Below, one piece after another: positions 1 through 64,000 of a stretch of DNA of 64,000 bases. Every line of letters starts with the position of its first letter. Positions within the stretch are counted from its first letter, which is position 1. Below the pieces are notes generated by a model. That model was given only the letters and a program-made list of their open reading frames with translations. It ran no database searches and was not told the origin of the DNA. Source of the DNA: Sialis fuliginosa (taxonomy: Eukaryota > Arthropoda > Insecta > Megaloptera > Sialidae); contig OY540809.1 of the NCBI GenBank assembly GCA_961205875.1, positions 11,792,267 to 11,856,266 of the forward strand. Direction: 5' to 3'. A program made the translations under genes and the position numbers.

Positions 1-1672
1 AATTAAAAAAAAATAATAATATACCAAGTTTTATAAAAATTTATTTTTTTATTTTGTTCCATTTTAGCTTCCGAGACAACTAAAGAGAATTGTATTTTTG
101 TCTTCACTGCCTAAAAATTGTTAATTTAAATGAGAAGACAAAAAACTATTTTTTTAGACACGAATTTCTAAAAATGTTACACCCTGAACGATTCGAGTCA
201 CTAAAAAGACTCATTTTCCCATCTCTAGTGCCTACGTATATAGTTTAGAAGCCGGTTGCGTGAACATTCTCTGATTTCAAAATCCAAGCCGTTGGAAATA
301 ATATTTTATAAAAAAAATTATTCTAAGAAATATCTGTGTTCATATTAATTCATCAATGATAAAATACCTATACTTAAATTACGAGTTGGTACTTACTTAT
401 ATAAAGTAATTAGTAATTTATACCACACAAAATCAACTTCAAAGATTAATAACCATCAATGTCAAAGCGAAAATTTATTTCCTACGAGTATATACCTCAA
501 TTAATTTCAAATGCAATAAAACTGGTTCATTGAAGTTCGGAATGAGGAAAATTTAAATATCCACTTCATTTAATTAAGTATGTATTTTTGTATTTAACGA
601 AGATTTTAATATTAACAGACGCAAGGCTCCCACATCCCAGCCAGGATTTAAAAAAATACAGTTTTTTGATGATGACAAAAAAATCATCTCACTGTCCTGT
701 CTCCCCCCCCCCCCCTTTTATGTGGGCCATGGACGGACATAATACATAATATAATTTATATAAGTTATATCAGTTCACATTCATTTTATAACGTGTTTAT
801 AATAGTTAATTACACTTCACTTTTGTTTAGTTAGAGTCACTTAACTTTCTCTAGTAACTACAAACCAATTTATTATATAATAATCCTCACTAGACAGACT
901 TACATGTACCTATACATTACAAAGAGACATAAACAAGTATCGTTTTTGATAAAGGTATAATACAAGGATGTATTAAACAGTGTGAGCACAAATTATGTTC
1001 GATAGAGTGCGCTTCTGTAAATGTAAGATCTCATTTTGGACAAGATTTAAATAGGTACTTCGACGAATAATGTCAATATCGTTACACGGAATGCAGGATG
1101 AGAAGGGTGCTGTCAGGGCCGTATTTTAAATTTATAATTGACCTTGTTTTAAAACGCCCTTAACGCAGGTTTTTTTGACGCGTGATTAAATAAATACGTT
1201 TTGTTACATTTTAAACTTCGAGCGTTTAGCGCGAACGCAATATACATACAAGTTGTAGGGTTTAATTACAGTACATAAGGTCTTTAACACTGATAATAAC
1301 TCCTGATAATACGACAAATTCGAAAATAGAATTTTTTGTAAATATTATTTATTTTTACAAAATAAATCTAAGATAGTCAAAAAAAAATCATAATGCATGT
1401 CTATAGGCACATCATTGTCAGTTTTTGAAGTTTTTACCTCGGAGACTAAGAGTTGATAATGTTATTTTGTTAAGTATTATTTGCATTTTTATTTTTTACT
1501 TTCTGGGTTCGAAATATTTTTGATTAGGGATTTCTTAAAACTTTTACCAAAGTACTTTATTTAAAACGGTACATTGCAAGCAGTGTGGAAGGCACAAAAT
1601 TATAGATAGTGAACTGAAATATATGCTTTCGGTGCCTTAATAAATTTAAATATTTAAAGGAGAAATAAGTAT
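1..1672. other. Unassigned A+T-rich DNA
   Basis: No gene, RNA gene or bounded repeat is visible. The only marked feature is a run of 13 C at 703-715. All frames are broken by frequent stops. Confidence 0.6.
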
Positions 1673-1680
1673 CAACTAAC

Positions 1681-1943
1681 CAGGGCCGTAACTAGAGGCT
1701 TGAGGACCCCGGGGCAAGAAGTAACCGAGAGCCCCCCAGAATGTACAAAAATAAAAATTGAAAACCTTTTTTTTTATCCTTACTTATAAATTTAACACTT
1801 ATTACTAATTTTAATGAATAATAAGTGTAAAATCTAAATTTGTAGTAAGTTTAACATTTTCAAGTTACAACCAAATAAAAAAAAATAAGTTCTACGCTGC
1901 TCGGAAGCCCCGGGTTACTGCCCCGGTGATAATTACGGCCCTG
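1681..1943. mobile_element. hAT-like non-autonomous element (263 bp) with exact 8-bp TSD
   Basis: The left end reads CAGGGCCGTAACTA and the right end reads TAATTACGGCCCTG, so about 13 of the terminal bases are inverted repeats. The element is flanked by CAACTAAC at 1673-1680 and again at 1944-1951, an exact 8-bp target duplication. Eight-base duplications with CAGGG-type ends are the signature of the hAT superfamily (family knowledge). There is no transposase frame inside, so it is a MITE-like passenger. The interior is G+C-rich next to the ends (GACCCCGGGGC and GCCCCGGG) and A+T-rich in the middle. A second member lies at 47045-47278. Confidence 0.88.
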
Positions 1944-1951
1944 CAACTAAC

Positions 1952-3329
1952 AGAATTAATATGTTTTTAAATATGCTAATATTTCTAGCCTTTAATACAG
2001 ACCTGTTCACTTTGAGATCTAACTAAAATTTTTGAAGTCATATTGATCTCATACCTATGGGAGGCGTGGAAGCTCTTAAAATATCAAAAAGAATGTCACA
2101 TTGCAAACTGAAATCTTTGACACCTCATAAGAATATTTCCGAATAGGCGAGTCAGTTAAAATTAAGCAGTTTTTTTATCAAAATTTGTAATTTAAATTTA
2201 AAGATGAAATTAACAATTTACTTCGATGTTTATAGTTTTAGTAAAATAATCAGAAAAAAATTTAATAAGAATACCGGTTTTTTTTATTGAATAATAACAA
2301 ATAAAAAATTATTCATTTGTTAATATATTTATCTTAGTATATCTATATTGATTTTAAAATTATTAAAAATTCTATTATCCTGACTTCTCTTCCGTTATTA
2401 TGTAAGCTAATATTATTTAAAATTTCATGGTTACGTGCAAGAGAACAAGTAAATATTGTATTTATTTCTAGGAAACGACGTTCATATATAAATTATAAAA
2501 TTTCCATTATGTTCATTCGTTTTTCTTTTTTCTTTTTCACATTTGATGGAAAAACCGTAGTATATTTTATGCCTCACAATCGAAACGTATGTTTATCATT
2601 GGCCCATATAAATCGACGTAGAAACACGTAACTCAATATGTTAATAATAACCCTCACAAGGAGGGGGGGGGGGGGGGGGGAGTTGACAGAGCTCTAGCCT
2701 AGTGATCTGCAGTTAAGGAGGTTGTTATAGTAATTATGAGTCAAGTGTAGGTATATATTAGAAAATTAATATAAGCATGAAAAAGTTTTTATTTGATGTA
2801 TACATACAAAATTTAATAGTACATTGAGATCATATTAGACATTTTTTGTCTGTTTATAATACGTTTGATTATTAAAAAAAAGTTAATAAATGATGCTCTC
2901 AATCGCTGATTTGACTCTAGTACCAAAATGGTACCAACCTAAATTTAATTTACTATTTATTCTTTTCAACTCCTAACACAGCTTAACTCTACCACACAGA
3001 TAGTGTAAGTTTACACGTACATACACATACAAGCAAATATCGAACAACGTTTCCAAACTTATAACTCTTATTCGATTTTAGTAATAATCATTTGTGATTC
3101 TGTTGCCAAAAATTAATTATTACAAACAAACGATGCGGTACAACTTTCTAGATATGACGACAATTGTTTTTCGAGCTATATAAACTATTTTCCGAAAATT
3201 AAACTTGGTTATAAAAGTATATTTTTTCTATATAAAGCATCAACGCGCTGTGCTTCGTTTCCCTATACTGGCCATATTAAAAAGACAATATTCAAAATTT
3301 TATATTTTCATAACGACGTAGTAAAAATA
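1952..3329. other. Unassigned A+T-rich DNA
   Basis: No gene or bounded element is seen. It contains an 18-G homopolymer at 2663-2680 within otherwise very A+T-rich sequence. Confidence 0.55.
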
Positions 3330-3550
3330 AAAAAATAAAACATCTGCCAAGTAAATGTACAGTGCTTCCTCGTGCTAAATTCACTAAAACCGATAGTGTT
3401 CAGATAAATTGCCTGGCATTGGTTAACCATTTAATTTTTATACAAATTTTACTAAAAAATCTTAGTTCGAAATTTTTCTTAAAACGCACCTGAATATTTT
3501 TTCATATATTTTTAATTTTTTGATAATTTCAATCTAAATCTAAATTTATG

Positions 3551-3630
3551 CAAATGTCAAAATGACATTTAAAACGTCAAAGTGACATTTAAAACGCCAA
3601 AATGACATTTAAAATGTCAAAGTGACATTT
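3551..3630. repeat. Short tandem array, 4 x 20 bp, each unit partly palindromic
   Basis: Four consecutive 20-bp units share the pattern aaaNGtCAAARTGACATTT. Each contains the near-palindrome AAATGTCA/TGACATTT. The units differ from each other at one to four bases. The array is A+T-rich and sits inside family Z. Confidence 0.85.
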
Positions 3631-3971
3631 CATATATCCAATCAAATATCAATTTAGAAAAACAAAACACGAATTTTTAAAATAAATTGAGATATATCTT
3701 TGTAAGGGAATATTTTACAACAAACGTAGTAGACCCATATTATAGGAAATTTGATGCTCTACAAAAAATATTCTATAAAATTTTCTCGTAACATGTGTCG
3801 TTCTTGAGATATCTTGAAAAAAATATATTTTGGGGTGTCACCCCTCCCCCTTACACACGATTTTGATGATTTTGAAATGGGACCGTCCTCAAACCAAACC
3901 CAACCATTTGACCAAATTTCAATAATATCGGTTCAGTGGTTCATGAGTTATGCGTGTGACAAGGATTCAGG

Positions 3972-4039
3972 GGACAGACGGACGGACGGACGGACGGACG
4001 GACGGACGGACGGACACACGGACAGACAGACAGACACGG
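3972..4039. repeat. (GGAC)n / (CAGA)n microsatellite
   Basis: A GGAC-unit run of about nine repeats is followed by CAGA-type repeats. An 83-codon frame over it reads (DRRTDGRTDG)-like low-complexity protein and is an artefact of the microsatellite, not a gene. Confidence 0.9.
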
Positions 4040-4175
4040 AACGAAAAGTGTTTGTCTTGACGTGAAACGGATAAATCAATTTAAAATTTTGAAATTGGAG
4101 AACTTTTTTTTTGTCTCAATCTGAAACGATCACATAGCTTCTCGTATCTTCGATATTGCGAGGAAGCAATAATTA

Positions 4176-5046
4176 ATTTTCAATAATATTAATCTATCAT
4201 ATAAAACAATTAAAAGAATTTAATCTCGGATTTGGTTCATAGAACAACCTCCTTAAGGGAGTCCTACACGGCGAGTCAACAAGTTTTTATAGTCACCATC
4301 AAAATAATCTCTTAGGTTTCTTAGCAGGAGTGGGCCCGTGATAGAACGTTGATAGATTTTGAGATACGATGTAGGTAAGAATTAAAAAAAACATAGTACC
4401 TATGTTAAATCCTGAATGTAACAAAATATAAACCACCTGTTAAAAAATAACTTTGAAGTGTTTGGGAACACTCATTGTCTGCAAAGATAAATATTGTTCT
4501 TTAATCTTTGTTCAAATATTTAAATTTCCCCAGTATCTTGTCATAATTTGTTCTACAAAAGAACAGTATACATTACGCCCGTGACACAATTTCAATACAT
4601 AAATATCAAAAGCTTATGCCAGAGAGTTTGTGATCTTGATGCCAAAATAAAGATATAAATTCTGTAAATATAAAGCAATTTCGAATTGGTTTTTCTATTG
4701 TTCGAGTGTAGTTTAATAGCATGAATTATACGAAAATTGTTAGCTGCATCGTTTATTTAGGACGAGTGGAGATATATGGGCAATTATAATAAGAGCACAT
4801 ACTCGCAATCCAACTTTTCTTGCGTATCAGACTACGTGAAAAATCATAAACAAGATTGGTTTAAAAAATATCTGCCATGAGAGCCACGAGACTATCTTAT
4901 ACATAATTCTGAGAGTGAACGGTGCACGTGATTCTTTGTAAAAAACTTTGTATAAAAGATAGAATAAAATAAATGGAACATAAAATATAGATAATAATAT
5001 TTTCTACAACATATATAAAGTCGATATCCACTCTTAATGTGTAATC
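4176..5046. other. Unassigned A+T-rich DNA
   Basis: No supportable gene or repeat boundary. The minus-strand frame of 96 codons that reaches in from the right runs across the hAT end at 5055 and is a chance frame. Confidence 0.5.
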
Positions 5047-5054
5047 CTGTAGGG

Positions 5055-5660
5055 CAGCGGTCACCAAACTATGGCCCGCGGGCCGAATCCAGTTTTTCAT
5101 CTGGCCCCTGATTTTTATATATAAATATAATATAATAAATATATAAATATTTTTTAATAAAAACAAACTTGTTTGTTTAAACGTCAAAATTTATTTAAGA
5201 AAAGGTAATCGCAAGCTTTCGATTCACAGAATCATCGTCACATGAATATTATTGAGATAACGACATCGTTCTCAAATTTAAATCTTTATTAATAGCCTGA
5301 CGATGATTCTGTGAATCGAAAGCTTGCGATTACCTTTTCTTAAATAAATTTTGACGTTTAAACAAACAAGTTTGTTTTTATTTATATTTAACGTCACTAC
5401 TATTATATAAAATATTTTTTATACATTTAAGAAATATTAATTTTATATAATTTAAAGATTTGATAAGGTAAATATGTGTATTTATCTACATTTGAACAAA
5501 TATTTACTATTATAAACTATATATACTCTATTTACATATAGCTAATTGCACGTGTAAATAAATGTTCTAATAGGATTCCAACAAGAATATTTTTCGTCCG
5601 GCCCCCCATGTTTAGAAAAAATCAATCCGGCACGTTTCTCGAAAAGTTTGGTGACCCCTG
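5055..5660. mobile_element. hAT-like element (606 bp) with exact 8-bp TSD and a nested insertion
   Basis: The left end reads CAGCGGTCACCAAACT followed by ATGGCCCGCGGGCC. The right end reads AAGTTTGGTGACCCCTG. CTGTAGGG flanks both sides (5047-5054 and 5661-5668), an exact 8-bp target duplication. The CAGNGGTCACCAAACT end and the 'tGGCCCGCGGGCC' block next to it are typical of hAT MITEs in animals (family knowledge). No transposase frame is present. A perfect palindromic insertion occupies 5158-5380, so this element is older than that insertion. Confidence 0.9.
5158..5380. mobile_element. Perfect palindromic insertion, 83-bp arms, with hammerhead-like boxes
   Basis: Arms at 5158-5240 and 5298-5380 are exact reverse complements over 83 bp, with a 57-bp spacer. 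The right arm contains CTGACGA, a short GATTC/GAATC stem, then GAAA (5297-5321). That order matches boxes C3-A9 and G12-A14 of the hammerhead ribozyme, as known in terminal repeats of Penelope-like elements. Stem III and the cleavage triplet are not convincing by eye. The same box sequence occurs at 20095-20127 and a diverged form at 20302-20325. Identical arms imply a recent insertion or gene conversion. It lies inside the hAT-like element 5055-5660. Confidence 0.6.
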
Positions 5661-5668
5661 CTGTAGGG

Positions 5669-7924
5669 TGAAACTACACATTACGCCCCAGTTTTAAGGA
5701 ATATTAAATAAAAAATAAAATATCAGATATGACAAAAATTATTTTAATAAATCATCATAGCTGTCTTTTGTTTATACAATGGTAAATTAAAATCATAAAC
5801 ATGAAAAATCTGGCTGGTTAAAAAAAAGTAATTATATAAAATTATTAAAATCGTTAAAATTCATAAGTCCGTGTAACACTTGGAAAATTCAGCTAGTAAA
5901 TAATAAGTAAACAAGAAAGAGTATTTTTGTAATAACCAAAACAATGTTTATTTTCACTTCACTAACAGAAAGTGAAAATAAAAAGAAGACTTCATCTAGT
6001 ACGTAGTTATGTGCATTGGACAATAAAGAGTCGTTATTACTTCTGGAGATCTATAATTAAATTTCCCGCCCTAGCGGGGTAGCCACTTCACCGTCTCCGG
6101 AATATCGTGTGGAGTATTATTGAAGTATAAATAACAAAAACCACTTGCTGAACGGCTTCGTTTCAAAATAAAACAATGCCTTCAATGGGCTCGTATTTAT
6201 TTTTCATTTATGTCGGCATGATTAGAAAAATAATTTAATTTAATTAATAACAAACATGTTTATTTGATTTACCTACTTAAGTAAGATATACAAACTCTAT
6301 ATAGATCATTGTTCACCAAAGTTAAAATCCCCATGTACCCTTTTTCGCAAATTTAAAAATGTTTTTCCTGTAAAGAAAATCAAATAGGGTCATTTTGCCG
6401 GTTTTCGGCTAATTAGTAGAGTTGTCAACTTTGGGTAACAAAAAAATATGTTTTTGTAATAATTTTGAACAAAAAATTATTATAATATACTTTTAAGAAC
6501 TCTATTTTAATTCGATCTAACAGTTTTGGTAGTCAATTTACTGATTTTTTTTATTTGATAAAAAGCTGATAATGCTGATTTCGCCAATTTTCGATCAGAA
6601 AATCCAGCTTTCGTGTGTGTATCTATTGCCATTTTTCCTTATTTTCTAAGAATGATATGTCAAATGGTCGAAAACAGGCACTGGTCGGAAAACAGACGAA
6701 ATTATCCTGCGCTTAACAAAATTAAAAAAAAGAGGAAAACAATCTCAACTATGCAGAATTTAGTTTAAATAAAATTTACTTGCTTTCAGTAAATATGATT
6801 AAAATAATTTGAGTTATTTGTATCCATTTTTTCAGTGTAGTATCTCCCTTTGAAAAAAATTTGCACAAGAAAGCACTGATTTCTTGTACATACCTTCTTT
6901 CAATATTTTAAAAATATTTATGATTCAAGATTTATTGTAAAAAATAGATGAATAAAGTTATGCAATATTTCAAATATTGTTATTGTCTTCAATTTTTTAT
7001 TTCTCTAACAGCTTACAGAACGTTAAGAATAAAGAATGTTTTACAGGTTTAAGCAGAAAGATATAAATTTTCATAGCAGTTTTATAGTGAAATGGAAAAC
7101 AAGAGATACACCATATTTTATGTTTACTATAAAAAGGCGTAACTGAAATAGTTAAATAAATAACATTTGGTTCTTTGAACGAAACGCAATACCTAAAACA
7201 TTTATTTGCATTAGATATTTATTTATTCGTGTTTAAATTTTCTCTTTTAATTACTTTTTCAAAGTAAATTAATTAATTTAAAACTTTCTTAATTAACTAT
7301 ACCGATATAATTTAAGAAAAAAATTATTTTATTATTATTTATGTATACAACCTCAAATAAATATTACCTCGTAAAGTATTATTCACAAACGAATCATTAA
7401 GAAATATAAATAACCAAGTTAACTTATCAAAAACTGAACTGATGTAATAACATTTTTTTTATATAGGTAGGTATACCTATGTTTTCCATTATTTTTCGAT
7501 TTTAATGCAAAAGTTTTGAATCTGGTTAATTTTTTTAATATCTCAGCTTGTATATGCCGGATCAAGTCATTTTTTAAATTATTCGTTATGAATACTTCTA
7601 TAAAACTGAGTAGGTTAAAATGGTTTATATTTAATTCTCAAACTAAAAAAAATAACCGCCGACATTAGTATTTTTTTGTTTTTGTTTTTTCTGAAAAAGT
7701 TTGGTTTACATGCGTATTATTTAATAAACATTTAGGAAAATATAATAATGTACAAATTATTTTATTTATAATATATTTTGAATTACAATAGCAGATGTGT
7801 AACAGACTATCAAAATTTGATGTGTAAAAATATAATTTTACACTGTGTTAATTTTATAAAAAAATTTCCAACACAGCTAACTATTATCTATTTACATATA
7901 CATATAATTGTCAGCTGTGATACG
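5669..7924. other. Unassigned A+T-rich DNA
   Basis: No gene or bounded repeat is recognised. A small G+C-rich hairpin, CCCGCCCTAGCGGGG, lies near 6066-6080. The 94-codon frame at 7778-8062 has no start context or family resemblance and runs into a dispersed repeat. Confidence 0.5.
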
Positions 7925-8092
7925 CGATCACTACATAACCCCTTTGGTGTGACATTTATACCCGCGACCTGTTTTATCGAGTATCATAACAGAAATCTGT
8001 ATTACCTAACCTTCTTCTTATTCTTCAAGGGTTTTATGTCTGACAGCTCCTACCTAACCTAATTTCCACGCGAACAATGTCGCGGGTAACAG
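7925..8092 (-). repeat. Dispersed repeat fragment with 'CGCGGGTAACAGCTAG' end
   Basis: It ends with CCACGCGAACAATGTCGCGG, a diverged form of CCACGCGGACGAAGTCGCGG, which also occurs at 25580-25601 and, reversed, at 31237-31258. Such blocks terminate many insect interspersed repeats. No ends or target duplication can be defined. Confidence 0.6.
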
Positions 8093-8192
8093 CTAGAATT
8101 AAATATATTTTGAAAAAGTTGGTTTCTTTTTAGGTAAACAAAAAAAGAAATAAGGAATTCTTTTGCAAGTGATGTGCCAGCAGTTCTCTGAA

Positions 8193-8370
8193 TTGATATT
8201 CGGCTCATCCCGCAGTCATATAAATGAGTATAAAAGAGTGCAAGTTTTTCGTTGCTCTGTTGGCAAGGGATTTACACCAGACTGAATGGCGGAGACGCAG
8301 GGAAGAGGGTTGAGTTTGTCACGGCTTCCATGAAACGTGCTTCACTCATTAAACAGTTGCCAACGGTGTT
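8193..8370. other. Slightly G+C-richer unique island
   Basis: This patch is less A+T-rich than its surroundings and carries a TATAAATGAGTATAAAAG stretch near 8219. The first ATG after it opens only 15 codons. It could be a weak promoter-like site, a short exon or an old repeat; nothing decides between these. Confidence 0.2.
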
Positions 8371-8754
8371 TTTTTTTACAAATACGTGTTGAATTTGAAA
8401 TAATTTTCATTTTTTTTAGTTTTATGATAAATCTTATCTAATATTTTTTTAAATAAACGAAAGTAAAAGTTTCATTGAGATATATTATTTATTCGCAATT
8501 TGTTCTGATGTAAAAAAGATTTCCAAAAATTTTTGTCAGTTTTGTAATTTTGATACATTGCTAGAAAATTTTTTATATTTTACAATATTGTGAAATCGTC
8601 TGTCTGTCTGTCCGTCCGCTTGTTTGTCTTTTATTATATATTTAGCTGATGTTTGGCATAATTATAGAAAATGGTGGGCCAATATTTGACCTGATTGTGA
8701 GTAATAAAAAAATTGTTTTGTCGATTTTTAAGAGGTTCAAATGGATTACTAATA

Positions 8755-9301
8755 AGTGTGTACCGGAACTGGAATTTTCAAATCCGGCCGGAACCGCAAA
8801 TACCTGAATTCACAAACAAAATCCAGCCGGAACCGGATTTTTTTTTCCAAAAAAATTATAAACAAATTAAAACTGATAAATTAACAAATAAATTGAATAA
8901 TAAATATCTCTGCTTGGCGTGATCTTACAGACTCAAACTTTTTTTAAATATAGCTCTCACCATTAACTATACGAGTATGTGACCCCTTTCATCTATAAAC
9001 AAATTAAATTTGGTAAATTAAAAAATAAGTTAAATAATTAATTAATGTTATAATTAGAACCATACTATTGCAAAAAACTACATTTGTGTTATGAAATGAT
9101 TATTTCCATTAAAATTTTTGTTAATAAAATGTTTTTATATCATAATTATTATATTTATATTTCCTTTTTTAAACAAAAATAACGTATATTATTCATGAAA
9201 TTCTAAGTAAAGTAATAATAAAATTTCAAAATTCCGGCAAAATCAGGCTGGAATTTACCAGTCCGACCGGAACCGGAATAAAATCATGAATTCCGGTACA
9301 C
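8755..9301. mobile_element. hAT-like element with CCGGAACCGGA subterminal repeats
   Basis: The left end is AGTGTGTACCGGAA and the right end TTCCGGTACAC. Flanks TACTAATA (8747-8754) and TACTAATT (9302-9309) agree at seven of eight bases. GCCGGAACCG and CCGACCGGAACCGG motifs recur just inside both ends, like the subterminal repeats bound by hAT transposases (inference). It interrupts a host repeat whose left part (CTGTCTGTCTGTCCGTCCG, 8600) and right part (GGGTGTCAAATGAAACG, 9343) now lie on opposite sides. A 69-codon frame at 8713-8922 runs across the left end and is not a gene. Confidence 0.7.
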
Positions 9302-9375
9302 TACTAATTACGAACATTTTTTTTTAGTCAAAACCGGCGAGTGGGGTGTCAAATGAAACGTGGCAATTCAAGGAA

Positions 9376-11230
9376 TTTAAATATGTTAACAATAATACAT
9401 AGTACGTTTGGAGCTATTTATTTTCAAATAGACGAAATATTTAATACAAATAATGGTTCTTAACTTTACTAAAATTTAACTTGACAATTTTTTTGTTTGT
9501 TTGATATACATAGGTATTTTAACCATTATATTCAGAAGAGCAAACATGTTTTACTAATTTCGTATTGTTTTATTAGTTTTTGTTATGAAATCAATAAAAA
9601 TAATGCTTCTTCATCTGTGTTAATGTTTCATTAAATTAAAGGAAAAACGTATATATATTATCATTTGTACAAATTACATTATTAATAACATCATGAATTC
9701 GGGAATTGATTAGTGAATTGCGTGTCAATTTTGGGATGTGGTTATAATGCATGTGAGAGAAATTAACAGAATTATGTATTTCTCATGTTTTCTATCGGCG
9801 AGATGAAGTACATAATGATTTATCAATTTGTGAAACCACTTTGTAATCCGAAAAATGTATTAGATAAAAAAAACAAAAAGCAGCCAGTTGGGTATATTGC
9901 AAATAACGATTTCAATATACTAGATTAAAAATCTCAAATCTGTTATAAAGAAAAAGTATCATAATTAGACAAAACTATACCTATTACATATAAAAAATCA
10001 TTTTTAGCTTAAAATATTTTAGTATAAAACTCGCTGATAGTTAGTTTTCTGCATTTTTAATAACTTTTATATTTAGTATAATTTTTTTGGTATTTTAATC
10101 ACTAAACTGCAAACTTAAATTTTAAATTTTGGCCGATATCTGCCACTAGTGTTACGTCGTTTAAACAACGCCGTCATAATCATTCATTTATTGTTATTTT
10201 TGTTATTATTTTTAATTGATCTAGTATTATTATTGTATATTATTAGTTCATTTATTCATAGTTTGTTATGTTGTTTATTCTATACGATAGCATACAGATT
10301 GGTTTCATGTTACATTCATTGTTTTCTAAGAATTCACATGTTAAAATTTCGCTTTAAGCACATAATATATTGTATCTATTCGTTCTAAAATTGACATGTT
10401 AAAATTTCAAGTGCATAAAACCTTTCTAGGGTGTTTTACAACTTTAAATAAGATTTATTATTTTTTGTTGGTCATAGATACATCCAAAGGAATTTCAAGT
10501 TAATGTTAAACATATGTGTACACAGGATTTTTCCATGAACCTACAAACTCATCCCTTCCCTATAAGCGAACACTGTCCACTACCATTTTTCTTGTTACCA
10601 ATCAAATTATCCAAATTTAAACTCCGCCCTTTATCTTTATTACTTAAAATTTTAAGGATTTTATTTTTAAGAAATGTAAAATTAGTGCTTGTTAAGTTTC
10701 CATACTAACAACATTCACACATATACATTAAACATACCTTTTATATGTTATACATTTATGTATTATACATCAATAAATTATACATAAATTGTGACATTTA
10801 AATTGAAATTTTAAATAAACCAAATCATTAAAAAAAGTCTAAACGATATTAAGTTGGAGTTTAGCAAGAGTTAGTAACACACATACAGTTCCTAACTCCA
10901 AATACGCCAAAACAACTAGCAATAACTTTATTTGTACAATTATAGATCAAAACCATTTTTCACATTCAGTTATCATGAAGTAAAGCATAATCAATCATCA
11001 CAGAATTCATTTAGAGATAGCATATACAATAAATTCCACTAGCATGTCAAACCTAACCGCCATTCCTGTCGAAACAATGTGGTATTCCTATACCTTCTTC
11101 GTGTCACATTCTGTGATAGACAAACATCACAAAGCTTGCACAACGATTATCTAGAATGTGAAATATTATTTGGTACATGGATGGTAATGCATTTTGTAAC
11201 TATTTATTGCATTTCATGGACTACACAAAG
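9376..11230. other. Unassigned A+T-rich DNA
   Basis: No gene, bounded repeat or RNA gene is seen. Frames at 10149-10388 and 10514-10708 are compositionally A+T-driven (Leu/Ile/Phe-rich) and have no family resemblance. Confidence 0.5.
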
Positions 11231-11346
11231 GACAATTAATACCGCTTTATTATATGATGTGTTAAAATTGGAAATATATGTATTGTTCATATACCTTATA
11301 TACAATATACAATTAATATATGTATACATAGTAGTACATACATACA
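11231..11346 (+). repeat. Left member of a 116-bp direct duplication
   Basis: It starts GACAATTAATACCGC and closely matches 11943-12060 (start to end, with a handful of differences). The two copies are direct and bracket the CAGGGTG-module block at 11343-11942. Confidence 0.85.
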
Positions 11347-11942
11347 GGGTGTCCCAACACTGTGTCAAATTTCATTTATTATAACAAATGAAAGAAAACT
11401 TTAAATACTAAAGTTGTCCGGATAGACAAGCAGCAAATTTTGAAAACAGTTATATTTATACAGGTTGTGCCATAAGTGCGTTACAAATCAAAGTTATATT
11501 TTTTTTAAATACAAAGTATATTTTTTTAATTAATAATCTAAAAGCATTTTTCTGGACATTTTGCGGTTTAGAAATTATGACCATTTTTGTAAAAAAAACT
11601 GGAGTATTTTAAACACCTTGTAATTTTCTAATTACAACAAAATATTTTGTTCTCTGCTAAAATTAATTTTAGTATATGCTCTATTATTGCGATATTACAT
11701 CAAACATTTACAAAATTGTATTCTTTGTACAGGGTATATCAAAACTCTGAACCCAATTTTTTCAAAATTTTAAAACGGAACAGCCTATATATTTTTACAT
11801 TTTCAAATTTTCTATTTAATTCTAAACACATTTAATAAACTATGTTCCATTCCTAAATCCAGCCTTTAAAGAGTTATTTGAAGATTTTTAAATGTTTTAT
11901 AAAAACAATTTGCTAGAATTTACAAATTTTAAACAGACAAAT
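11343..11942 (+). mobile_element. Composite block of TACAGGGT-type modules between direct repeats
   Basis: Module starts are TACAGGGTGTCCCAA at 11344, TACAGGTTGTGCCA at 11459 and TACAGGGTATATCAAAA at 11729. The third is followed by a GGAACAGCCTATATATTTTT segment that resembles 16444-16470 in the large foldback element. TACAGGGTG-type ends are common in arthropod DNA transposon relics. No transposase frame is present. Confidence 0.55.
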
Positions 11943-12060
11943 GACAATTAATACCGCTTTATTTTATGATGTGTTAAAATTGGAAATATATGTATTGTTC
12001 ATATACCTTATACACAATATACAATTAACATAGTATGTACTACATAGTAGTACGTACATA
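11943..12060 (+). repeat. Right member of a 116-bp direct duplication
   Basis: Copy of 11231-11346 in the same orientation; differences include TTATATGATG versus TTTTATGATG and an ATAC/ACAC change. It closes the bracket around the module block. Confidence 0.85.
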
Positions 12061-12417
12061 TATAGATATATTCATTTATTTATAGCAGAAATATGTATGT
12101 CTATTGTGTGTATTTCGATTAATAAAGCTTCTATTCATTATTTAAATATACGGTGTAAAAAAGTACAAATAACTCAATGATAAATTAAAATAATACGAAG
12201 ATTTTCTGTAAATATTTACATATTTCTACAAGGAGACATTACAATATTATAGGGGTGAGGGATTTCAGTCAGCTTTTGGGAGGTGAAACTAGAATATAAA
12301 TAAAAATACAAGTACTCGAGTATTATAAATAAAGATATACAATTTTGAAAATTGTTTTATTTCATGTATAATAATATACTGTATTATATAGTCGAGTGGT
12401 TTTTATTATTTTCTTAT

Positions 12418-12485
12418 AAGGTACATACTGCTACCAGTATTGGCTCCTTAAAGAGCAAGGTATACTGTTTTTTTGGGATTTATTA
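12418..12485 (+). repeat. Left-end fragment of family U
   Basis: AAGGTACATACTGCTACCAG followed by a TTGGCTCCTTAAAGAGCAAGGTA-like block aligns with the left end of the copies at 45919 and 51474. The rest of the element is missing. Confidence 0.55.
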
Positions 12486-13449
12486 TTAATTTAACATATA
12501 GCTAGCAATAACATTTTTGGAAATATCGAAACCAACAGAAAAGGTATTGGTAATCATAATATGTCATCTACATATAATTTCAACCTAAAATCTTTTTTGC
12601 ATATTTTAATATATTATAAGTAAATATAACGAGTATATTATTGAAATATTTTATGAAATATTTAACACATTTGACATTTTTAAAAAATCAAGACAACTGA
12701 ACAGAAAAATGGAAATGCATTAACCAGACATAAAAATAAAATAAAATCGTTATATTCTTTTGTCTATAAAATTTCGAGTTAAAACTTTTGTTATAAATAT
12801 CACACATACAGAGTACCATATTCATGATGTGTATTTTAAATCTACTAACGATTTTACTAGCAATTTTCATAATAATACAATTTCTATGAAAACTACGAGA
12901 CTGTTATCAATGACATGCAATTCAGATTTACATATACACATTGTTAATTTTATTTATGGACGATGAATAAATTCAAAGCTGAATTTAAATACTACCGATG
13001 TACGTGTTAACATCGCAAATTGACAGTTAAAATAAAAGACTTGATACATTTTTTTTTTGTCAAATATATGAGTCGCGCCTTCCGTATTAATGCCCTGTGC
13101 CGTATAGTTTATAGGGTTCCGAAGAAGTTCTATTAATCTTACTTTATCGTCTGTCCGTCATATCTTGTAATCTATATAAGCTAGAAACTTAAAATCTTTA
13201 GTGAACATGTAAAATGATGACCTCTAGTAAAATATGTACAATTTTTTGGAAAAAAAACTTTTTTAGAGGCATACGCCCGTGTATGTCTTGACCGAAATAT
13301 TTTATTATTTAATTATGTTAACATTCTTTTTTTTATCAAAACAATTAATAACAGTTTAATTACTATCGAAAAAGTGGCAGACCAATGTTATACGTATTGT
13401 ATCTATGGGTGAACAAGAAAAGTATCTATATATAAATAATTAAATAATT
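12486..13449. other. Unassigned A+T-rich DNA
   Basis: It contains only a short 'CTATAGGGTTCCGAAG ... GTCTGTCCGTC' patch (about 13100-13160), a widespread insect-repeat motif. Overlapping plus and minus small frames at 12688-12966 are not gene-like. Confidence 0.45.
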
Positions 13450-13974
13450 AGAGATTGGAAAAATAGTTTTTCAACTATTGCAAAAAATGTAACTATTGTA
13501 ATTTTTATTACATATCTCCATCGATTTCAGAAAACTGGTTTGATTGAACCCAATTTGAAATCAACTATTTTCAACTATTTTACCTTTCCAACTATTTTTA
13601 AACTATTTGCCTTTTTTTTATCCAACGTTAAAAATTTTGTAGTTTTATATATTTTTAGAAATACATTTTGTCTATTATACAGATATTTTTATAGATATTT
13701 TTGTTGTGTTTTTACATATTTATTTGTTTTTCCTTTTTTTTTAGCTTCTAAAATCTATTTAGAATCGCATAACACGTTTTCCTCGAAAATTTCAGATTTG
13801 ACACTTTTTACTAATACGTTAATGTCACTAATTATTGATTAAATCGAAAAAAAATATGTAGCTATTTCACAATTATTTTGATTAAAAAAAACTATTTGCC
13901 AACTATTTTACAGAAAAAAAATCAACTATATAGTAACTATTTCATTTAAAATAACAACTATTTTTCCAATCTCT
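13450..13974. mobile_element. Inverted-repeat element (525 bp) with AACTATT subterminal repeats
   Basis: The termini AGAGATTGGAAAAATAGTT and AACTATTTTTCCAATCTCT are exact reverse complements over 19 bp. TCAACTATT/AACTATTT motifs recur many times just inside both ends, which suggests transposase-binding repeats. Adding a flanking TA on each side keeps the symmetry, so a TA target is possible; an 8-bp duplication is not evident. A 100-codon frame (13540-13842) inside is Phe/Leu/Tyr-rich with no transposase motif. Confidence 0.75.
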
Positions 13975-14704
13975 ATAAATAATATATATAGAGTTTTGTA
14001 TTTATTAAAAAGAAACATAAAAAATACACACAAATATGTATATATTTTTAAGTTCCATTAACTTTTTAATAAGTACAGTTTTTCTTGGAAGAAATTAATT
14101 AAAACCCAATCATGTGTTAATGATATTTTATCGATGAAAGCTATTAGATTTAATAAAAATATTCCCGGTGAAAAACATCAAGCTTTCATCATTTTACGCT
14201 CGTTTACGCGAAAGAAAAATATGTAAATTGATCTTTTTTATACACATGACTGCAATTGAATCATGTAATAAATTATTTAAACAACGAATAAAATAAGTCA
14301 TTTAAAAGATTTAAATTATTTTTAGAATGAAAATAAAATTTAAAATAGAATTCATTTGGGGGAGAGTGGGGCGAAAATTCCATACCTAATAATGATTCAT
14401 TCTTATAACAATGTTTTTACTTCAGAAAATTTTTGTTAAACTAAAAATTAATTTGAATTAAATTTTGAAATATAATGGAGTTATATTGCAAACAATAAAA
14501 CAATTCATTTGCCCACCATTCCTTACCCCCTGGAGTAGTGATGTGAAAAACACAATTTCAATAAAGAATAACCGCACAAAAGCAAATTATCTACCCATTA
14601 ATTTTACAACATAAAATAATTTTCAATATTATAATAAAAAAGCTGCCAGATTATAGGTAATACTGAGTTTATAATTATATAAAACTAATCTTTCTGGTAA
14701 AAAT
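13975..14704. other. Unassigned A+T-rich DNA
   Basis: Nothing recognised. Confidence 0.5.
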
Positions 14705-15005
14705 ACATAAGAAATGAATGGCTGTGTCTGTCTGTCTGTCCGTTATAACTCTAGAACCACTTATCCGATTTACGTGATTTTTTTTATTCATGGATATGTT
14801 ATCTGGCCAGGTTATAGAATATATTTTGCCACATTAAGTAACATAAGAAATAAGTAGTGACGATAATAGTAAATCAAGTCGGAAAAAAATTTATCGCCAG
14901 CGCATTTTTTTGCAAAACGCTGCCTAAACCATTAAATTTTGAACAATATAATGTGGTAAAGAAATATGTAGAATAAAAAGACTAAAATAAAGTCCGCGAT
15001 ACAAT
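14705..15005 (+). repeat. Dispersed repeat family V, partial copy
   Basis: It begins GGCTGTGTCTGTCTGTC, then AACCACTTATCCGATTTACG, then AAAACGCTGCCTAAACC. The same order occurs at 61229-61590 and, reversed, at 40608-41449. No ends are visible in this copy. Confidence 0.75.
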
Positions 15006-15954
15006 ATATCTAACTTTTATATTTAAACCACAATGACTGCTTTTATGTTATAAAGAAAATTTAAAATGTTTGAGTTCTGTTTACGTGGACATATGACCTG
15101 CAAAACATTAATCCTTATCGAAATAAATGATTTCATCGTCATAAGTACTAATGTAGATATAATTTTCCCTTTACAGCATCCATTTTGGTCTTAAAGTTGA
15201 GGAAATAACTTTAAATAAGTTATATACGGTAAATATTAATAACGCGTGAACAAATTAAGTGCCACTTAAATGTATTTTCTTTTGAGCAAAAGCTTAGCTA
15301 ACACTATTTGTAGTTCTAATCAATGATATAGTTTATATGACGCATGTGCGTTGAAAAATTAACAATCTAAAAGCAGTGGTGACAAGTGTACACCATAAAA
15401 TACATTGCATGTATGTAAATTATTACACATTTATTACCACTGCTCTAGAATCCCGAGCAAATTTATAACGATTTTACACCTTACAGGTAACGTTAGTTTG
15501 TTTCTAAAACGCAGATTGGTACAAGATTTATTTATATTATATTGTATTCAGTTACATTCATTTTTTTACTTTTTATTAAGAATTTATAAGCTCTAATGAA
15601 ACTAGAATTTGACTATTTATAACAAATCAACCATATTTGATTAATAATAACAATGAATATAATATTTCGGTAACAAAACGCCCAATAGTAATTAAAAATA
15701 TTCAAATGATTTATTCAATTATGAATTCAGACACACAGGATCATAAAACATATCGTAATAGGAAATTTAATTTAATTTGTTTCAAATAAATGTTGACTTT
15801 GAAATATACAACTAACAACAAACATCAATCACTACAACTCGAAACCAAACTTGTGAACAATCAAAATCAAATACACATGCCTGAGCGGAGATCACAAAAA
15901 CCAAATTTCATGACAAATACAAACAAATGATGTAGTTTATTCTAATTATAATTA
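15006..15954. other. Unassigned A+T-rich DNA
   Basis: No gene or bounded repeat is recognised. Confidence 0.5.
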
Positions 15955-15956
15955 TA

Positions 15957-17469
15957 TACAGGGTGGGGCAATAGTGTGTGGAAGTTCGATAGCTCGTAGA
16001 CCATAAACGATACAAAAATCTTTCTAATGCAGATGTAAACTATGAGTTAATGCACATACATAGAAATTATTTTCAAATATACAGGGTGCTACAAAAAAGT
16101 GTGGCATGCTTAAGGTAATTTTTTTTAAATGGAATGCCCCGAATATTTTTGCATATTTAACACTTCTCTTGGGATGTTTAATTATATAGAAAATATTAGC
16201 CACATCTGATGTTCGGTTTAACCGTAATAGTATTTTTTTCAAAAAAATTGATGTTTACATTACTCCACTTAAAAATTCACCACTTCCGCGTCTGCATCTT
16301 TGAAGACGAAATTAAATATGGACCTTATTGTAGGAGGCTGGTGGGTGCTTTTGTTAAATTAACTTAGAGCCACCATGTACAGGGTGTTCAAAATTAATTT
16401 TCAAATTTTGAGAACATCGAAGTTATTTTTCTCAACTATTTCAAATGGAACACCCTATATATTTTTTAACGATGTTATGTAGAATTACATCGAACATTTT
16501 TTGTTGTACATCCTTATGGTTATTTGTAACCATTTTTGATTTATTGAGCAAAAAGTACAAAAATCAACAATATTTACTAAAAAAATGATTTTTTTTTGAA
16601 TTAAATAAAACACCATGTACAGGATGTTCATGTTGCCCATTAAAACAGCATGAATTTTTTTCAGTTAGCAAACAGATGCTTTATTATTTTATCAAACACA
16701 AATAACCAAAATAATTTACAACCATATAAATTCACTAATACGCAGTGTGAAATCGCGACAGAAACATAAAATGCTGTTTTTATGGGCAACATGAACACTC
16801 TGTACATGTTGTTTTATTTTATTTGAAAAAAAATCATTTTTTTAAGTAAATATTGTTGAATTTTGTTCTTTTTGCTCAATAAATCAAAAATGGTAACAAA
16901 TAACCATAAAGATGTACAAACAAAATATGTTCGTTATGTAATTTTACATAACATCGTTAAAAAATATATAGGGTGTTCCATTTGAAATAGTTGAGAAAAA
17001 TAACTTTGAAGTTCTCAAAATTTGAAAATTAATTTTGAACACCCTGTACATGGTGGCTCTAAGATATTTTAACAAAAGCACCCACCAACCTCCTACAATA
17101 AGGTCCATATTTAATTTCGTCTTCAAAGATGCTGACGCGGAAGTGGTGAATTTTTTAGTGGACTAATGTAAACATCAATTTTTTTGAAAAAAATACTATT
17201 ACGTCTAAACCGGACATCAGATGGGGCTAATATTTTCGATATGAATAAACATCCCAAGAGAAGTGTTAAATATGTAAAAATATTAGGGGCATTCCATTTA
17301 AAAAAAATTACCTTAAGCATGCCACACTTTTTTGTAGCACCCTGTATATTTGAAAATAATTTCTATGTATGTGCATTTACTCATAATTTACATCTGCATT
17401 AGAAAGATTTTTTTATCTTTTATGGTCTACGAGCTATCGAACTTCCACACACTATTGCCCCACCCTGTA
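15957..17469. mobile_element. 1.5 kb foldback (near-complete palindrome) element, TA-flanked
   Basis: The left end TACAGGGTGGGGCAATAG and the right end CTATTGCCCCACCCTGTA are inverted, flanked by TA on both sides. The arms run 15957-16651 and 16771-17469 with only a 119-bp spacer, so almost the whole element is one inverted repeat. Matching 72-codon frames occur in mirror image (16024-16242 minus, 17184-17402 plus), as expected of copied arms. Inside each arm, further TACAGGGTG-type ends appear in series (16079, 16377, 16616 in the left arm). TA flanks suggest a Tc1/mariner-type mobiliser (inference). There is no transposase. Confidence 0.88.
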
Positions 17470-17471
17470 TA

Positions 17472-18187
17472 GTGATTTACATAAATACATATTTAATTAT
17501 ATTTATATGTACGCAGAAAAATAACTTGAAAAGAGAATTTATGTTTATTTTTGAATAGACTATGTAATTATATATATTCCGTCGTTAGTCAATATTCATA
17601 TTTAAAAATATGTACCAAGTGATTGCACTGCACCATCGGCATCATAACTGAGAAGCAGTAGAACAAAACCGGATCAATCCATATTTGCAAATTTTACAGG
17701 GGAGGGCAAAATGTAACTACCGTATTTTCATGTACTTTTGAGTATGGTTATATAGGTAGGTACAGTGGAGATTTTTTAATACCCAAATTTTGAACTTTAA
17801 AAAATTAGATATCCGGTTTTGTTTCGTGACGTTGGATTTATCTGATTTTGTTCCACTACAAGTTGGTTTTATCCACATTTGAACCACAGAGACATCATAA
17901 CCTGTAAAGGCAAAAAGTTGTAAGTGAAATAAAACAATAATAATTAAACTTTTTAATCAATGAGGCACATTTTGTCAAAGAAATTTTAACGTAATAATCG
18001 CACACAATCTTTTTCTGTCTTTTTATAGTGGATTGTTACCTTTTGTTCCGAGACATGTTTTTAAAGTAATTTTTAAAGGGGTTTTAGCAATATTTGATCC
18101 GTGATCTTTGGTCAGTCGATCCGGTGATGGTTGAAAATGCCGAATCGAAAAAAAGTCAGATCGGTTCAAAAAGCTGCTCCTCAATTC
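17472..18187. other. Unassigned DNA
   Basis: The stretch 17690-17900 is A+T-rich with repeated TCCGGTTTTGTT-like text. The minus-strand frame at 18023-18208 overlaps a family X end and is not supported as a gene. Confidence 0.4.
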
Positions 18188-18535
18188 GTCTGCCACCCTA
18201 AAGGTCATATTCGCTTACAACAAATTCGAAAATATTAAGACAAATATCATCGGTTATCTTTTTCTAGGGCGGAGCTTATATAGTTATATCATCTATGTAT
18301 GTATATAAAAATGAATGTTCGTTTGTATGAGGCTTATAGACTTGGGAATTATTCAACCGATTTCAATACGGTTTTCACCAATAGTTAGATCATTTTTTCT
18401 GTGCATGTTTGTGGTTATTTTTATTTTACGAAAACCTATGATTTAACATCAAAAGACTACAAAATATTTATCAAATCGTGTTAAAGTCAAGTTTGTTTGT
18501 GATAAGCGAATTTCAATGAAAACTGGACGACCATT
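18188..18535 (-). repeat. Family X copy interrupted by a family W fragment
   Basis: GTCTGCCACCCTAAAGGTCA ... TATCTTTTTCTAGGGCGGAG at 18188-18280 matches 35276-35390 and 60687-60800. GTGATAAGCGAATTTCAATG at 18499 onward matches the other end of X. Between them, 18297-18445 holds a W fragment (AAAAATGAATGTTCGTTTG reading inward), so W landed in X here. Confidence 0.65.
18297..18445 (-). repeat. Dispersed repeat family W, 3' fragment
   Basis: It reads AATGAATGTTCGTTTGTATG ... AACCGATTTCAATACGG, the reverse complement of the right part of 41450-42114. Confidence 0.7.
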
Positions 18536-18545
18536 TATGGAGTTC

Positions 18546-19677
18546 ATGTTACCTCCCTATCAATTTTTAAGAAAAATCACAAAAGGACTTAGATCTAAGC
18601 AAGGATTCTTACAGATTTTTTTTTCAAATTTATTATTTATTTATTTTAAAGCAGTTTTTCGAAATTTTGAAGAAGAAAGAGAATTACAAATAAATAAAAA
18701 AACTCCGAGAATGATTGCTTAAATCTAAATACTTTTCACTTAAAAAATAGTTTTCGAGTAAAAAATTATTGAATATCCAGAAATTTGTTTTTGTTTTGCT
18801 GCATATCAATAAAAATGTTTCAGGTAAAAGTTGCTTATTTTTCCTCGTAAATTACGAATCTACAATAAAAAATATGGGCTTATATTTGAAAAATAAAAAA
18901 TTGATCTTGAAAACCCAAGGTGACTTTTTCAAGATCAACCCATAATATTAGTATTTAGTCCCTTCAAAACCATGAAACTTTTGTCTGAAAAATTTTCTCT
19001 GAAAATTCGTTATTTTGAAAATAATCCGCTGGTAAATCTTTAAAAAACACCCGATATAGAGAAGGTATATTAAGATAATAAAAATAAATTTTTGATAAAA
19101 AAGACAATCAAACCATAATATTTTCAAATCAATCTTAAACGTTATTCAATTTAAATAGGTATATTTAATAAAATACGCAGTATTTTATAAAATAAATTAT
19201 ATTTCATGTATCAACCTATATTTAAATATTTGATAATCAACTTTATATGTGTTTATACATTTATCACACCCTTTCAACCATTGTGGTGTGCGAAACAAAA
19301 CACAAAATTAGCCGTGTTTTGATTCATTGAATGATCGAGCACCACTCCTACGCACTAAAACTCTTCCTGTTTATTTCACACCTTCAGCAATTCTACTGGA
19401 CATCAAGAAACTCTATTACGTATCAAGCGATCAACTACACTTGGGAATTCTGAATAGAATTACAGGGTTGGGTCAAATATCTATACTATTAATTAACCAT
19501 TTATATGTCCTCATAGATATTTGAAACAATGAGAATGAACCCGAACTGGAATTTGATAAACCTAGTATATTGTCTTTGATTTGTTGTCTTCAAGACTTGG
19601 ATCTTGGATCAATCTCCATCCTACCTTCCAGATAGGAGTGCTCATCAAACATTTGTACTGGTTTCTAACGTATATTT
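18546..19677. other. Unassigned A+T-rich DNA
   Basis: No family or bounded element is recognised. A 65-codon frame at 19327-19524 has a somewhat more mixed composition but no start context, splice signals or known motif. Confidence 0.4.
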
Positions 19678-20945
19678 ACTTTCTTATACCCATGTATATG
19701 AAATATACCTACAATAATATAATATAGCGACGATAAATATATTAAATAATAACAAATTAATTGTCTAAACGTCAAGTATTTTTTTAAAGTTAAAATATTT
19801 TTTATCTTCCAAACTATTAATTTAAAAAAAAAGTTTATGAGACAAAAAATGTTCACTTTTATCCAATGAAGCTTACATAATATTTTCAGATTTTTTAATG
19901 CAGATTTAGATTTGTTAAACATACAAACGTGTGTACCTATTAAAGGATCGCATAAAAAAATATTATATATATAGATGTTTTTTCTCAGAAAAATATAAAG
20001 AATTTAATAAAATCATTTTTAGCCACTAGAACGTCAATTGGTCGGTTAGTATCATTTCTAAGCGAGCTAGACTGGATAATCCGCTCGCCTATATTCGCAA
20101 GCTTTCGATTCACAGAATCATCGTCAGGCTTTCAAACGGAAATAAAAGACAGATGTTGTAATCTCAAATATATCCATGTAGCTACGGGAATGTTTATTGA
20201 TTTATATGATAAAAATTTCTTATTTTAAAACATACAGACAAAAAACATTACATGAATATATTTGAGATTACAACAGCTGTCTTATATTTCCTTCTGAAAG
20301 TCTGACGTTGATTTTGTGAATCAAACGTTTGGGAATACTTGTTCTTTAATAAATTTGTCGTTTAGGCAATTAATTTGTTATTATTAAATATACCTAGATA
20401 ATATAGTATAAGTAAGTATAGTGAAGCCGATTTTGACCTTCCCTGAATCTATTCTGATTATTTTCGCCATGATGTCCGTCTGTCGGTCTGTAAGCGCTGT
20501 AACTCAAATACAACAAATCGTAGAAGGGTGAAATTTTATATATAAGATTAATTTTTGTCTGAGAAGAAAATATCCTATTTTTGAAAACGATCTTTCAACT
20601 GGATACGGATGTTTACTAACGTCGATTTTTGAATTTTTCGAATTACTTTGAAACAGTGCGAATTAGAGAAAAATGGTCAAGTTAAAAATTGCAGGTAATA
20701 TTATTATCTATTGTATAATTTATGTTCTATTCATTTTTTCGAAAAACAAAAAAAAATTTATTATAATTTAAATGGTTCATAATAGAAGAGAAATCTATAG
20801 TTTATGTTCCATTCATTGTATTCTATCTTTTATCAGTTTGTCAGAAATATGTTTAAAAAAAAGAATCACGTACACTGTTCACTATCAGGAATATTAAGTA
20901 TAAGAAAGTCCCGTGGCTCCCATGGCAGATATTTTGAACTAGTAA
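19678..20945 (+). repeat. Dispersed repeat family R, copy split by an insertion
   Basis: ACTTTCTTATACC (19678) and GTATAGTGAAGCCGATTTTG (20416) are contiguous in the other copy at 24041-24140 but separated here by 19728-20397. Further shared blocks are TTTTCGCCATGATGT, GATCTTTCAACTGGATACG and TAGTTTGTCAGAAATATG-like text. No termini or protein are recognised. Confidence 0.75.
19728..20397. mobile_element. 670-bp palindromic insertion with 9-bp TSD and hammerhead-like box (Penelope-like relic?)
   Basis: ATAATATAG at 19719-19727 is repeated at 20398-20406, an exact 9-bp target duplication. The outer ends are inverted (ATTAAATAATAACAAATTAA on the left, the mirror near 20370). Inner arms 20094-20180 and 20248-20336 are inverted too. 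The left inner arm, read in reverse, holds CTGACGA-GATTC..GAATC-GAAA, identical to the box in 5158-5380; the right arm has a diverged copy. Related family R at 24041 serves as an empty site. A duplication length that is neither 2, 3 nor 8 bp suggests retrotransposition. No reverse transcriptase frame remains. Confidence 0.65.
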
Positions 20946-21479
20946 TAATACTACATGTGACATTTGAACGATTTTCGAAAATCGAAAATTACACACGTTT
21001 ATTAATGTTATATAATTCATAACTTATTTTAATTTAAATTTAAAAATAACGAAAAATAAAATTAAAATAAATTATCCAAGTTCACCCCTGTTATGAAATC
21101 ATTTAGCGATACGTTTTCACCACCTACGCACTTCCGGTTTTCGCTTTGAGCACCTTTCTCTGCCACACAATGTACAATTCATGTTTTGTTTCTCTTTTTG
21201 TGAGTTCCTAAAACATATGTTGTATTTTGAGAAAGAATGTTTTTATTGCAAACGTTCCTCACTTTGGAATACTTTATACATAGACATTATATACACAGAA
21301 CTTGTTGAAATGTAAAATAATTTACACCACAATAGTTTCTTTAGTATATCGAGTTACAATTCATACAAAGATACGGTAGATATATATTTTAATATACATA
21401 TATTTATGTAAATTTAAAATTAACATTGTAATTTTCCACGAAAATGTTCAAATGAATATTTTTATGCCATAAATTATTA

Positions 21480-21780
21480 TTTTGTAAAATAAGAGACCAT
21501 TTTTTCCTTATCTTGATAAACACTTTTCGTTCCGTATTTGTGTGTCTGTCTGTGTGTCTGTTCTTTGAATCCTTGTCACACGTATAACTTCTACTGAACC
21601 GATATTAATGAAATTTAATTGATTGGTAAATCAATGGTAACTCAACTGAAAAATTTATCGGTTTTTATTAAAATTCTTCGATAATTAACTACATACTTTT
21701 GGTGAATTTTGCACAAGGAAGTACTGTGCATTCACTTGGCAGATTATTAACTTTACTACTATAGATAAAGACGATGTAAC
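21480..21780 (-). repeat. Family Z copy (reverse)
   Basis: It shares, in reverse, TGTCTGTCTGTGTGTCTG/GAATCCTTGTCACACG and CAAGGAAGTACTGTGCATT-like blocks with 3340-4060. Confidence 0.6.
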
Positions 21781-21939
21781 CTTGGGGTAGACAGGACATT
21801 TATTATTTCTGACATTATATTAATTGAGTAGATAGATAGGTATATTATTTATATAAGTTCATACGTATAATAAAATTAAGATTTTTTGTAAAGAAAATTT
21901 ACCATCATGTTGAATTAAGATTTATTTAGAAAAATGAGT

Positions 21940-22520
21940 ATGACGGTGTCAGGATGCACAGTCGAAGGATTGACGTGAATACGTAGCAGTGGGGATAAAT
22001 AAAACTCAGACTCATGGATTGACACATCTTTTTTTACCCAGAAACGTTTAAATTTTTGTATAATAGACACAAAATGTTTCCGTAAACTAAGTCTAAATAA
22101 ATAAATATACATATAACTTTTATTATGTAATATAGTTCTTATGATTTCTACGGACATAAAAACAAATAATTAATTAATTTTTTTAAGTGAAATCGTGAAA
22201 ATACGAAATTCACTTTTTTTATTCAATTTCAAAAACTTTAATCAAAAAAATTAAAAACGTTATGTCGTAGAGAATACATGCTAATATACTGTCACAAACG
22301 CAATCGTGGACATACAAAATTTAATTGTTGTTGTTTTTTTTTATAATAAATAATTTAATACACATTAATCTAATCGAGATCTATAATTTGAGACCAAAAC
22401 CCGCGTGATAACTGCTCTGAGTGTTGAGATATACAGATTATTAATTTACGCTAGCGCGCAAACTGATCTCAGCGCGTTACATCAAGTTTCTGAAATGCCC
22501 ACCCAGTATCTAACGTAAAC
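21940..22520 (-). repeat. Dispersed repeat family Y (reverse copy)
   Basis: Blocks GATTGACGTGAATACGTAGC, AAACTCAGACTCATGGATTG and GCGCGTTACATCAAGTTTCT match, in reverse, 63150-63680. The 80-codon minus-strand frame 21915-22157 lies in it and has no known motif; the other copy does not clearly keep it open. Confidence 0.7.
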
Positions 22521-24040
22521 ATTAAACATTATTCACGTCAAAAAACATTATTTTCTTTTCAACAAATTTTCACCGACCAGCATGGTTCTATATGCGACCA
22601 ACACTACAAAATTATTGATGATTTTTACATTATTTGTACATTTTTTCAAGTATTATTATTTAATAATGTGTAAACTCGGACATAAACAACACATTACATT
22701 ATACCTAATTATTTGTAGACATTTTTTTAGTTTGATTTAGGTACCTACTTATAAATGAGTAACAATGAAATAAAAAATGTAAAAATGTTTGTAACGAGTT
22801 TCAGAGGATAATGTATACAAAATCAATTTATGTAGCAAACAACCTAAAAATTTAGAAGTGTCACAATATGTGAGACCTTCAAATCCTTTGACACCAAACA
22901 AGGATGTTTATTTCTCCCGCCTCTGTTTCGCCCAAAAACCTCTCCGTTGAGAATTACTTTCGTATATTTACGTTTAGAAGTGCAAAAAACTGATCCGTTG
23001 ACATAGTCGAGAAGGAAGTATGTTTTCTATAAAAATTTTCATGTACCTGAAAATTGGATTTTTATATAAAACATTCATGAATTTATATTTTTAATATTGT
23101 TACAGATAAAGAAACCTTTTCAACATTTAAATAATAAAAACAATGCCTTTATTTGAAGGTGTCCCACGGGCAGGTGTTGAAACTAATAAGCTGTCATTTT
23201 CAAACGGATGCAGTTATTGAAAAAACAAAAATACGTTTAACTGTAATTAATATAAATACAAAATTGATTAGACCTTATTTAGTTGCGATCTTAGAGGTGT
23301 GGTGTTACTTTCGAGTTATTTAGACTAAAGTTACATCACACCTAATTTTCCGGAAAACAACAGCTGTAATAAATTGACTTCCGGTTGTAATAAATTAAAA
23401 TTAATTTACATACAAACTAATTATATAAGTATAACCCTATTTATACGAATAATACTATGTAGAATTTGCTCTTAAAAAATGAAAACAAGATGTGAAATTT
23501 ATGTTTAATTTCCAGTATAAAAATAAATACTAATTCTGGTATGATCGCAATTTGTATATTAAAATGACATACATCAACTTTAGATAGTTGGATGTTTATT
23601 ATAAAATGTCTCACTAATGTCGATATAGATTTTAAGAGACACCTACGTACATAAGTTACGCAACCCATATATTGTTAAAGGCAAACAACGCAAGTTATGA
23701 AATTGCAAATCAAAAGCACAGATCAAACAGGATATTAGAATTCCTTAGAAGGTCGTTGGTAAATGCTTTTCTGTTTAAACAACCCAACCCTAAATTATTT
23801 GTGTTATGTTTAGCGTTTATATTTCAAACATAAAGCGTTTACTGTCAACTACAGAAAAATAAGAAAAATATGTTATGTTTTTGTACTCTTTGTGTAATTC
23901 ATGTTTCATTTCATATTTGAATTCTCTTTTTGCATTGTTTTTTTTATATAACTATTTTGAAATAGTTACATTTGATATTTACAAACATACGTTTGTACTA
24001 GTTTGTAGGTAGATATACAAAATAAGTCAAAAGCCTTTTT
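22521..24040. other. Unassigned A+T-rich DNA with one short repeat piece
   Basis: Only 23155-23235 (GGTGTCCCACGGGCAGGTG ... GGATGCAGTTATTGAAAAAA) is recognised; it matches 34793-34860. The rest shows no gene or bounded element. Confidence 0.45.
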
Positions 24041-24735
24041 ACTTTCTTATACCATGTTTATGAAATATACATATTTACAGTATAAGTAGCTATTGTGAAG
24101 CCGATTTTTCTCGAAATACGGATTTTGATGGAATTATCCATTTTGACCTTCCATGAATCCATTATTACTATTTTCGTCATGATGTATGCAAGTTTTATTT
24201 TTGTCTGGGAAGAAAACCTCCTATATTTGAAAATGATCTTTCAATCGGATACGTATTACAGACATTGAACAGGGTGCGTGTTTGCCATTGGTATAATACT
24301 ATGGGACTTTCTTATATGTAACACTGTGAGTGAACAGTGTGGGTTATTCAATATAATAATTTAAAAATATTATTTCTGACTAAACTATACATAAATGTTG
24401 GAAAAAAATGAACAGGGAATAAATTATAGATACTAACATGTAATACTCGACATTTTTTATCCAAAACATTTTCTTCTTATTTCAAAAATAATTCGAAAAT
24501 TCAAAAATTGACAAGAGTAAACATCCGTTTTCGGTTAAGTTATTACGTTCAAAAAATGTATACATAATGTAAAGAAAAATATTATCTATAGTTTATGTGC
24601 CATTCATTTTATTTTATCTTTTATTAGTTTGTCAGAAATATGTTTTAATAAATTAATAATCACGTACACTGTCAGGATTACGTATAAGAAAGTCTGTGGT
24701 TCCGATGACAGATATTTTTGTTCTTGACGTCATAA
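24041..24735 (+). repeat. Dispersed repeat family R, uninterrupted copy
   Basis: It aligns along its length with 19678-20945 minus the 670-bp insertion. Shared landmarks include ATTGTGAAGCCGATTTT, ATTATCCATTTTGACC and TTTGTCAGAAATATG. A shorter piece lies at 27425-27560. Confidence 0.75.
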
Positions 24736-24754
24736 AACCTTTTATAATCCGTAC

Positions 24755-24910
24755 TAATATTACAAATAAATGCGAAAGTAACTTTGTCTACCTGTCACCT
24801 TTTCACGGCTTAACTGATCTTGATAAAATTTTGTAAGGATATATAGTTTGCATCCTGAAGAAAGACATAAAAAACTTTGTATCTCGAAAAAAAAATGATA
24901 GGATAACTAG
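24755..24910 (+). repeat. Dispersed repeat, GCGAAAGTAACTTTGTC type
   Basis: The order is 'AATGCGAAAGTAACTTTGTC ... CACGGCTTAACTGATCTTGA ... TTTGCATCCTGAAGAAAGAC'. The same order occurs at 25430-25612 and reversed at 31237-31563. It is a common insect interspersed-repeat type; class not assigned. Confidence 0.7.
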
Positions 24911-25429
24911 TTGTAACATAAAGCATATTTGTTATTATTGAAAATACTTTTTTTTATTTACTGTGATTCTATGATGTATGTATAAATCACAGAATAATGT
25001 ATTTAAAAAAAATGAAATATTAATTAAGTAGGTACAGCCTAGCTTAAAATGTTGAGCTAATAACCAACGTTAAATTATTAATAGTAGAACAAATTATTGT
25101 TTAAGCGATAATCGTGATGTCAAGCTGTGTGTGTAATTAGTTATAATAAACCCAAGTACTTTAGAATAAATTAAACAAACTTCACAAAGATTCGCCTCAT
25201 TAAGATTCTCTTAAATTGATTTTATTGCTACTTAAAATTTAATTTTACTAATTGAAATAAACCTTTGTTCTTGTATCTCTATTATTATTATACTTTGGTT
25301 AGTGGCTTTTAAAAAAAATTAATTAAAGCCATTAATACTTTCCGAGTATGATAAATAAAATAAAATTATATACAATGTAAAATATCTTATGCAATATCAA
25401 ATCTATTGTTGGAAAATCCATACTCATTT

Positions 25430-25612
25430 GTAAATGCAAAAGTAACTCTGTCTGTCTGTGTTCACGGCTAAATCTCTAACCGATCTTGATGGAATTTGAT
25501 AGGGAGATAGCTTGCATCCTGAGGAAGGACATACGCTACTTTATATCCCGGAAAATCGATTAGATAAAAAAACACAAATTCCACGCGGACGAAGTCGCGG
25601 GTAATATTCAAT
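25430..25612 (+). repeat. Dispersed repeat, GCGAAAGTAACT type with CCACGCGGACGAAGTCGCGG end
   Basis: Same family as 24755-24910, here with its G+C-rich end CCACGCGGACGAAGTCGCGG at 25580. Confidence 0.75.
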
Positions 25613-26827
25613 ATTATTACAATTGTAATATTGATGTAATTTAACCATCGTCACTGTTGCCATAATGGGAATATATTTAAGTACATCTCTGTAATGTTAA
25701 TATATAATAAACGTGTAATACTATCTTGAAAAGAAAATCTAATTAAGTAAATTATTTGAATATAGTTTAGAACAAAATTTTAAATAAAAAGTTTAGGATT
25801 TCAAAGGAAATATTAATAATGCCAAGTACAGTGTTGCCATTATAGTCAATTTTTATTGATTTTTATATACTGAAAGTATATATAAACTGAAGTATGGGGT
25901 TGTTTTACAAAAAAAAATAATTAATATTTCTTTTTAATAAATATACGAAACAAGAGAACTTCCGTAAGAATAATCGTAATGAAATCCTCAACATAAACTT
26001 ATTTGTCAATCATGCTACGTTATAACCATTTTCGCAGAAAAAAAAATTGATTTAAAAAAGTTAAATCATTTTTTCGTAAAAAAATAAATATTGCTGAATG
26101 TGTTTGACATATCCCAATCAAAAAGTGTAATGTTTTTTATGTTCTAGACGCATGATACAATACCAGACGTACTAATATAATCAAGGATAATCTAGAGAGT
26201 GTTTTATTAAATACAAAATTTAGTTGTCAAATTGTTTTATAATTATTCACATATTGCAAATACTCAAATATAATATATATCAAAAATAAGTAAGTTTTCA
26301 ATTAATATTTATTATATTCAGGCTTGTAATTAAATACACCTTTTTAAATCATTTCACTAAAAATTTGATAGCATGCACTTTGTACACTCGATCATAAATT
26401 TTAATACTTCGAACTACAAATTAATCCTTTGCACAAAATATTAATACTTTTCAATGAAGGATCCCATTGATATTTTTATATTCTTTATAACATATTTTGG
26501 ATGCACTTGTTTTCTGGAGTAACTGCCTCATTTGGCATTCCTGAACGTAGTGCATCATTTGTGCTCGTACGGTCCGACGAAACTCAACAAAATAATATTT
26601 TACGGTTGAATTAGCTGTGCCGTAACCCTTATCAAGTCATTCCTTTGTTTGGACGGTATTTTTCCCCATTAAAAAAACAATGTTTAATCAAAACACGAAA
26701 TTAACTTTTTTCCATGATTAAATCAAATTAGGGTTGGTACTCTATGGGAAGCATAAGGATTTTTTGTTTACGTCACCATCTATATGTTAGGCCAAATACT
26801 TTTCAGCCCATGTAACCGTTGCTATAA
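25613..26827. other. Unassigned DNA
   Basis: Mostly A+T-rich. The part 26500-26640 is somewhat less A+T-rich and non-repetitive in this window, but no open frame or motif supports an exon. Confidence 0.4.
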
Positions 26828-29451
26828 TGTACAGTCACCTGCATTAATGGTCTTGCATTTTGTATTCATTTTCGTTTATCACAAACTTAGTTGGCTCCTC
26901 CCATTTGATTATTATAATATTTAAATCATTTCTCCATGTATCAAACAAAGACAGATATTTTGAAATTCATTTGCTAGATAAAGAACTACTCTTTGTTTAT
27001 AGTACTCATATATATTTGTGCAATTAAATTATTATGTAATCTATTGAAAATTGTATAAGTAAATTTTGTGGCAATAAATATTTGATATTCCAAATTTTAG
27101 TATTTAAATATATTAACTTGATATAAAATTATATGTAGCATTAATATGGATAAGGTGAAGATTAAAACGTTTTGAAGGGGGGTAGGAGTATGTAAGCCCC
27201 TCCCCCCACTGAAAGGCGAAGGATATTCGTTTAATGTTATGTTCCCCTTAAAAAAACTTATAAATTTAAAGTAATTTAAATAAAGGGGGTGGGATCATAG
27301 GGGTCATACCCCATAAGAAACAACATATGTAAAACTATAACAAATCAAATAAAAATTTCTTAATTTAATATACTACAATTCTTTTGCTTCGAACTTCAAA
27401 ACTTGTTTTGCCTACCTCCCTCTCAAATTTGAAGTTAGTATTGTTAAACCAATTTTTTCAATTTCGGATTTTGATGGCAATATCCATTTTAACCTTCTCT
27501 GAACCCATTCTGATTATTTTCTGTAGTCGTTAACAAACGACAAAGAAGTCTAGTGATAGCCATTGCACCTTTTTAAATGTAATTTAAAAATTTGAAAATT
27601 TTAAACTAGTCATTATAATGCCAATTGACTATAAAAAAGGAATTTGAAATTTTTATATTTTGTTAAATATGTATACCTACGAGTGGGTTAAAATTAACGC
27701 ATGTGTTATTGCAAAGGTAGTGATTTTATTGCTTATATTTATATTACAAGAAACGCAAATTATTATTGCAAATAAACTGCCCTGGTCGACACAAGACTTT
27801 TTTATACATCATGATACAGATGAAAATTACATTAGTTAATACTTTCTGCTAAGAAATTGAATATAAACTACATTACTTTAATTGTTGTTTTTGTTAATGT
27901 TCGAGATATATTTTAATTCTATTATGTGATTTTATTTCAAATGTTTTTATTTTTTTATTATAAATCGGTATAATAATTTTTATGCTTAAAAAAATGTTGT
28001 TTTGTCAATGGCTTCTTATTTATTTAATATTTCAACAGTTTGGCACGTTTTAGATATTATTATTTCTATACATCTATTTAATTGACAGTTATAATAATAA
28101 ATGATTTTATTTTCATAGATAACTATATCCATATAGATTTCATATTATTAAAATTAATTTTAAATAAAACTAAATTATTATTTTTGGTCAATTCATAAAA
28201 GATACAAAAAAAGAATAGAACATAAATTATAGAAAATAATGTTCTCTACAAATTTTATAGTCCAGGCTGTGGAGGCTAAAACAGATTGTTTTTGGGTACA
28301 GTTTTAATACTAACAGCATTTGTTACAAGTGTAGAATAATACCCTAAGTTTGATCCGATTTTGGTTGTCCGCGACAGGAGTTATCCATGGTTCATTTGCA
28401 AAATTCTTAAGATTTTCTGATTTTTGGTAAATAGCGGTCTAAATAACTATTATACAAAAAAAATTTCATGTAAAATTTTGAAATTTAAAAAAAAAATCAT
28501 TTGTTTATCCGTTACGCTGATAAAAATGGTTGTAATAACTAATAAAGTTTAACGTTTTTTAAGTTGATATCCCTGGAAAATAAACATTTTGTAGTACAGA
28601 ACATTAACTGAAAATTAGGACCTGATATCTTCAATTGTTTTTGTGTAGTTAAATTATTAAAAATAGAATCATGCTTGTTTATGATTCACAATACAATTTT
28701 TTGCAAAACCTTTATTTTTGTAAAACTGTTTGTATGTGTTTCCAAAGACTTATATAATCGATTGTCACCATAAAAAAGTAAAATTTATCAATATGGCAAA
28801 TAGTGGCATTGAAATCTTATTGTTGATTTTTTTTTATTATAAACAAATACAGTTGTTTTATAGAACCAGCAACAATAAAAAAATAATAGCCAAAAACCTG
28901 CTCCGAACAATTATTTATCTATTGGTGAAAGCCGCATTAAAATCGGTTCAGTAGTTTTAGAGTTATTTTATTGTATATTACACACTACACAATTTTTATA
29001 AAAATTGATTGTTTATACAATTAATTAATTAACTCTACCTACATAAAAAAGGTTATTTTTGTATCTTTTACCGCTTATCTCGAAAAATATGATGTGTAAA
29101 ACGTAAAATATAATAGCAAAAAATAATATATTAATATTTAATTGTTAAAATGTATAAAATAATCTTCAAATCCAATATAAATTGTAGATACATACATATT
29201 AGATTTAAAATATACATAAGTAAATAACTATAATAAATATAAGAAATTAGGTAACAAAAGCAAAATTTGTAATAATAAATCATTATTTGAAATGGAAGTA
29301 TATTTATTGTTTTTATTTAAAATGTTATAACTGTAAGTGTAAGCTCCGCCCTAGAAAAAGATAACCGATGATGTTTGTCTTTAAATTTGAAATCTTTTGT
29401 AAGCGATTATGGCCTTTAGGGTGCCAGACGAGATCTGCAGGTGACTGTACA
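26828..29451. mobile_element. Family X, long (2.6 kb) element with 15-bp exact terminal inverted repeats
   Basis: The left end TGTACAGTCACCTGC and right end GCAGGTGACTGTACA are exact 15-bp reverse complements. Internal left (GCTCCTCCCATTTGATTATT, 26896) and right (AAAGATAACCGATGATGTTT, 29357) blocks match the short copies at 52737-53033, 35276-35601 and 60687-61150, giving a consistent element. The interior carries an R fragment (27425-27560) and other A+T-rich sequence but no transposase frame. The right end lies 76 bp before the MORN gene. No clear target duplication is seen, so an alternative is two independent X insertions. Confidence 0.6.
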
Positions 29452-29527
29452 TATTAATCTCATTATTTATTGAATTACGTGATAAATTAATAAAATTAAA
29501 TCAATTTAGGCATCCATATAAATTAAA
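29452..29527 (+). promoter_or_regulatory. Short gap between element X and the MORN gene (5' UTR/promoter?)
   Basis: Only 76 bp separate the X terminus from the start codon. No clear TATA box or initiator is visible; the text is A+T-rich with ATTACGTGATAAATTAATAA. Transcription probably starts here or within the X end (inference). Confidence 0.3.
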
Positions 29528-30121
29528 ATGGTAAAGCCGCCAAAAAAGAATGAAAAAGAAAAGAAAGACAAAAAGGATAAAAAAGAAAAAAAGCCAGTGA
29601 GTCTGAAAGATGATCCCAACATTCCCAACATGAAAGACGGTTATGATGAGTTCAAGTTTAAAGGTGGTGACATGTACACAGGTAACTACATCGCCTACAA
29701 AGACGGCAACATATTTCGTCAAGGCTATGGGCAGTACACAACCCGCGACGGAGAATGTTATTCCGGTCAATGGGATGCAGACGGTTTAGTAAACGATTCA
29801 GAGATGCTCATCACATATTCAGATAGCACATCTTACGAAGGGAATCTTGTTAATTATGAGTACAATGGAAATGCAAAATTCACTCTGAAAAATGTCTACA
29901 ACGTTCAGGCTAATTTTGTTAATAATAAACCTGAAGTTTCAGGAGAGGTGATATTGACTGATCGAAATGATCATAGATGGGTAGGTCTTGCTAATGCAAA
30001 TGATGTACATTTGTTTCCTGTTAATCAGTTTTATGAAAATATACCAGAAGAACTTGGAACAGAACATTTTAAATATTCTGAGAGGTTTTCAAATGTATCT
30101 GAAAATGATGTTGATGTATAA
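29528..30121 (+). CDS. MORN-repeat protein, MORN2-like (197 aa), single exon
   Basis: A complete frame with a good start (AAAATGG) and an in-frame TAA nine bases upstream. Residues 1-27 are almost all Lys/Glu/Asp, a flexible basic leader. MORN-type units follow: Y50-TGNY to about Y70, Y78-SGQW to Y97, Y103-EGNL to F118, then a degenerate unit around 124-143 and W151. MORN units are short beta-hairpin repeats that mediate membrane or protein contacts. The spacing and the end of the repeat block resemble MORN2, a small protein tied in animals to cilia/sperm function and to phagocytosis (family knowledge; the role here is inferred). Base composition is clearly less A+T-rich than the flanks, and three AATAAA signals follow. 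The whole gene lacks introns, so a functional retrocopy is possible, but no poly(A) tract or target duplication is seen. A minus-strand 89-codon frame inside it is a shadow. Confidence 0.9.
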   Translation: MVKPPKKNEKEKKDKKDKKEKKPVSLKDDPNIPNMKDGYDEFKFKGGDMYTGNYIAYKDGNIFRQGYGQYTTRDGECYSGQWDADGLVNDSEMLITYSDSTSYEGNLVNYEYNGNAKFTLKNVYNVQANFVNNKPEVSGEVILTDRNDHRWVGLANANDVHLFPVNQFYENIPEELGTEHFKYSERFSNVSENDVDV

Positions 30122-30328
30122 ATTCATTTTGAAAAATTGCTTAGGAATGTTGTTTTGATGTTTTTTGTTTTACTAAATTATGACAAATATATTTGTTAAT
30201 CTGTATTTTTGGAAGATATTTTTATGTCAAAAAAATGGAATGTAAGAGTAAGTTACTGAGAAGGTACCCTAGGGATTATATGAAATTTATACTTGAGGAC
30301 TATTTTTTGCGTTTGTATTTCTTAAGTT

Positions 30329-30350
30329 AATAAAATAAAATAATAATAAA
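30329..30350 (+). terminator. Polyadenylation signals of the MORN gene
   Basis: Three AATAAA hexamers start at 30329, 30334 and 30345, about 210-225 bp past the stop codon. This is a normal insect 3' UTR length. In so A+T-rich a region single hexamers are weak evidence; the cluster is better. Confidence 0.55.
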
Positions 30351-30480
30351 GATTAATATTGAAAAAGAATAATAATATTTTACAAACAAAAAATACTTTA
30401 ATGATTTAGGATATGGGTACCTACTCGTGGGTAAAACATCTAATAATAATATTACATAAATTATTTTTTTTTAATGGATT

Positions 30481-30631
30481 TTGGCTTCTGGGTGTAAGCC
30501 GTATCAGATTGGTCGTGTTATCAGTTTCGTCACACGTTGCAGTGGATATCTTCAGGGCTCTTATCGATTTTAGAAGAGCTTTGCAAAACGTCAACACAAA
30601 CAAATTGACGCAACTTACACCCAGAAGCCAA
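30481..30631. mobile_element. 151-bp inverted-repeat element, 18-bp exact ends
   Basis: TTGGCTTCTGGGTGTAAG (30481-30498) and CTTACACCCAGAAGCCAA (30614-30631) are exact reverse complements. Read in reverse, the interior has CTGAAGA, a putative CCAC/GTGTG stem, then GAAAC, the same box order seen in the palindromes at 5158 and 19728. No target duplication is obvious. Overlapping frames on both strands (30413-30730 plus, 30421-30603 minus) are chance. Confidence 0.65.
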
Positions 30632-30816
30632 GATCTATATCCAAACTACCACGAAAGCCTCAAAACTTGGATTTTATTTAAATATTCATATTATTATGTT
30701 TTATATAAAAAAAGCCCTCTGGTATTATAAACTATTTGAGCTTCCATTGTTGACTTGAGAACGAATTTAATATAATTTTGAACAATGTGGGTTGTTATTG
30801 AGTATTTCTTTCTTTA

Positions 30817-31150
30817 ATGTCCGGTATCATAAAGGACCTAACAAATTTGTTAGCTAACAAGCACTTTCAACTGAGATATCAAACTTATATGGCAGTTCTT
30901 TTGGAGTTTGTTGATGACTTTGACAAGTTTCGCGCACGCGTTGTAGGTAAATACAAACGGTATTAAAACAGTGGTGATGTTATGAAAATTATTTTGTACG
31001 GTCAAATATGCCAACTGTGTTACAATTAGTTGAAGTGTCACTGCTCTAAATTCCATAACTAATCGATAAATACTAGTACAGAATTAATACCCCATTTGAA
31101 TGTAATTGCTAGCTAGCAAATTTTGTTAGGTCCTTTATAATACCGGACAT
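30817..31150. mobile_element. TGTCCGGTAT-family element (short form) carrying a small ORF
   Basis: The ends ATGTCCGGTATCATAAAGG and CCTTTATAATACCGGACAT are inverted with one mismatch, and similarity continues as GACCTAACAAA. TAA occurs at both element borders (30815-30817, 31150-31152), fitting a 3-bp TWA target as in PIF/Harbinger-type elements (tentative). A 68-codon minus-strand frame (30850-31056) begins MEFRAV and matches the frame at 48254-48484. Longer relatives are at 34342-34916 and 47938-48493. Confidence 0.75.
30850..31056 (-). CDS. Small conserved frame of the TGTCCGGTAT element (68 aa), function unknown
   Basis: The frame reads MEFRAVTLQLIVTQLAYLTV and onward, Leu/Ile/Val/Thr-rich. 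The copy at 48254 (76 codons) begins MEFRAVIFQLIVTQLATLTV and stays alignable to about residue 66. I recognise no domain. It may be a vestige of an element protein or merely two copies of non-coding sequence that happen to stay open. In the third copy (minus strand, about 34397-34540) a 27-nt in-frame deletion is followed by an extra base that shifts the frame. Confidence 0.2.
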   Translation of the reverse strand: MEFRAVTLQLIVTQLAYLTVQNNFHNITTVLIPFVFTYNACAKLVKVINKLQKNCHISLISQLKVLVS

Positions 31151-31236
31151 AACATAAATTATTAATTATTTATAAAACAGTTTCTGCTATTGTTAGTCAG
31201 ATATAACTTGTCATTTTTATACAAAAAAAAGCTTTT

Positions 31237-31563
31237 ACCCGCAACTTCGTTCGCGTGGTATTTATGATAAGTAGAAGCTGTCAGAAAAGGACAAATAAAT
31301 CCACTTGAAATAAAACCTACAAAGAAGAAGTAGGTATAAGGTAATGTAGATTTCTGTTATAATAGTTGATACAATAGGTGTTTATTTTCGCATTTACAAA
31401 GCTCACACACACATTTTTCGGAATACAAAGTAGCCTTTGTGCTTCCTCAGGATACAATCTATCTCCCTGTCAAATTTCATCAAGATCGATTCAGCGACTT
31501 AGCCGTGAAAAGGTAACAGAGAAACGGTGTGACACAGACACTTTCGTATTTATAAAATTAGTA
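31237..31563 (-). repeat. Dispersed repeat, GCGAAAGTAACT type (reverse)
   Basis: It starts ACCCGCAACTTCGTTCGCG and includes TTCCTCAGGATACAATC and AAGATCGATTCAGCGAC, in reverse order to 25430-25612. The 103-codon frame 31378-31689 is a read-through of this repeat. Confidence 0.75.
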
Positions 31564-32099
31564 TGGATTAAATGTTACCTAAGAAAATCTGTTACATACA
31601 CAATAACATATCACAAAACATTTTATCTTAAAATAAATAAAAATGTATTAATAAACATGAACCCCTTGAATTACTTATACGTATTTTAATACCATTTATA
31701 AATACCGAAATACCGGTATTATAATGCAGTCACAAGTATTATATGAATTAGTTTTAATGAGGGTATTGTCACAGTTTATAAATGTATTCATAAATAGGAT
31801 TAAGTGTGGAAACTGGGTCAGTGTCCTGTACTGTTTAAATAAGTGAATGCATTGACGATAGTGCTATTCAGTGTACAAATAAAAGATATATTAATTTAAA
31901 CCGATGCACATCTACTGCACCGCTAATGCCTGAACAATGTACTATGGGAACTTCTCTACAGATATTCATTACCTTTTATTCCTTAAGGCAGATCTGAACT
32001 TGAAGATAACTTATCTCAAGTTAACAGTATCTACCATACATGAAATTAGTAAAGTCTCATTAACAACTTGTTTAAAATTTTGAAAAAAGTTAAATAATA
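31564..32099. other. Unassigned A+T-rich DNA
   Basis: No gene or bounded element is recognised. Confidence 0.45.
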
Positions 32100-33130
32100 T
32101 ACATATATAACTAAAATAACTTAGACAGTTGCTTTCTCGTGCTAAACTCACCAATGGTAGGTAATTTATTAGTGAAGAATTTTTTATTAACACCGATAAA
32201 CTATTCTGATGAACTGTCACTGGTTTATCATTTATTTTTTGTGCAGTTTTATTAGGAAATATTGACTTCTTTTTTTAAATATGTGTCTGATAATTATTTT
32301 CGTATATTTTTACTTCCAAGTTCTGAAAGAAATGGAATATTGTAATATCGTTGAAAAATCGTGTCCGAAATAAGAGCAGATTCTGATTGTGCTACCTTCA
32401 AAACCTAAAGAAAAGTTGATTTCCGCATGACGGCTGTGTGTCTGGATGTAGAATTTTCTTTCGTTCATGATAACTACTTTAAAAATGCACCGATATGAAT
32501 TATTTTTGGGAAAAATGTGTGTTTCAGTGAGTGCTCCAGACTTATTGATTTTGGTGCTAATCGGATTAGAGGTTTTAGAAATATTTGAAATTTTTATTTT
32601 TTATTGTCTAAAAAGTGAACGTTGCGAGTATCATCTCACTAATTTTGATAAGACTTGGTACATTTGTAATTCAATGGAACCTACGGAGCATTTATTTTTT
32701 GTACTTGCCTAAACAGCTATTCAAGGGATAAAAACCACCCTCAAAATTTGAATTTAAAATACTAATTAATAAGTCATTATTCAATTCAAATTATCAATAT
32801 TAAGAAATTAGAAAAGATGAGTTTTTTATTTTCTTTTGGACAAATCTCATTAAAAATTTTCATATATTAAAAGTTATTTAAAAAAATATTAAAGAAAATG
32901 GAAGTCATGTATATTTTATTTATTTAAATTTAAATTGCAGCTTACAGCGATGGTTTAAGTTTTAGAAAACAAAAGGAGATACATCTTTGTAAGCCTAGGA
33001 AATATTTTACTACAATATTTGCAATGATCTTTCTTATAGATAATTAAATGCTCTACAAAAAATATTCCATAAAATTTTTACATAACATACGTCGTTTTTA
33101 AGATATTATCAAAAAAATAACTTTTCAATA
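32100..33130 (+). repeat. Family Z copy
   Basis: The left part (TCTCGTGCTAAACTCACC ... ACACCGATAAACTATTC) matches 3367-3450. The right part (ATCTTTGTAAGCCTAGG ... GCTCTACAAAAAATATTCC) matches 3690-3790. The middle (about 32380-32720) is longer here and includes an 81-codon frame with no known motif. Confidence 0.6.
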
Positions 33131-34084
33131 AAAAAACCGCATTAAAATCCGATTATCCGTTAACAAAAATGTTTTTTCTTTAGAACCGACTGAAAATATT
33201 GGAATCATTATGGGATTAAATATCGAAATACCAATTTGATAATTGGAAGCCCTAATAGCTACCCACGCCACGTAGGTACAGTTGAGTAGTTGGAAGGTAA
33301 ATAACTCAAAGCTACACACTACACACATATGTACATACATGCATACTTAATGAGGAGGAAAACAAAGTAAGAGGGTAGTCTTTAATCTTCACTATTATTA
33401 ACGCCAGCAACTGTTATGTACAAATCTACCCTTATAGACGATATAACTGTATGCAGAATATCTTATCACACAGTTTCGTATTACAAAGCAGTCTAATGAC
33501 ATTCATGTATGTTACACAGAATAGTACTGCTAATTTTTAAAATGGTACAAACTTATAGTTTTAATTTTTTTTTACTTTAAAAAAATAAGTTAAATGTAAT
33601 TGTAACATTTATATTAATTTTTGTAAATTATTACAATTAAATTTTAATTCTGTTTTTTTTTTATTGTTATAATTATATTAATAAGAAGAGAGAGACACAG
33701 AGAGAACAACGTCCTACTGCATAATGTAATTTAATTAAGATTATATATTTTTACACCGATAAACATTCACTAAATTTAGCCAGTATGAGAAAATATTTAT
33801 ACGAAATAATATCTGCAGAATCTTTTTCATAAAAATTTTTTATAAGCGTATTTTTATTTTCATTGCGTGTACAGAAAATCTTAGAAAATGCGTTAAGGAC
33901 GTCTTATATTATTAATGTACAACATTTTTATTACCATTTTTATTCTATCCTACTATTATTATATATATTAAGTTATATCGTGTTATAAAAATGATAATAA
34001 AGAATATAACAATAGAATATTGACAGTAAAAATATGCTTGTTTTACTAACAATACTTATGTATTTTTCAATTCAATAATAATAA
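33131..34084. other. Unassigned A+T-rich DNA
   Basis: Nothing recognised apart from an AGAGAGAGACACAGAGAGA low-complexity patch near 33685. Confidence 0.45.
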
Positions 34085-34092
34085 AATATCAC

Positions 34093-34240
34093 CAGGCCCG
34101 TGCCTGGATTTTTTGGTGCCCTTAAACTAACTAAATAAAAAACATAATAGATTACAATCATTTTTTATCATTATACATTTTATTTGCTAGCTATATATAT
34201 ATATATTTTTAACTTTGCCCTTTTGTACGGCGCAGACCTG
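34093..34240. mobile_element. hAT-like MITE (148 bp), 8-bp TSD with one mismatch
   Basis: The ends CAGGCCCGTGCCTGG and GTACGGCGCAGACCTG are imperfect inverted repeats. AATATCAC (34085-34092) and AATTTCAC (34241-34248) flank it. Internal TTTTGGTGCCC and TTGCCCTTTTGT lie symmetrically. There is no coding capacity. Confidence 0.7.
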
Positions 34241-34341
34241 AATTTCACTTACAACTAGGTACGTTTTTAAATAAAATTTTACTTATTCAATTACGATACA
34301 CGTATTAGATATACATGAAGTTTTTAAAAATATATAATAAT

Positions 34342-34916
34342 TTCCGATATTATATAAGAGCTCGCAAATTTGCTATCTTGCAAGCACTCTCAAATGAGGT
34401 ATCAAACTTATATGACAGTTCTCTTGGAGTTTGTGTCGCGCACGCGGTGTAGGAAAAACACCAACGGTATTAAAACAGTGGTCAAAGACGCCAACTGTGT
34501 TACAATTAGTTGAAGTATCACTGCTCTAAATTCCATAGCTAATCCATAGATACTAGTACAGAATTAATACCCCATTTGAGAGTGCTTGCTCCTTTATAAT
34601 ACCGGACATTAAACAAGTATCTTTTAATAATAGCCACACTCTAAAGCAGTGTTGCCAAACTCATACATGAACATAAGACATCTAATTCAGTCTAAGATAG
34701 TTGGAAGGCCGCTCCCCTCCCCTTTTTAAAATATTTTTTTCGGCAAGTAAAAAAAATAAAAATTTTAACGAAAAGAAAGTTTTTTATGTACAGGGTGTCC
34801 CACGGAATGGTGTTGAAACTGCCATTTTCAAATAGATGCAGTTATTGAAAAAACAAAAATTGCTTTGAAAAGGGGAGAGTCTGTAATTTTTGCTAGCTCC
34901 TTTATAATAATGGACT
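34342..34916. mobile_element. TGTCCGGTAT-family composite with a third, internal terminal repeat
   Basis: A degenerate left end (TTCCGATATTATATAAGAG, 34342) is followed by body A, then a full end CCTTTATAATACCGGACA at 34591-34608, then body B (34613-34900), then another end, CTCCTTTATAATAATGGACT. Body B contains TACAGGGTGTCCCACGG and GGATGCAGTTATTG-like text. In the relative 47938-48493, A and B are joined by GCAATTTTAACAACAATTTA-type sequence without an internal end. Confidence 0.65.
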
Positions 34917-35275
34917 TAAGTGTAGCTAAAAAGATCAAAAATAATTTTAAATAATGCCATGTCACTTTGTTTATTATCATTATACTGAATGACGCACAAA
35001 AACTGAACAGTTTATTTTCTCTGTATATTGTGAACGTAATATAACAAATTAACTATAATCGATGGATGAAAGAAAAAGCTATTTTGTGCGGCAAAAAATA
35101 AAGCTGTTTTCTCATGGGTTTCACACAAAACATTTCTAATATTGACTGATTGATATTAATATCAACATTCTTTTGCAGTCGTCATTTGTTCTTGTTATTA
35201 AATTCGTTTTGTCGTCCTGACCGTTCGTTACTCATTTCATACGTTAAAAAAGAAAGTGTACAAAATTGTGGGTAC
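34917..35275. other. Unassigned A+T-rich DNA
   Basis: Nothing recognised. Confidence 0.4.
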
Positions 35276-35601
35276 TATGAGCTTCAGAAGTTGTCTGCCT
35301 AAAGGTCATAACTGTTTACAACAGATTCAAAAATATTAAGACAAACATCATCGGTTACCTTTTTCTCGGGCGGAGCTTATATAGTTACATAATTTTAAAT
35401 AAAAACACAAATACACGTCCATTTTATTAATTAATTTTATATCAAGTTTAACATATTTAAATATTAAAATTCGGAATATCAAATATTTATTGCCACAAAA
35501 TTTATACTAATACAATTTTAAATATTATAATAATCAAAAACTAAGTTTGTGATAAGTGAATTTGAATGAAAACTGGTCGACGACTTCTGCATCCGACTCT
35601 A
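35276..35601 (-). mobile_element. Family X copy (326 bp)
   Basis: The left end TATGAGCTTCAGAAGTTGTC and right end GACTTCTGCATCCGACTCTA are imperfect inverted repeats. The interior (TTAAGACAAACATCATCGG, TTCTCGGGCGGAGCTTATA, AAGTTTGTGATAAGTGAA) is colinear with 60687-61150, with an internal deletion. Confidence 0.75.
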
Positions 35602-35612
35602 TAATGTTAATA

Positions 35613-35784
35613 AACAATGTTCACGGTAATAAGCGGTAAGTTACCGGCTAGTAACCGGCGAGATTTGATTGGTTGATTTATGAAATTTCTGGCATATTCC
35701 ACCAGAAATTCCATAATCAGCCAATCAAAACTCGCCAATTACAAACCGCTAACTAATCGTTTATGCCGTGAATCCTAACAATGT
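35613..35784. mobile_element. Palindromic MITE (~156 bp) with 8-bp flanking duplication
   Basis: The left arm, beginning TTCACGGTAATAAGCGG, pairs with the right arm, ending TTTATGCCGTGAA. The inner halves, AATTTCTGG and CCAGAAATT, meet at the centre. AACAATGT occurs at 35613-35620 and 35777-35784, a plausible target duplication. The right end has a few extra bases (TCCT) not matched on the left. Confidence 0.7.
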
Positions 35785-38700
35785 AACATGACGTTAAAAA
35801 TTTACATCTTCTATGTCACGTGATACTATAACATACTAGAGAAGATTCAAATCATGTTAGATGATTTAAAGTAAAAAAATTTTATATAAAAAAACTATAT
35901 ATGACATTAGGAATAAGTGCTATATTTGCAATGTATTATATAACAGTTCTAATACATAAAATAATGAAAAATATTTATACTAGACATTCTGGCACATTTG
36001 AAAAATTATCTATGCATATATAAATATACACATACATATATCTGCAGTGACATTTATATTAACTTTTTATTTTTGTCATTTGAGTATACATGTATACATA
36101 GGGGCGTCAGCAAAAAAAATTGCAAAGGAGGGCAACATTGGTAAATAGATAATACCCCTCCCCTAAAAAATAGATCAGATTAGCATAATAATTTTTGTAT
36201 AAATTTAAAATTGTACAGTGGCTTCATTTTTTTTTAATTTAACCTAAATATTAAATTTTCTTTGACTTACAACCTGGAGTGGGAGACAGCCTTGTTAATT
36301 TTTTGCACGTTTATCTTTAATTTTTTACTAGCATTTTACTTTTCAGTTCTAGTCCGACGAAACGACAGAGCTTTTATTATTTAAATTTAAACGCTATATG
36401 TATAAATTTTCATTTGTCTACCTTTTATCCAATATCTGTATTTTTGATATCCATAACTTCTCGTTTCCTCTGAATGAAGTCCAATCAAATCCCTTTTTTT
36501 AAATTGAGGTCGAATCTTTTTGTGAAAGATTTTATTAAGATTTAGATATTTTTTAGTTGAATAAGAAAATATTTTAAAAAGATAACCATTGTGATTTAAA
36601 ATAAACTTAACCTTGACTATAGATATAATTTTAACATTTGAGTTGGTTTAAATGATTTTGACATTTTTATATAAATAATTTTCAAATAAATATATTTTAT
36701 TTCGTTTCTTAATTTTTCCGAAAATATTCATTAATAAAAATACAGTAAAACCAAATCTGTACATGTACATTGCCTAAAAATGTATTTAAATACAAGAAAA
36801 AGGTATTTTTACAAAAATATTGGAGTACTTTTACAAAAAAATACTTATACAATTATTTAATTTAAGTACAAGCGTACACAAAGTATTATTAATAGGTATA
36901 AGTACAAATAGGTACTTAAATGTAACTATTTTTCATTTGATAAGTAGTTAAGTAGAAGTAAGTACAGTTACTAAAAATTTCATTGCCTCCATATCCTATC
37001 ATGAGCCCCGACCAAGATTTTTTGAAAAGCTCCCTTCTACAAAGAAACATGAATTTTTTTGACAACAGAAAAAAGGTCATTGACTTACCGCGTTGCCCCC
37101 CCCCCCCCCCATTAGCCCCAGTCCCTCAGACTAGAGTTTTGTGTACCCCCCCCCCCTCACTTTATAAAGGAGCAATGTAAAACTTATTTAAGTACATATA
37201 CTATTGTACAGCCAGTAGCGTTACCAGAAACTTTTTGAAGGGTGGACCAAAATTTATTTTACAAAAAATAATATATATAAATGTATAAAAGGGGGGAGGT
37301 CTTAGCATCCTTAAACAATCGTAGAATATAACTTGAAGTAAAAAAAACATTGATCTCTTTATGTGATTTTCAATTTTCAACGTTCACAAAGTTTCTTTCA
37401 AGAGTAAAGATATAAAAATTTAAAAACCAATTTCGAAACGAGATCATTAAATTCAATACGTACCTACATAAAACACCCACAGCTTCGTTCTTACGTAAGT
37501 ATTTGTTTTCATAAAGCGTATGTGTCGTATACAATGTATTAGTCTGTCAACTGTTTTTGTCGACATCCAAAATGTTCTCGCAGTGTAATATTTACATCAG
37601 TGTAAATAAAGAAGACGCGGCTATATTTCTTTATGTATATCTTTTACGATGCCCCAGACCTCCAGTTTAATATAAAGCTTTTTTTATAGCAGGAAGTGAA
37701 TTTATCATCTATGGCATTAAATTCCTGTTATAAGAATCTTTTTTTACTCCTTGTATATCAATCTTATTGGAGGTGTTTTTATTACAATTATAATGACATA
37801 TTTAAACTTATCGTGGGTGAAAAATCGCTTTTTTACTACATAAAAATGAAAATTGTATTTTTTTATTTATAGGAAGTGTTAATTATAAACTGCTATATTT
37901 ATATTTTTTTATTAATAGGCATATATTAGTTGTTTACTTACTGTTAATTAGATATTTTTATTAAACTTCTTAAAATAACGAGATAAAAAAATTATGAATT
38001 AATATTTTCTAATTATTTTATTATTTAAAAATCTATGCCCGGTTTCAATAAACAAGTAGTTATCTAGTACATATTGCTTATTCCTTAATTAGATGCTCAC
38101 TTAGCCCTGCAGCAGTGGTGCCATGTTTCATAGGCCAAACAGAATTCATTTTTTAAATAATTTAGCGATGGAGAGGTGCTAGATACCTGTTCTTCTCAGT
38201 TGTTACGTATATAAGGAAATAAATATAACATTTTACAATAAGATTTAAATTCCAATAAAAAAATATCACTTCAATTCAAACCACAAACTCAATTTCAGTT
38301 GATCAGGTGTGATAATTTCTTGAATACTTTTATTGATTACAATTCTCACAATAAGTTAAAATTGGTTTTAATTCCTATGACCCACGCAATCAAATTGAGT
38401 ATGACTAGATTTTACCTGGACACAGTAGCATATATCCTTCACATTAAATCTCATGCTATTAAAAGTCCGTAATGTAATGTTTATTTTGTGAAATAATTAG
38501 TAACACTGACCGACAAAAGAAAAGTTTTGTTTGCTACAAGGTAAACAACAACTTCACAGAATTTATTTAACCAAGAGCGGAAGTGACAGTAACTACCAAT
38601 TTTGACACACGCGGTTGATTTTAGCACCATTTCGCCAATTTTCATTCGATTATATTAAAATTTAAAGACAGTAAAGAAGATAGATAAAATTACAAATTTA

Positions 38701-39734
38701 GTGAATTGCATTAAAATGAGACAAAAATTGTTTGTGTAACAGTAATTTGAATATTGAAAATTGTCGAATTTTGACTGAAAAAAAAGATTTTTTTTCGTAT
38801 AAATCATGATTTTCGAAGAGAATAACTTGACGAGTGTGTATAATTCAAGATTTTTTAGTTAAATTAGGACCGATGGCTCCATTACGAATGATATTTGGTT
38901 GAAGAATTTGATTTAAAAAATATATATATGAATTTGAATGTTTGCATATTGGAAATACGTTTTTTTTTGCAATATCGAACTGATTGAGCAAAACGATGGT
39001 TATTTTTGGATTCAGCGTGCCCAAATCAACTTAGAAAAGTGTACCCTGCAGCAAAATGGCTCTCGGCCATTGTAATATATAAAAAAATATTTTTTTTAAT
39101 TAGTGTGTTAAACTTTAAAATCAAAAAAAATTATTATTAGCCGGAATAAAATTATATTTTATCTAAAAATACCTGGGTGTTATTATTTTCAGAAACACCT
39201 ATAATATTTTTAATTCAAATAAATTAGTTCATTCAACTTTAATGAAATTCCATATAAAAGTAATATATTTTTTTAAATAGTACAATTATTGTACACTGTA
39301 CGTAGATTTGAGTATCTGGTACGGTGAAGAATTTCCAATCATAAACATCAAAGGATTCTTTTGTTAGCAACTGCTAATAATATACAATGTGATCATTATG
39401 TACTTGAACACCTATTAATGCAAATGCGAGCCAATTTTCCTTTGAAAGCCTATCCGTTAATATACCTACGTCTTGAACGGATTTTTAATGTACCTATACA
39501 GTATACATATGTCAAATACACCTGGAAAATACTCACTGTTTTATACATTTTTCTTTTTCGTAGAAAATATGGCGTTTTAGTTATTAGTATAAATAGTAGA
39601 CGCTCGTTATTTTGAATATAATTAATGGCAATTTTATTAACCGAGAAAACTTATTTCTCTTCTTCTTTAAGCAAAAAATACATAATAATAAACTATGTGT
39701 TCAAACTAGACCAAGATTTTTCTCGATTTTGTCT
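35785..39734. other. Long unassigned stretch with homopolymers and hAT-like end fragments
   Basis: No gene is seen. Noted pieces are AGGGGCGTCAGCAAAAAA at 36101; C runs at about 37096-37110 and 37146-37156; CAGTAGCGTTACCAGAAAC at 37213, an orphan hAT-like end with no matching partner; and AGTGCGTATG-free A+T-rich DNA elsewhere. The frame 36983-37180 is a poly-C artefact (PPPPPP) and 39361-39615 has no motif. Confidence 0.4.
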
Positions 39735-40132
39735 CTAAAGCGTCGATTACATTGAGCGAGTTTACAAGCTACAAGCCAGCTTTTTTACAAGCTGCTTGTA
39801 AACTCGCTCAGTGTAATCATGTTCACAAGTTAACAAGCTCCTTGTAAACAATCTGCTACAAAAGTTAAAAGCCGGGCTACTTTACTCGCTGGCTTGTAGG
39901 CTTGTTAGCTTGTTAGCTTCTTAGCTTGCAAACTAGCCGTGTGTCATCATAGTTGATAGTTTGCTAGCTGCTAGCTAGTATTCACAACACGTGGTTTACT
40001 CGCTAACTAGTTGGCTACTGAGCGAGTGGAAAGTTTTGTGTGTCGTCATCACTATCTTACAAGCTAACAAGCCAGCTTGTTACAAGCCGGCTTGTTAGCT
40101 TGTAAACTCGCTCAATGTAATCGACCCTTTAG
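39735..40132. mobile_element. Family T inverted-repeat element (~398 bp)
   Basis: The ends CTAAAGCGTCGATTACATTG and CAATGTAATCGACCCTTTAG are inverted with one mismatch; similarity extends through GAGCGAGTTTACAAGCTA. Just inside the left end the sequence folds back on itself (CTTGTAAACTCGCTCAGTG at 39795), making the left end a hairpin. ACAAGC/GCTTGT motifs recur throughout. No target duplication is evident. A second copy is at 47293-47638. Confidence 0.75.
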
Positions 40133-40607
40133 GTATGTACGATACGATACTAACTTAATATTTTTCGAGACGAGGCCGAGGCGAAATGGTTTTATTTTTC
40201 ACGAGATTATAATTTCGTTGTGATTTATTTTTTAAACAGCTTTTAGATATAACTCATTAAAACTAAAAATCTGTATTTTTCTGACAGTCCAATTTCTGTT
40301 CTTTTTTAACTTCTATTTCCTTTGATGTTGAGATTAAAAACAAAACGAAACCAAGCACAGATTAACAAACACTACAACACTAGTTTTATAAAGACTTTTT
40401 GTTTAACTAATGTCACTAAAGTACATACGTATATAGCACTATTCACCGTTTTTACGTTTTGTTTTTTTTAATTCTAAACTATAATCTATACATTGTGCTT
40501 TCTTATAAATTTAAAAACTATACGATACGGGACACTAGTACAGGAGGTTTGATGTTGTTTTTTTTTTTTAATAATTTGAATTATACTCATTCATTTTTAT
40601 TTAATAA
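40133..40607. other. Unassigned A+T-rich DNA
   Basis: Nothing recognised. Confidence 0.4.
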
Positions 40608-41449
40608 CTAGCTGGACCCACGCGGCTTCGCTCGCGTGGACTACGGAATTATTGTTTAGGATTTAAAAAATATATAGTTGAATTAATTACAAACACTTAA
40701 ATTACCTACCTAACAAAAACGAATCAGAACAAAAAGTATAAATAATTTTTGTTCTATTTAAATTTAAAAGTTAATTATTGAAAACAAAATAAACAATTGA
40801 CAATCAAAAGGAATACCGGCCTGTTCCCTTCCCTCTGCCCTGCGCTTCTAGTTGGTACGTTCCATCGCCATACACGGGTCACCATCGCACGAATAATATT
40901 TTCCCGTATAACATATATTTCGATATTTTCTAAACTATACGACCAAATTGGATGCTGTAAATGGCAAATTATATCTACATTAAGTACTTATGACGATGAA
41001 ATCATTTATTTCGATAAGGATTAATGTTTTGCATGTCATAATTCCACGTAAAAATAACCCAAATAATTTATGTTTTCTTAGTAACATAAAAGCAGTAATT
41101 GTGGCTTAAATATAAAAGTTAGACATATGGTGTCGTGGACTTAATTGTAGAACTTTTGATTCTGCACAATTCTTTAATACATTATTTTGTTCTATATTGA
41201 ACAGTTTAGGCAACGTATTACAAAACAGCGCGCCGACGGCAAAATTTTTTCCGACTTGATTTACTATTATCGTCACTGCTTAGTTGTTATGTTACCTAAC
41301 GTAAAAAAATATAGCCTATAACCTGGCTAGAGAACGTACCTATGAATTAAAAAAAAATACGTAAATCGGATAAGTGGTTCTCGAGTGATAAGGTAACTAA
41401 CGGACAGACAGACAGACAGAGAGACGTTGAGCTTTATATATATTAAGGA
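40608..41449 (-). repeat. Dispersed repeat family V, longest copy
   Basis: It starts ACTAGCTGGACCCACGCGGC, then TTCGCTCGCGTGGACTACGG, and ends with CGGACAGACAGACAGACAG. The order matches, in reverse, 61229-61590 and 14705-15005. The small frame 40797-41024 has no recognised motif. Confidence 0.75.
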
Positions 41450-42114
41450 CTAGCGCATTGGACCCGGTGTTACCAGGCTTAATATCCACAAAATCATAGT
41501 GACTTAAAATATTCAACATCCCCACCCAACATATCTACCCAACATGCTCATCCAACATGCCCACCCAACTTGTGTAAAGCGGAATAAAATCCGTTCAGTA
41601 GTTACTGAGAAAATCATGTAAAATTATATTTTCAAACTCCCAGGAAACACCAGGTCCCATCTTAAGCAATTTCGATATTTTACCTTTCATGGATGTGAAA
41701 TGTTTCTTTATATTTTAATTTTCAATCAATAATTTTTTAAATATTTAATTGTCGACATATGTCAAAAATCATCAAATTGTTAAAATATTTGAAATAGACG
41801 TGATTATAACCTAAATTAATAAAATAAAATACTAAAACCGTAAATTATAGAATTCTGTATTCCATGGCTAGGTACTATGTTTTTATATACCTAAATGACA
41901 GTTATGTTGTGACATCATGGAACAAAACACGACTTGATAAAGATTTTTTGAGTCTTTTGATTTTAAATCTTAAATTTTCATAAGTAATAATAGCCACGAT
42001 ACTGCACAGAAAAATTATCTAATTATTGGTGAAAACCGCATTGAAATCGGTTCTGTAATTCTCGAATCTATAAATCTCATACAAACGAAAATTCATTTTT
42101 ATATATATAGAGAT
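41450..42114 (+). repeat. Dispersed repeat family W, long copy (665 bp)
   Basis: It starts CTAGCGCATTGGACCCGGTG and ends ACGAAAATTCATTTTTATAT-ATATAGAGAT. It contains AAATCCGTTCAGTAGTTACT and ACCGCATTGAAATCGG. A 123-bp deletion derivative with the same two ends is at 54590-54712, and a fragment is at 18297-18445. It sits directly after the V copy. Confidence 0.8.
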
Positions 42115-42375
42115 ATTGAATAAATGTGCCCTTTCTAACCGGGATTAAATTGATTTCCATGTACCAGAGTAATAAAAATACAATATCTCAAAATGTGACA
42201 GCCATACCCAATCTTTCTTACCCCCTCCCATTGCCAATAAATAAATAAATAACTTTTTATGAATTACATTTATTATTTTTGTTATGTTCACGAATTTAAT
42301 TCAACCTTACAAACAATGGCATATTATTTATCTCAAATCTGTCAACATAAAACAAATCCAATTATATAAATCAAA

Positions 42376-42735
42376 TGAGCTACTGACACCAGTCTTGGAT
42401 CATACCCCAGTGTTGAACTATTCTTTAATTAAAAAAAAAACTAATTTATAAATACATATTTGATTATTGTCATTACTGAATCATAATCTATAGACACTTA
42501 ACTGTAAAACAGCTCAATTTGATGACAATCAGTCAATGGGTGTCTATCTAATTTATTCATTAATTATTATATAACAATAGCATCTGATTTACATTGTTTC
42601 AAATTTTATGATTCTTTATTTTGTGTCGTAGTAGGTACTATAAATAAATAATAAATAAATAATAAAGGGCTATAATTTAGAAAACAAACTATGTATATTT
42701 TCGGACTTTGATAATTAAATTAATTTAATAAAGAT
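42376..42735 (-). repeat. Family U partial copy (reverse)
   Basis: GAGCTACTGACACCAGTCTTGG, trimmed and diverged, corresponds to the right end of U; TTTACATTGTTTCAAATTTT and TTTATTTTGTGTCGTAGTA match 46140-46220 and 51740-51800 in reverse. The other end is lost. Confidence 0.65.
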
Positions 42736-42811
42736 GAAAATCAGCCAGCCCTTTTGATTTTTTTGTCGGTTTGTGTGAGTAAATTTTGCTCACGATCACT
42801 CACGAATTGTA

Positions 42812-43522
42812 TTTTTTACTCACGTTCGGTCACGCTTGTGACACAATTTAATATATCATGTTATATATTACATTTTAAAATGTATTTCAGTATACATTGA
42901 GAGTAAATGTATGAAAAAATAGTGAACAAATTTGGATTTTTTTTTAAATATGTTTTTTTTTAATTTATTTCTTGTTGTAATTGCAATATTTTTCTTTTTT
43001 TATTATATTTTGTTAAGAATTTTCTTAAATTTAGGGAATATCAAGGTGCGGATAATGAATTTTTCGGGTCACGGTTGTAACCCTACATGAGCGTAAGCAA
43101 TTTTCTTTTTTTTATATTCGCGCACTTTAATACTTAAATAAATGATTTTTTAAATGTAAAACAACATGAAAAATTATGAAATTTATTATTTATAAAGTAA
43201 GTTATGATGTTCTTTATTTTTTTATCTTTCAAAAGTTACTATTTTTCTCCAAAATTTTAAAAAAATTAAAACTTTGAGAGGCTATACCTCGTGAACAGTT
43301 TAGGATACAGACCTGCGATTTAAAAATTTCAACTTTTCACGTCATTTTCTCTAGAATAAATATACTTTTTATAAAATTCGAATTTAAAATTTTTAAATAT
43401 TTTTTCATGCATTATTCAATTTCTCATAGAAATATGTGTATCAACTCAAAGACATTTTAAAGTTTATTTACCTTACATAATATATCAATTTGTCACGAGC
43501 GAGACCTAGCGTGAGTAAAAAA
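42812..43522. mobile_element. 711-bp inverted-repeat element, TTTTTTACTCACG ends
   Basis: TTTTTTACTCACG then TTCGGTCACGCTTGTGACA on the left mirrors TGTCACGAGCGAGACC then TAGCGTGAGTAAAAAA on the right over 32 bp with a few mismatches. More CTCACGA motifs lie just outside the left end (42790-42805). No coding frame is present. An (AAAAT)n run follows. Confidence 0.55.
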
Positions 43523-43545
43523 TAAAATAAAATAAAATAAAATTT
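43517..43545. repeat. (AAAAT)n microsatellite
   Basis: About five AAAAT/AATAA units in a row. Confidence 0.85.
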
Positions 43546-44243
43546 ATAAAAACAAATTGAAGCTATGTTAAAACAATTCTTATATTTCTTTGTAGTAAAA
43601 TAAATAAAAACATAAAAAATGTTCCCATTCTATACAATACCATAATTATAAAATAAATTTCCACGCATTTATAAATGACCTAAATTCAATATATACATAA
43701 AGCGACAGATTAAAAATAAATTGAATGTATATTGTAAATGTAAACAGCATCGACTGTATGTGTCGATAAACGAACAAATCAATCCATTTTAGTGTCATCG
43801 ACCTCTCCCACTTTATTTTCAATAAAATTATCAAAAAGTTTTAATTAATGTTCAAAGAGCGAGAGTCATTAGTCATTCAAATAAATATGAATTCATATAA
43901 AATTAATACAGTTTAAGTAAGTGTCAATTTAAAACTTTTTATATTCGTTTCCTGTTGAACTTTGTTGACAATTTTGTGATAAAAATAGAAGGGTCTAAAG
44001 AATCTCAGTTGCGCTCACATTTGATCATTGAGAACAGAAAGTATATGTCGTAGGAGTTCTTTTCAGAATCTCAATATTTACAGTTTACGAACATCTATAA
44101 ATCAATCAAATGTATCTATTTTCGACATGTCTTCTCAGAATAAGTAAATAAAAAACGGTTTTTATGCAAAACTTTGCTATATATATAATATCGCTATACG
44201 GAAATTGATTCAAAATATACTTCCCTTATAATAAACTTTATCT
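43546..44243. other. Unassigned A+T-rich DNA
   Basis: Nothing recognised; the minus-strand frame 43646-43834 is not gene-like. Confidence 0.4.
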
Positions 44244-44251
44244 ATACTGAT

Positions 44252-44660
44252 CAGTGGCGTAGTAAGAAAAAAATTCGGGGGGGGGTTAAGCTCGGGGCTC
44301 CCAAAATATTTGAAATTATTTTTAATTTATAATTTTTAATTAAATGATCCAAAATTTTATCTTATGACTAAAAAAAAAAAAAAAAGCTCACACAATTAAA
44401 ATTTGAAGACCTTTTTTGTTTTTTTAGTCACATATGCAAATAAATATATCCATTCATTTCAAAATTATTTTGCATACTTTAAGAACATTGAACATTTCGG
44501 GGGTGGTTATAATCACAAAAAAGGTCATTCCATTAAAAATTGTAAAAATAATTTCATATATTTTAAAAACATAAAATATTTCGAGGGGGGTGGTGGAATA
44601 TTTCGGGGGGGGGGGGTGAACCCCCCCCCCCCCCCCCCCCCTCCCGTTCCTACGCCACTG
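44252..44660. mobile_element. hAT-like element (409 bp) with exact 8-bp TSD
   Basis: The ends CAGTGGCGTAG and CTACGCCACTG are inverted. ATACTGAT is repeated exactly at 44244-44251 and 44661-44668. Long G and C runs (12 G at 44605, 21 C at 44621-44641) lie just inside the right end and can pair with each other. It inserted into a GCGAAAGTAACT-type repeat whose remainder continues at 44669. The frame 44403-44675 reads through the homopolymers and is not a gene. Confidence 0.88.
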
Positions 44661-44740
44661 ATACTGATATTATAAATGCGAAAGTAACTGTGTCTGTCTA
44701 TCTGTTTGTAACCAATCTTGAAACAATAAAAGTCGTAATC
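44661..44740 (+). repeat. GCGAAAGTAACT-type repeat fragment
   Basis: ATTATAAATGCGAAAGTAAC then TGTGTCTGTCTATCTG, as at 24755 and 25430; the hAT-like element sits at its left edge. Confidence 0.65.
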
Positions 44741-45482
44741 ATTAATAATATATTCAAATCTACATGTAGATAATAATTATTCGAAAACAAAACTTATAAT
44801 TTGAAATTTATATGCAAGGAGATTTTATTAGATTCAACTATAACACAAACAAATTGTTGTGTCTGAAGCATTACAAATATAATACATTGTTTTCAATTAC
44901 GAAGATACAGAAAGCAAACAGAAATTCAAAACATCACCTTATGTATAGAAAATTCATCTACTCTATAGCTTCTATATATTCTAACTTCCTATATAATATA
45001 ATTAATTAAATATTTTCAATCGATACTAGTTAAAATAAATTACATTTTTATTTTAAATTCAATTCCTGAAGCATATTCTTTTCTTTTTATAATTATAATT
45101 AAATTATAATACATTATATTTTCCTGACAGCCCCTTCGGCTTTATTGTATCATATTTTGCTAATTTTAAATTCATTAATTTAAAATTTATATAAAGTAAA
45201 GTCTATTATATTATATATAGGTATAATAGATAAATACAGGTAAGATCTACATCAAAAACCCAAAATTACACGAAAATTTATAAAATTTCTTATAAATATA
45301 ATATTACACATTACATTAGTGAAAATCATTTATTTAATATTATATATGAAAAATAAAATATAAACACATATCTTAAAATCGTCACGTGTGAATATGACAA
45401 TGTATAATAAAATCATCATATTTATTTTTTATCACTAAATAAAAATTGAAATGACTCGCCTCGATGCTCTCTATGCATATTT
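44741..45482. other. Unassigned A+T-rich DNA
   Basis: Nothing recognised; the frame 44812-45009 has no motif. Confidence 0.4.
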
Positions 45483-45918
45483 AAGGTACTGTACCTCATT
45501 GTTGAATTCTATTTTAATTAAATGTACTAAATTATAAATATTTGTTGATATTTGATTACTGCCATTACTAAATCATAATCTATGGACATTTAACTCTAAA
45601 ACAGCTTAATTTGATGACAATCGGCCAATAGGTGTCAAAATGGTGGATATTTAAACTAATTATTAGTGTATTCTATTTGTTATTTATAATATTATCATAG
45701 CATCTGCTTTACATTGTTTGAAATTTTACTATTCTTTATTTTATAACTTTTATGCCGAAGTATTTATTATTTTGTAATCATTTGCAAGTGTCCATTACTG
45801 ATTTTACTTTATCCATTATTGGACAAAATAACATAAACAAAATAAAAAGCTATATTTAAAAAAAAAACTATATTTGTTGACTTTGGTAATTAAATTTATT
45901 TGCCTTATATGTTCATAT
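45483..45918 (-). mobile_element. Family U copy (reverse), truncated at one end
   Basis: It starts AAGGTACTGTACCTCATTG and is the reverse complement of the right three quarters of 45919-46441 (shared, in reverse: GATGACAATCGGCCAATAGG, AGCATCTGCTTTACATTGTT, TTACTTTATCCATTA). Its inner end abuts the next copy, giving an inverted pair. Confidence 0.7.
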
Positions 45919-46441
45919 AAGGTACCAGTTATGGCCGCTTAAAGCAAGGTTTACTTTTTTGTGATTGACGGACTTTTTTTGTAATTCTCATGAACTCATG
46001 TTACTTACTCTTTATTAAATAAAATTAATTACCAAAGTTCGCAAATATAGCTTGTTTCTTAAATTATAGCCTTTTATTTTTTTATGTTTTTTCTCTAGTA
46101 ATGGATAAAGTAAAACTAGTAATGAGCACGCAGTGATGAACACTTGCTAATAATTACACAATGATAAGTACTACGACACAAAAGATATAAAAAAAAATCG
46201 TCAAATTTGAAACAATGTTAAGCAGTTGCTATGATAATATAATAAATAATAAATAAATTAAACTAATAATTAGTTTAAATGTCCACCATTGTCTGATTGT
46301 CATCAAAGCACGCAGTAAATGTATATAGATTAATACTCATAAATGATAGTAATCAAATATCAACACATATTTCTAATTCAATACATTTAATTTAAAAATA
46401 TCCATTACTGGGGTCATATCCATAACAGGTGCCAGTACCTT
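45919..46441 (+). mobile_element. Family U element (523 bp)
   Basis: The ends AAGGTACCAGTTATGG and CCATAACAGGTGCCAGTACC-TT are imperfect inverted repeats. It is colinear with 51474-52006. No coding frame is present. Confidence 0.78.
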
Positions 46442-46559
46442 ATTTTCAAATTCAACAGCTGATTTCATATAACGCTATTACATCATAACATCTAACTAAC
46501 TTAGCAATTAAAATGTGTAATTAAAACCACCTTTGACATATTTAATTAATTTTCTGTTA

Positions 46560-46960
46560 TAAATATCTTGACTCCACACAGAGGTGATACCCGAAGAGCT
46601 TAGTAAGCGGAAAACTAGTGAACGATGCACTTGTGCACATGCATATACACATGTACATTGTTATTTATGATTAATACCGCTCTCCTCGAGACTTGTTAAC
46701 CCCGATTTCGCGGTCGTGGTTTCGCACCCCCCGCCGCGTCGGTCGCCACGACCGGCTGCATCGATCTATGAGTGTGTGTGGTTGTACTCGTACGTTACTC
46801 TAGAGTACTCACTACACGTGTTACAGATAAACTGTTCAACTGTCTCTCTCATACTACTTCTTGCTTCATCTTTCTTGTCATCTTTTAGGCTTGCCTTCGT
46901 GATACACTCGATTTATTATCGTGATTTTTTACTTTTCATCATGTTAGTGATAAGTATTGG
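46560..46960 (+). promoter_or_regulatory. CpG-rich island with a polypyrimidine tract, promoter or 5' exon candidate
   Basis: 46700-46765 is G+C- and CpG-rich (CCCCGATTTCGCGGTCG, CCCGCCGCGTCGGTCGCC), unlike everything around it. 46838-46888 is a long pyrimidine-rich tract ending in TCTTTTAG followed by G, a good-looking 3' splice site. The 82-codon frame 46716-46964 spans both and reads Pro/Arg then hydrophobic text with no motif. I infer a transcription start or first-exon region of an unseen gene; a G+C-rich repeat is the alternative. Confidence 0.3.
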
Positions 46961-46989
46961 TTGAGATTGAAAAGTGAATAAGATGAATC

Positions 46990-47044
46990 TTTAAGGTACT
47001 ATAGTCGTCTGTCATTCTAAAGGTCAGAATCGCTTACAACATAT
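46990..47044 (-). repeat. Family X end fragment
   Basis: GTCTGTCATTCTAAAGGTCA then GAATCGCTTACAACA matches the X end at 60700; it is cut by the hAT-like element that follows and resumes as CAACAGATTCTG at 47279. Confidence 0.65.
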
Positions 47045-47278
47045 CAGGGCCGTAACTACCACCGGAATAGCCGGGGCAGCGCCCCGGAGCCCCCGAGGTT
47101 AGGGGGACCCCCTCAGCGTAAATTATTACTAATTTTGTATTGAATAACTTTTTTTTACTAATAAGGAGTAGACTACAGTTTGTTAACTACGAGTATGATC
47201 AAAAAAAGGTCTTCAATTCTGGGGGGGCCCTCGGTCACCTCTTGCCCCCGGGCCCCTGAGCTTCTAGTTACGGCCCGG
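47045..47278. mobile_element. hAT-like element (234 bp), sister of 1681-1943
   Basis: The ends CAGGGCCGTAACTA and TAGTTACGGCCCGG are inverted with one mismatch. CAACATAT (47037-47044) and CAACAGAT (47279-47286) flank it, seven of eight matching. CCGGGGCAGCGCCCCGGAGC lies inside the left end. It interrupts a family X fragment. Confidence 0.8.
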
Positions 47279-47292
47279 CAACAGATTCTGAT

Positions 47293-47638
47293 TGTAAACT
47301 CGCTCAGTGTAATCATGTTCACTAGCTAACAAGCTGCTTGTAAACAATCTGCTACAAAAGATAAAAGCCGGGCTATATACTTTACTCGCTGGCTTGTAGG
47401 CCTGTTAGCTTGTAAACTAGCCGTGTGTCATTATAGTAGCTAGTTCGCTAGCTGCGAGTATCTCGGTGATTCCTGGTTTCAGTGTCTACAAAATGTATTC
47501 ACAACACGTCGTTTACTCGCTAGTTAGTTGGCTACTGAGCGAGTGGAAAGTTTTGTGTGTCATCTTACTATCTGACTCGCTCGCTTGTAAACAAGCTGGC
47601 TTGTAGCTTGTAAACTTGCTCAATGTAATCGACCCTTT
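47293..47638. mobile_element. Family T copy, left end missing
   Basis: It begins TGTAAACTCGCTCAGTGTAA, which is the inner half of the left hairpin of 39735-40132, and ends CAATGTAATCGACCCTTTAT. The interior is colinear, with an extra piece near 47458-47490. Confidence 0.75.
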
Positions 47639-47937
47639 ATTGAAAAAAAAAAATATCGTAGAAAAGAAGATAGTTAGTTTTTAATGTGTATAAATAAAAT
47701 TTTGTAAAATATTTGTGCATCAATTTATTTTATTGATAAAAAATATGCTAAAATAATCGATAATTCTGTTAAAAATAACACAAAAATTTATTTCAATGCA
47801 AATGTATTGCACAAAAATGAAGTGACGTAACGTATAAGTTTAAATAAAGAACGGCCATACACTTTTTCTCTCGAAAAAAAGCACTCCGATTATTATTATG
47901 ACGCGCACGTTCTACTGTAGCCCGAATAGAATTGAAG

Positions 47938-48493
47938 GCTCTCCCCTTTTCAAAGCAATATTTGTTTTTTCAATAATTGCGTCCTTTGAAAATGGCCACC
48001 CTTTACATTAAAAACCTTTTTTACGTTAAAATTTTCTTTTTTTTACTTGCCACAAAAAAATATTCTAAAAAGAGGAGGGGAGCGGCTTTCCGACTATCTT
48101 AAACTGAATTAGATGTATTTTGTTCATGTATGAGTTTGGCAACACTGCTTTAGAGTGTAGCTATTATAAAAAGATACTTATTTAAATTGTTGTTAAAATT
48201 GCAAGTACTCTCAAATGGGGTATTAATTCTGTACCAGTATCTATGGATTAGCTATGGAATTTAGAGCAGTGATATTTCAACTAATTGTAACACAGTTGGC
48301 GACTTTGACCGTACAAAATAATTTTCATAATATCACCACTGTTTTAATACCATTGGTGTTTACATACCACGCATACGCGAAAATTGTCAAAAATTACATG
48401 AAACTTAAAGAAAACTGTCAGATATGTTTGAAACCTAATTTGGAAGTGCTTGCAAGCCAGCAAATTTTGGTAGCTCGTTTATAATACCGGACA
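47938..48493 (-). mobile_element. TGTCCGGTAT-family long form (~556 bp)
   Basis: In reverse, it starts TGTCCGGTATTATAAACGAG, continues through body A, and joins body B directly, ending near TTTGAAAAGGGGAGAGCC. The outer terminal repeat after body B is not present. The plus-strand frame 48254-48484 (76 codons) matches the minus-strand frame at 30850-31056. Confidence 0.7.
48254..48484 (+). CDS. Small conserved frame of the TGTCCGGTAT element (76 aa), function unknown
   Basis: The frame begins MEFRAVIFQLIVTQLATLTV, hydrophobic and Thr-rich in the first half, Lys/Asn-rich after residue 43. It is the relative of the frame at 30850-31056. The differences between the two copies include many amino-acid changes in the second half, so strong protein-level selection is not evident. 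No domain is recognised. Confidence 0.2.
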   Translation: MEFRAVIFQLIVTQLATLTVQNNFHNITTVLIPLVFTYHAYAKIVKNYMKLKENCQICLKPNLEVLASQQILVARL

Positions 48494-50498
48494 TAAGTAT
48501 TTGAAGACCATATGTATAATAGTTTTCGCCTAACAATAAATACATACTAATTAATAAGTTTCAATACTAATTGTACTCGTTACTAATTATCTTTGATGAC
48601 AAAGGACAAAGATAAATCTTTATTTTATATTTGTAAAAATACACAAAAATATGCTATTCCAACATATAACATAAAATTTAAATAATTTCTAAAGCTGTCA
48701 CCTAAATCACTATAAAACATGTGCAGTTTCGTTACAAAAGTAGGTCTGCTGTTGTTTATTGGGTATATTAGTATATTTAGGTCACAAATGAAAACGTAAA
48801 ATTTTTATCTGATATAATAAATATCTGTGCTTTTTTGTTTTATTCCGTTTGCATACAATTAGCCGAAATCAAGCGTGTATGAACAACGTTTTTAAGTGGT
48901 GACCATATATAAAGAAAATAAAAATGACTACAGACTACATAAAATATAATTAAAGGTCGAATTTCTTCATTATGGTTAGAAAATTTCACATCGATACGGT
49001 ATAATTTTTTATCATCAGACAAGTAAAGATATAGGACTCATAACACATTACCTAGCGTAGTTACCATAACGCTCCACAAAAAAACGCTCCACGAGTCATT
49101 TGCGTATCTTTCGGATTTGAAAATAAATATCAATTGTTTTGAATTATAAAATTAATTAATAATAAATGTTTTATATTGTCTTTAAAAGTATTTAAGTAAT
49201 AATTGATTAACAGAGAAACGTCTATTTGGATTTATCATCTCTTTTACATACAAAATTCAATTGTAATTTAAAGCATATTTGTACATTATAAATTTTCAAC
49301 TAACTCCTTCATAGAAATGACGAAAATGACATTTTTAAGTTATGGTAACAGTTTCATGTACGGACTAGCATTGGTTGTTATGTATCCATAACCTTTCCTA
49401 ATCTAAACTTATAACACATCTAGTGTCTTTTTTGGGGCATCATCTGTCTTTGTCCTTATAAAAATTTAACCTTTTCCAGATATTATACAAAAACATTATT
49501 TCTTTGAAAAAAATTAGTACGAAAATGATCGAGAGTAAATTTTTTTTATTAAATAATTGGAGGGGGGGGGGGGGGTAATCTACAATAACAACTTTTTATA
49601 CAAATACCAGTCTACAGTTAACTTTACAAAAATGTCTACTCTTCAAATTTCAAGCTGTTGTCAAATACGTAATGTAGTCAATATTGATTTAAGTTGAATT
49701 TAGGCAATTTGTTAGAATGCTAGTGACAAGAAGTTTGCATCATAGCTTGTATAGTTATAAAAGAAAATGTAAGTATTATAAATATTATGATGTTGTTGAT
49801 AGATATAATTCATTTTTAGATGTAAGATCTAAATAAACATGTTTTAGATCAAAGAAAAGCGGAAATGTAGATGACATGAACCATTTTAAAAATTTAACAA
49901 CTACCACAAATGTTTATTTCTTATAGATTCCATTAACAACTCTCTGTTATCGTGAATATTAATGTATCATCGTAAGAAATAATTTAACAATTGGTCAATT
50001 TGTTTTTTTCTCAATTATTTTACATTAATTATTTTAGTCACAGATCACTAAACGGGAAGGTTCTTAATTCAACAATATATTGTAAATATATTTTTATGTA
50101 TGTTCTGATATAACTCTAACAAATATGCACCGATTTTGAAGTGTATTATTTTTTTATTTGAAAGAGTATACTCCCGAAGTGGTCCCATAAAATTTTATCA
50201 GAATCTTACCATTTACTTCAAGAGTACGACAAAAGGAAAAATTAAAAAAACTTTTTAAAGAAAAAACAACGCCAAAAAAAAACTAAAAATACTTTAAAGT
50301 ATAAAATAATAAAATTAAACAGTTTTCAAAGTCGGTGCCAAGTCAATAAAAAACTTTTTAAGAAAGAAAAAGATAAAACCGATTTCAGAACTGTTAAATT
50401 TAATGATTAGGTACATACATTTCAGTATTTTTAGGTTTTTTTTAAGTTTTTTATCTAAACCATCATATAACGACGCAAGTGCATATTCTGACTCAGTA
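48494..50498. other. Unassigned A+T-rich DNA
   Basis: No gene is seen. A G run lies at 49562-49575. Frames at 48840-49022 and 50455-50658 are not gene-like. Confidence 0.4.
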
Positions 50499-50640
50499 CA
50501 GTAGCGTACCGAGGGGGGGGAGAGGGCATTTGCCCCGGGTGGTAGTTTGTTAAGGGCGGCAAAATTGTGGATTGGAGGTGGCCAAATTTTCTATTTTTTA
50601 TATTTAGCATATAGTGTAAGGGGAGGAGGCGGTTCTGACT
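50499..50640. mobile_element. Orphan hAT-like left end
   Basis: CAGTAGCGTACCGAGGGGGG followed by GCATTTGCCCCGGGTGG resembles the CAGTGGCGTA-type ends at 44252 and 55016. No matching right end or target duplication is found before element Q at 50644. Confidence 0.45.
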
Positions 50641-50643
50641 TTT

Positions 50644-50771
50644 GGTTGCATTTATCACAATTAGTCAATCAGTTGTTTTAAAACCATTATAAGTTTAGAA
50701 TTAATATTAAGCATGGTTTGAAAACAACTGATTAACTAATTGTGGTTAATTTTGCTTCATGTAGCCCGAGG
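50644..50771. mobile_element. Family Q palindromic element (128 bp)
   Basis: CAATCAGTTGTTTTAAAACC mirrors GGTTTGAAAACAACTGATTA, and the outer parts GGTTGCATTTATCACAATTA and TAATTGTGGTTAATTTTGC mirror each other less exactly. A longer copy is at 53802-54038. Confidence 0.7.
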
Positions 50772-50990
50772 TGATTGTTGCTTCATAAATGAAGTACAGG
50801 ATGGAGAGGCTATACGACCAATGTCGCCAGGAGTCACAATTTGTTTCATCTCAGAGATCTGATTAACGAGGCATCTATTCGGTCAAGGCATATATTCGTA
50901 CTTTACCCTACGGCAATAGAATCTAATCAGGAGACTGACGATTACATACACCAATAATCTACATCTATGGATATCACTATAGAGAATTTA
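50772..50990 (+). other. 53-codon open stretch with coding-like composition
   Basis: Between an in-frame TGA (50793) and a TAA near 50955 one frame stays open for 53 codons, including ...NLFHLRDLINEASIRSRHIF and VLYPTAIESNQETDD. It is less A+T-rich than its surroundings. There is no ATG near the start and no convincing splice donor at the end. It could be an exon, a fossil of a mobile-element protein, or chance. Confidence 0.2.
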
Positions 50991-51473
50991 ATTCTTGCTG
51001 TTGTTTAATACAATGCAGTAAATGAAGGTATTGTATACGACTTATACATACATGTATGAACTATTGTATGCCATTATACAATAGATATATTACTATATGT
51101 ATATGCCTTCAAGTTAATCATCGCTGTAAATCATTGTAAGTGCTCTATACATTCAATTATGATGAATTATTATATGTATGTAGGTATGCACATATACTGC
51201 ATAGATTAAGATTGAGTACCAAATCTGACAACTACATTTACTCGATAATTAGTAGGTTTATTAATTATTATATAAACTACTTATTTTTCAATGAATAATT
51301 GAGATCCTAAAAAGTTTTTCGGAAAGACAGACAAACTGACTGACGGTAAAGCTTAAGACACACATTTTTCTAGGAAAATATGTGTCAGTGTAGAGACCGC
51401 GCACAGTGCAGACTTTTAGTCAGTCGATAGTTTGATCGGTTTGGCAGCTTGCATGGAGATATCGAAGGGAATT
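50991..51473. other. Unassigned A+T-rich DNA
   Basis: Nothing recognised. Confidence 0.4.
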
Positions 51474-52006
51474 AAGGTACTGGCACCAGTTGTGGCCGCT
51501 ATAAGAGCAAAGTTTACTGTTTTTGTGATTGACGGGTTTCTTTTTTGTAATTCTTATGAACTCATGTTATTAATAAAACAAGTAACTCTTAATTTAATCA
51601 ATTTTATTACCAAAATTCGCAAATATAGTTTGTTTCTTAAATAATAGCCTTTTATTTTGTTTATGTTTTTTTCTCTAGTAATGGATAAAGTAAAACTAGT
51701 AATGAGCACGCAGTGATGGACACTTGCTAATGATTACAAAATGATAAATACTGCGACACAAAATATATAAAAGAAAGAATCGTCAAATTTGAAACAATGT
51801 AAAGCAGTTGCTATGATAATATAATGATTAATAAATAAATTATACTAATAATTAGTTTAAATTGACACCTATTAACCGATTGTCTTCAAATCACGCTGTA
51901 AGACAGTTAAATGTATATAGATTAATATTCAGAAATGGTAGTAATCAAATATCAACACATATTTCTAATTTAATTAAAAGTTTGCCATTACTGGTGCCAC
52001 TACCTT
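51474..52006 (+). mobile_element. Family U element (533 bp), best-preserved copy
   Basis: The ends AAGGTACTGGCACCAGTTGTGG (about 20 bp usable) and CCATTACTGGTGCCACTACCTT are inverted repeats with a few mismatches. ATT lies on each side (51471-51473, 52007-52009), a possible 3-bp target duplication. Other copies are 45919-46441, 45483-45918 (reverse), 42376-42735 (reverse) and 12418-12485. The 70-codon frame at 51432-51644 crosses its left end and is not a gene. Confidence 0.82.
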
Positions 52007-52736
52007 ATTATATGTTATAAAATAATGAGCCAAATCAATAATGGTCAGGATCATAGGCTAGGCTAGGTGTTTTGGCATGGAATACCTCATATGCAAGTGT
52101 ATTAATACAGAAATACACATATCTAGAGGTAGCACCGCAAAAACACCATATTTACCATAATTACATTATAATCATTATAATCAAACTTCCGTGTTCGAAA
52201 TGTTATGAAACCATCGATATATTTGCATGAATAAATTAATTTGATATAAATATAATTTATGCCACCACATCCGAGGCCCACTATGCGTGTGTGTGCCTAC
52301 GCATAAGTAATGCAAATTGTAAACGGTCTTTGGTTAATTCCAGCACAATCCGTGGTTAATTAGTGTCCCGTTTATTAGTGGATTTGTGAACCCGTCTCCA
52401 ACAAGTGCTAATCAGTTAAAATATATTTCATGTTTAATAATGCATTACGTCATGTGCATACGTACAAAGATTATGTTGTAAAATAGTTAATTAGCTTACA
52501 ACAGAGGTTCTTCATCGGTGTTCCAACAACTTGTTACAAGTGTTCTGTGAAATTAGGAAAGTTCTAACAGGAAATAAAAAAAAGTATGTTTTGTATTCTT
52601 TATTTTAAAACTACATGAAAATTCAATTATAACATACTAATTGTGGGACAATGTGTGTTTGTGATGAGTTTTAATAACTTTTTAGATTAAAATAATCAAA
52701 GTTTGTTTGTTATAGCATACGTGTTTTGGTTTTCTA
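52007..52736. other. Unassigned DNA
   Basis: 52290-52400 is slightly less A+T-rich, but no frame, motif or repeat is recognised. Confidence 0.4.
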
Positions 52737-53033
52737 TGTACAGTCAAATGCAGAACTGGTCTTCCAGTGTGTATTCATTTTCGCTTATCACAAACTTAGT
52801 AGGCTCCTCCCATTTGATTATTATAATATTTAAATCATTTCTCCATGTGTCAAACAAAGACAGATATTTTGAATCTCATTTGCTAGATAAAGAACGACTC
52901 TTCGTTTATAGTATATGTATATATTTGTGCAATTAGAAAAAGATAACCGATGATGTTTGTCTTTAAGTTTGGAATCTGTTGTAAGCGATTTTGACCTTTA
53001 GGGTGGCAGACAAGTTCTACAGGCGACTGTACA
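52737..53033 (+). mobile_element. Family X short form (297 bp)
   Basis: The ends TGTACAGTCAAATGCAGAAC and GTTCTACAGGCGACTGTACA are inverted. Left (GCTCCTCCCATTTGATTATT) and right (AAAGATAACCGATGATGTTT) blocks of X are fused near 52935, so this is an internal-deletion derivative of 26828-29451. Confidence 0.8.
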
Positions 53034-53801
53034 TTAACAGCAATAATCGTAATAATAAATTTAAAAAAAAAACATGGATCATACGAAGGAGCTATTAGAA
53101 AAAAAGATGATGCAACTGACAAAAAACGCATGAAAGAATAAGAATAAAAAAGGTGAAATAATAACAATGTCAAAATGGGCTAATTTTCTATTTTAATTTT
53201 CTGGAAGCGTAAAAATTTTACTATCCAATTTCAACACATATAAACTAATGAACCATTTTTGGCTTAGAGCTGTACTAATGAACAAGTGTATGATGCATTA
53301 TCTGGGGGCCTCATCAGGACATAGATCTTGTGAGGGACTAGGACTGTTAAGGTGATAAAAAGAAAGTTCTATAATATATCGCTAACTTAACCTAACACAT
53401 CGTTCAATTATTTTTTTAAACAATTTTGTATGGCCCTGGTCTGATTAGTAGATTGTCCCAGTTAAAAATCACCAAAATCGTGTGAAGGAAGTAGTGTATC
53501 TTCAAATTGTTATTTTTTTTCAAAATATCTCAAGAAAGATTTTTTATAGAATATTTTTTGTAGATAAATCATTTTTTTATAATAAAAGTAAATATAATGT
53601 TAAAAATTTGTTGTTTTGTAAACTTCACTTTTTTGACAGTTTTATGGTATTTATGGGTACCATTTTTGATATGGTCAAATTCTACTGATTAAGATACAAA
53701 TTTTGATACCCCACATGTCTAGCTATGAACATGTTTTTTCTAAAATATTTGCATCTATATGTCTTACAGGTTTAGTTCAAATGTCAAGTTTGTAACTTAT
53801 A
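53034..53801. other. Mostly unassigned; family Z-like piece at 53470-53700
   Basis: AAAATATCTCAAGAAAGATT and TTATAGAATATTTTTTGTAG resemble, in reverse, the CTCTACAAAAAATATTCTATAAA part of Z (3757-3790). No gene is seen; frames at 52883-53173 and 53482-53688 are chance or repeat-derived. Confidence 0.4.
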
Positions 53802-54038
53802 CCTCGGTTTGCATAAAGCAAAATTAATCACGATTAGTTAATCAGTTGTTTTAAAACCATTATTACGTTAATTCTAAAAAACAATCACAGTTATTATAAA
53901 TTTTATAAGATAAAAAATGATCATATTTAGTGAATTGTTCATTTACAAATCGAAAATAAATTTAGAATTAACATTAATCATGGTTTGAAAACAACTGATT
54001 AACTAACCGTTGTTAATTTTGCTTTATGCAACCCAGGG
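53802..54038. mobile_element. Family Q element (237 bp), long terminal inverted repeats
   Basis: CCTCGGTTTGCATAAAGC on the left mirrors GCTTTATGCAACCCAGGG on the right, and the symmetry continues through AAAATTAATCACGATTAG and TTAATCAGTTGTTTTAAAAC for about 57 bp per side with scattered mismatches. Shorter copies are at 50644-50771 and 58021-58113. Confidence 0.78.
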
Positions 54039-54589
54039 ACAGTGTACGAAAATTGAACTGGCAACAAGTTGGCACCCCTATCTACACCGTGTATAAACCT
54101 ATACCGAAAAATAAACGATAAAGTACATAAATAAAAGACTGTTTTAAAGGACATGGCATCATTGCGTTGAATGTTAAGTTAGTGGAGTAGTGTGAAATTT
54201 AGTAGAAAATAAAATTGCAGATTTATATACTTGCGCGTTACGCTAGTGACAGGTCAAGGTAGAAGCTTTCAAGGAAAGGTTTGTGTTTTATTATAATGTG
54301 TGTACAATAAAGTGCATAGATTGTTTGTTACACTATCTAGATTCCGGATAAATAGATGGGTCGATAAGTTCTTGATTAATTACCCTTTTCAATTATAAAT
54401 AACGTAAGCATGTAATTATACTACCCACATGATAATAAGAACATGAAATAATATTTTATGTAACTATAAATAAATGATTTAATTCTAAACTAAAATAGAT
54501 TAATCTATAAAAACAGTTAGTGTACTATTTGTGTGCACATTTATGATTTTAATTTAATCGATGAGTCTACATCATTGTTTTATTTATAA
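54039..54589. other. Unassigned A+T-rich DNA
   Basis: Nothing recognised. Confidence 0.4.
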
Positions 54590-54712
54590 CTAGCGCATTG
54601 GACCCGGTGTTACCCGGGTTAATATCCACAAAATCATAATGACTCGAAATATTCAACATGCCCGTGTTTATAAGCCTCATACAAACGAACATTCATTTTT
54701 ACATAAAGAGAT
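54590..54712 (+). repeat. Family W deletion derivative (123 bp)
   Basis: It has the same start (CTAGCGCATTGGACCCGGTG) and end (CATACAAACGAACATTC...AGAGAT) as 41450-42114 but lacks about 540 bp between CAACATGCCC and GTTTATAAGCCTC. Confidence 0.8.
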
Positions 54713-55007
54713 TTAACACTAGATTATCGATGCCTCTTACATACATAGATGCCCAAATTCAGTCATTTTGACTCTCATAGGTATTATGTACGCATAAAAT
54801 AGAAAGATATTTTGTGTACATTTTTAAGAAATGATAATGCAAAACATAATATATATTATATAATTTATAATTTAAAAAAAACTGTATTTTTTTTTTAAAT
54901 AAATAACGCCATTAATATTTTTATCATAACATTGAGGGAAAAGATTGTTCATCAAGATTTTTTTAGATATAATTAATAATAATAAATTGATCATTATGTA
55001 TAACGAT
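54713..55007. other. Unassigned A+T-rich DNA
   Basis: Nothing recognised. Confidence 0.4.
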
Positions 55008-55015
55008 ATCAGATG

Positions 55016-55182
55016 CAGTGGCGTAACCAGAGTGGTCATGGGGGCTGGCTCTCCGTAATATTGGAATCAACGAGGGACCAGATTGTTATAACGAATAATA
55101 TACATATATGTAAAATTAATGTTATATGTCAATGACTGTATCATAAAAATCCCTCCCCCTAAAAATTCTGGTTATGCCACTG
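55016..55182. mobile_element. hAT-like MITE (167 bp) with exact 8-bp TSD
   Basis: The ends CAGTGGCGTAACCAGA and TCTGGTTATGCCACTG are inverted with one mismatch. ATCAGATG flanks both sides exactly (55008-55015 and 55183-55190). Its CAGTGGCGTA end links it to 44252-44660. There is no coding frame. Confidence 0.9.
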
Positions 55183-55190
55183 ATCAGATG

Positions 55191-58020
55191 CAAAATTATA
55201 ATAAGGAGTCAAGTAAACACCCTCGGGCATTGAAATTAAATTAGAAAATTAATTTTAACGAATCAAGTGTTTAAAATAAAAATTTTAATCAATATATTGA
55301 TAATAAAGTAAAAAAATAGCAATATTTCGAAATAAACTTGCACTTGATAAAAACTAAATATTCTCTTGCAGTGTTATGAAAGTTTTTAAAATTGTTCGAA
55401 AATATTTTCAACTCGTACAATAATACGAATTTGTAAGACGTCTATTTTGAATATTTAACGTTTTTCTTCTAGTTTGAAAGAATATAAGTTGGTGGTAACT
55501 ACAAGAATAAAAGTATAAAAGATCAGATACTGCTCTTTTTTACAACAAAACGTAAATATGAAAACTTTCTATAGTTAAAACTTTGTACAATAATATTGTA
55601 TTTATATTAATTATTCAGAAGTAAGCTTAAGGTAGATTTTCTTCGAAACTCGTATAAAAATATTGAAGTTATTTATAAAAGAAGAAAAATTAATTATTTT
55701 TTTAAATAAATTTTGGTTAAAAACTGATTCAGAGATTAATATACATAAAATAGTTAATTGTTAATAATTATTGATTATTATCTATTAAAATCGAGATATA
55801 GACTGTATCTTTAATATACATATATACTATGGCCTCGTCGACTGTAGTTATTGCACTTACACACGTTGTTTGCCTGTAAGTCGTACTCTATCACTGTTAC
55901 GGATGATTTGTCATGGCTGTCATGTATTTCTAGTTTTTCATTACTTTGAATAAACCTGTTTCTGAAACTTCACATGAATTAAAAACTCAATTTTTAATAT
56001 CCAATTACTCAAAAACCATGCGTCCAATATTATTATTTTTAATAGTAAAATATACTTATGAGCTATCATCAGCTATCCATAAATAACATATTAAAATTTA
56101 AAACCTTTATCTATACATTGTATACGAAATGTAAATACATATCTCCACATAAAAAAAAACATTTATATTTTAGAATTTCATTGCTCTTATTCTCATGTAA
56201 TGAGTCTTAATTTGCTGAATATAAAATAAGAAATTATTGATAATCTTGTAATACCAAAACACTAAAACTTGACGACATCATGAAATAAAAGAATAATTCT
56301 AAATAAAGTCATATTAGTGTGACATTCTAAAAGCTATCTAATATAGATTTTCCTTTTATAGGAATTGCCGACCAGAATTCTGAAGAGAATTCCTTACCTT
56401 TATTGCTTCCTCGCTATTATAACGAATATCCACTGACTGTTATAGCTTATACGATAGCTTGTTAACTATATGTCCGATTTTACAGTATCGCTAGTTATTA
56501 TTCATGTTTTAGCTAAGGAATGTTAGCGTTGATATTGATTGTTATTAGTATATCTATAGATTTTATAAATTATACTAATACTTTGAGATGGGGATCACTT
56601 ATATAATTTTAAAAAAGGGTTCCGAATTACGAGCTACGTTGACTGTTTAGAGCAACTTACAAGTGTATTTTTGAGCTAGAAAAAATATAAAAATAGTGTC
56701 ATATTCTACTAATTGAGATATATCTACATTTTGACATCCCACTTGCCTAGATATAAAAATAAAAATTCAAAATTCTATGACCTTAGTATTTGTCGTTGAT
56801 AGTCTCACCAAAGCCTCGTTACCAATTTTTTTCAGATTTTTTGAACCAGTAATTACCGAGTTAGAGGGGGGGAGGGGAGGCAAAATAATTTTAATTAAAA
56901 AAAATAGGGTCGAATTCAACTGATTGAGATATACATTTTGACACCCCATACTCCTTGGTATACAATTTTTTTTGGATTTGCTTTAAAGTCCCCCTGCAGG
57001 CGTCATTTTTGATTTAAAATATTTTTTTTAAATGCCAAATTCCTCTGGTTTGGTTATACATTTATAAAAAAAATATTATTTACCTATATAAGGAACATCA
57101 CATTACACGTTTAGTAAAAATTAGAGATATATAAAAGGAAGGACGGACGACAAAGTGAGATTAATAGATAGGGTTTTAATAAAAAGTATGGCAGGTAAAA
57201 AATAAAATTAAATGATGTTCGGTACATTTTTTTAAATCAGTTATTAATATTTGAAATGTAATAAATGTGATACCTACAGAAATGACCTCAATAGAAATGA
57301 CAATTTTTTTACAAAAATTTTCTCTATTCAGATTCATAACATGGAACAAAACTCAATTAGGTTGCCATTTTTAAGTAATTACTTCAGCGCATCATTTGCT
57401 TGATCGATTTGAAAATCCTCATTGAACTTGAAATTGAATAAATATTATTGACAAAACACAGATTTTAAACAATACTTCTAATTAACTATGTAACCTATAT
57501 AAAACAAATTTAGGTTGTAGATACTAATACAATGAATAAATATTTTCTTATTAAAACTTTTCAATGACCCAGAAAAATAATTTCAGTTAAATTTATGTTT
57601 TAAATATATATCATATCCCAAACATTAATTAATAAAATCAAGTTGTTATTCACTTAAAAACTTCTTCATCCAGAACATAATTAACCCGGCTCAAAAATAA
57701 TTTGTTTATTTCGCAGTATATTACTGTGAGTAACTCGTGTTCATTCACAAAAACCGGAAGTGAACGCGTATAAATATCGTTTGTTTTTAATATTAAACCT
57801 GAAGATCATTAAACGTAGGTTTATGTACAGTACCGCTATTTGTAGCTTATATTAAATTTTACGAGGTTGGTAGACTGGAAGTAATTCAATCAGGGTTGGC
57901 GTGGTATTTATAAAATTATCGTTCTAATAAATAAGTAAAAAATCGTGTAGGCTGAGGTTGAAAGTATTTTGCCTTTTTCTCGATATTTATCGAGAAGAAA
58001 CAATAAACTAAACGGCCTTT
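55191..58020. other. Long unassigned A+T-rich stretch
   Basis: No gene is seen. Family Z-like text (ATTGAGATATAT, TTGACACCCCAT) recurs at 56700-56950. AGGACGGACGACAAAGTGAG (57142) is the reverse of a motif at 13140. ACCGGAAGTGAACGCG at 57752 followed by TATAAATAT resembles an ETS site plus TATA box but has no gene behind it in this window. Confidence 0.4.
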
Positions 58021-58113
58021 TTCAAATCATGATTAATGTTAACTCTGAATTGAATAACGATTAGTAAATGGACGATTAACTAATCGTGATTATTTGGCTT
58101 TATGCAACCCAAA
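58021..58113. repeat. Family Q fragment
   Basis: ATTAACTAATCGTGATTA then TTTGGCTTTATGCAACCCA matches the right end of 53802-54038; the left half is diverged (AATCATGATTAATGTTAAC). Confidence 0.6.
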
Positions 58114-58900
58114 AATCGCTGTCGTGTTTATTCTCAACCCTGTATTTATTTTATTTGGCAAGTGAAATGGAATATGAAATTAACAACTTATGAATCGATT
58201 TTCACATTCTATCTATAATAATAAGTATATTATTAAACTTCCTTGTCATCGTTGTTAAATTTGCACCAACGCTGATTTTTTATACGGTAGTGGGTGTCGA
58301 TTATTCAACACCCACGACGATTCATTTTATAAACTTAATTTTCGACGAATATTTATTTTATAAGAAAAGTTAGATATACATATAATAAAATAAATTGTCA
58401 AAGTCTAAAATACCAACACACAATTTATGGAATTATACTTTTTATGAGTTCGTACTTCTTACCAGCGATCCACTTTATTATTTGTCGATTAAAACATTAC
58501 TTTTAAAGTAATTATATTGTCTATATCTATATTATATATATTTATATTTAGTTTAAAAATTTTATTTTAAAAGTACTTATATTACATCTTCAAAAAAAAT
58601 TGTTTTCTAATACATTTTCAAGATACATGTAGGTAGTCATATTATTATAAAGTCTAGCTTAAGGTATTTAAAGGAGATGGGTAGATAAGGCCAGTTTTTT
58701 ACCTATCACTCATGCGTTTAAACGAAATATCATGTATAAAATTATTTTCGGTGTTATTGTATTATTGAGGAAATTATATATCCTTTTCGAACATACAAGA
58801 TTTATGCTATTAATAAAACAATAAATGATATTAATTGCACGTCAAAAAACATGTTTGGGTTTTTATGTATTTTTTGAACTTCATACGTAACTAGTGTATA
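58114..58900. other. Unassigned A+T-rich DNA
   Basis: Nothing recognised. Confidence 0.4.
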
Positions 58901-58929
58901 CATGTAACTAGGGTGTAAATGTGTAACTG

Positions 58930-59040
58930 TAAATTACTAGGGGCTTTGCCCCTGGGTGCGCCACATTTAGATACTAAAATTTACTCGGGTCTCAGCCTTC
59001 GGCTACGACCCTCGCACAGTGACCAGATTTTGATTTTTGT
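58930..59040. other. Two strong G+C-rich hairpins
   Basis: AGGGGCTTTGCCCCT (58939-58953) is a stem-loop. At 58987-59011 GGGTC...AGCC-TTCG-GCT...GACCC forms a second one with a TTCG loop. The pair stands out against the A+T-rich flanks. Hairpins like these occur near the 3' ends of some mobile elements; no ends are identified here. A 70-codon frame at 59105-59317 follows and has no motif. Confidence 0.45.
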
Positions 59041-59474
59041 AAATCCTGAAATGTAATTTTTTTATTTTTTTCGTTGGCACCTAAAAATTTCCACACTCAC
59101 TTCTGTGCCCCCTGTTATAATCCTTTTTTTTTCTTTTCGTTGTCATCATTATTACAAAACCCTAAAAAATTATAAGAAAACCCAGAGCCAGGAGAAACGG
59201 TATACATACCCTGAGACTCCGGGCGAAAACTTGGGATCTGGTCCCCCTATACCTTATATTATATTATACCCGTACCAATTAATAAAATCCACTGACATTG
59301 ATAGCTGTCAGTTGTAAACCACGCCCATTTCAAACGTCAAAAAATAAAAAAAATACTATTGTATTTCAAAATTCATCCATTGCCAGCTTTATGCGTTACG
59401 CCACACATACCCACACTTATGCACATATATATTGACCCTTTTTTACATCGATTTTATAGCTTTGGGAAGGTGTC

Positions 59475-59640
59475 TTCCTGATTGCGGTCATTCCTGATTG
59501 CGGTCGTTCCTGATTGCGGTTATATAATTTTTCAGTTGTATAGAAGGGGAAATTTGCCGCAGCTTGCTAAAAAGTTAAATAATATAATGATATATATGAC
59601 CGCAATCAGGACAGTTTTCTTTAATAACCGCAATCAGGAA
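59475..59640. repeat. Array of a 16-bp motif: three direct plus two inverted copies
   Basis: TTCCTGATTGCGGTCA, TTCCTGATTGCGGTCG and TTCCTGATTGCGGTTA run head to tail at 59475-59522. Two reversed copies, TGACCGCAATCAGGA (59597-59611) and TAACCGCAATCAGGAA (59625-59640), close a 74-bp spacer. The core CCTGATTGCGGT is identical in all five. It could be the multimeric terminal repeat of a small element, or a binding-site array. Confidence 0.85.
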
Positions 59641-59814
59641 ACAACCTTTGGAAACTGGCCTGTAACCACCTCTTTCAAAATAATATTTTTAAGACAGAAG
59701 ATTAATTTTAGCTAAAGTCGACATACATCACTCAAAATAATACATATTCTATTGACAAGCATACCTACAATGTACATATGTGTATATTATTGTCTTATAC
59801 CTATCATATATAGT

Positions 59815-60110
59815 TTCTGGGTCGAGTGTGACGGGAGCCTGTTCGCTGCAGCTTGTTAGTTACAGTTTCCGTGATACTGACTCCGTACAGAAATTGGAAA
59901 TTGATGTATTTCTCGTAACTTAAATTAGCGTTAAGACATATCTGTTTCGAGTCTCTTGTGACACTCGTTCGCTTCATTGTCGCATATTACATTCCATTGG
60001 TTGTTTGTTTCGTTCTTTGTTACGTCATTAAAATTGTGTTAGCGTTCGTTATCGGTTATTGGAATGTTAGGTTTATCTTAATTTATTTTTAAGATTGGCG
60101 AAAAATGTTT
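59815..60110 (+). promoter_or_regulatory. Unique CpG-richer island, promoter or 5' UTR candidate
   Basis: TGGGTCGAGTGTGACGGGAG, CTCTTGTGACACTCGTTCGC, CATTCCATTGGTTG and TTACGTCATTAAAATTG occur in a stretch that is not repeated in this window and is less A+T-rich than its flanks. CCATTGG and TACGTCA resemble CCAAT and CRE sites. No frame follows, so any gene would lie outside or beyond an intron. This is inference from composition only. Confidence 0.25.
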
Positions 60111-60686
60111 TCGGTTTCGAAAATACTGCTTACAATAATTATTGTAGAACACGTTTTTTTTTTGTTTTTTTTTAATTAAATTCACTCTAAAATCGTTTAC
60201 GATTTTGTAGATTATATCTTTTGAAAGTAAACAAAGTTTTCAATCTAAAGATGTTTACACATCAGAAACGTATATTTATTTAAATATTAATTATAAATTG
60301 ATGGATAATTATTTGGTATTTGATTTATATTGATAATTATTTTTTTATTTAAAAGTAAGCAACGATATGAATATCTCATTAGATTTTAATTAATTTTATT
60401 TGTAAGAACGCGCAGTAATTATTTAAGACATTGATTAATTTTCAGTGGATTGAAAATCGCTGAAGTAGTATTAACAGATTAACAATAAAAATAAAATCTG
60501 ACCTTATTATTTATATTATAAATACGTTTTCAAACAAACAACTCAAAAACATATCTTTCAAGGTGTGTATGATTCAAATTATTTTATTAATTAGATTACT
60601 TTGAATTATAACACAGTATTCGATAATAAACAATAATTAAGTATAAAGGTTAAACTGCAACATTTTATTTAGTAAAGTATATGAAC
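60111..60686. other. Unassigned A+T-rich DNA
   Basis: Nothing recognised. Confidence 0.4.
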
Positions 60687-61150
60687 TATGAGCTTCAGAA
60701 GTCGTCTGCCACCGTAAAGGCCATAATCGCTTACAACAGATTCCAAAATATTAAGACAAACATCATTGGTTACCTTTTTCTAGGGTGGAGCTTATATAGT
60801 TACATCATTTTAAATAAAAACACAAATATACGTCCATTTCATTAATTAATTTTATATCAAGTTTAACATATTTAAAATTCAGAATATCAAATATGTACTG
60901 TCATAAAATTTACTTACCTATACAATTTTCAATAGATTACCTACATAATAATTTAATCGCACAAATATATATGAGTACTATAAACGAATAGTACTTCTTT
61001 ATCTAGCAAATGTGTTTCAAAATATCTGTCTTTGTCTGGTACATGGAGAAATGATTTAAATATTATAAAAATCAAATGGGAGGAGCCTACTAAGTTTGTG
61101 ATAAGCGAATTTGAATGAAAACTGGTCGACTACTTCTGCATGCGACTCTA
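60687..61150 (-). mobile_element. Family X medium form (464 bp)
   Basis: The left end TATGAGCTTCAGAAGTCGTC and right end CTACTTCTGCATGCGACTCTA (last 20 bp inverted to the left end with gaps) enclose the X blocks in order: TTAAGACAAACATCATTGG, CTAGGGTGGAGCTTATA, GTTTCAAAATATCTGTCTTT, GGGAGGAGCCTACTAAG. It is the most complete of the short copies. Confidence 0.8.
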
Positions 61151-61228
61151 CCTATATATTTTTATTACATTGCTTTTAAAATCTCTTGACTATGAATTTA
61201 TTTCTACGTATACTTAATTACATATTAT

Positions 61229-61590
61229 AAAACGCAACGTCTCTCTGTACGTCTATTAATAGGGCGCTTATTACTCGAGAACCACTTACCCGATTTACGT
61301 GTTTTTTTAAGCTCATAGATAAGTTCTTTGCTCAGGTATTAGTATATATTTTGTTACGTTAGGTAACATAAGGAATAAGTAGTAACAATAATATAAAACA
61401 AGTCGTAAATAAGTTTGCCGCCATCGCGCTCTTTTGCAATACGCTGCCTAAACCGTTAAATATTAAACAACATTATATAGTGAAGAATTGTATAGGATAA
61501 AAAGATCTTTATTTTTTTTACTATATTTTTCAAAAATCCTAAACAATAATTCCGTAGTCCATGCAAGCGAAACCGCGGGCACAGGTAGTA
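61229..61590 (+). repeat. Dispersed repeat family V copy
   Basis: AACGCAACGTCTCTCTGTAC, GAACCACTTACCCGATTTAC, TACGTTAGGTAACATAAGG, TACGCTGCCTAAACCG and ATTCCGTAGTCCATGCAAGC occur in the same order as in the reverse of 40608-41449. Confidence 0.75.
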
Positions 61591-62050
61591 TACTTATAAA
61601 GTTAACCGTATAAGGCAAAATTTTAATATTATAGTATTTAAAATTAAACGTTAATAATTTCAACAAACTAAGGTCCTTTTAAATCCATCTAAAACAATTA
61701 ATCAAGCATGACAATAATTGTACAGACATTTTGTTTCCAACTCTTGATAAACTAGTTATCGCTGTAATTGAAGTTTACATGTTCTTCGTCAACTTATTTA
61801 TCAAGTAGTAGTTGAACACGAACGTCCGCCGTATCCACGACCTGGCCAACAACACACGGTTAAACTCACACTGTTATTTCCAGTTTCTAGGTCAAATTGA
61901 AAACTTTATGCTTAACGTATTTGAGTTTATTTCTGGATTACAGTACCTATAGTTACTTGAAATTAACTCATCTCAAACATGTGGTTACTATATTCACGTT
62001 TAAATATGATTATAATTATAATGACAAGTGACTGAAGTGGATGATTTGAA
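61591..62050. other. Unassigned DNA
   Basis: 61800-61880 (GAACGTCCGCCGTATCCACG) is less A+T-rich but carries no frame or recognised motif. Confidence 0.35.
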
Positions 62051-62306
62051 CAGCGCCAATAGTGTGTAAAGTGTGTACTATTAATTTCAATATTTTTAAA
62101 TAGATAATTATTGTATAAGTATTCGGTTATTGTTTTTGAAAATTGCAACATAGTAATTAAATAATGCATAATACGAAGATTTAATTGAACTGTCCTTGGT
62201 TAGGGCAGTCTATTGGGGCGAAATCGATTTGGTTAGTTTTTGTTAGGTTAATATGCAATAATAAATATTTTAACTAATAGTACACACTTTACTCACATTG
62301 GCGCTG
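62051..62306. mobile_element. 256-bp inverted-repeat MITE, CAGCGCCAAT ends
   Basis: CAGCGCCAATAGTGTGTAAA then GTGTGTACTATTA on the left mirrors TAATAGTACACAC then TTTACTCACATTGGCGCTG on the right, about 32 bp per side with three or so mismatches. No target duplication is evident and there is no coding frame. Confidence 0.75.
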
Positions 62307-63034
62307 ATTATATTTTTTAATATATGAGACTTGCACATCTACAAATGACGGGGATATAATAGAGAAGTACCAATATTTTAGTATTATTTTACAATACCTA
62401 CATTAAGTATAGTATGTAATATATAGAATGCCCCAAAAGTCTGCAAACGGTTAAATAATTCAAGAAAAGATTGTTAAAAAATATACCTAATCAACTTTTT
62501 TCTATCAAAAAAGATTATTTATTATTGCAAAACAGGCAATAAAATAAATAGCCCCTTTAATTACAATTTAAAGATATATTAGTTTTTAACTCGTGAGTAG
62601 CTTCCCAATAGTGTCCAATCAAACCATTTATTTAAATAGATGACCGAGGCAAATTGCGATATTTTGGTCTCGAGTTTTGAATGACTCACTCATAAACTAT
62701 TCGTTTTAGTTACTATACTAGATGTACCTTTCTTATTGGAAATTTTTTATCTGTAAAATTGATCCTTTTTAATTTTTGCTCTATCTTACATCGTTTTCGC
62801 TGCATTGACAATTTAAATGTAACCGCCACTCAATTTTTGTTCGTGTATTTCTCGGGTTCTTACTAGGTACATTACATTTTCGTATTAAAATGAAGATTTC
62901 ATAAAAAAATAATTCTAATTGATTTTGACTCAATTAAAATCAACTTTTTCACTTTAATCACTTAAAAACGAAGCATATAATTTTAATATGTTTTTAGGAA
63001 GGATGTTTCAAGTTAGTTTTATACCTTATTTTGC

Positions 63035-63110
63035 TTCCTCGCCATATCGAAGATACGAGAAGCTTTCTGATAGTTTTTAAATGAAAAAAAAAATGTTCTC
63101 CGATTTCAAC
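63035..63110 (-). repeat. Family Z end fragment (reverse)
   Basis: TTGCTTCCTCGCCATATCGA then AGATACGAGAAGCTTTCTGA is the reverse of 4135-4175. Confidence 0.6.
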
Positions 63111-63113
63111 AAT

Positions 63114-63148
63114 TGAAACACTAGATGTGAATAACGTCTAGTGTTTCA
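63114..63148. other. Perfect 12-bp hairpin
   Basis: TGAAACACTAGA and TCTAGTGTTTCA are exact reverse complements around an 11-base loop, between the Z fragment and the Y copy. Confidence 0.8.
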
Positions 63149-63690
63149 GGCCAGATACTGGGTAGGCATTCCAGAAACTTGATGTAACGCGCAGAGATCA
63201 GTTTTGCACGCTAGCGTAAATTTAAAATTAGTATATCTCGACACTCAAATTATTAATTAAAATTTATTATTTAATTAATTAATTATTAATTAGATTTTGT
63301 ATTTCCTCGATTGCACTTGTAAATATTAATTAATTTAATTGAAAAAAATAACAGTATAAAAGAACATATTCTCTACAACGTTTTATATTTTATAATTAAA
63401 GATTTTCAAATTGAATAAATAAAAATAAAAAGTAAATTTCGTATTTCCACGATTTCGCTTGTAAGTATTAATTAATTAATTAATTGTTTTTATGTTCGTA
63501 CAAATACAATACTGGTTATATATTTCTTTATTTAGACTAAGTTTACGACACCATTTTATGTCCATTTTACAAATATTCAAACGTTTCTGTGTGACAAAAA
63601 AATTAAAGATGTATCAGTCCATGAGTTTGAGTTTTATTTAACCCCACTTCCACGTATTCACGTCAATCCCTCGACATTTATTAAAAACAT
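63149..63690 (+). repeat. Dispersed repeat family Y (forward copy)
   Basis: AGATACTGGGTAGGCATTCC, AAACTTGATGTAACGCGC, TCCATGAGTTTGAGTTTTAT and TCCACGTATTCACGTCAATC match, in reverse, 21940-22520. Confidence 0.7.
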
Positions 63691-64000
63691 TTTAATTAAA
63701 AAAAAATGTATCACATACTTACATATAAGGACGAAAGAATATCAAATATTTATAAAAGTATGTATTTATATATTATATATTTGCATATAGAATATTTTAT
63801 CTCTATACCAAAAACATTTTATTTGTTATTGACAAATATAGAAATATTCTGACAAAAGAATAAAAGATGAAGAAAACTTATTTGTGATGAGAATCTTGTC
63901 ATATGCAGTAAACCTTATTTATATGCATTTTGCTGTAACATTATTACCAATATGTAAATTGAACTTGTCGAGTGAAAGATTTCAAAGAAATCAGCACAAG
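63691..64000. other. Unassigned A+T-rich DNA
   Basis: Nothing recognised up to the window edge. Confidence 0.4.

Follow-up and report, generated by a model that had tools for sequence, protein, structure and literature searches.

A dispersed family of gene-less palindromic elements with serial ends in Sialis fuliginosa, probably mobilised by a Tc1/mariner-type transposase

Among the closest described systems are Rpmar49 and Rpmar17 of Rhodnius prolixus, two non-autonomous mariner lineages with TIRs of 221 and 57 bp, whose length is ascribed in the published account to replacement of the 5′ part of the element by its 3′ part (PMC4678618). Rpmar49 amplified afterwards and is represented by 13 independent copies, complete mariner copies in that genome are bordered by TA, and a further repeat of the same insect, MITE_83.0, carries the label ‘Tc1-like ?’ (PMC4678618). 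Here we describe a palindromic element of Sialis fuliginosa that recalls these lineages and differs from them in its anatomy.

The element lies at 15957–17469 of a 64-kb stretch of DNA (the whole stretch analysed, 64,000 nucleotides, is referred to as the window). The initial annotation had described an inverted repeat with arms of about 695 bp around a 119-bp turn, and this structure is found exactly at that place: 661 of the 695 compared sites are identical between the arms, with 34 substitutions and 4 gapped columns in the alignment. Inverted identity extends 2 bp beyond each terminus (15955–17471), giving TATACAGGG..CCCTGTATA, and among the 16 inverted pairs detected in the window (BLAST, E up to 1e-4, <1.5 kb apart) this pair is the longest and the most alike. 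The parts of the element are as follows.

15957..17469, no strand assigned: whole palindromic element (TACAGGGTG...CACCCTGTA), 1513 bp
15955..15956, no strand assigned: TA beyond the left terminus, within TATACAGGG
17470..17471, no strand assigned: TA beyond the right terminus
15957..16651, plus strand: left arm, 695 nt
16652..16770, no strand assigned: spacer between the arms, 119 nt
16771..17469, minus strand: right arm, 699 nt
15957..16079, plus strand: layer A1, 123 nt, with outer end TACAGGGTGGGGC
16080..16377, plus strand: layer A2, 298 nt, beginning TACAGGGTGCTAC; right end CACCATG, its TA common with A3
16378..16617, plus strand: layer A3, 240 nt, beginning TACAGGGTGTTC; motif AAATGGAACACCCTATATATTT at 16443
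16618..16804, no strand assigned: innermost layer A4, 187 nt, with 34-nt inverted ends around the spacer
16805..17048, minus strand: mirror copy of A3
17049..17346, minus strand: mirror copy of A2
17347..17469, minus strand: mirror copy of A1

Ends in series within each arm, likewise part of the original description, are present as four TACAGGGTG-type ends per arm, at 15957, 16080, 16378 and 16618 on the left (the last reading TACAGGATG) and mirrored at 17469, 17346, 17048 and 16804 on the right (the last reading TACAGAGTG); the outermost pair reads TACAGGGTGGGGC..GCCCCACCCTGTA. Matches to TACAGGGTG with at most one mismatch number 27 in the 64 kb, compared with 5.5 expected from shuffles, and 13 of the 27 fall within the 1513 bases of the palindrome (binomial P ~1e-14). 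Since A2 and A3 both start with TACAGGGTG and finish with CACCATG-TA, back-to-back ends have one TA in common, and the halves of A2 and A3 bear end-like sequences on both sides. The alignment of A2 with A3 beats all of 500 shuffles; homology between modules is weak once the end 9-mer is removed (z 3.1 for A3–C3, at most 2.3 for the remaining pairs). The innermost layer, A4, may formerly have been a separate element.

The element is without recognisable coding sequence: there is no ORF of at least 150 aa inside the palindrome, and none of seven frames of 41–75 aa from the left arm and centre matched Pfam. Rfam at gathering thresholds returned no match across the whole window, and viral contigs and prokaryote genome contigs searched for the element's words gave 0 stretches each. 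The surrounding DNA is AT-rich and gene-poor, and the sole ORF of at least 150 aa in the window (29528–30121) has a weak MORN-repeat match (E 0.0006) under the curated cut-off.

In the source genome (392 Mb, 20 contigs) the element is one of a multi-copy family with constant termini at many sites. Searching with the left arm gave 791 first-look candidates, the best 40 of which were scored; among the 42 matches listed, window copy included, 40 have 95–100% identity and two 88 and 90%, and 41 cover all 695 nt. Together with the window, the 37 regions retrieved from these places contain 40 palindromes in which both arms and the spacer are present, and 38 of the 40 keep both outer ends at a length of 1492–1519 bp. 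Because the 40 are the best-scoring copies, the sample is skewed to intact ones. The 38 copies have 37 distinct flank pairs. Spacer identity is 97–100% in 20 of the 21 elements from the first 20 regions and 92.4% in a diverged copy (L015). In region L031 the right arm is interrupted, and the rest of that copy was found in L066. The outer 25-mer has 253 exact genome matches (124 + 129; reversed control 0), and the proposed look for other copies with the same ends was positive. Six extra places, picked for ends without the usual partner or at an odd distance, included a complete palindrome (L069), a copy with a left-arm deletion (L067) and three truncated or rearranged ones (L068, L070, L071). 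Two local arrangements are of separate interest: region L032 carries two identical palindromes (2339–3856 and 7290–8807) that lie 4951 bp apart and share their flanks, as though the locus had recently been duplicated in tandem, and L015:862–3903 carries two palindromes, one at 89% (diverged) and one at 96.6%, 6 bp apart across TATATA.

The TA noted at the outermost borders in the window is a general property, lying immediately outside both TACAGGG termini in 36 of the 38 copies. Empty sites, the other proposed check, were found as paralogous sites for three copies (L021, L023 and L027), all insertions within other repeats, and were compared with target models by eye. For L027, a relative at window position 27040 reads ..TCATATATATTTG.., as expected for TA duplicated inside TATATA; a relative in L020 has one extra TA, so the length of the run varies. 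The L023 relatives found in L020 and L027 depart from the TATATA form by a single base, and a third (window 27112) by one base more. At L021, three relatives read CTGCTTTACATTG, a better fit to a 4-bp TATA; AACATTG stands in a fourth relative, and in a fifth (L065) the stretch is missing. Attempts at L045, L011, L012 and L030 were unclean, the left side of L030 being unreadable. In a second family, described below, the second outward base is A in just 15 of 20 borders and hence not fixed, which favours TA. Judged from these comparisons, the target-site duplication would be TA or TATA; the Tc1-like Sleeping Beauty prefers AT repeats around a duplicated centre (PMC4877112). Further copies, the same ends and the empty sites together support a mobile element with TA borders.

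Palindromes are difficult to assemble, and there is no second copy within the window itself, as might be expected if the structure were a single inverted duplication or had been produced by misassembly at the 119-bp turn. Both are contradicted by the 40 palindromes complete in arms and spacer that are found on contigs C1 to C13, by the 34 sites at which the window arms differ and by 29 alignment columns at which the majority letters of left and right arms differ among 38 copies. We regard this explanation as excluded by the multiple copies with the same ends and the empty sites, its probability being practically nil.

The relationships among arms indicate when the palindrome arose. Mean distances between elements are 0.026 for left arms and 0.033 for right arms, and 0.042 between the two arms within an element. 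A tree of 76 arms requires 4 changes of the left/right label, compared with 25.5 when labels are shuffled, and 0 of 500 shuffles are as low. Left arms cluster together and right arms likewise, except in L015_862 and L035_823, which are the most diverged copies and in which the element's own two arms pair together. This grouping of left with left and right with right implies that the palindrome formed before the family spread and that it moves as a unit. The head-to-head duplication is consequently not local to this site, as the initial annotation could be taken to suggest, and predates the spread of the family. Nearest copies at different sites are only 0.07% and 0.13% apart, which points to recent spread; the nearest relative of the window copy is 2.5% distant.

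We consider it probable that these copies form a family of non-autonomous DNA transposons without genes, of the long-TIR or palindromic MITE type, in which a stacked chain of modules was duplicated in inverted orientation and then spread. In outline, small TACAGGGTG-ended modules would have been joined at shared TA dinucleotides into an ancestral chain, and the chain would then have been duplicated in inverted orientation to give the 1.5-kb palindrome. Stacking at TA is plausible for elements with a TA target. In relatives of the L045 host repeat, the insertion point coincides exactly with a TACAGGGTG or TATAGGGTG end, although the flank of L045 itself is altered there, and the two L015 palindromes stand only 6 bp apart. 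The inversion could have come about by fold-back copying, with the short inverted repeat of A4, the innermost, acting as primer; inverted duplication through fold-back priming at short inverted repeats has been described in yeast and in mammalian cells (PMC7999016). The order of stacking before duplication, and the fold-back step, are our reconstruction. The palindrome, owning proper outer ends, would then have transposed as one unit into TATA(TA) sites, using a Tc1/mariner-type transposase supplied from elsewhere in the genome.

If the finished chain was duplicated and inverted in one step, divergence should be equal across the layers. Arm-to-arm differences from A1 to A4 are 4/123, 15/298, 12/240 and 3/34 (permutation P 0.62), and the inner 161 arm sites carry 12 substitutions compared with 22 in the outer 534, a difference that is not significant (Fisher P 0.096). 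The layers could alternatively result from nested insertion, in which A2..A2′ entered the exact centre of a palindromic A1, A3..A3′ entered A2, and A4 entered A3. The presence of TA at every layer boundary, the other self-palindromic repeats of the window (5156–5382, 20092–20337 and 53806–54034) and the ends right at the insertion point in the L045 host-repeat relatives all agree with such a series. It requires, however, three spacer-less palindromes, each struck at its dyad, and no difference in divergence among layers is detectable. The pre-insertion A2–A2′ junction has 0 genome matches at up to 3 mismatches, where old precursors may have decayed further, and the end-like sequences that flank the A2 and A3 halves on both sides also speak against it. 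Nested insertion appears unlikely.

The window contains several other repeats. The palindromic repeats at 5156–5382, 20092–20337, 53806–54034 and 50650–50750 are smaller and more diverged, and their ends do not start with TACAGGGTG. A single TACAGGGTG end at 34789 lies in a dispersed repeat (34334–34888) that is related to 47930–48500 and 30817–31109. In the retrieved regions, other repeats with TACAGGGTG or TATAGGGTG ends and different bodies are found at L032:519, L044:312, L041:1019, L049:596, L037:620 and 1079, and L029:281; the bodies at L032:519 and L044:312 are alike.

A related module chain had been noted at 11343–11942, with ends at 11343, 11459 and 11728. The chain is real and, rather than being a loose relative, constitutes one arm belonging to a second family of palindromes, represented in the window by the following feature.

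11343..11936, plus strand: one arm and part of the centre of a palindrome of the second family, the second arm missing here

This half-palindrome lies between the two copies of a ~120-bp direct repeat (11225–11344 and 11937–12060; 92.7% identity), the left copy of which ends at the TA of the outer end. The genome search with the chain gave 1010 candidates, of which 40 were scored and 84 pieces listed; among the matches listed, at least 15 places occur as facing pairs. Eight loci were compared: arms are 93–99.7% alike over at least 580 nt in five, two have shorter pieces and the window's own has none. Five copies are intact, four at 1362–1363 bp and one (L078) at 1361 bp. The L078 arm aligns end for end with a family 1 arm (L010) at a score of 96, compared with a best score of 72 in 500 shuffles that keep two ends and the shared motif (0/500 as high). 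For the decayed chain of the window, the match to the arm beyond ends and motif is marginal (13/500 shuffles as high). The ends of family 1 are spaced at 0/123/421, and the outer and third ends of intact family 2 copies at 0 and ~425. The spacers of the two families (L078 and L010) show no similarity, scoring 34 compared with a shuffled mean of 33.

The module chain is therefore common to both families, and the palindrome was either made twice or is ancestral with arms kept alike. The proposal that small elements were stacked and then duplicated head to head has partial support: arm-to-arm divergence does not differ detectably among the layers, a family 2 copy compared with a family 1 copy has its ends in the same order although its spacer is unrelated, and the joined A2–A2′ junction to be expected under nested insertion was not found. 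A variant of the preferred explanation takes the palindrome as ancestral to both families, with arms homogenised by gene conversion instead of two inverted duplications. Between the families the arms remain colinear despite wide divergence, within one element they resemble each other, and the left–right distance is just 1.6% in some copies (L039, L044), as this variant would expect; the unrelated spacers do not fit it, and the 29 arm-specific columns and the separation of arms on the family 1 tree indicate that any conversion is not complete. We see ancestral origin as a reasonable possibility, although not as the favoured one.

A broader reading is that the two sister families, with the same end order, nearly the same spacing and widely diverged sequences, represent a transposon class in which each arm is a conserved series of end modules and the arms evolve in concert, with serial ends and palindromy aiding mobility. 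If so, the arms evolve by conversion or repeated re-duplication, and serial ends and palindromy could offer several transposase sites or a hairpin intermediate. The 76 arms of family 1 lend no support to constraint on the internal ends, whose conservation is unremarkable. The first and second ends rank within roughly the calmer third of 7-mers and the third end does not; the innermost (fourth) end is the weakest, reading TACAGG in 13 and TAAAGG in 22 left arms of the 38 copies, and no other 7-mer of the arm varies as much. The idea that every internal end serves the transposase is therefore unsupported within family 1. We hold the class-level reading to be rather doubtful.

If transcribed, the element would form a hairpin of ~690 bp, with a predicted RNA fold of -1043 kcal/mol in which 669 of 695 left-arm bases pair with their mirror position. 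The hairpin might thus be the function, the locus serving the host as a source of hairpin RNA from which endo-siRNAs against transposons with TACAGGGTG ends are made, and Drosophila hairpin-RNA loci that produce endo-siRNAs offer a precedent (PMC10292708, PMC10317233). Such folding follows from the palindrome itself, however, and a transposon better accounts for constant termini in a dispersed, multi-copy family. A host function of this kind would seem very unlikely.

The palindrome family is probably mobilised by a Tc1/mariner-type transposase, and its membership in the Tc1/mariner superfamily is likely; as far as its sequence allows one to say, the element would work like a Tc1/mariner MITE. 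The genome is rich in mariner transposase matches: PF01359 gave 495 candidates, of which 150 were scored, and several have open frames >200 aa. Exact TACAGGGTG ends bracketed a transposase in 0 of 20 loci drawn from the 150 scored hits.

A puzzling local structure can in this way be resolved into what are most probably two large families of palindromic transposons that share one build and are in part recent. If stacking followed by inversion is correct, they show separate small transposons fusing into a longer mobile unit. Dispersed long hairpins within one genome also provide material for measuring arm conversion, palindrome stability and small-RNA output.

Literature searches with the bare end motifs gave no relevant title; Repbase lies outside that search, and we do not claim the families as unpublished. 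Several described systems share single aspects of the element. The LTIR-like DD40/41D elements of aphids belong to the Tc1/mariner superfamily and have ~460-bp TIRs, but unlike the palindrome they exceed 2.3 kb and encode a transposase (PMC5490172), and ‘cagggt’ is absent from the main text of that paper. In Anopheles gambiae, 32 TIR or palindromic clusters of 430–1678 nt, six of them palindromic, have no identity to known TEs (PMC3212995); ‘cagggt’ is absent from the main text, and the passages on these clusters describe no serial-end anatomy. The Atlantic cod MITE gadMor-hAT-1784 has multiple tandem internal inverted repeats and a palindromic consensus, and is a hAT, thus of a superfamily other than Tc1/mariner (PMC12368964).

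The CAGGGTG ends are held in common with the Rhodnius elements Rpmar26, Rpmar65 and MITE_83.0 (CAGGGTGTGT..., CAGGGTGCGT... and TA-CAGGGTGACC..., respectively), which have a TA target; the match is short, covering only the first 7–8 bases of TIRs of 28–39 letters (PMC4678618). Rpmar49 and Rpmar17 resemble the Sialis element in their unusually long TIRs and their non-autonomous nature and, for Rpmar49, in its subsequent amplification (PMC4678618). They differ in that they measure 970 and 922 bp and Rpmar49 retains transposase homology (PMC4678618), whereas the Sialis arms reach 695 nt with no coding match, and unlike either of them the Sialis element carries several end-like modules in series.
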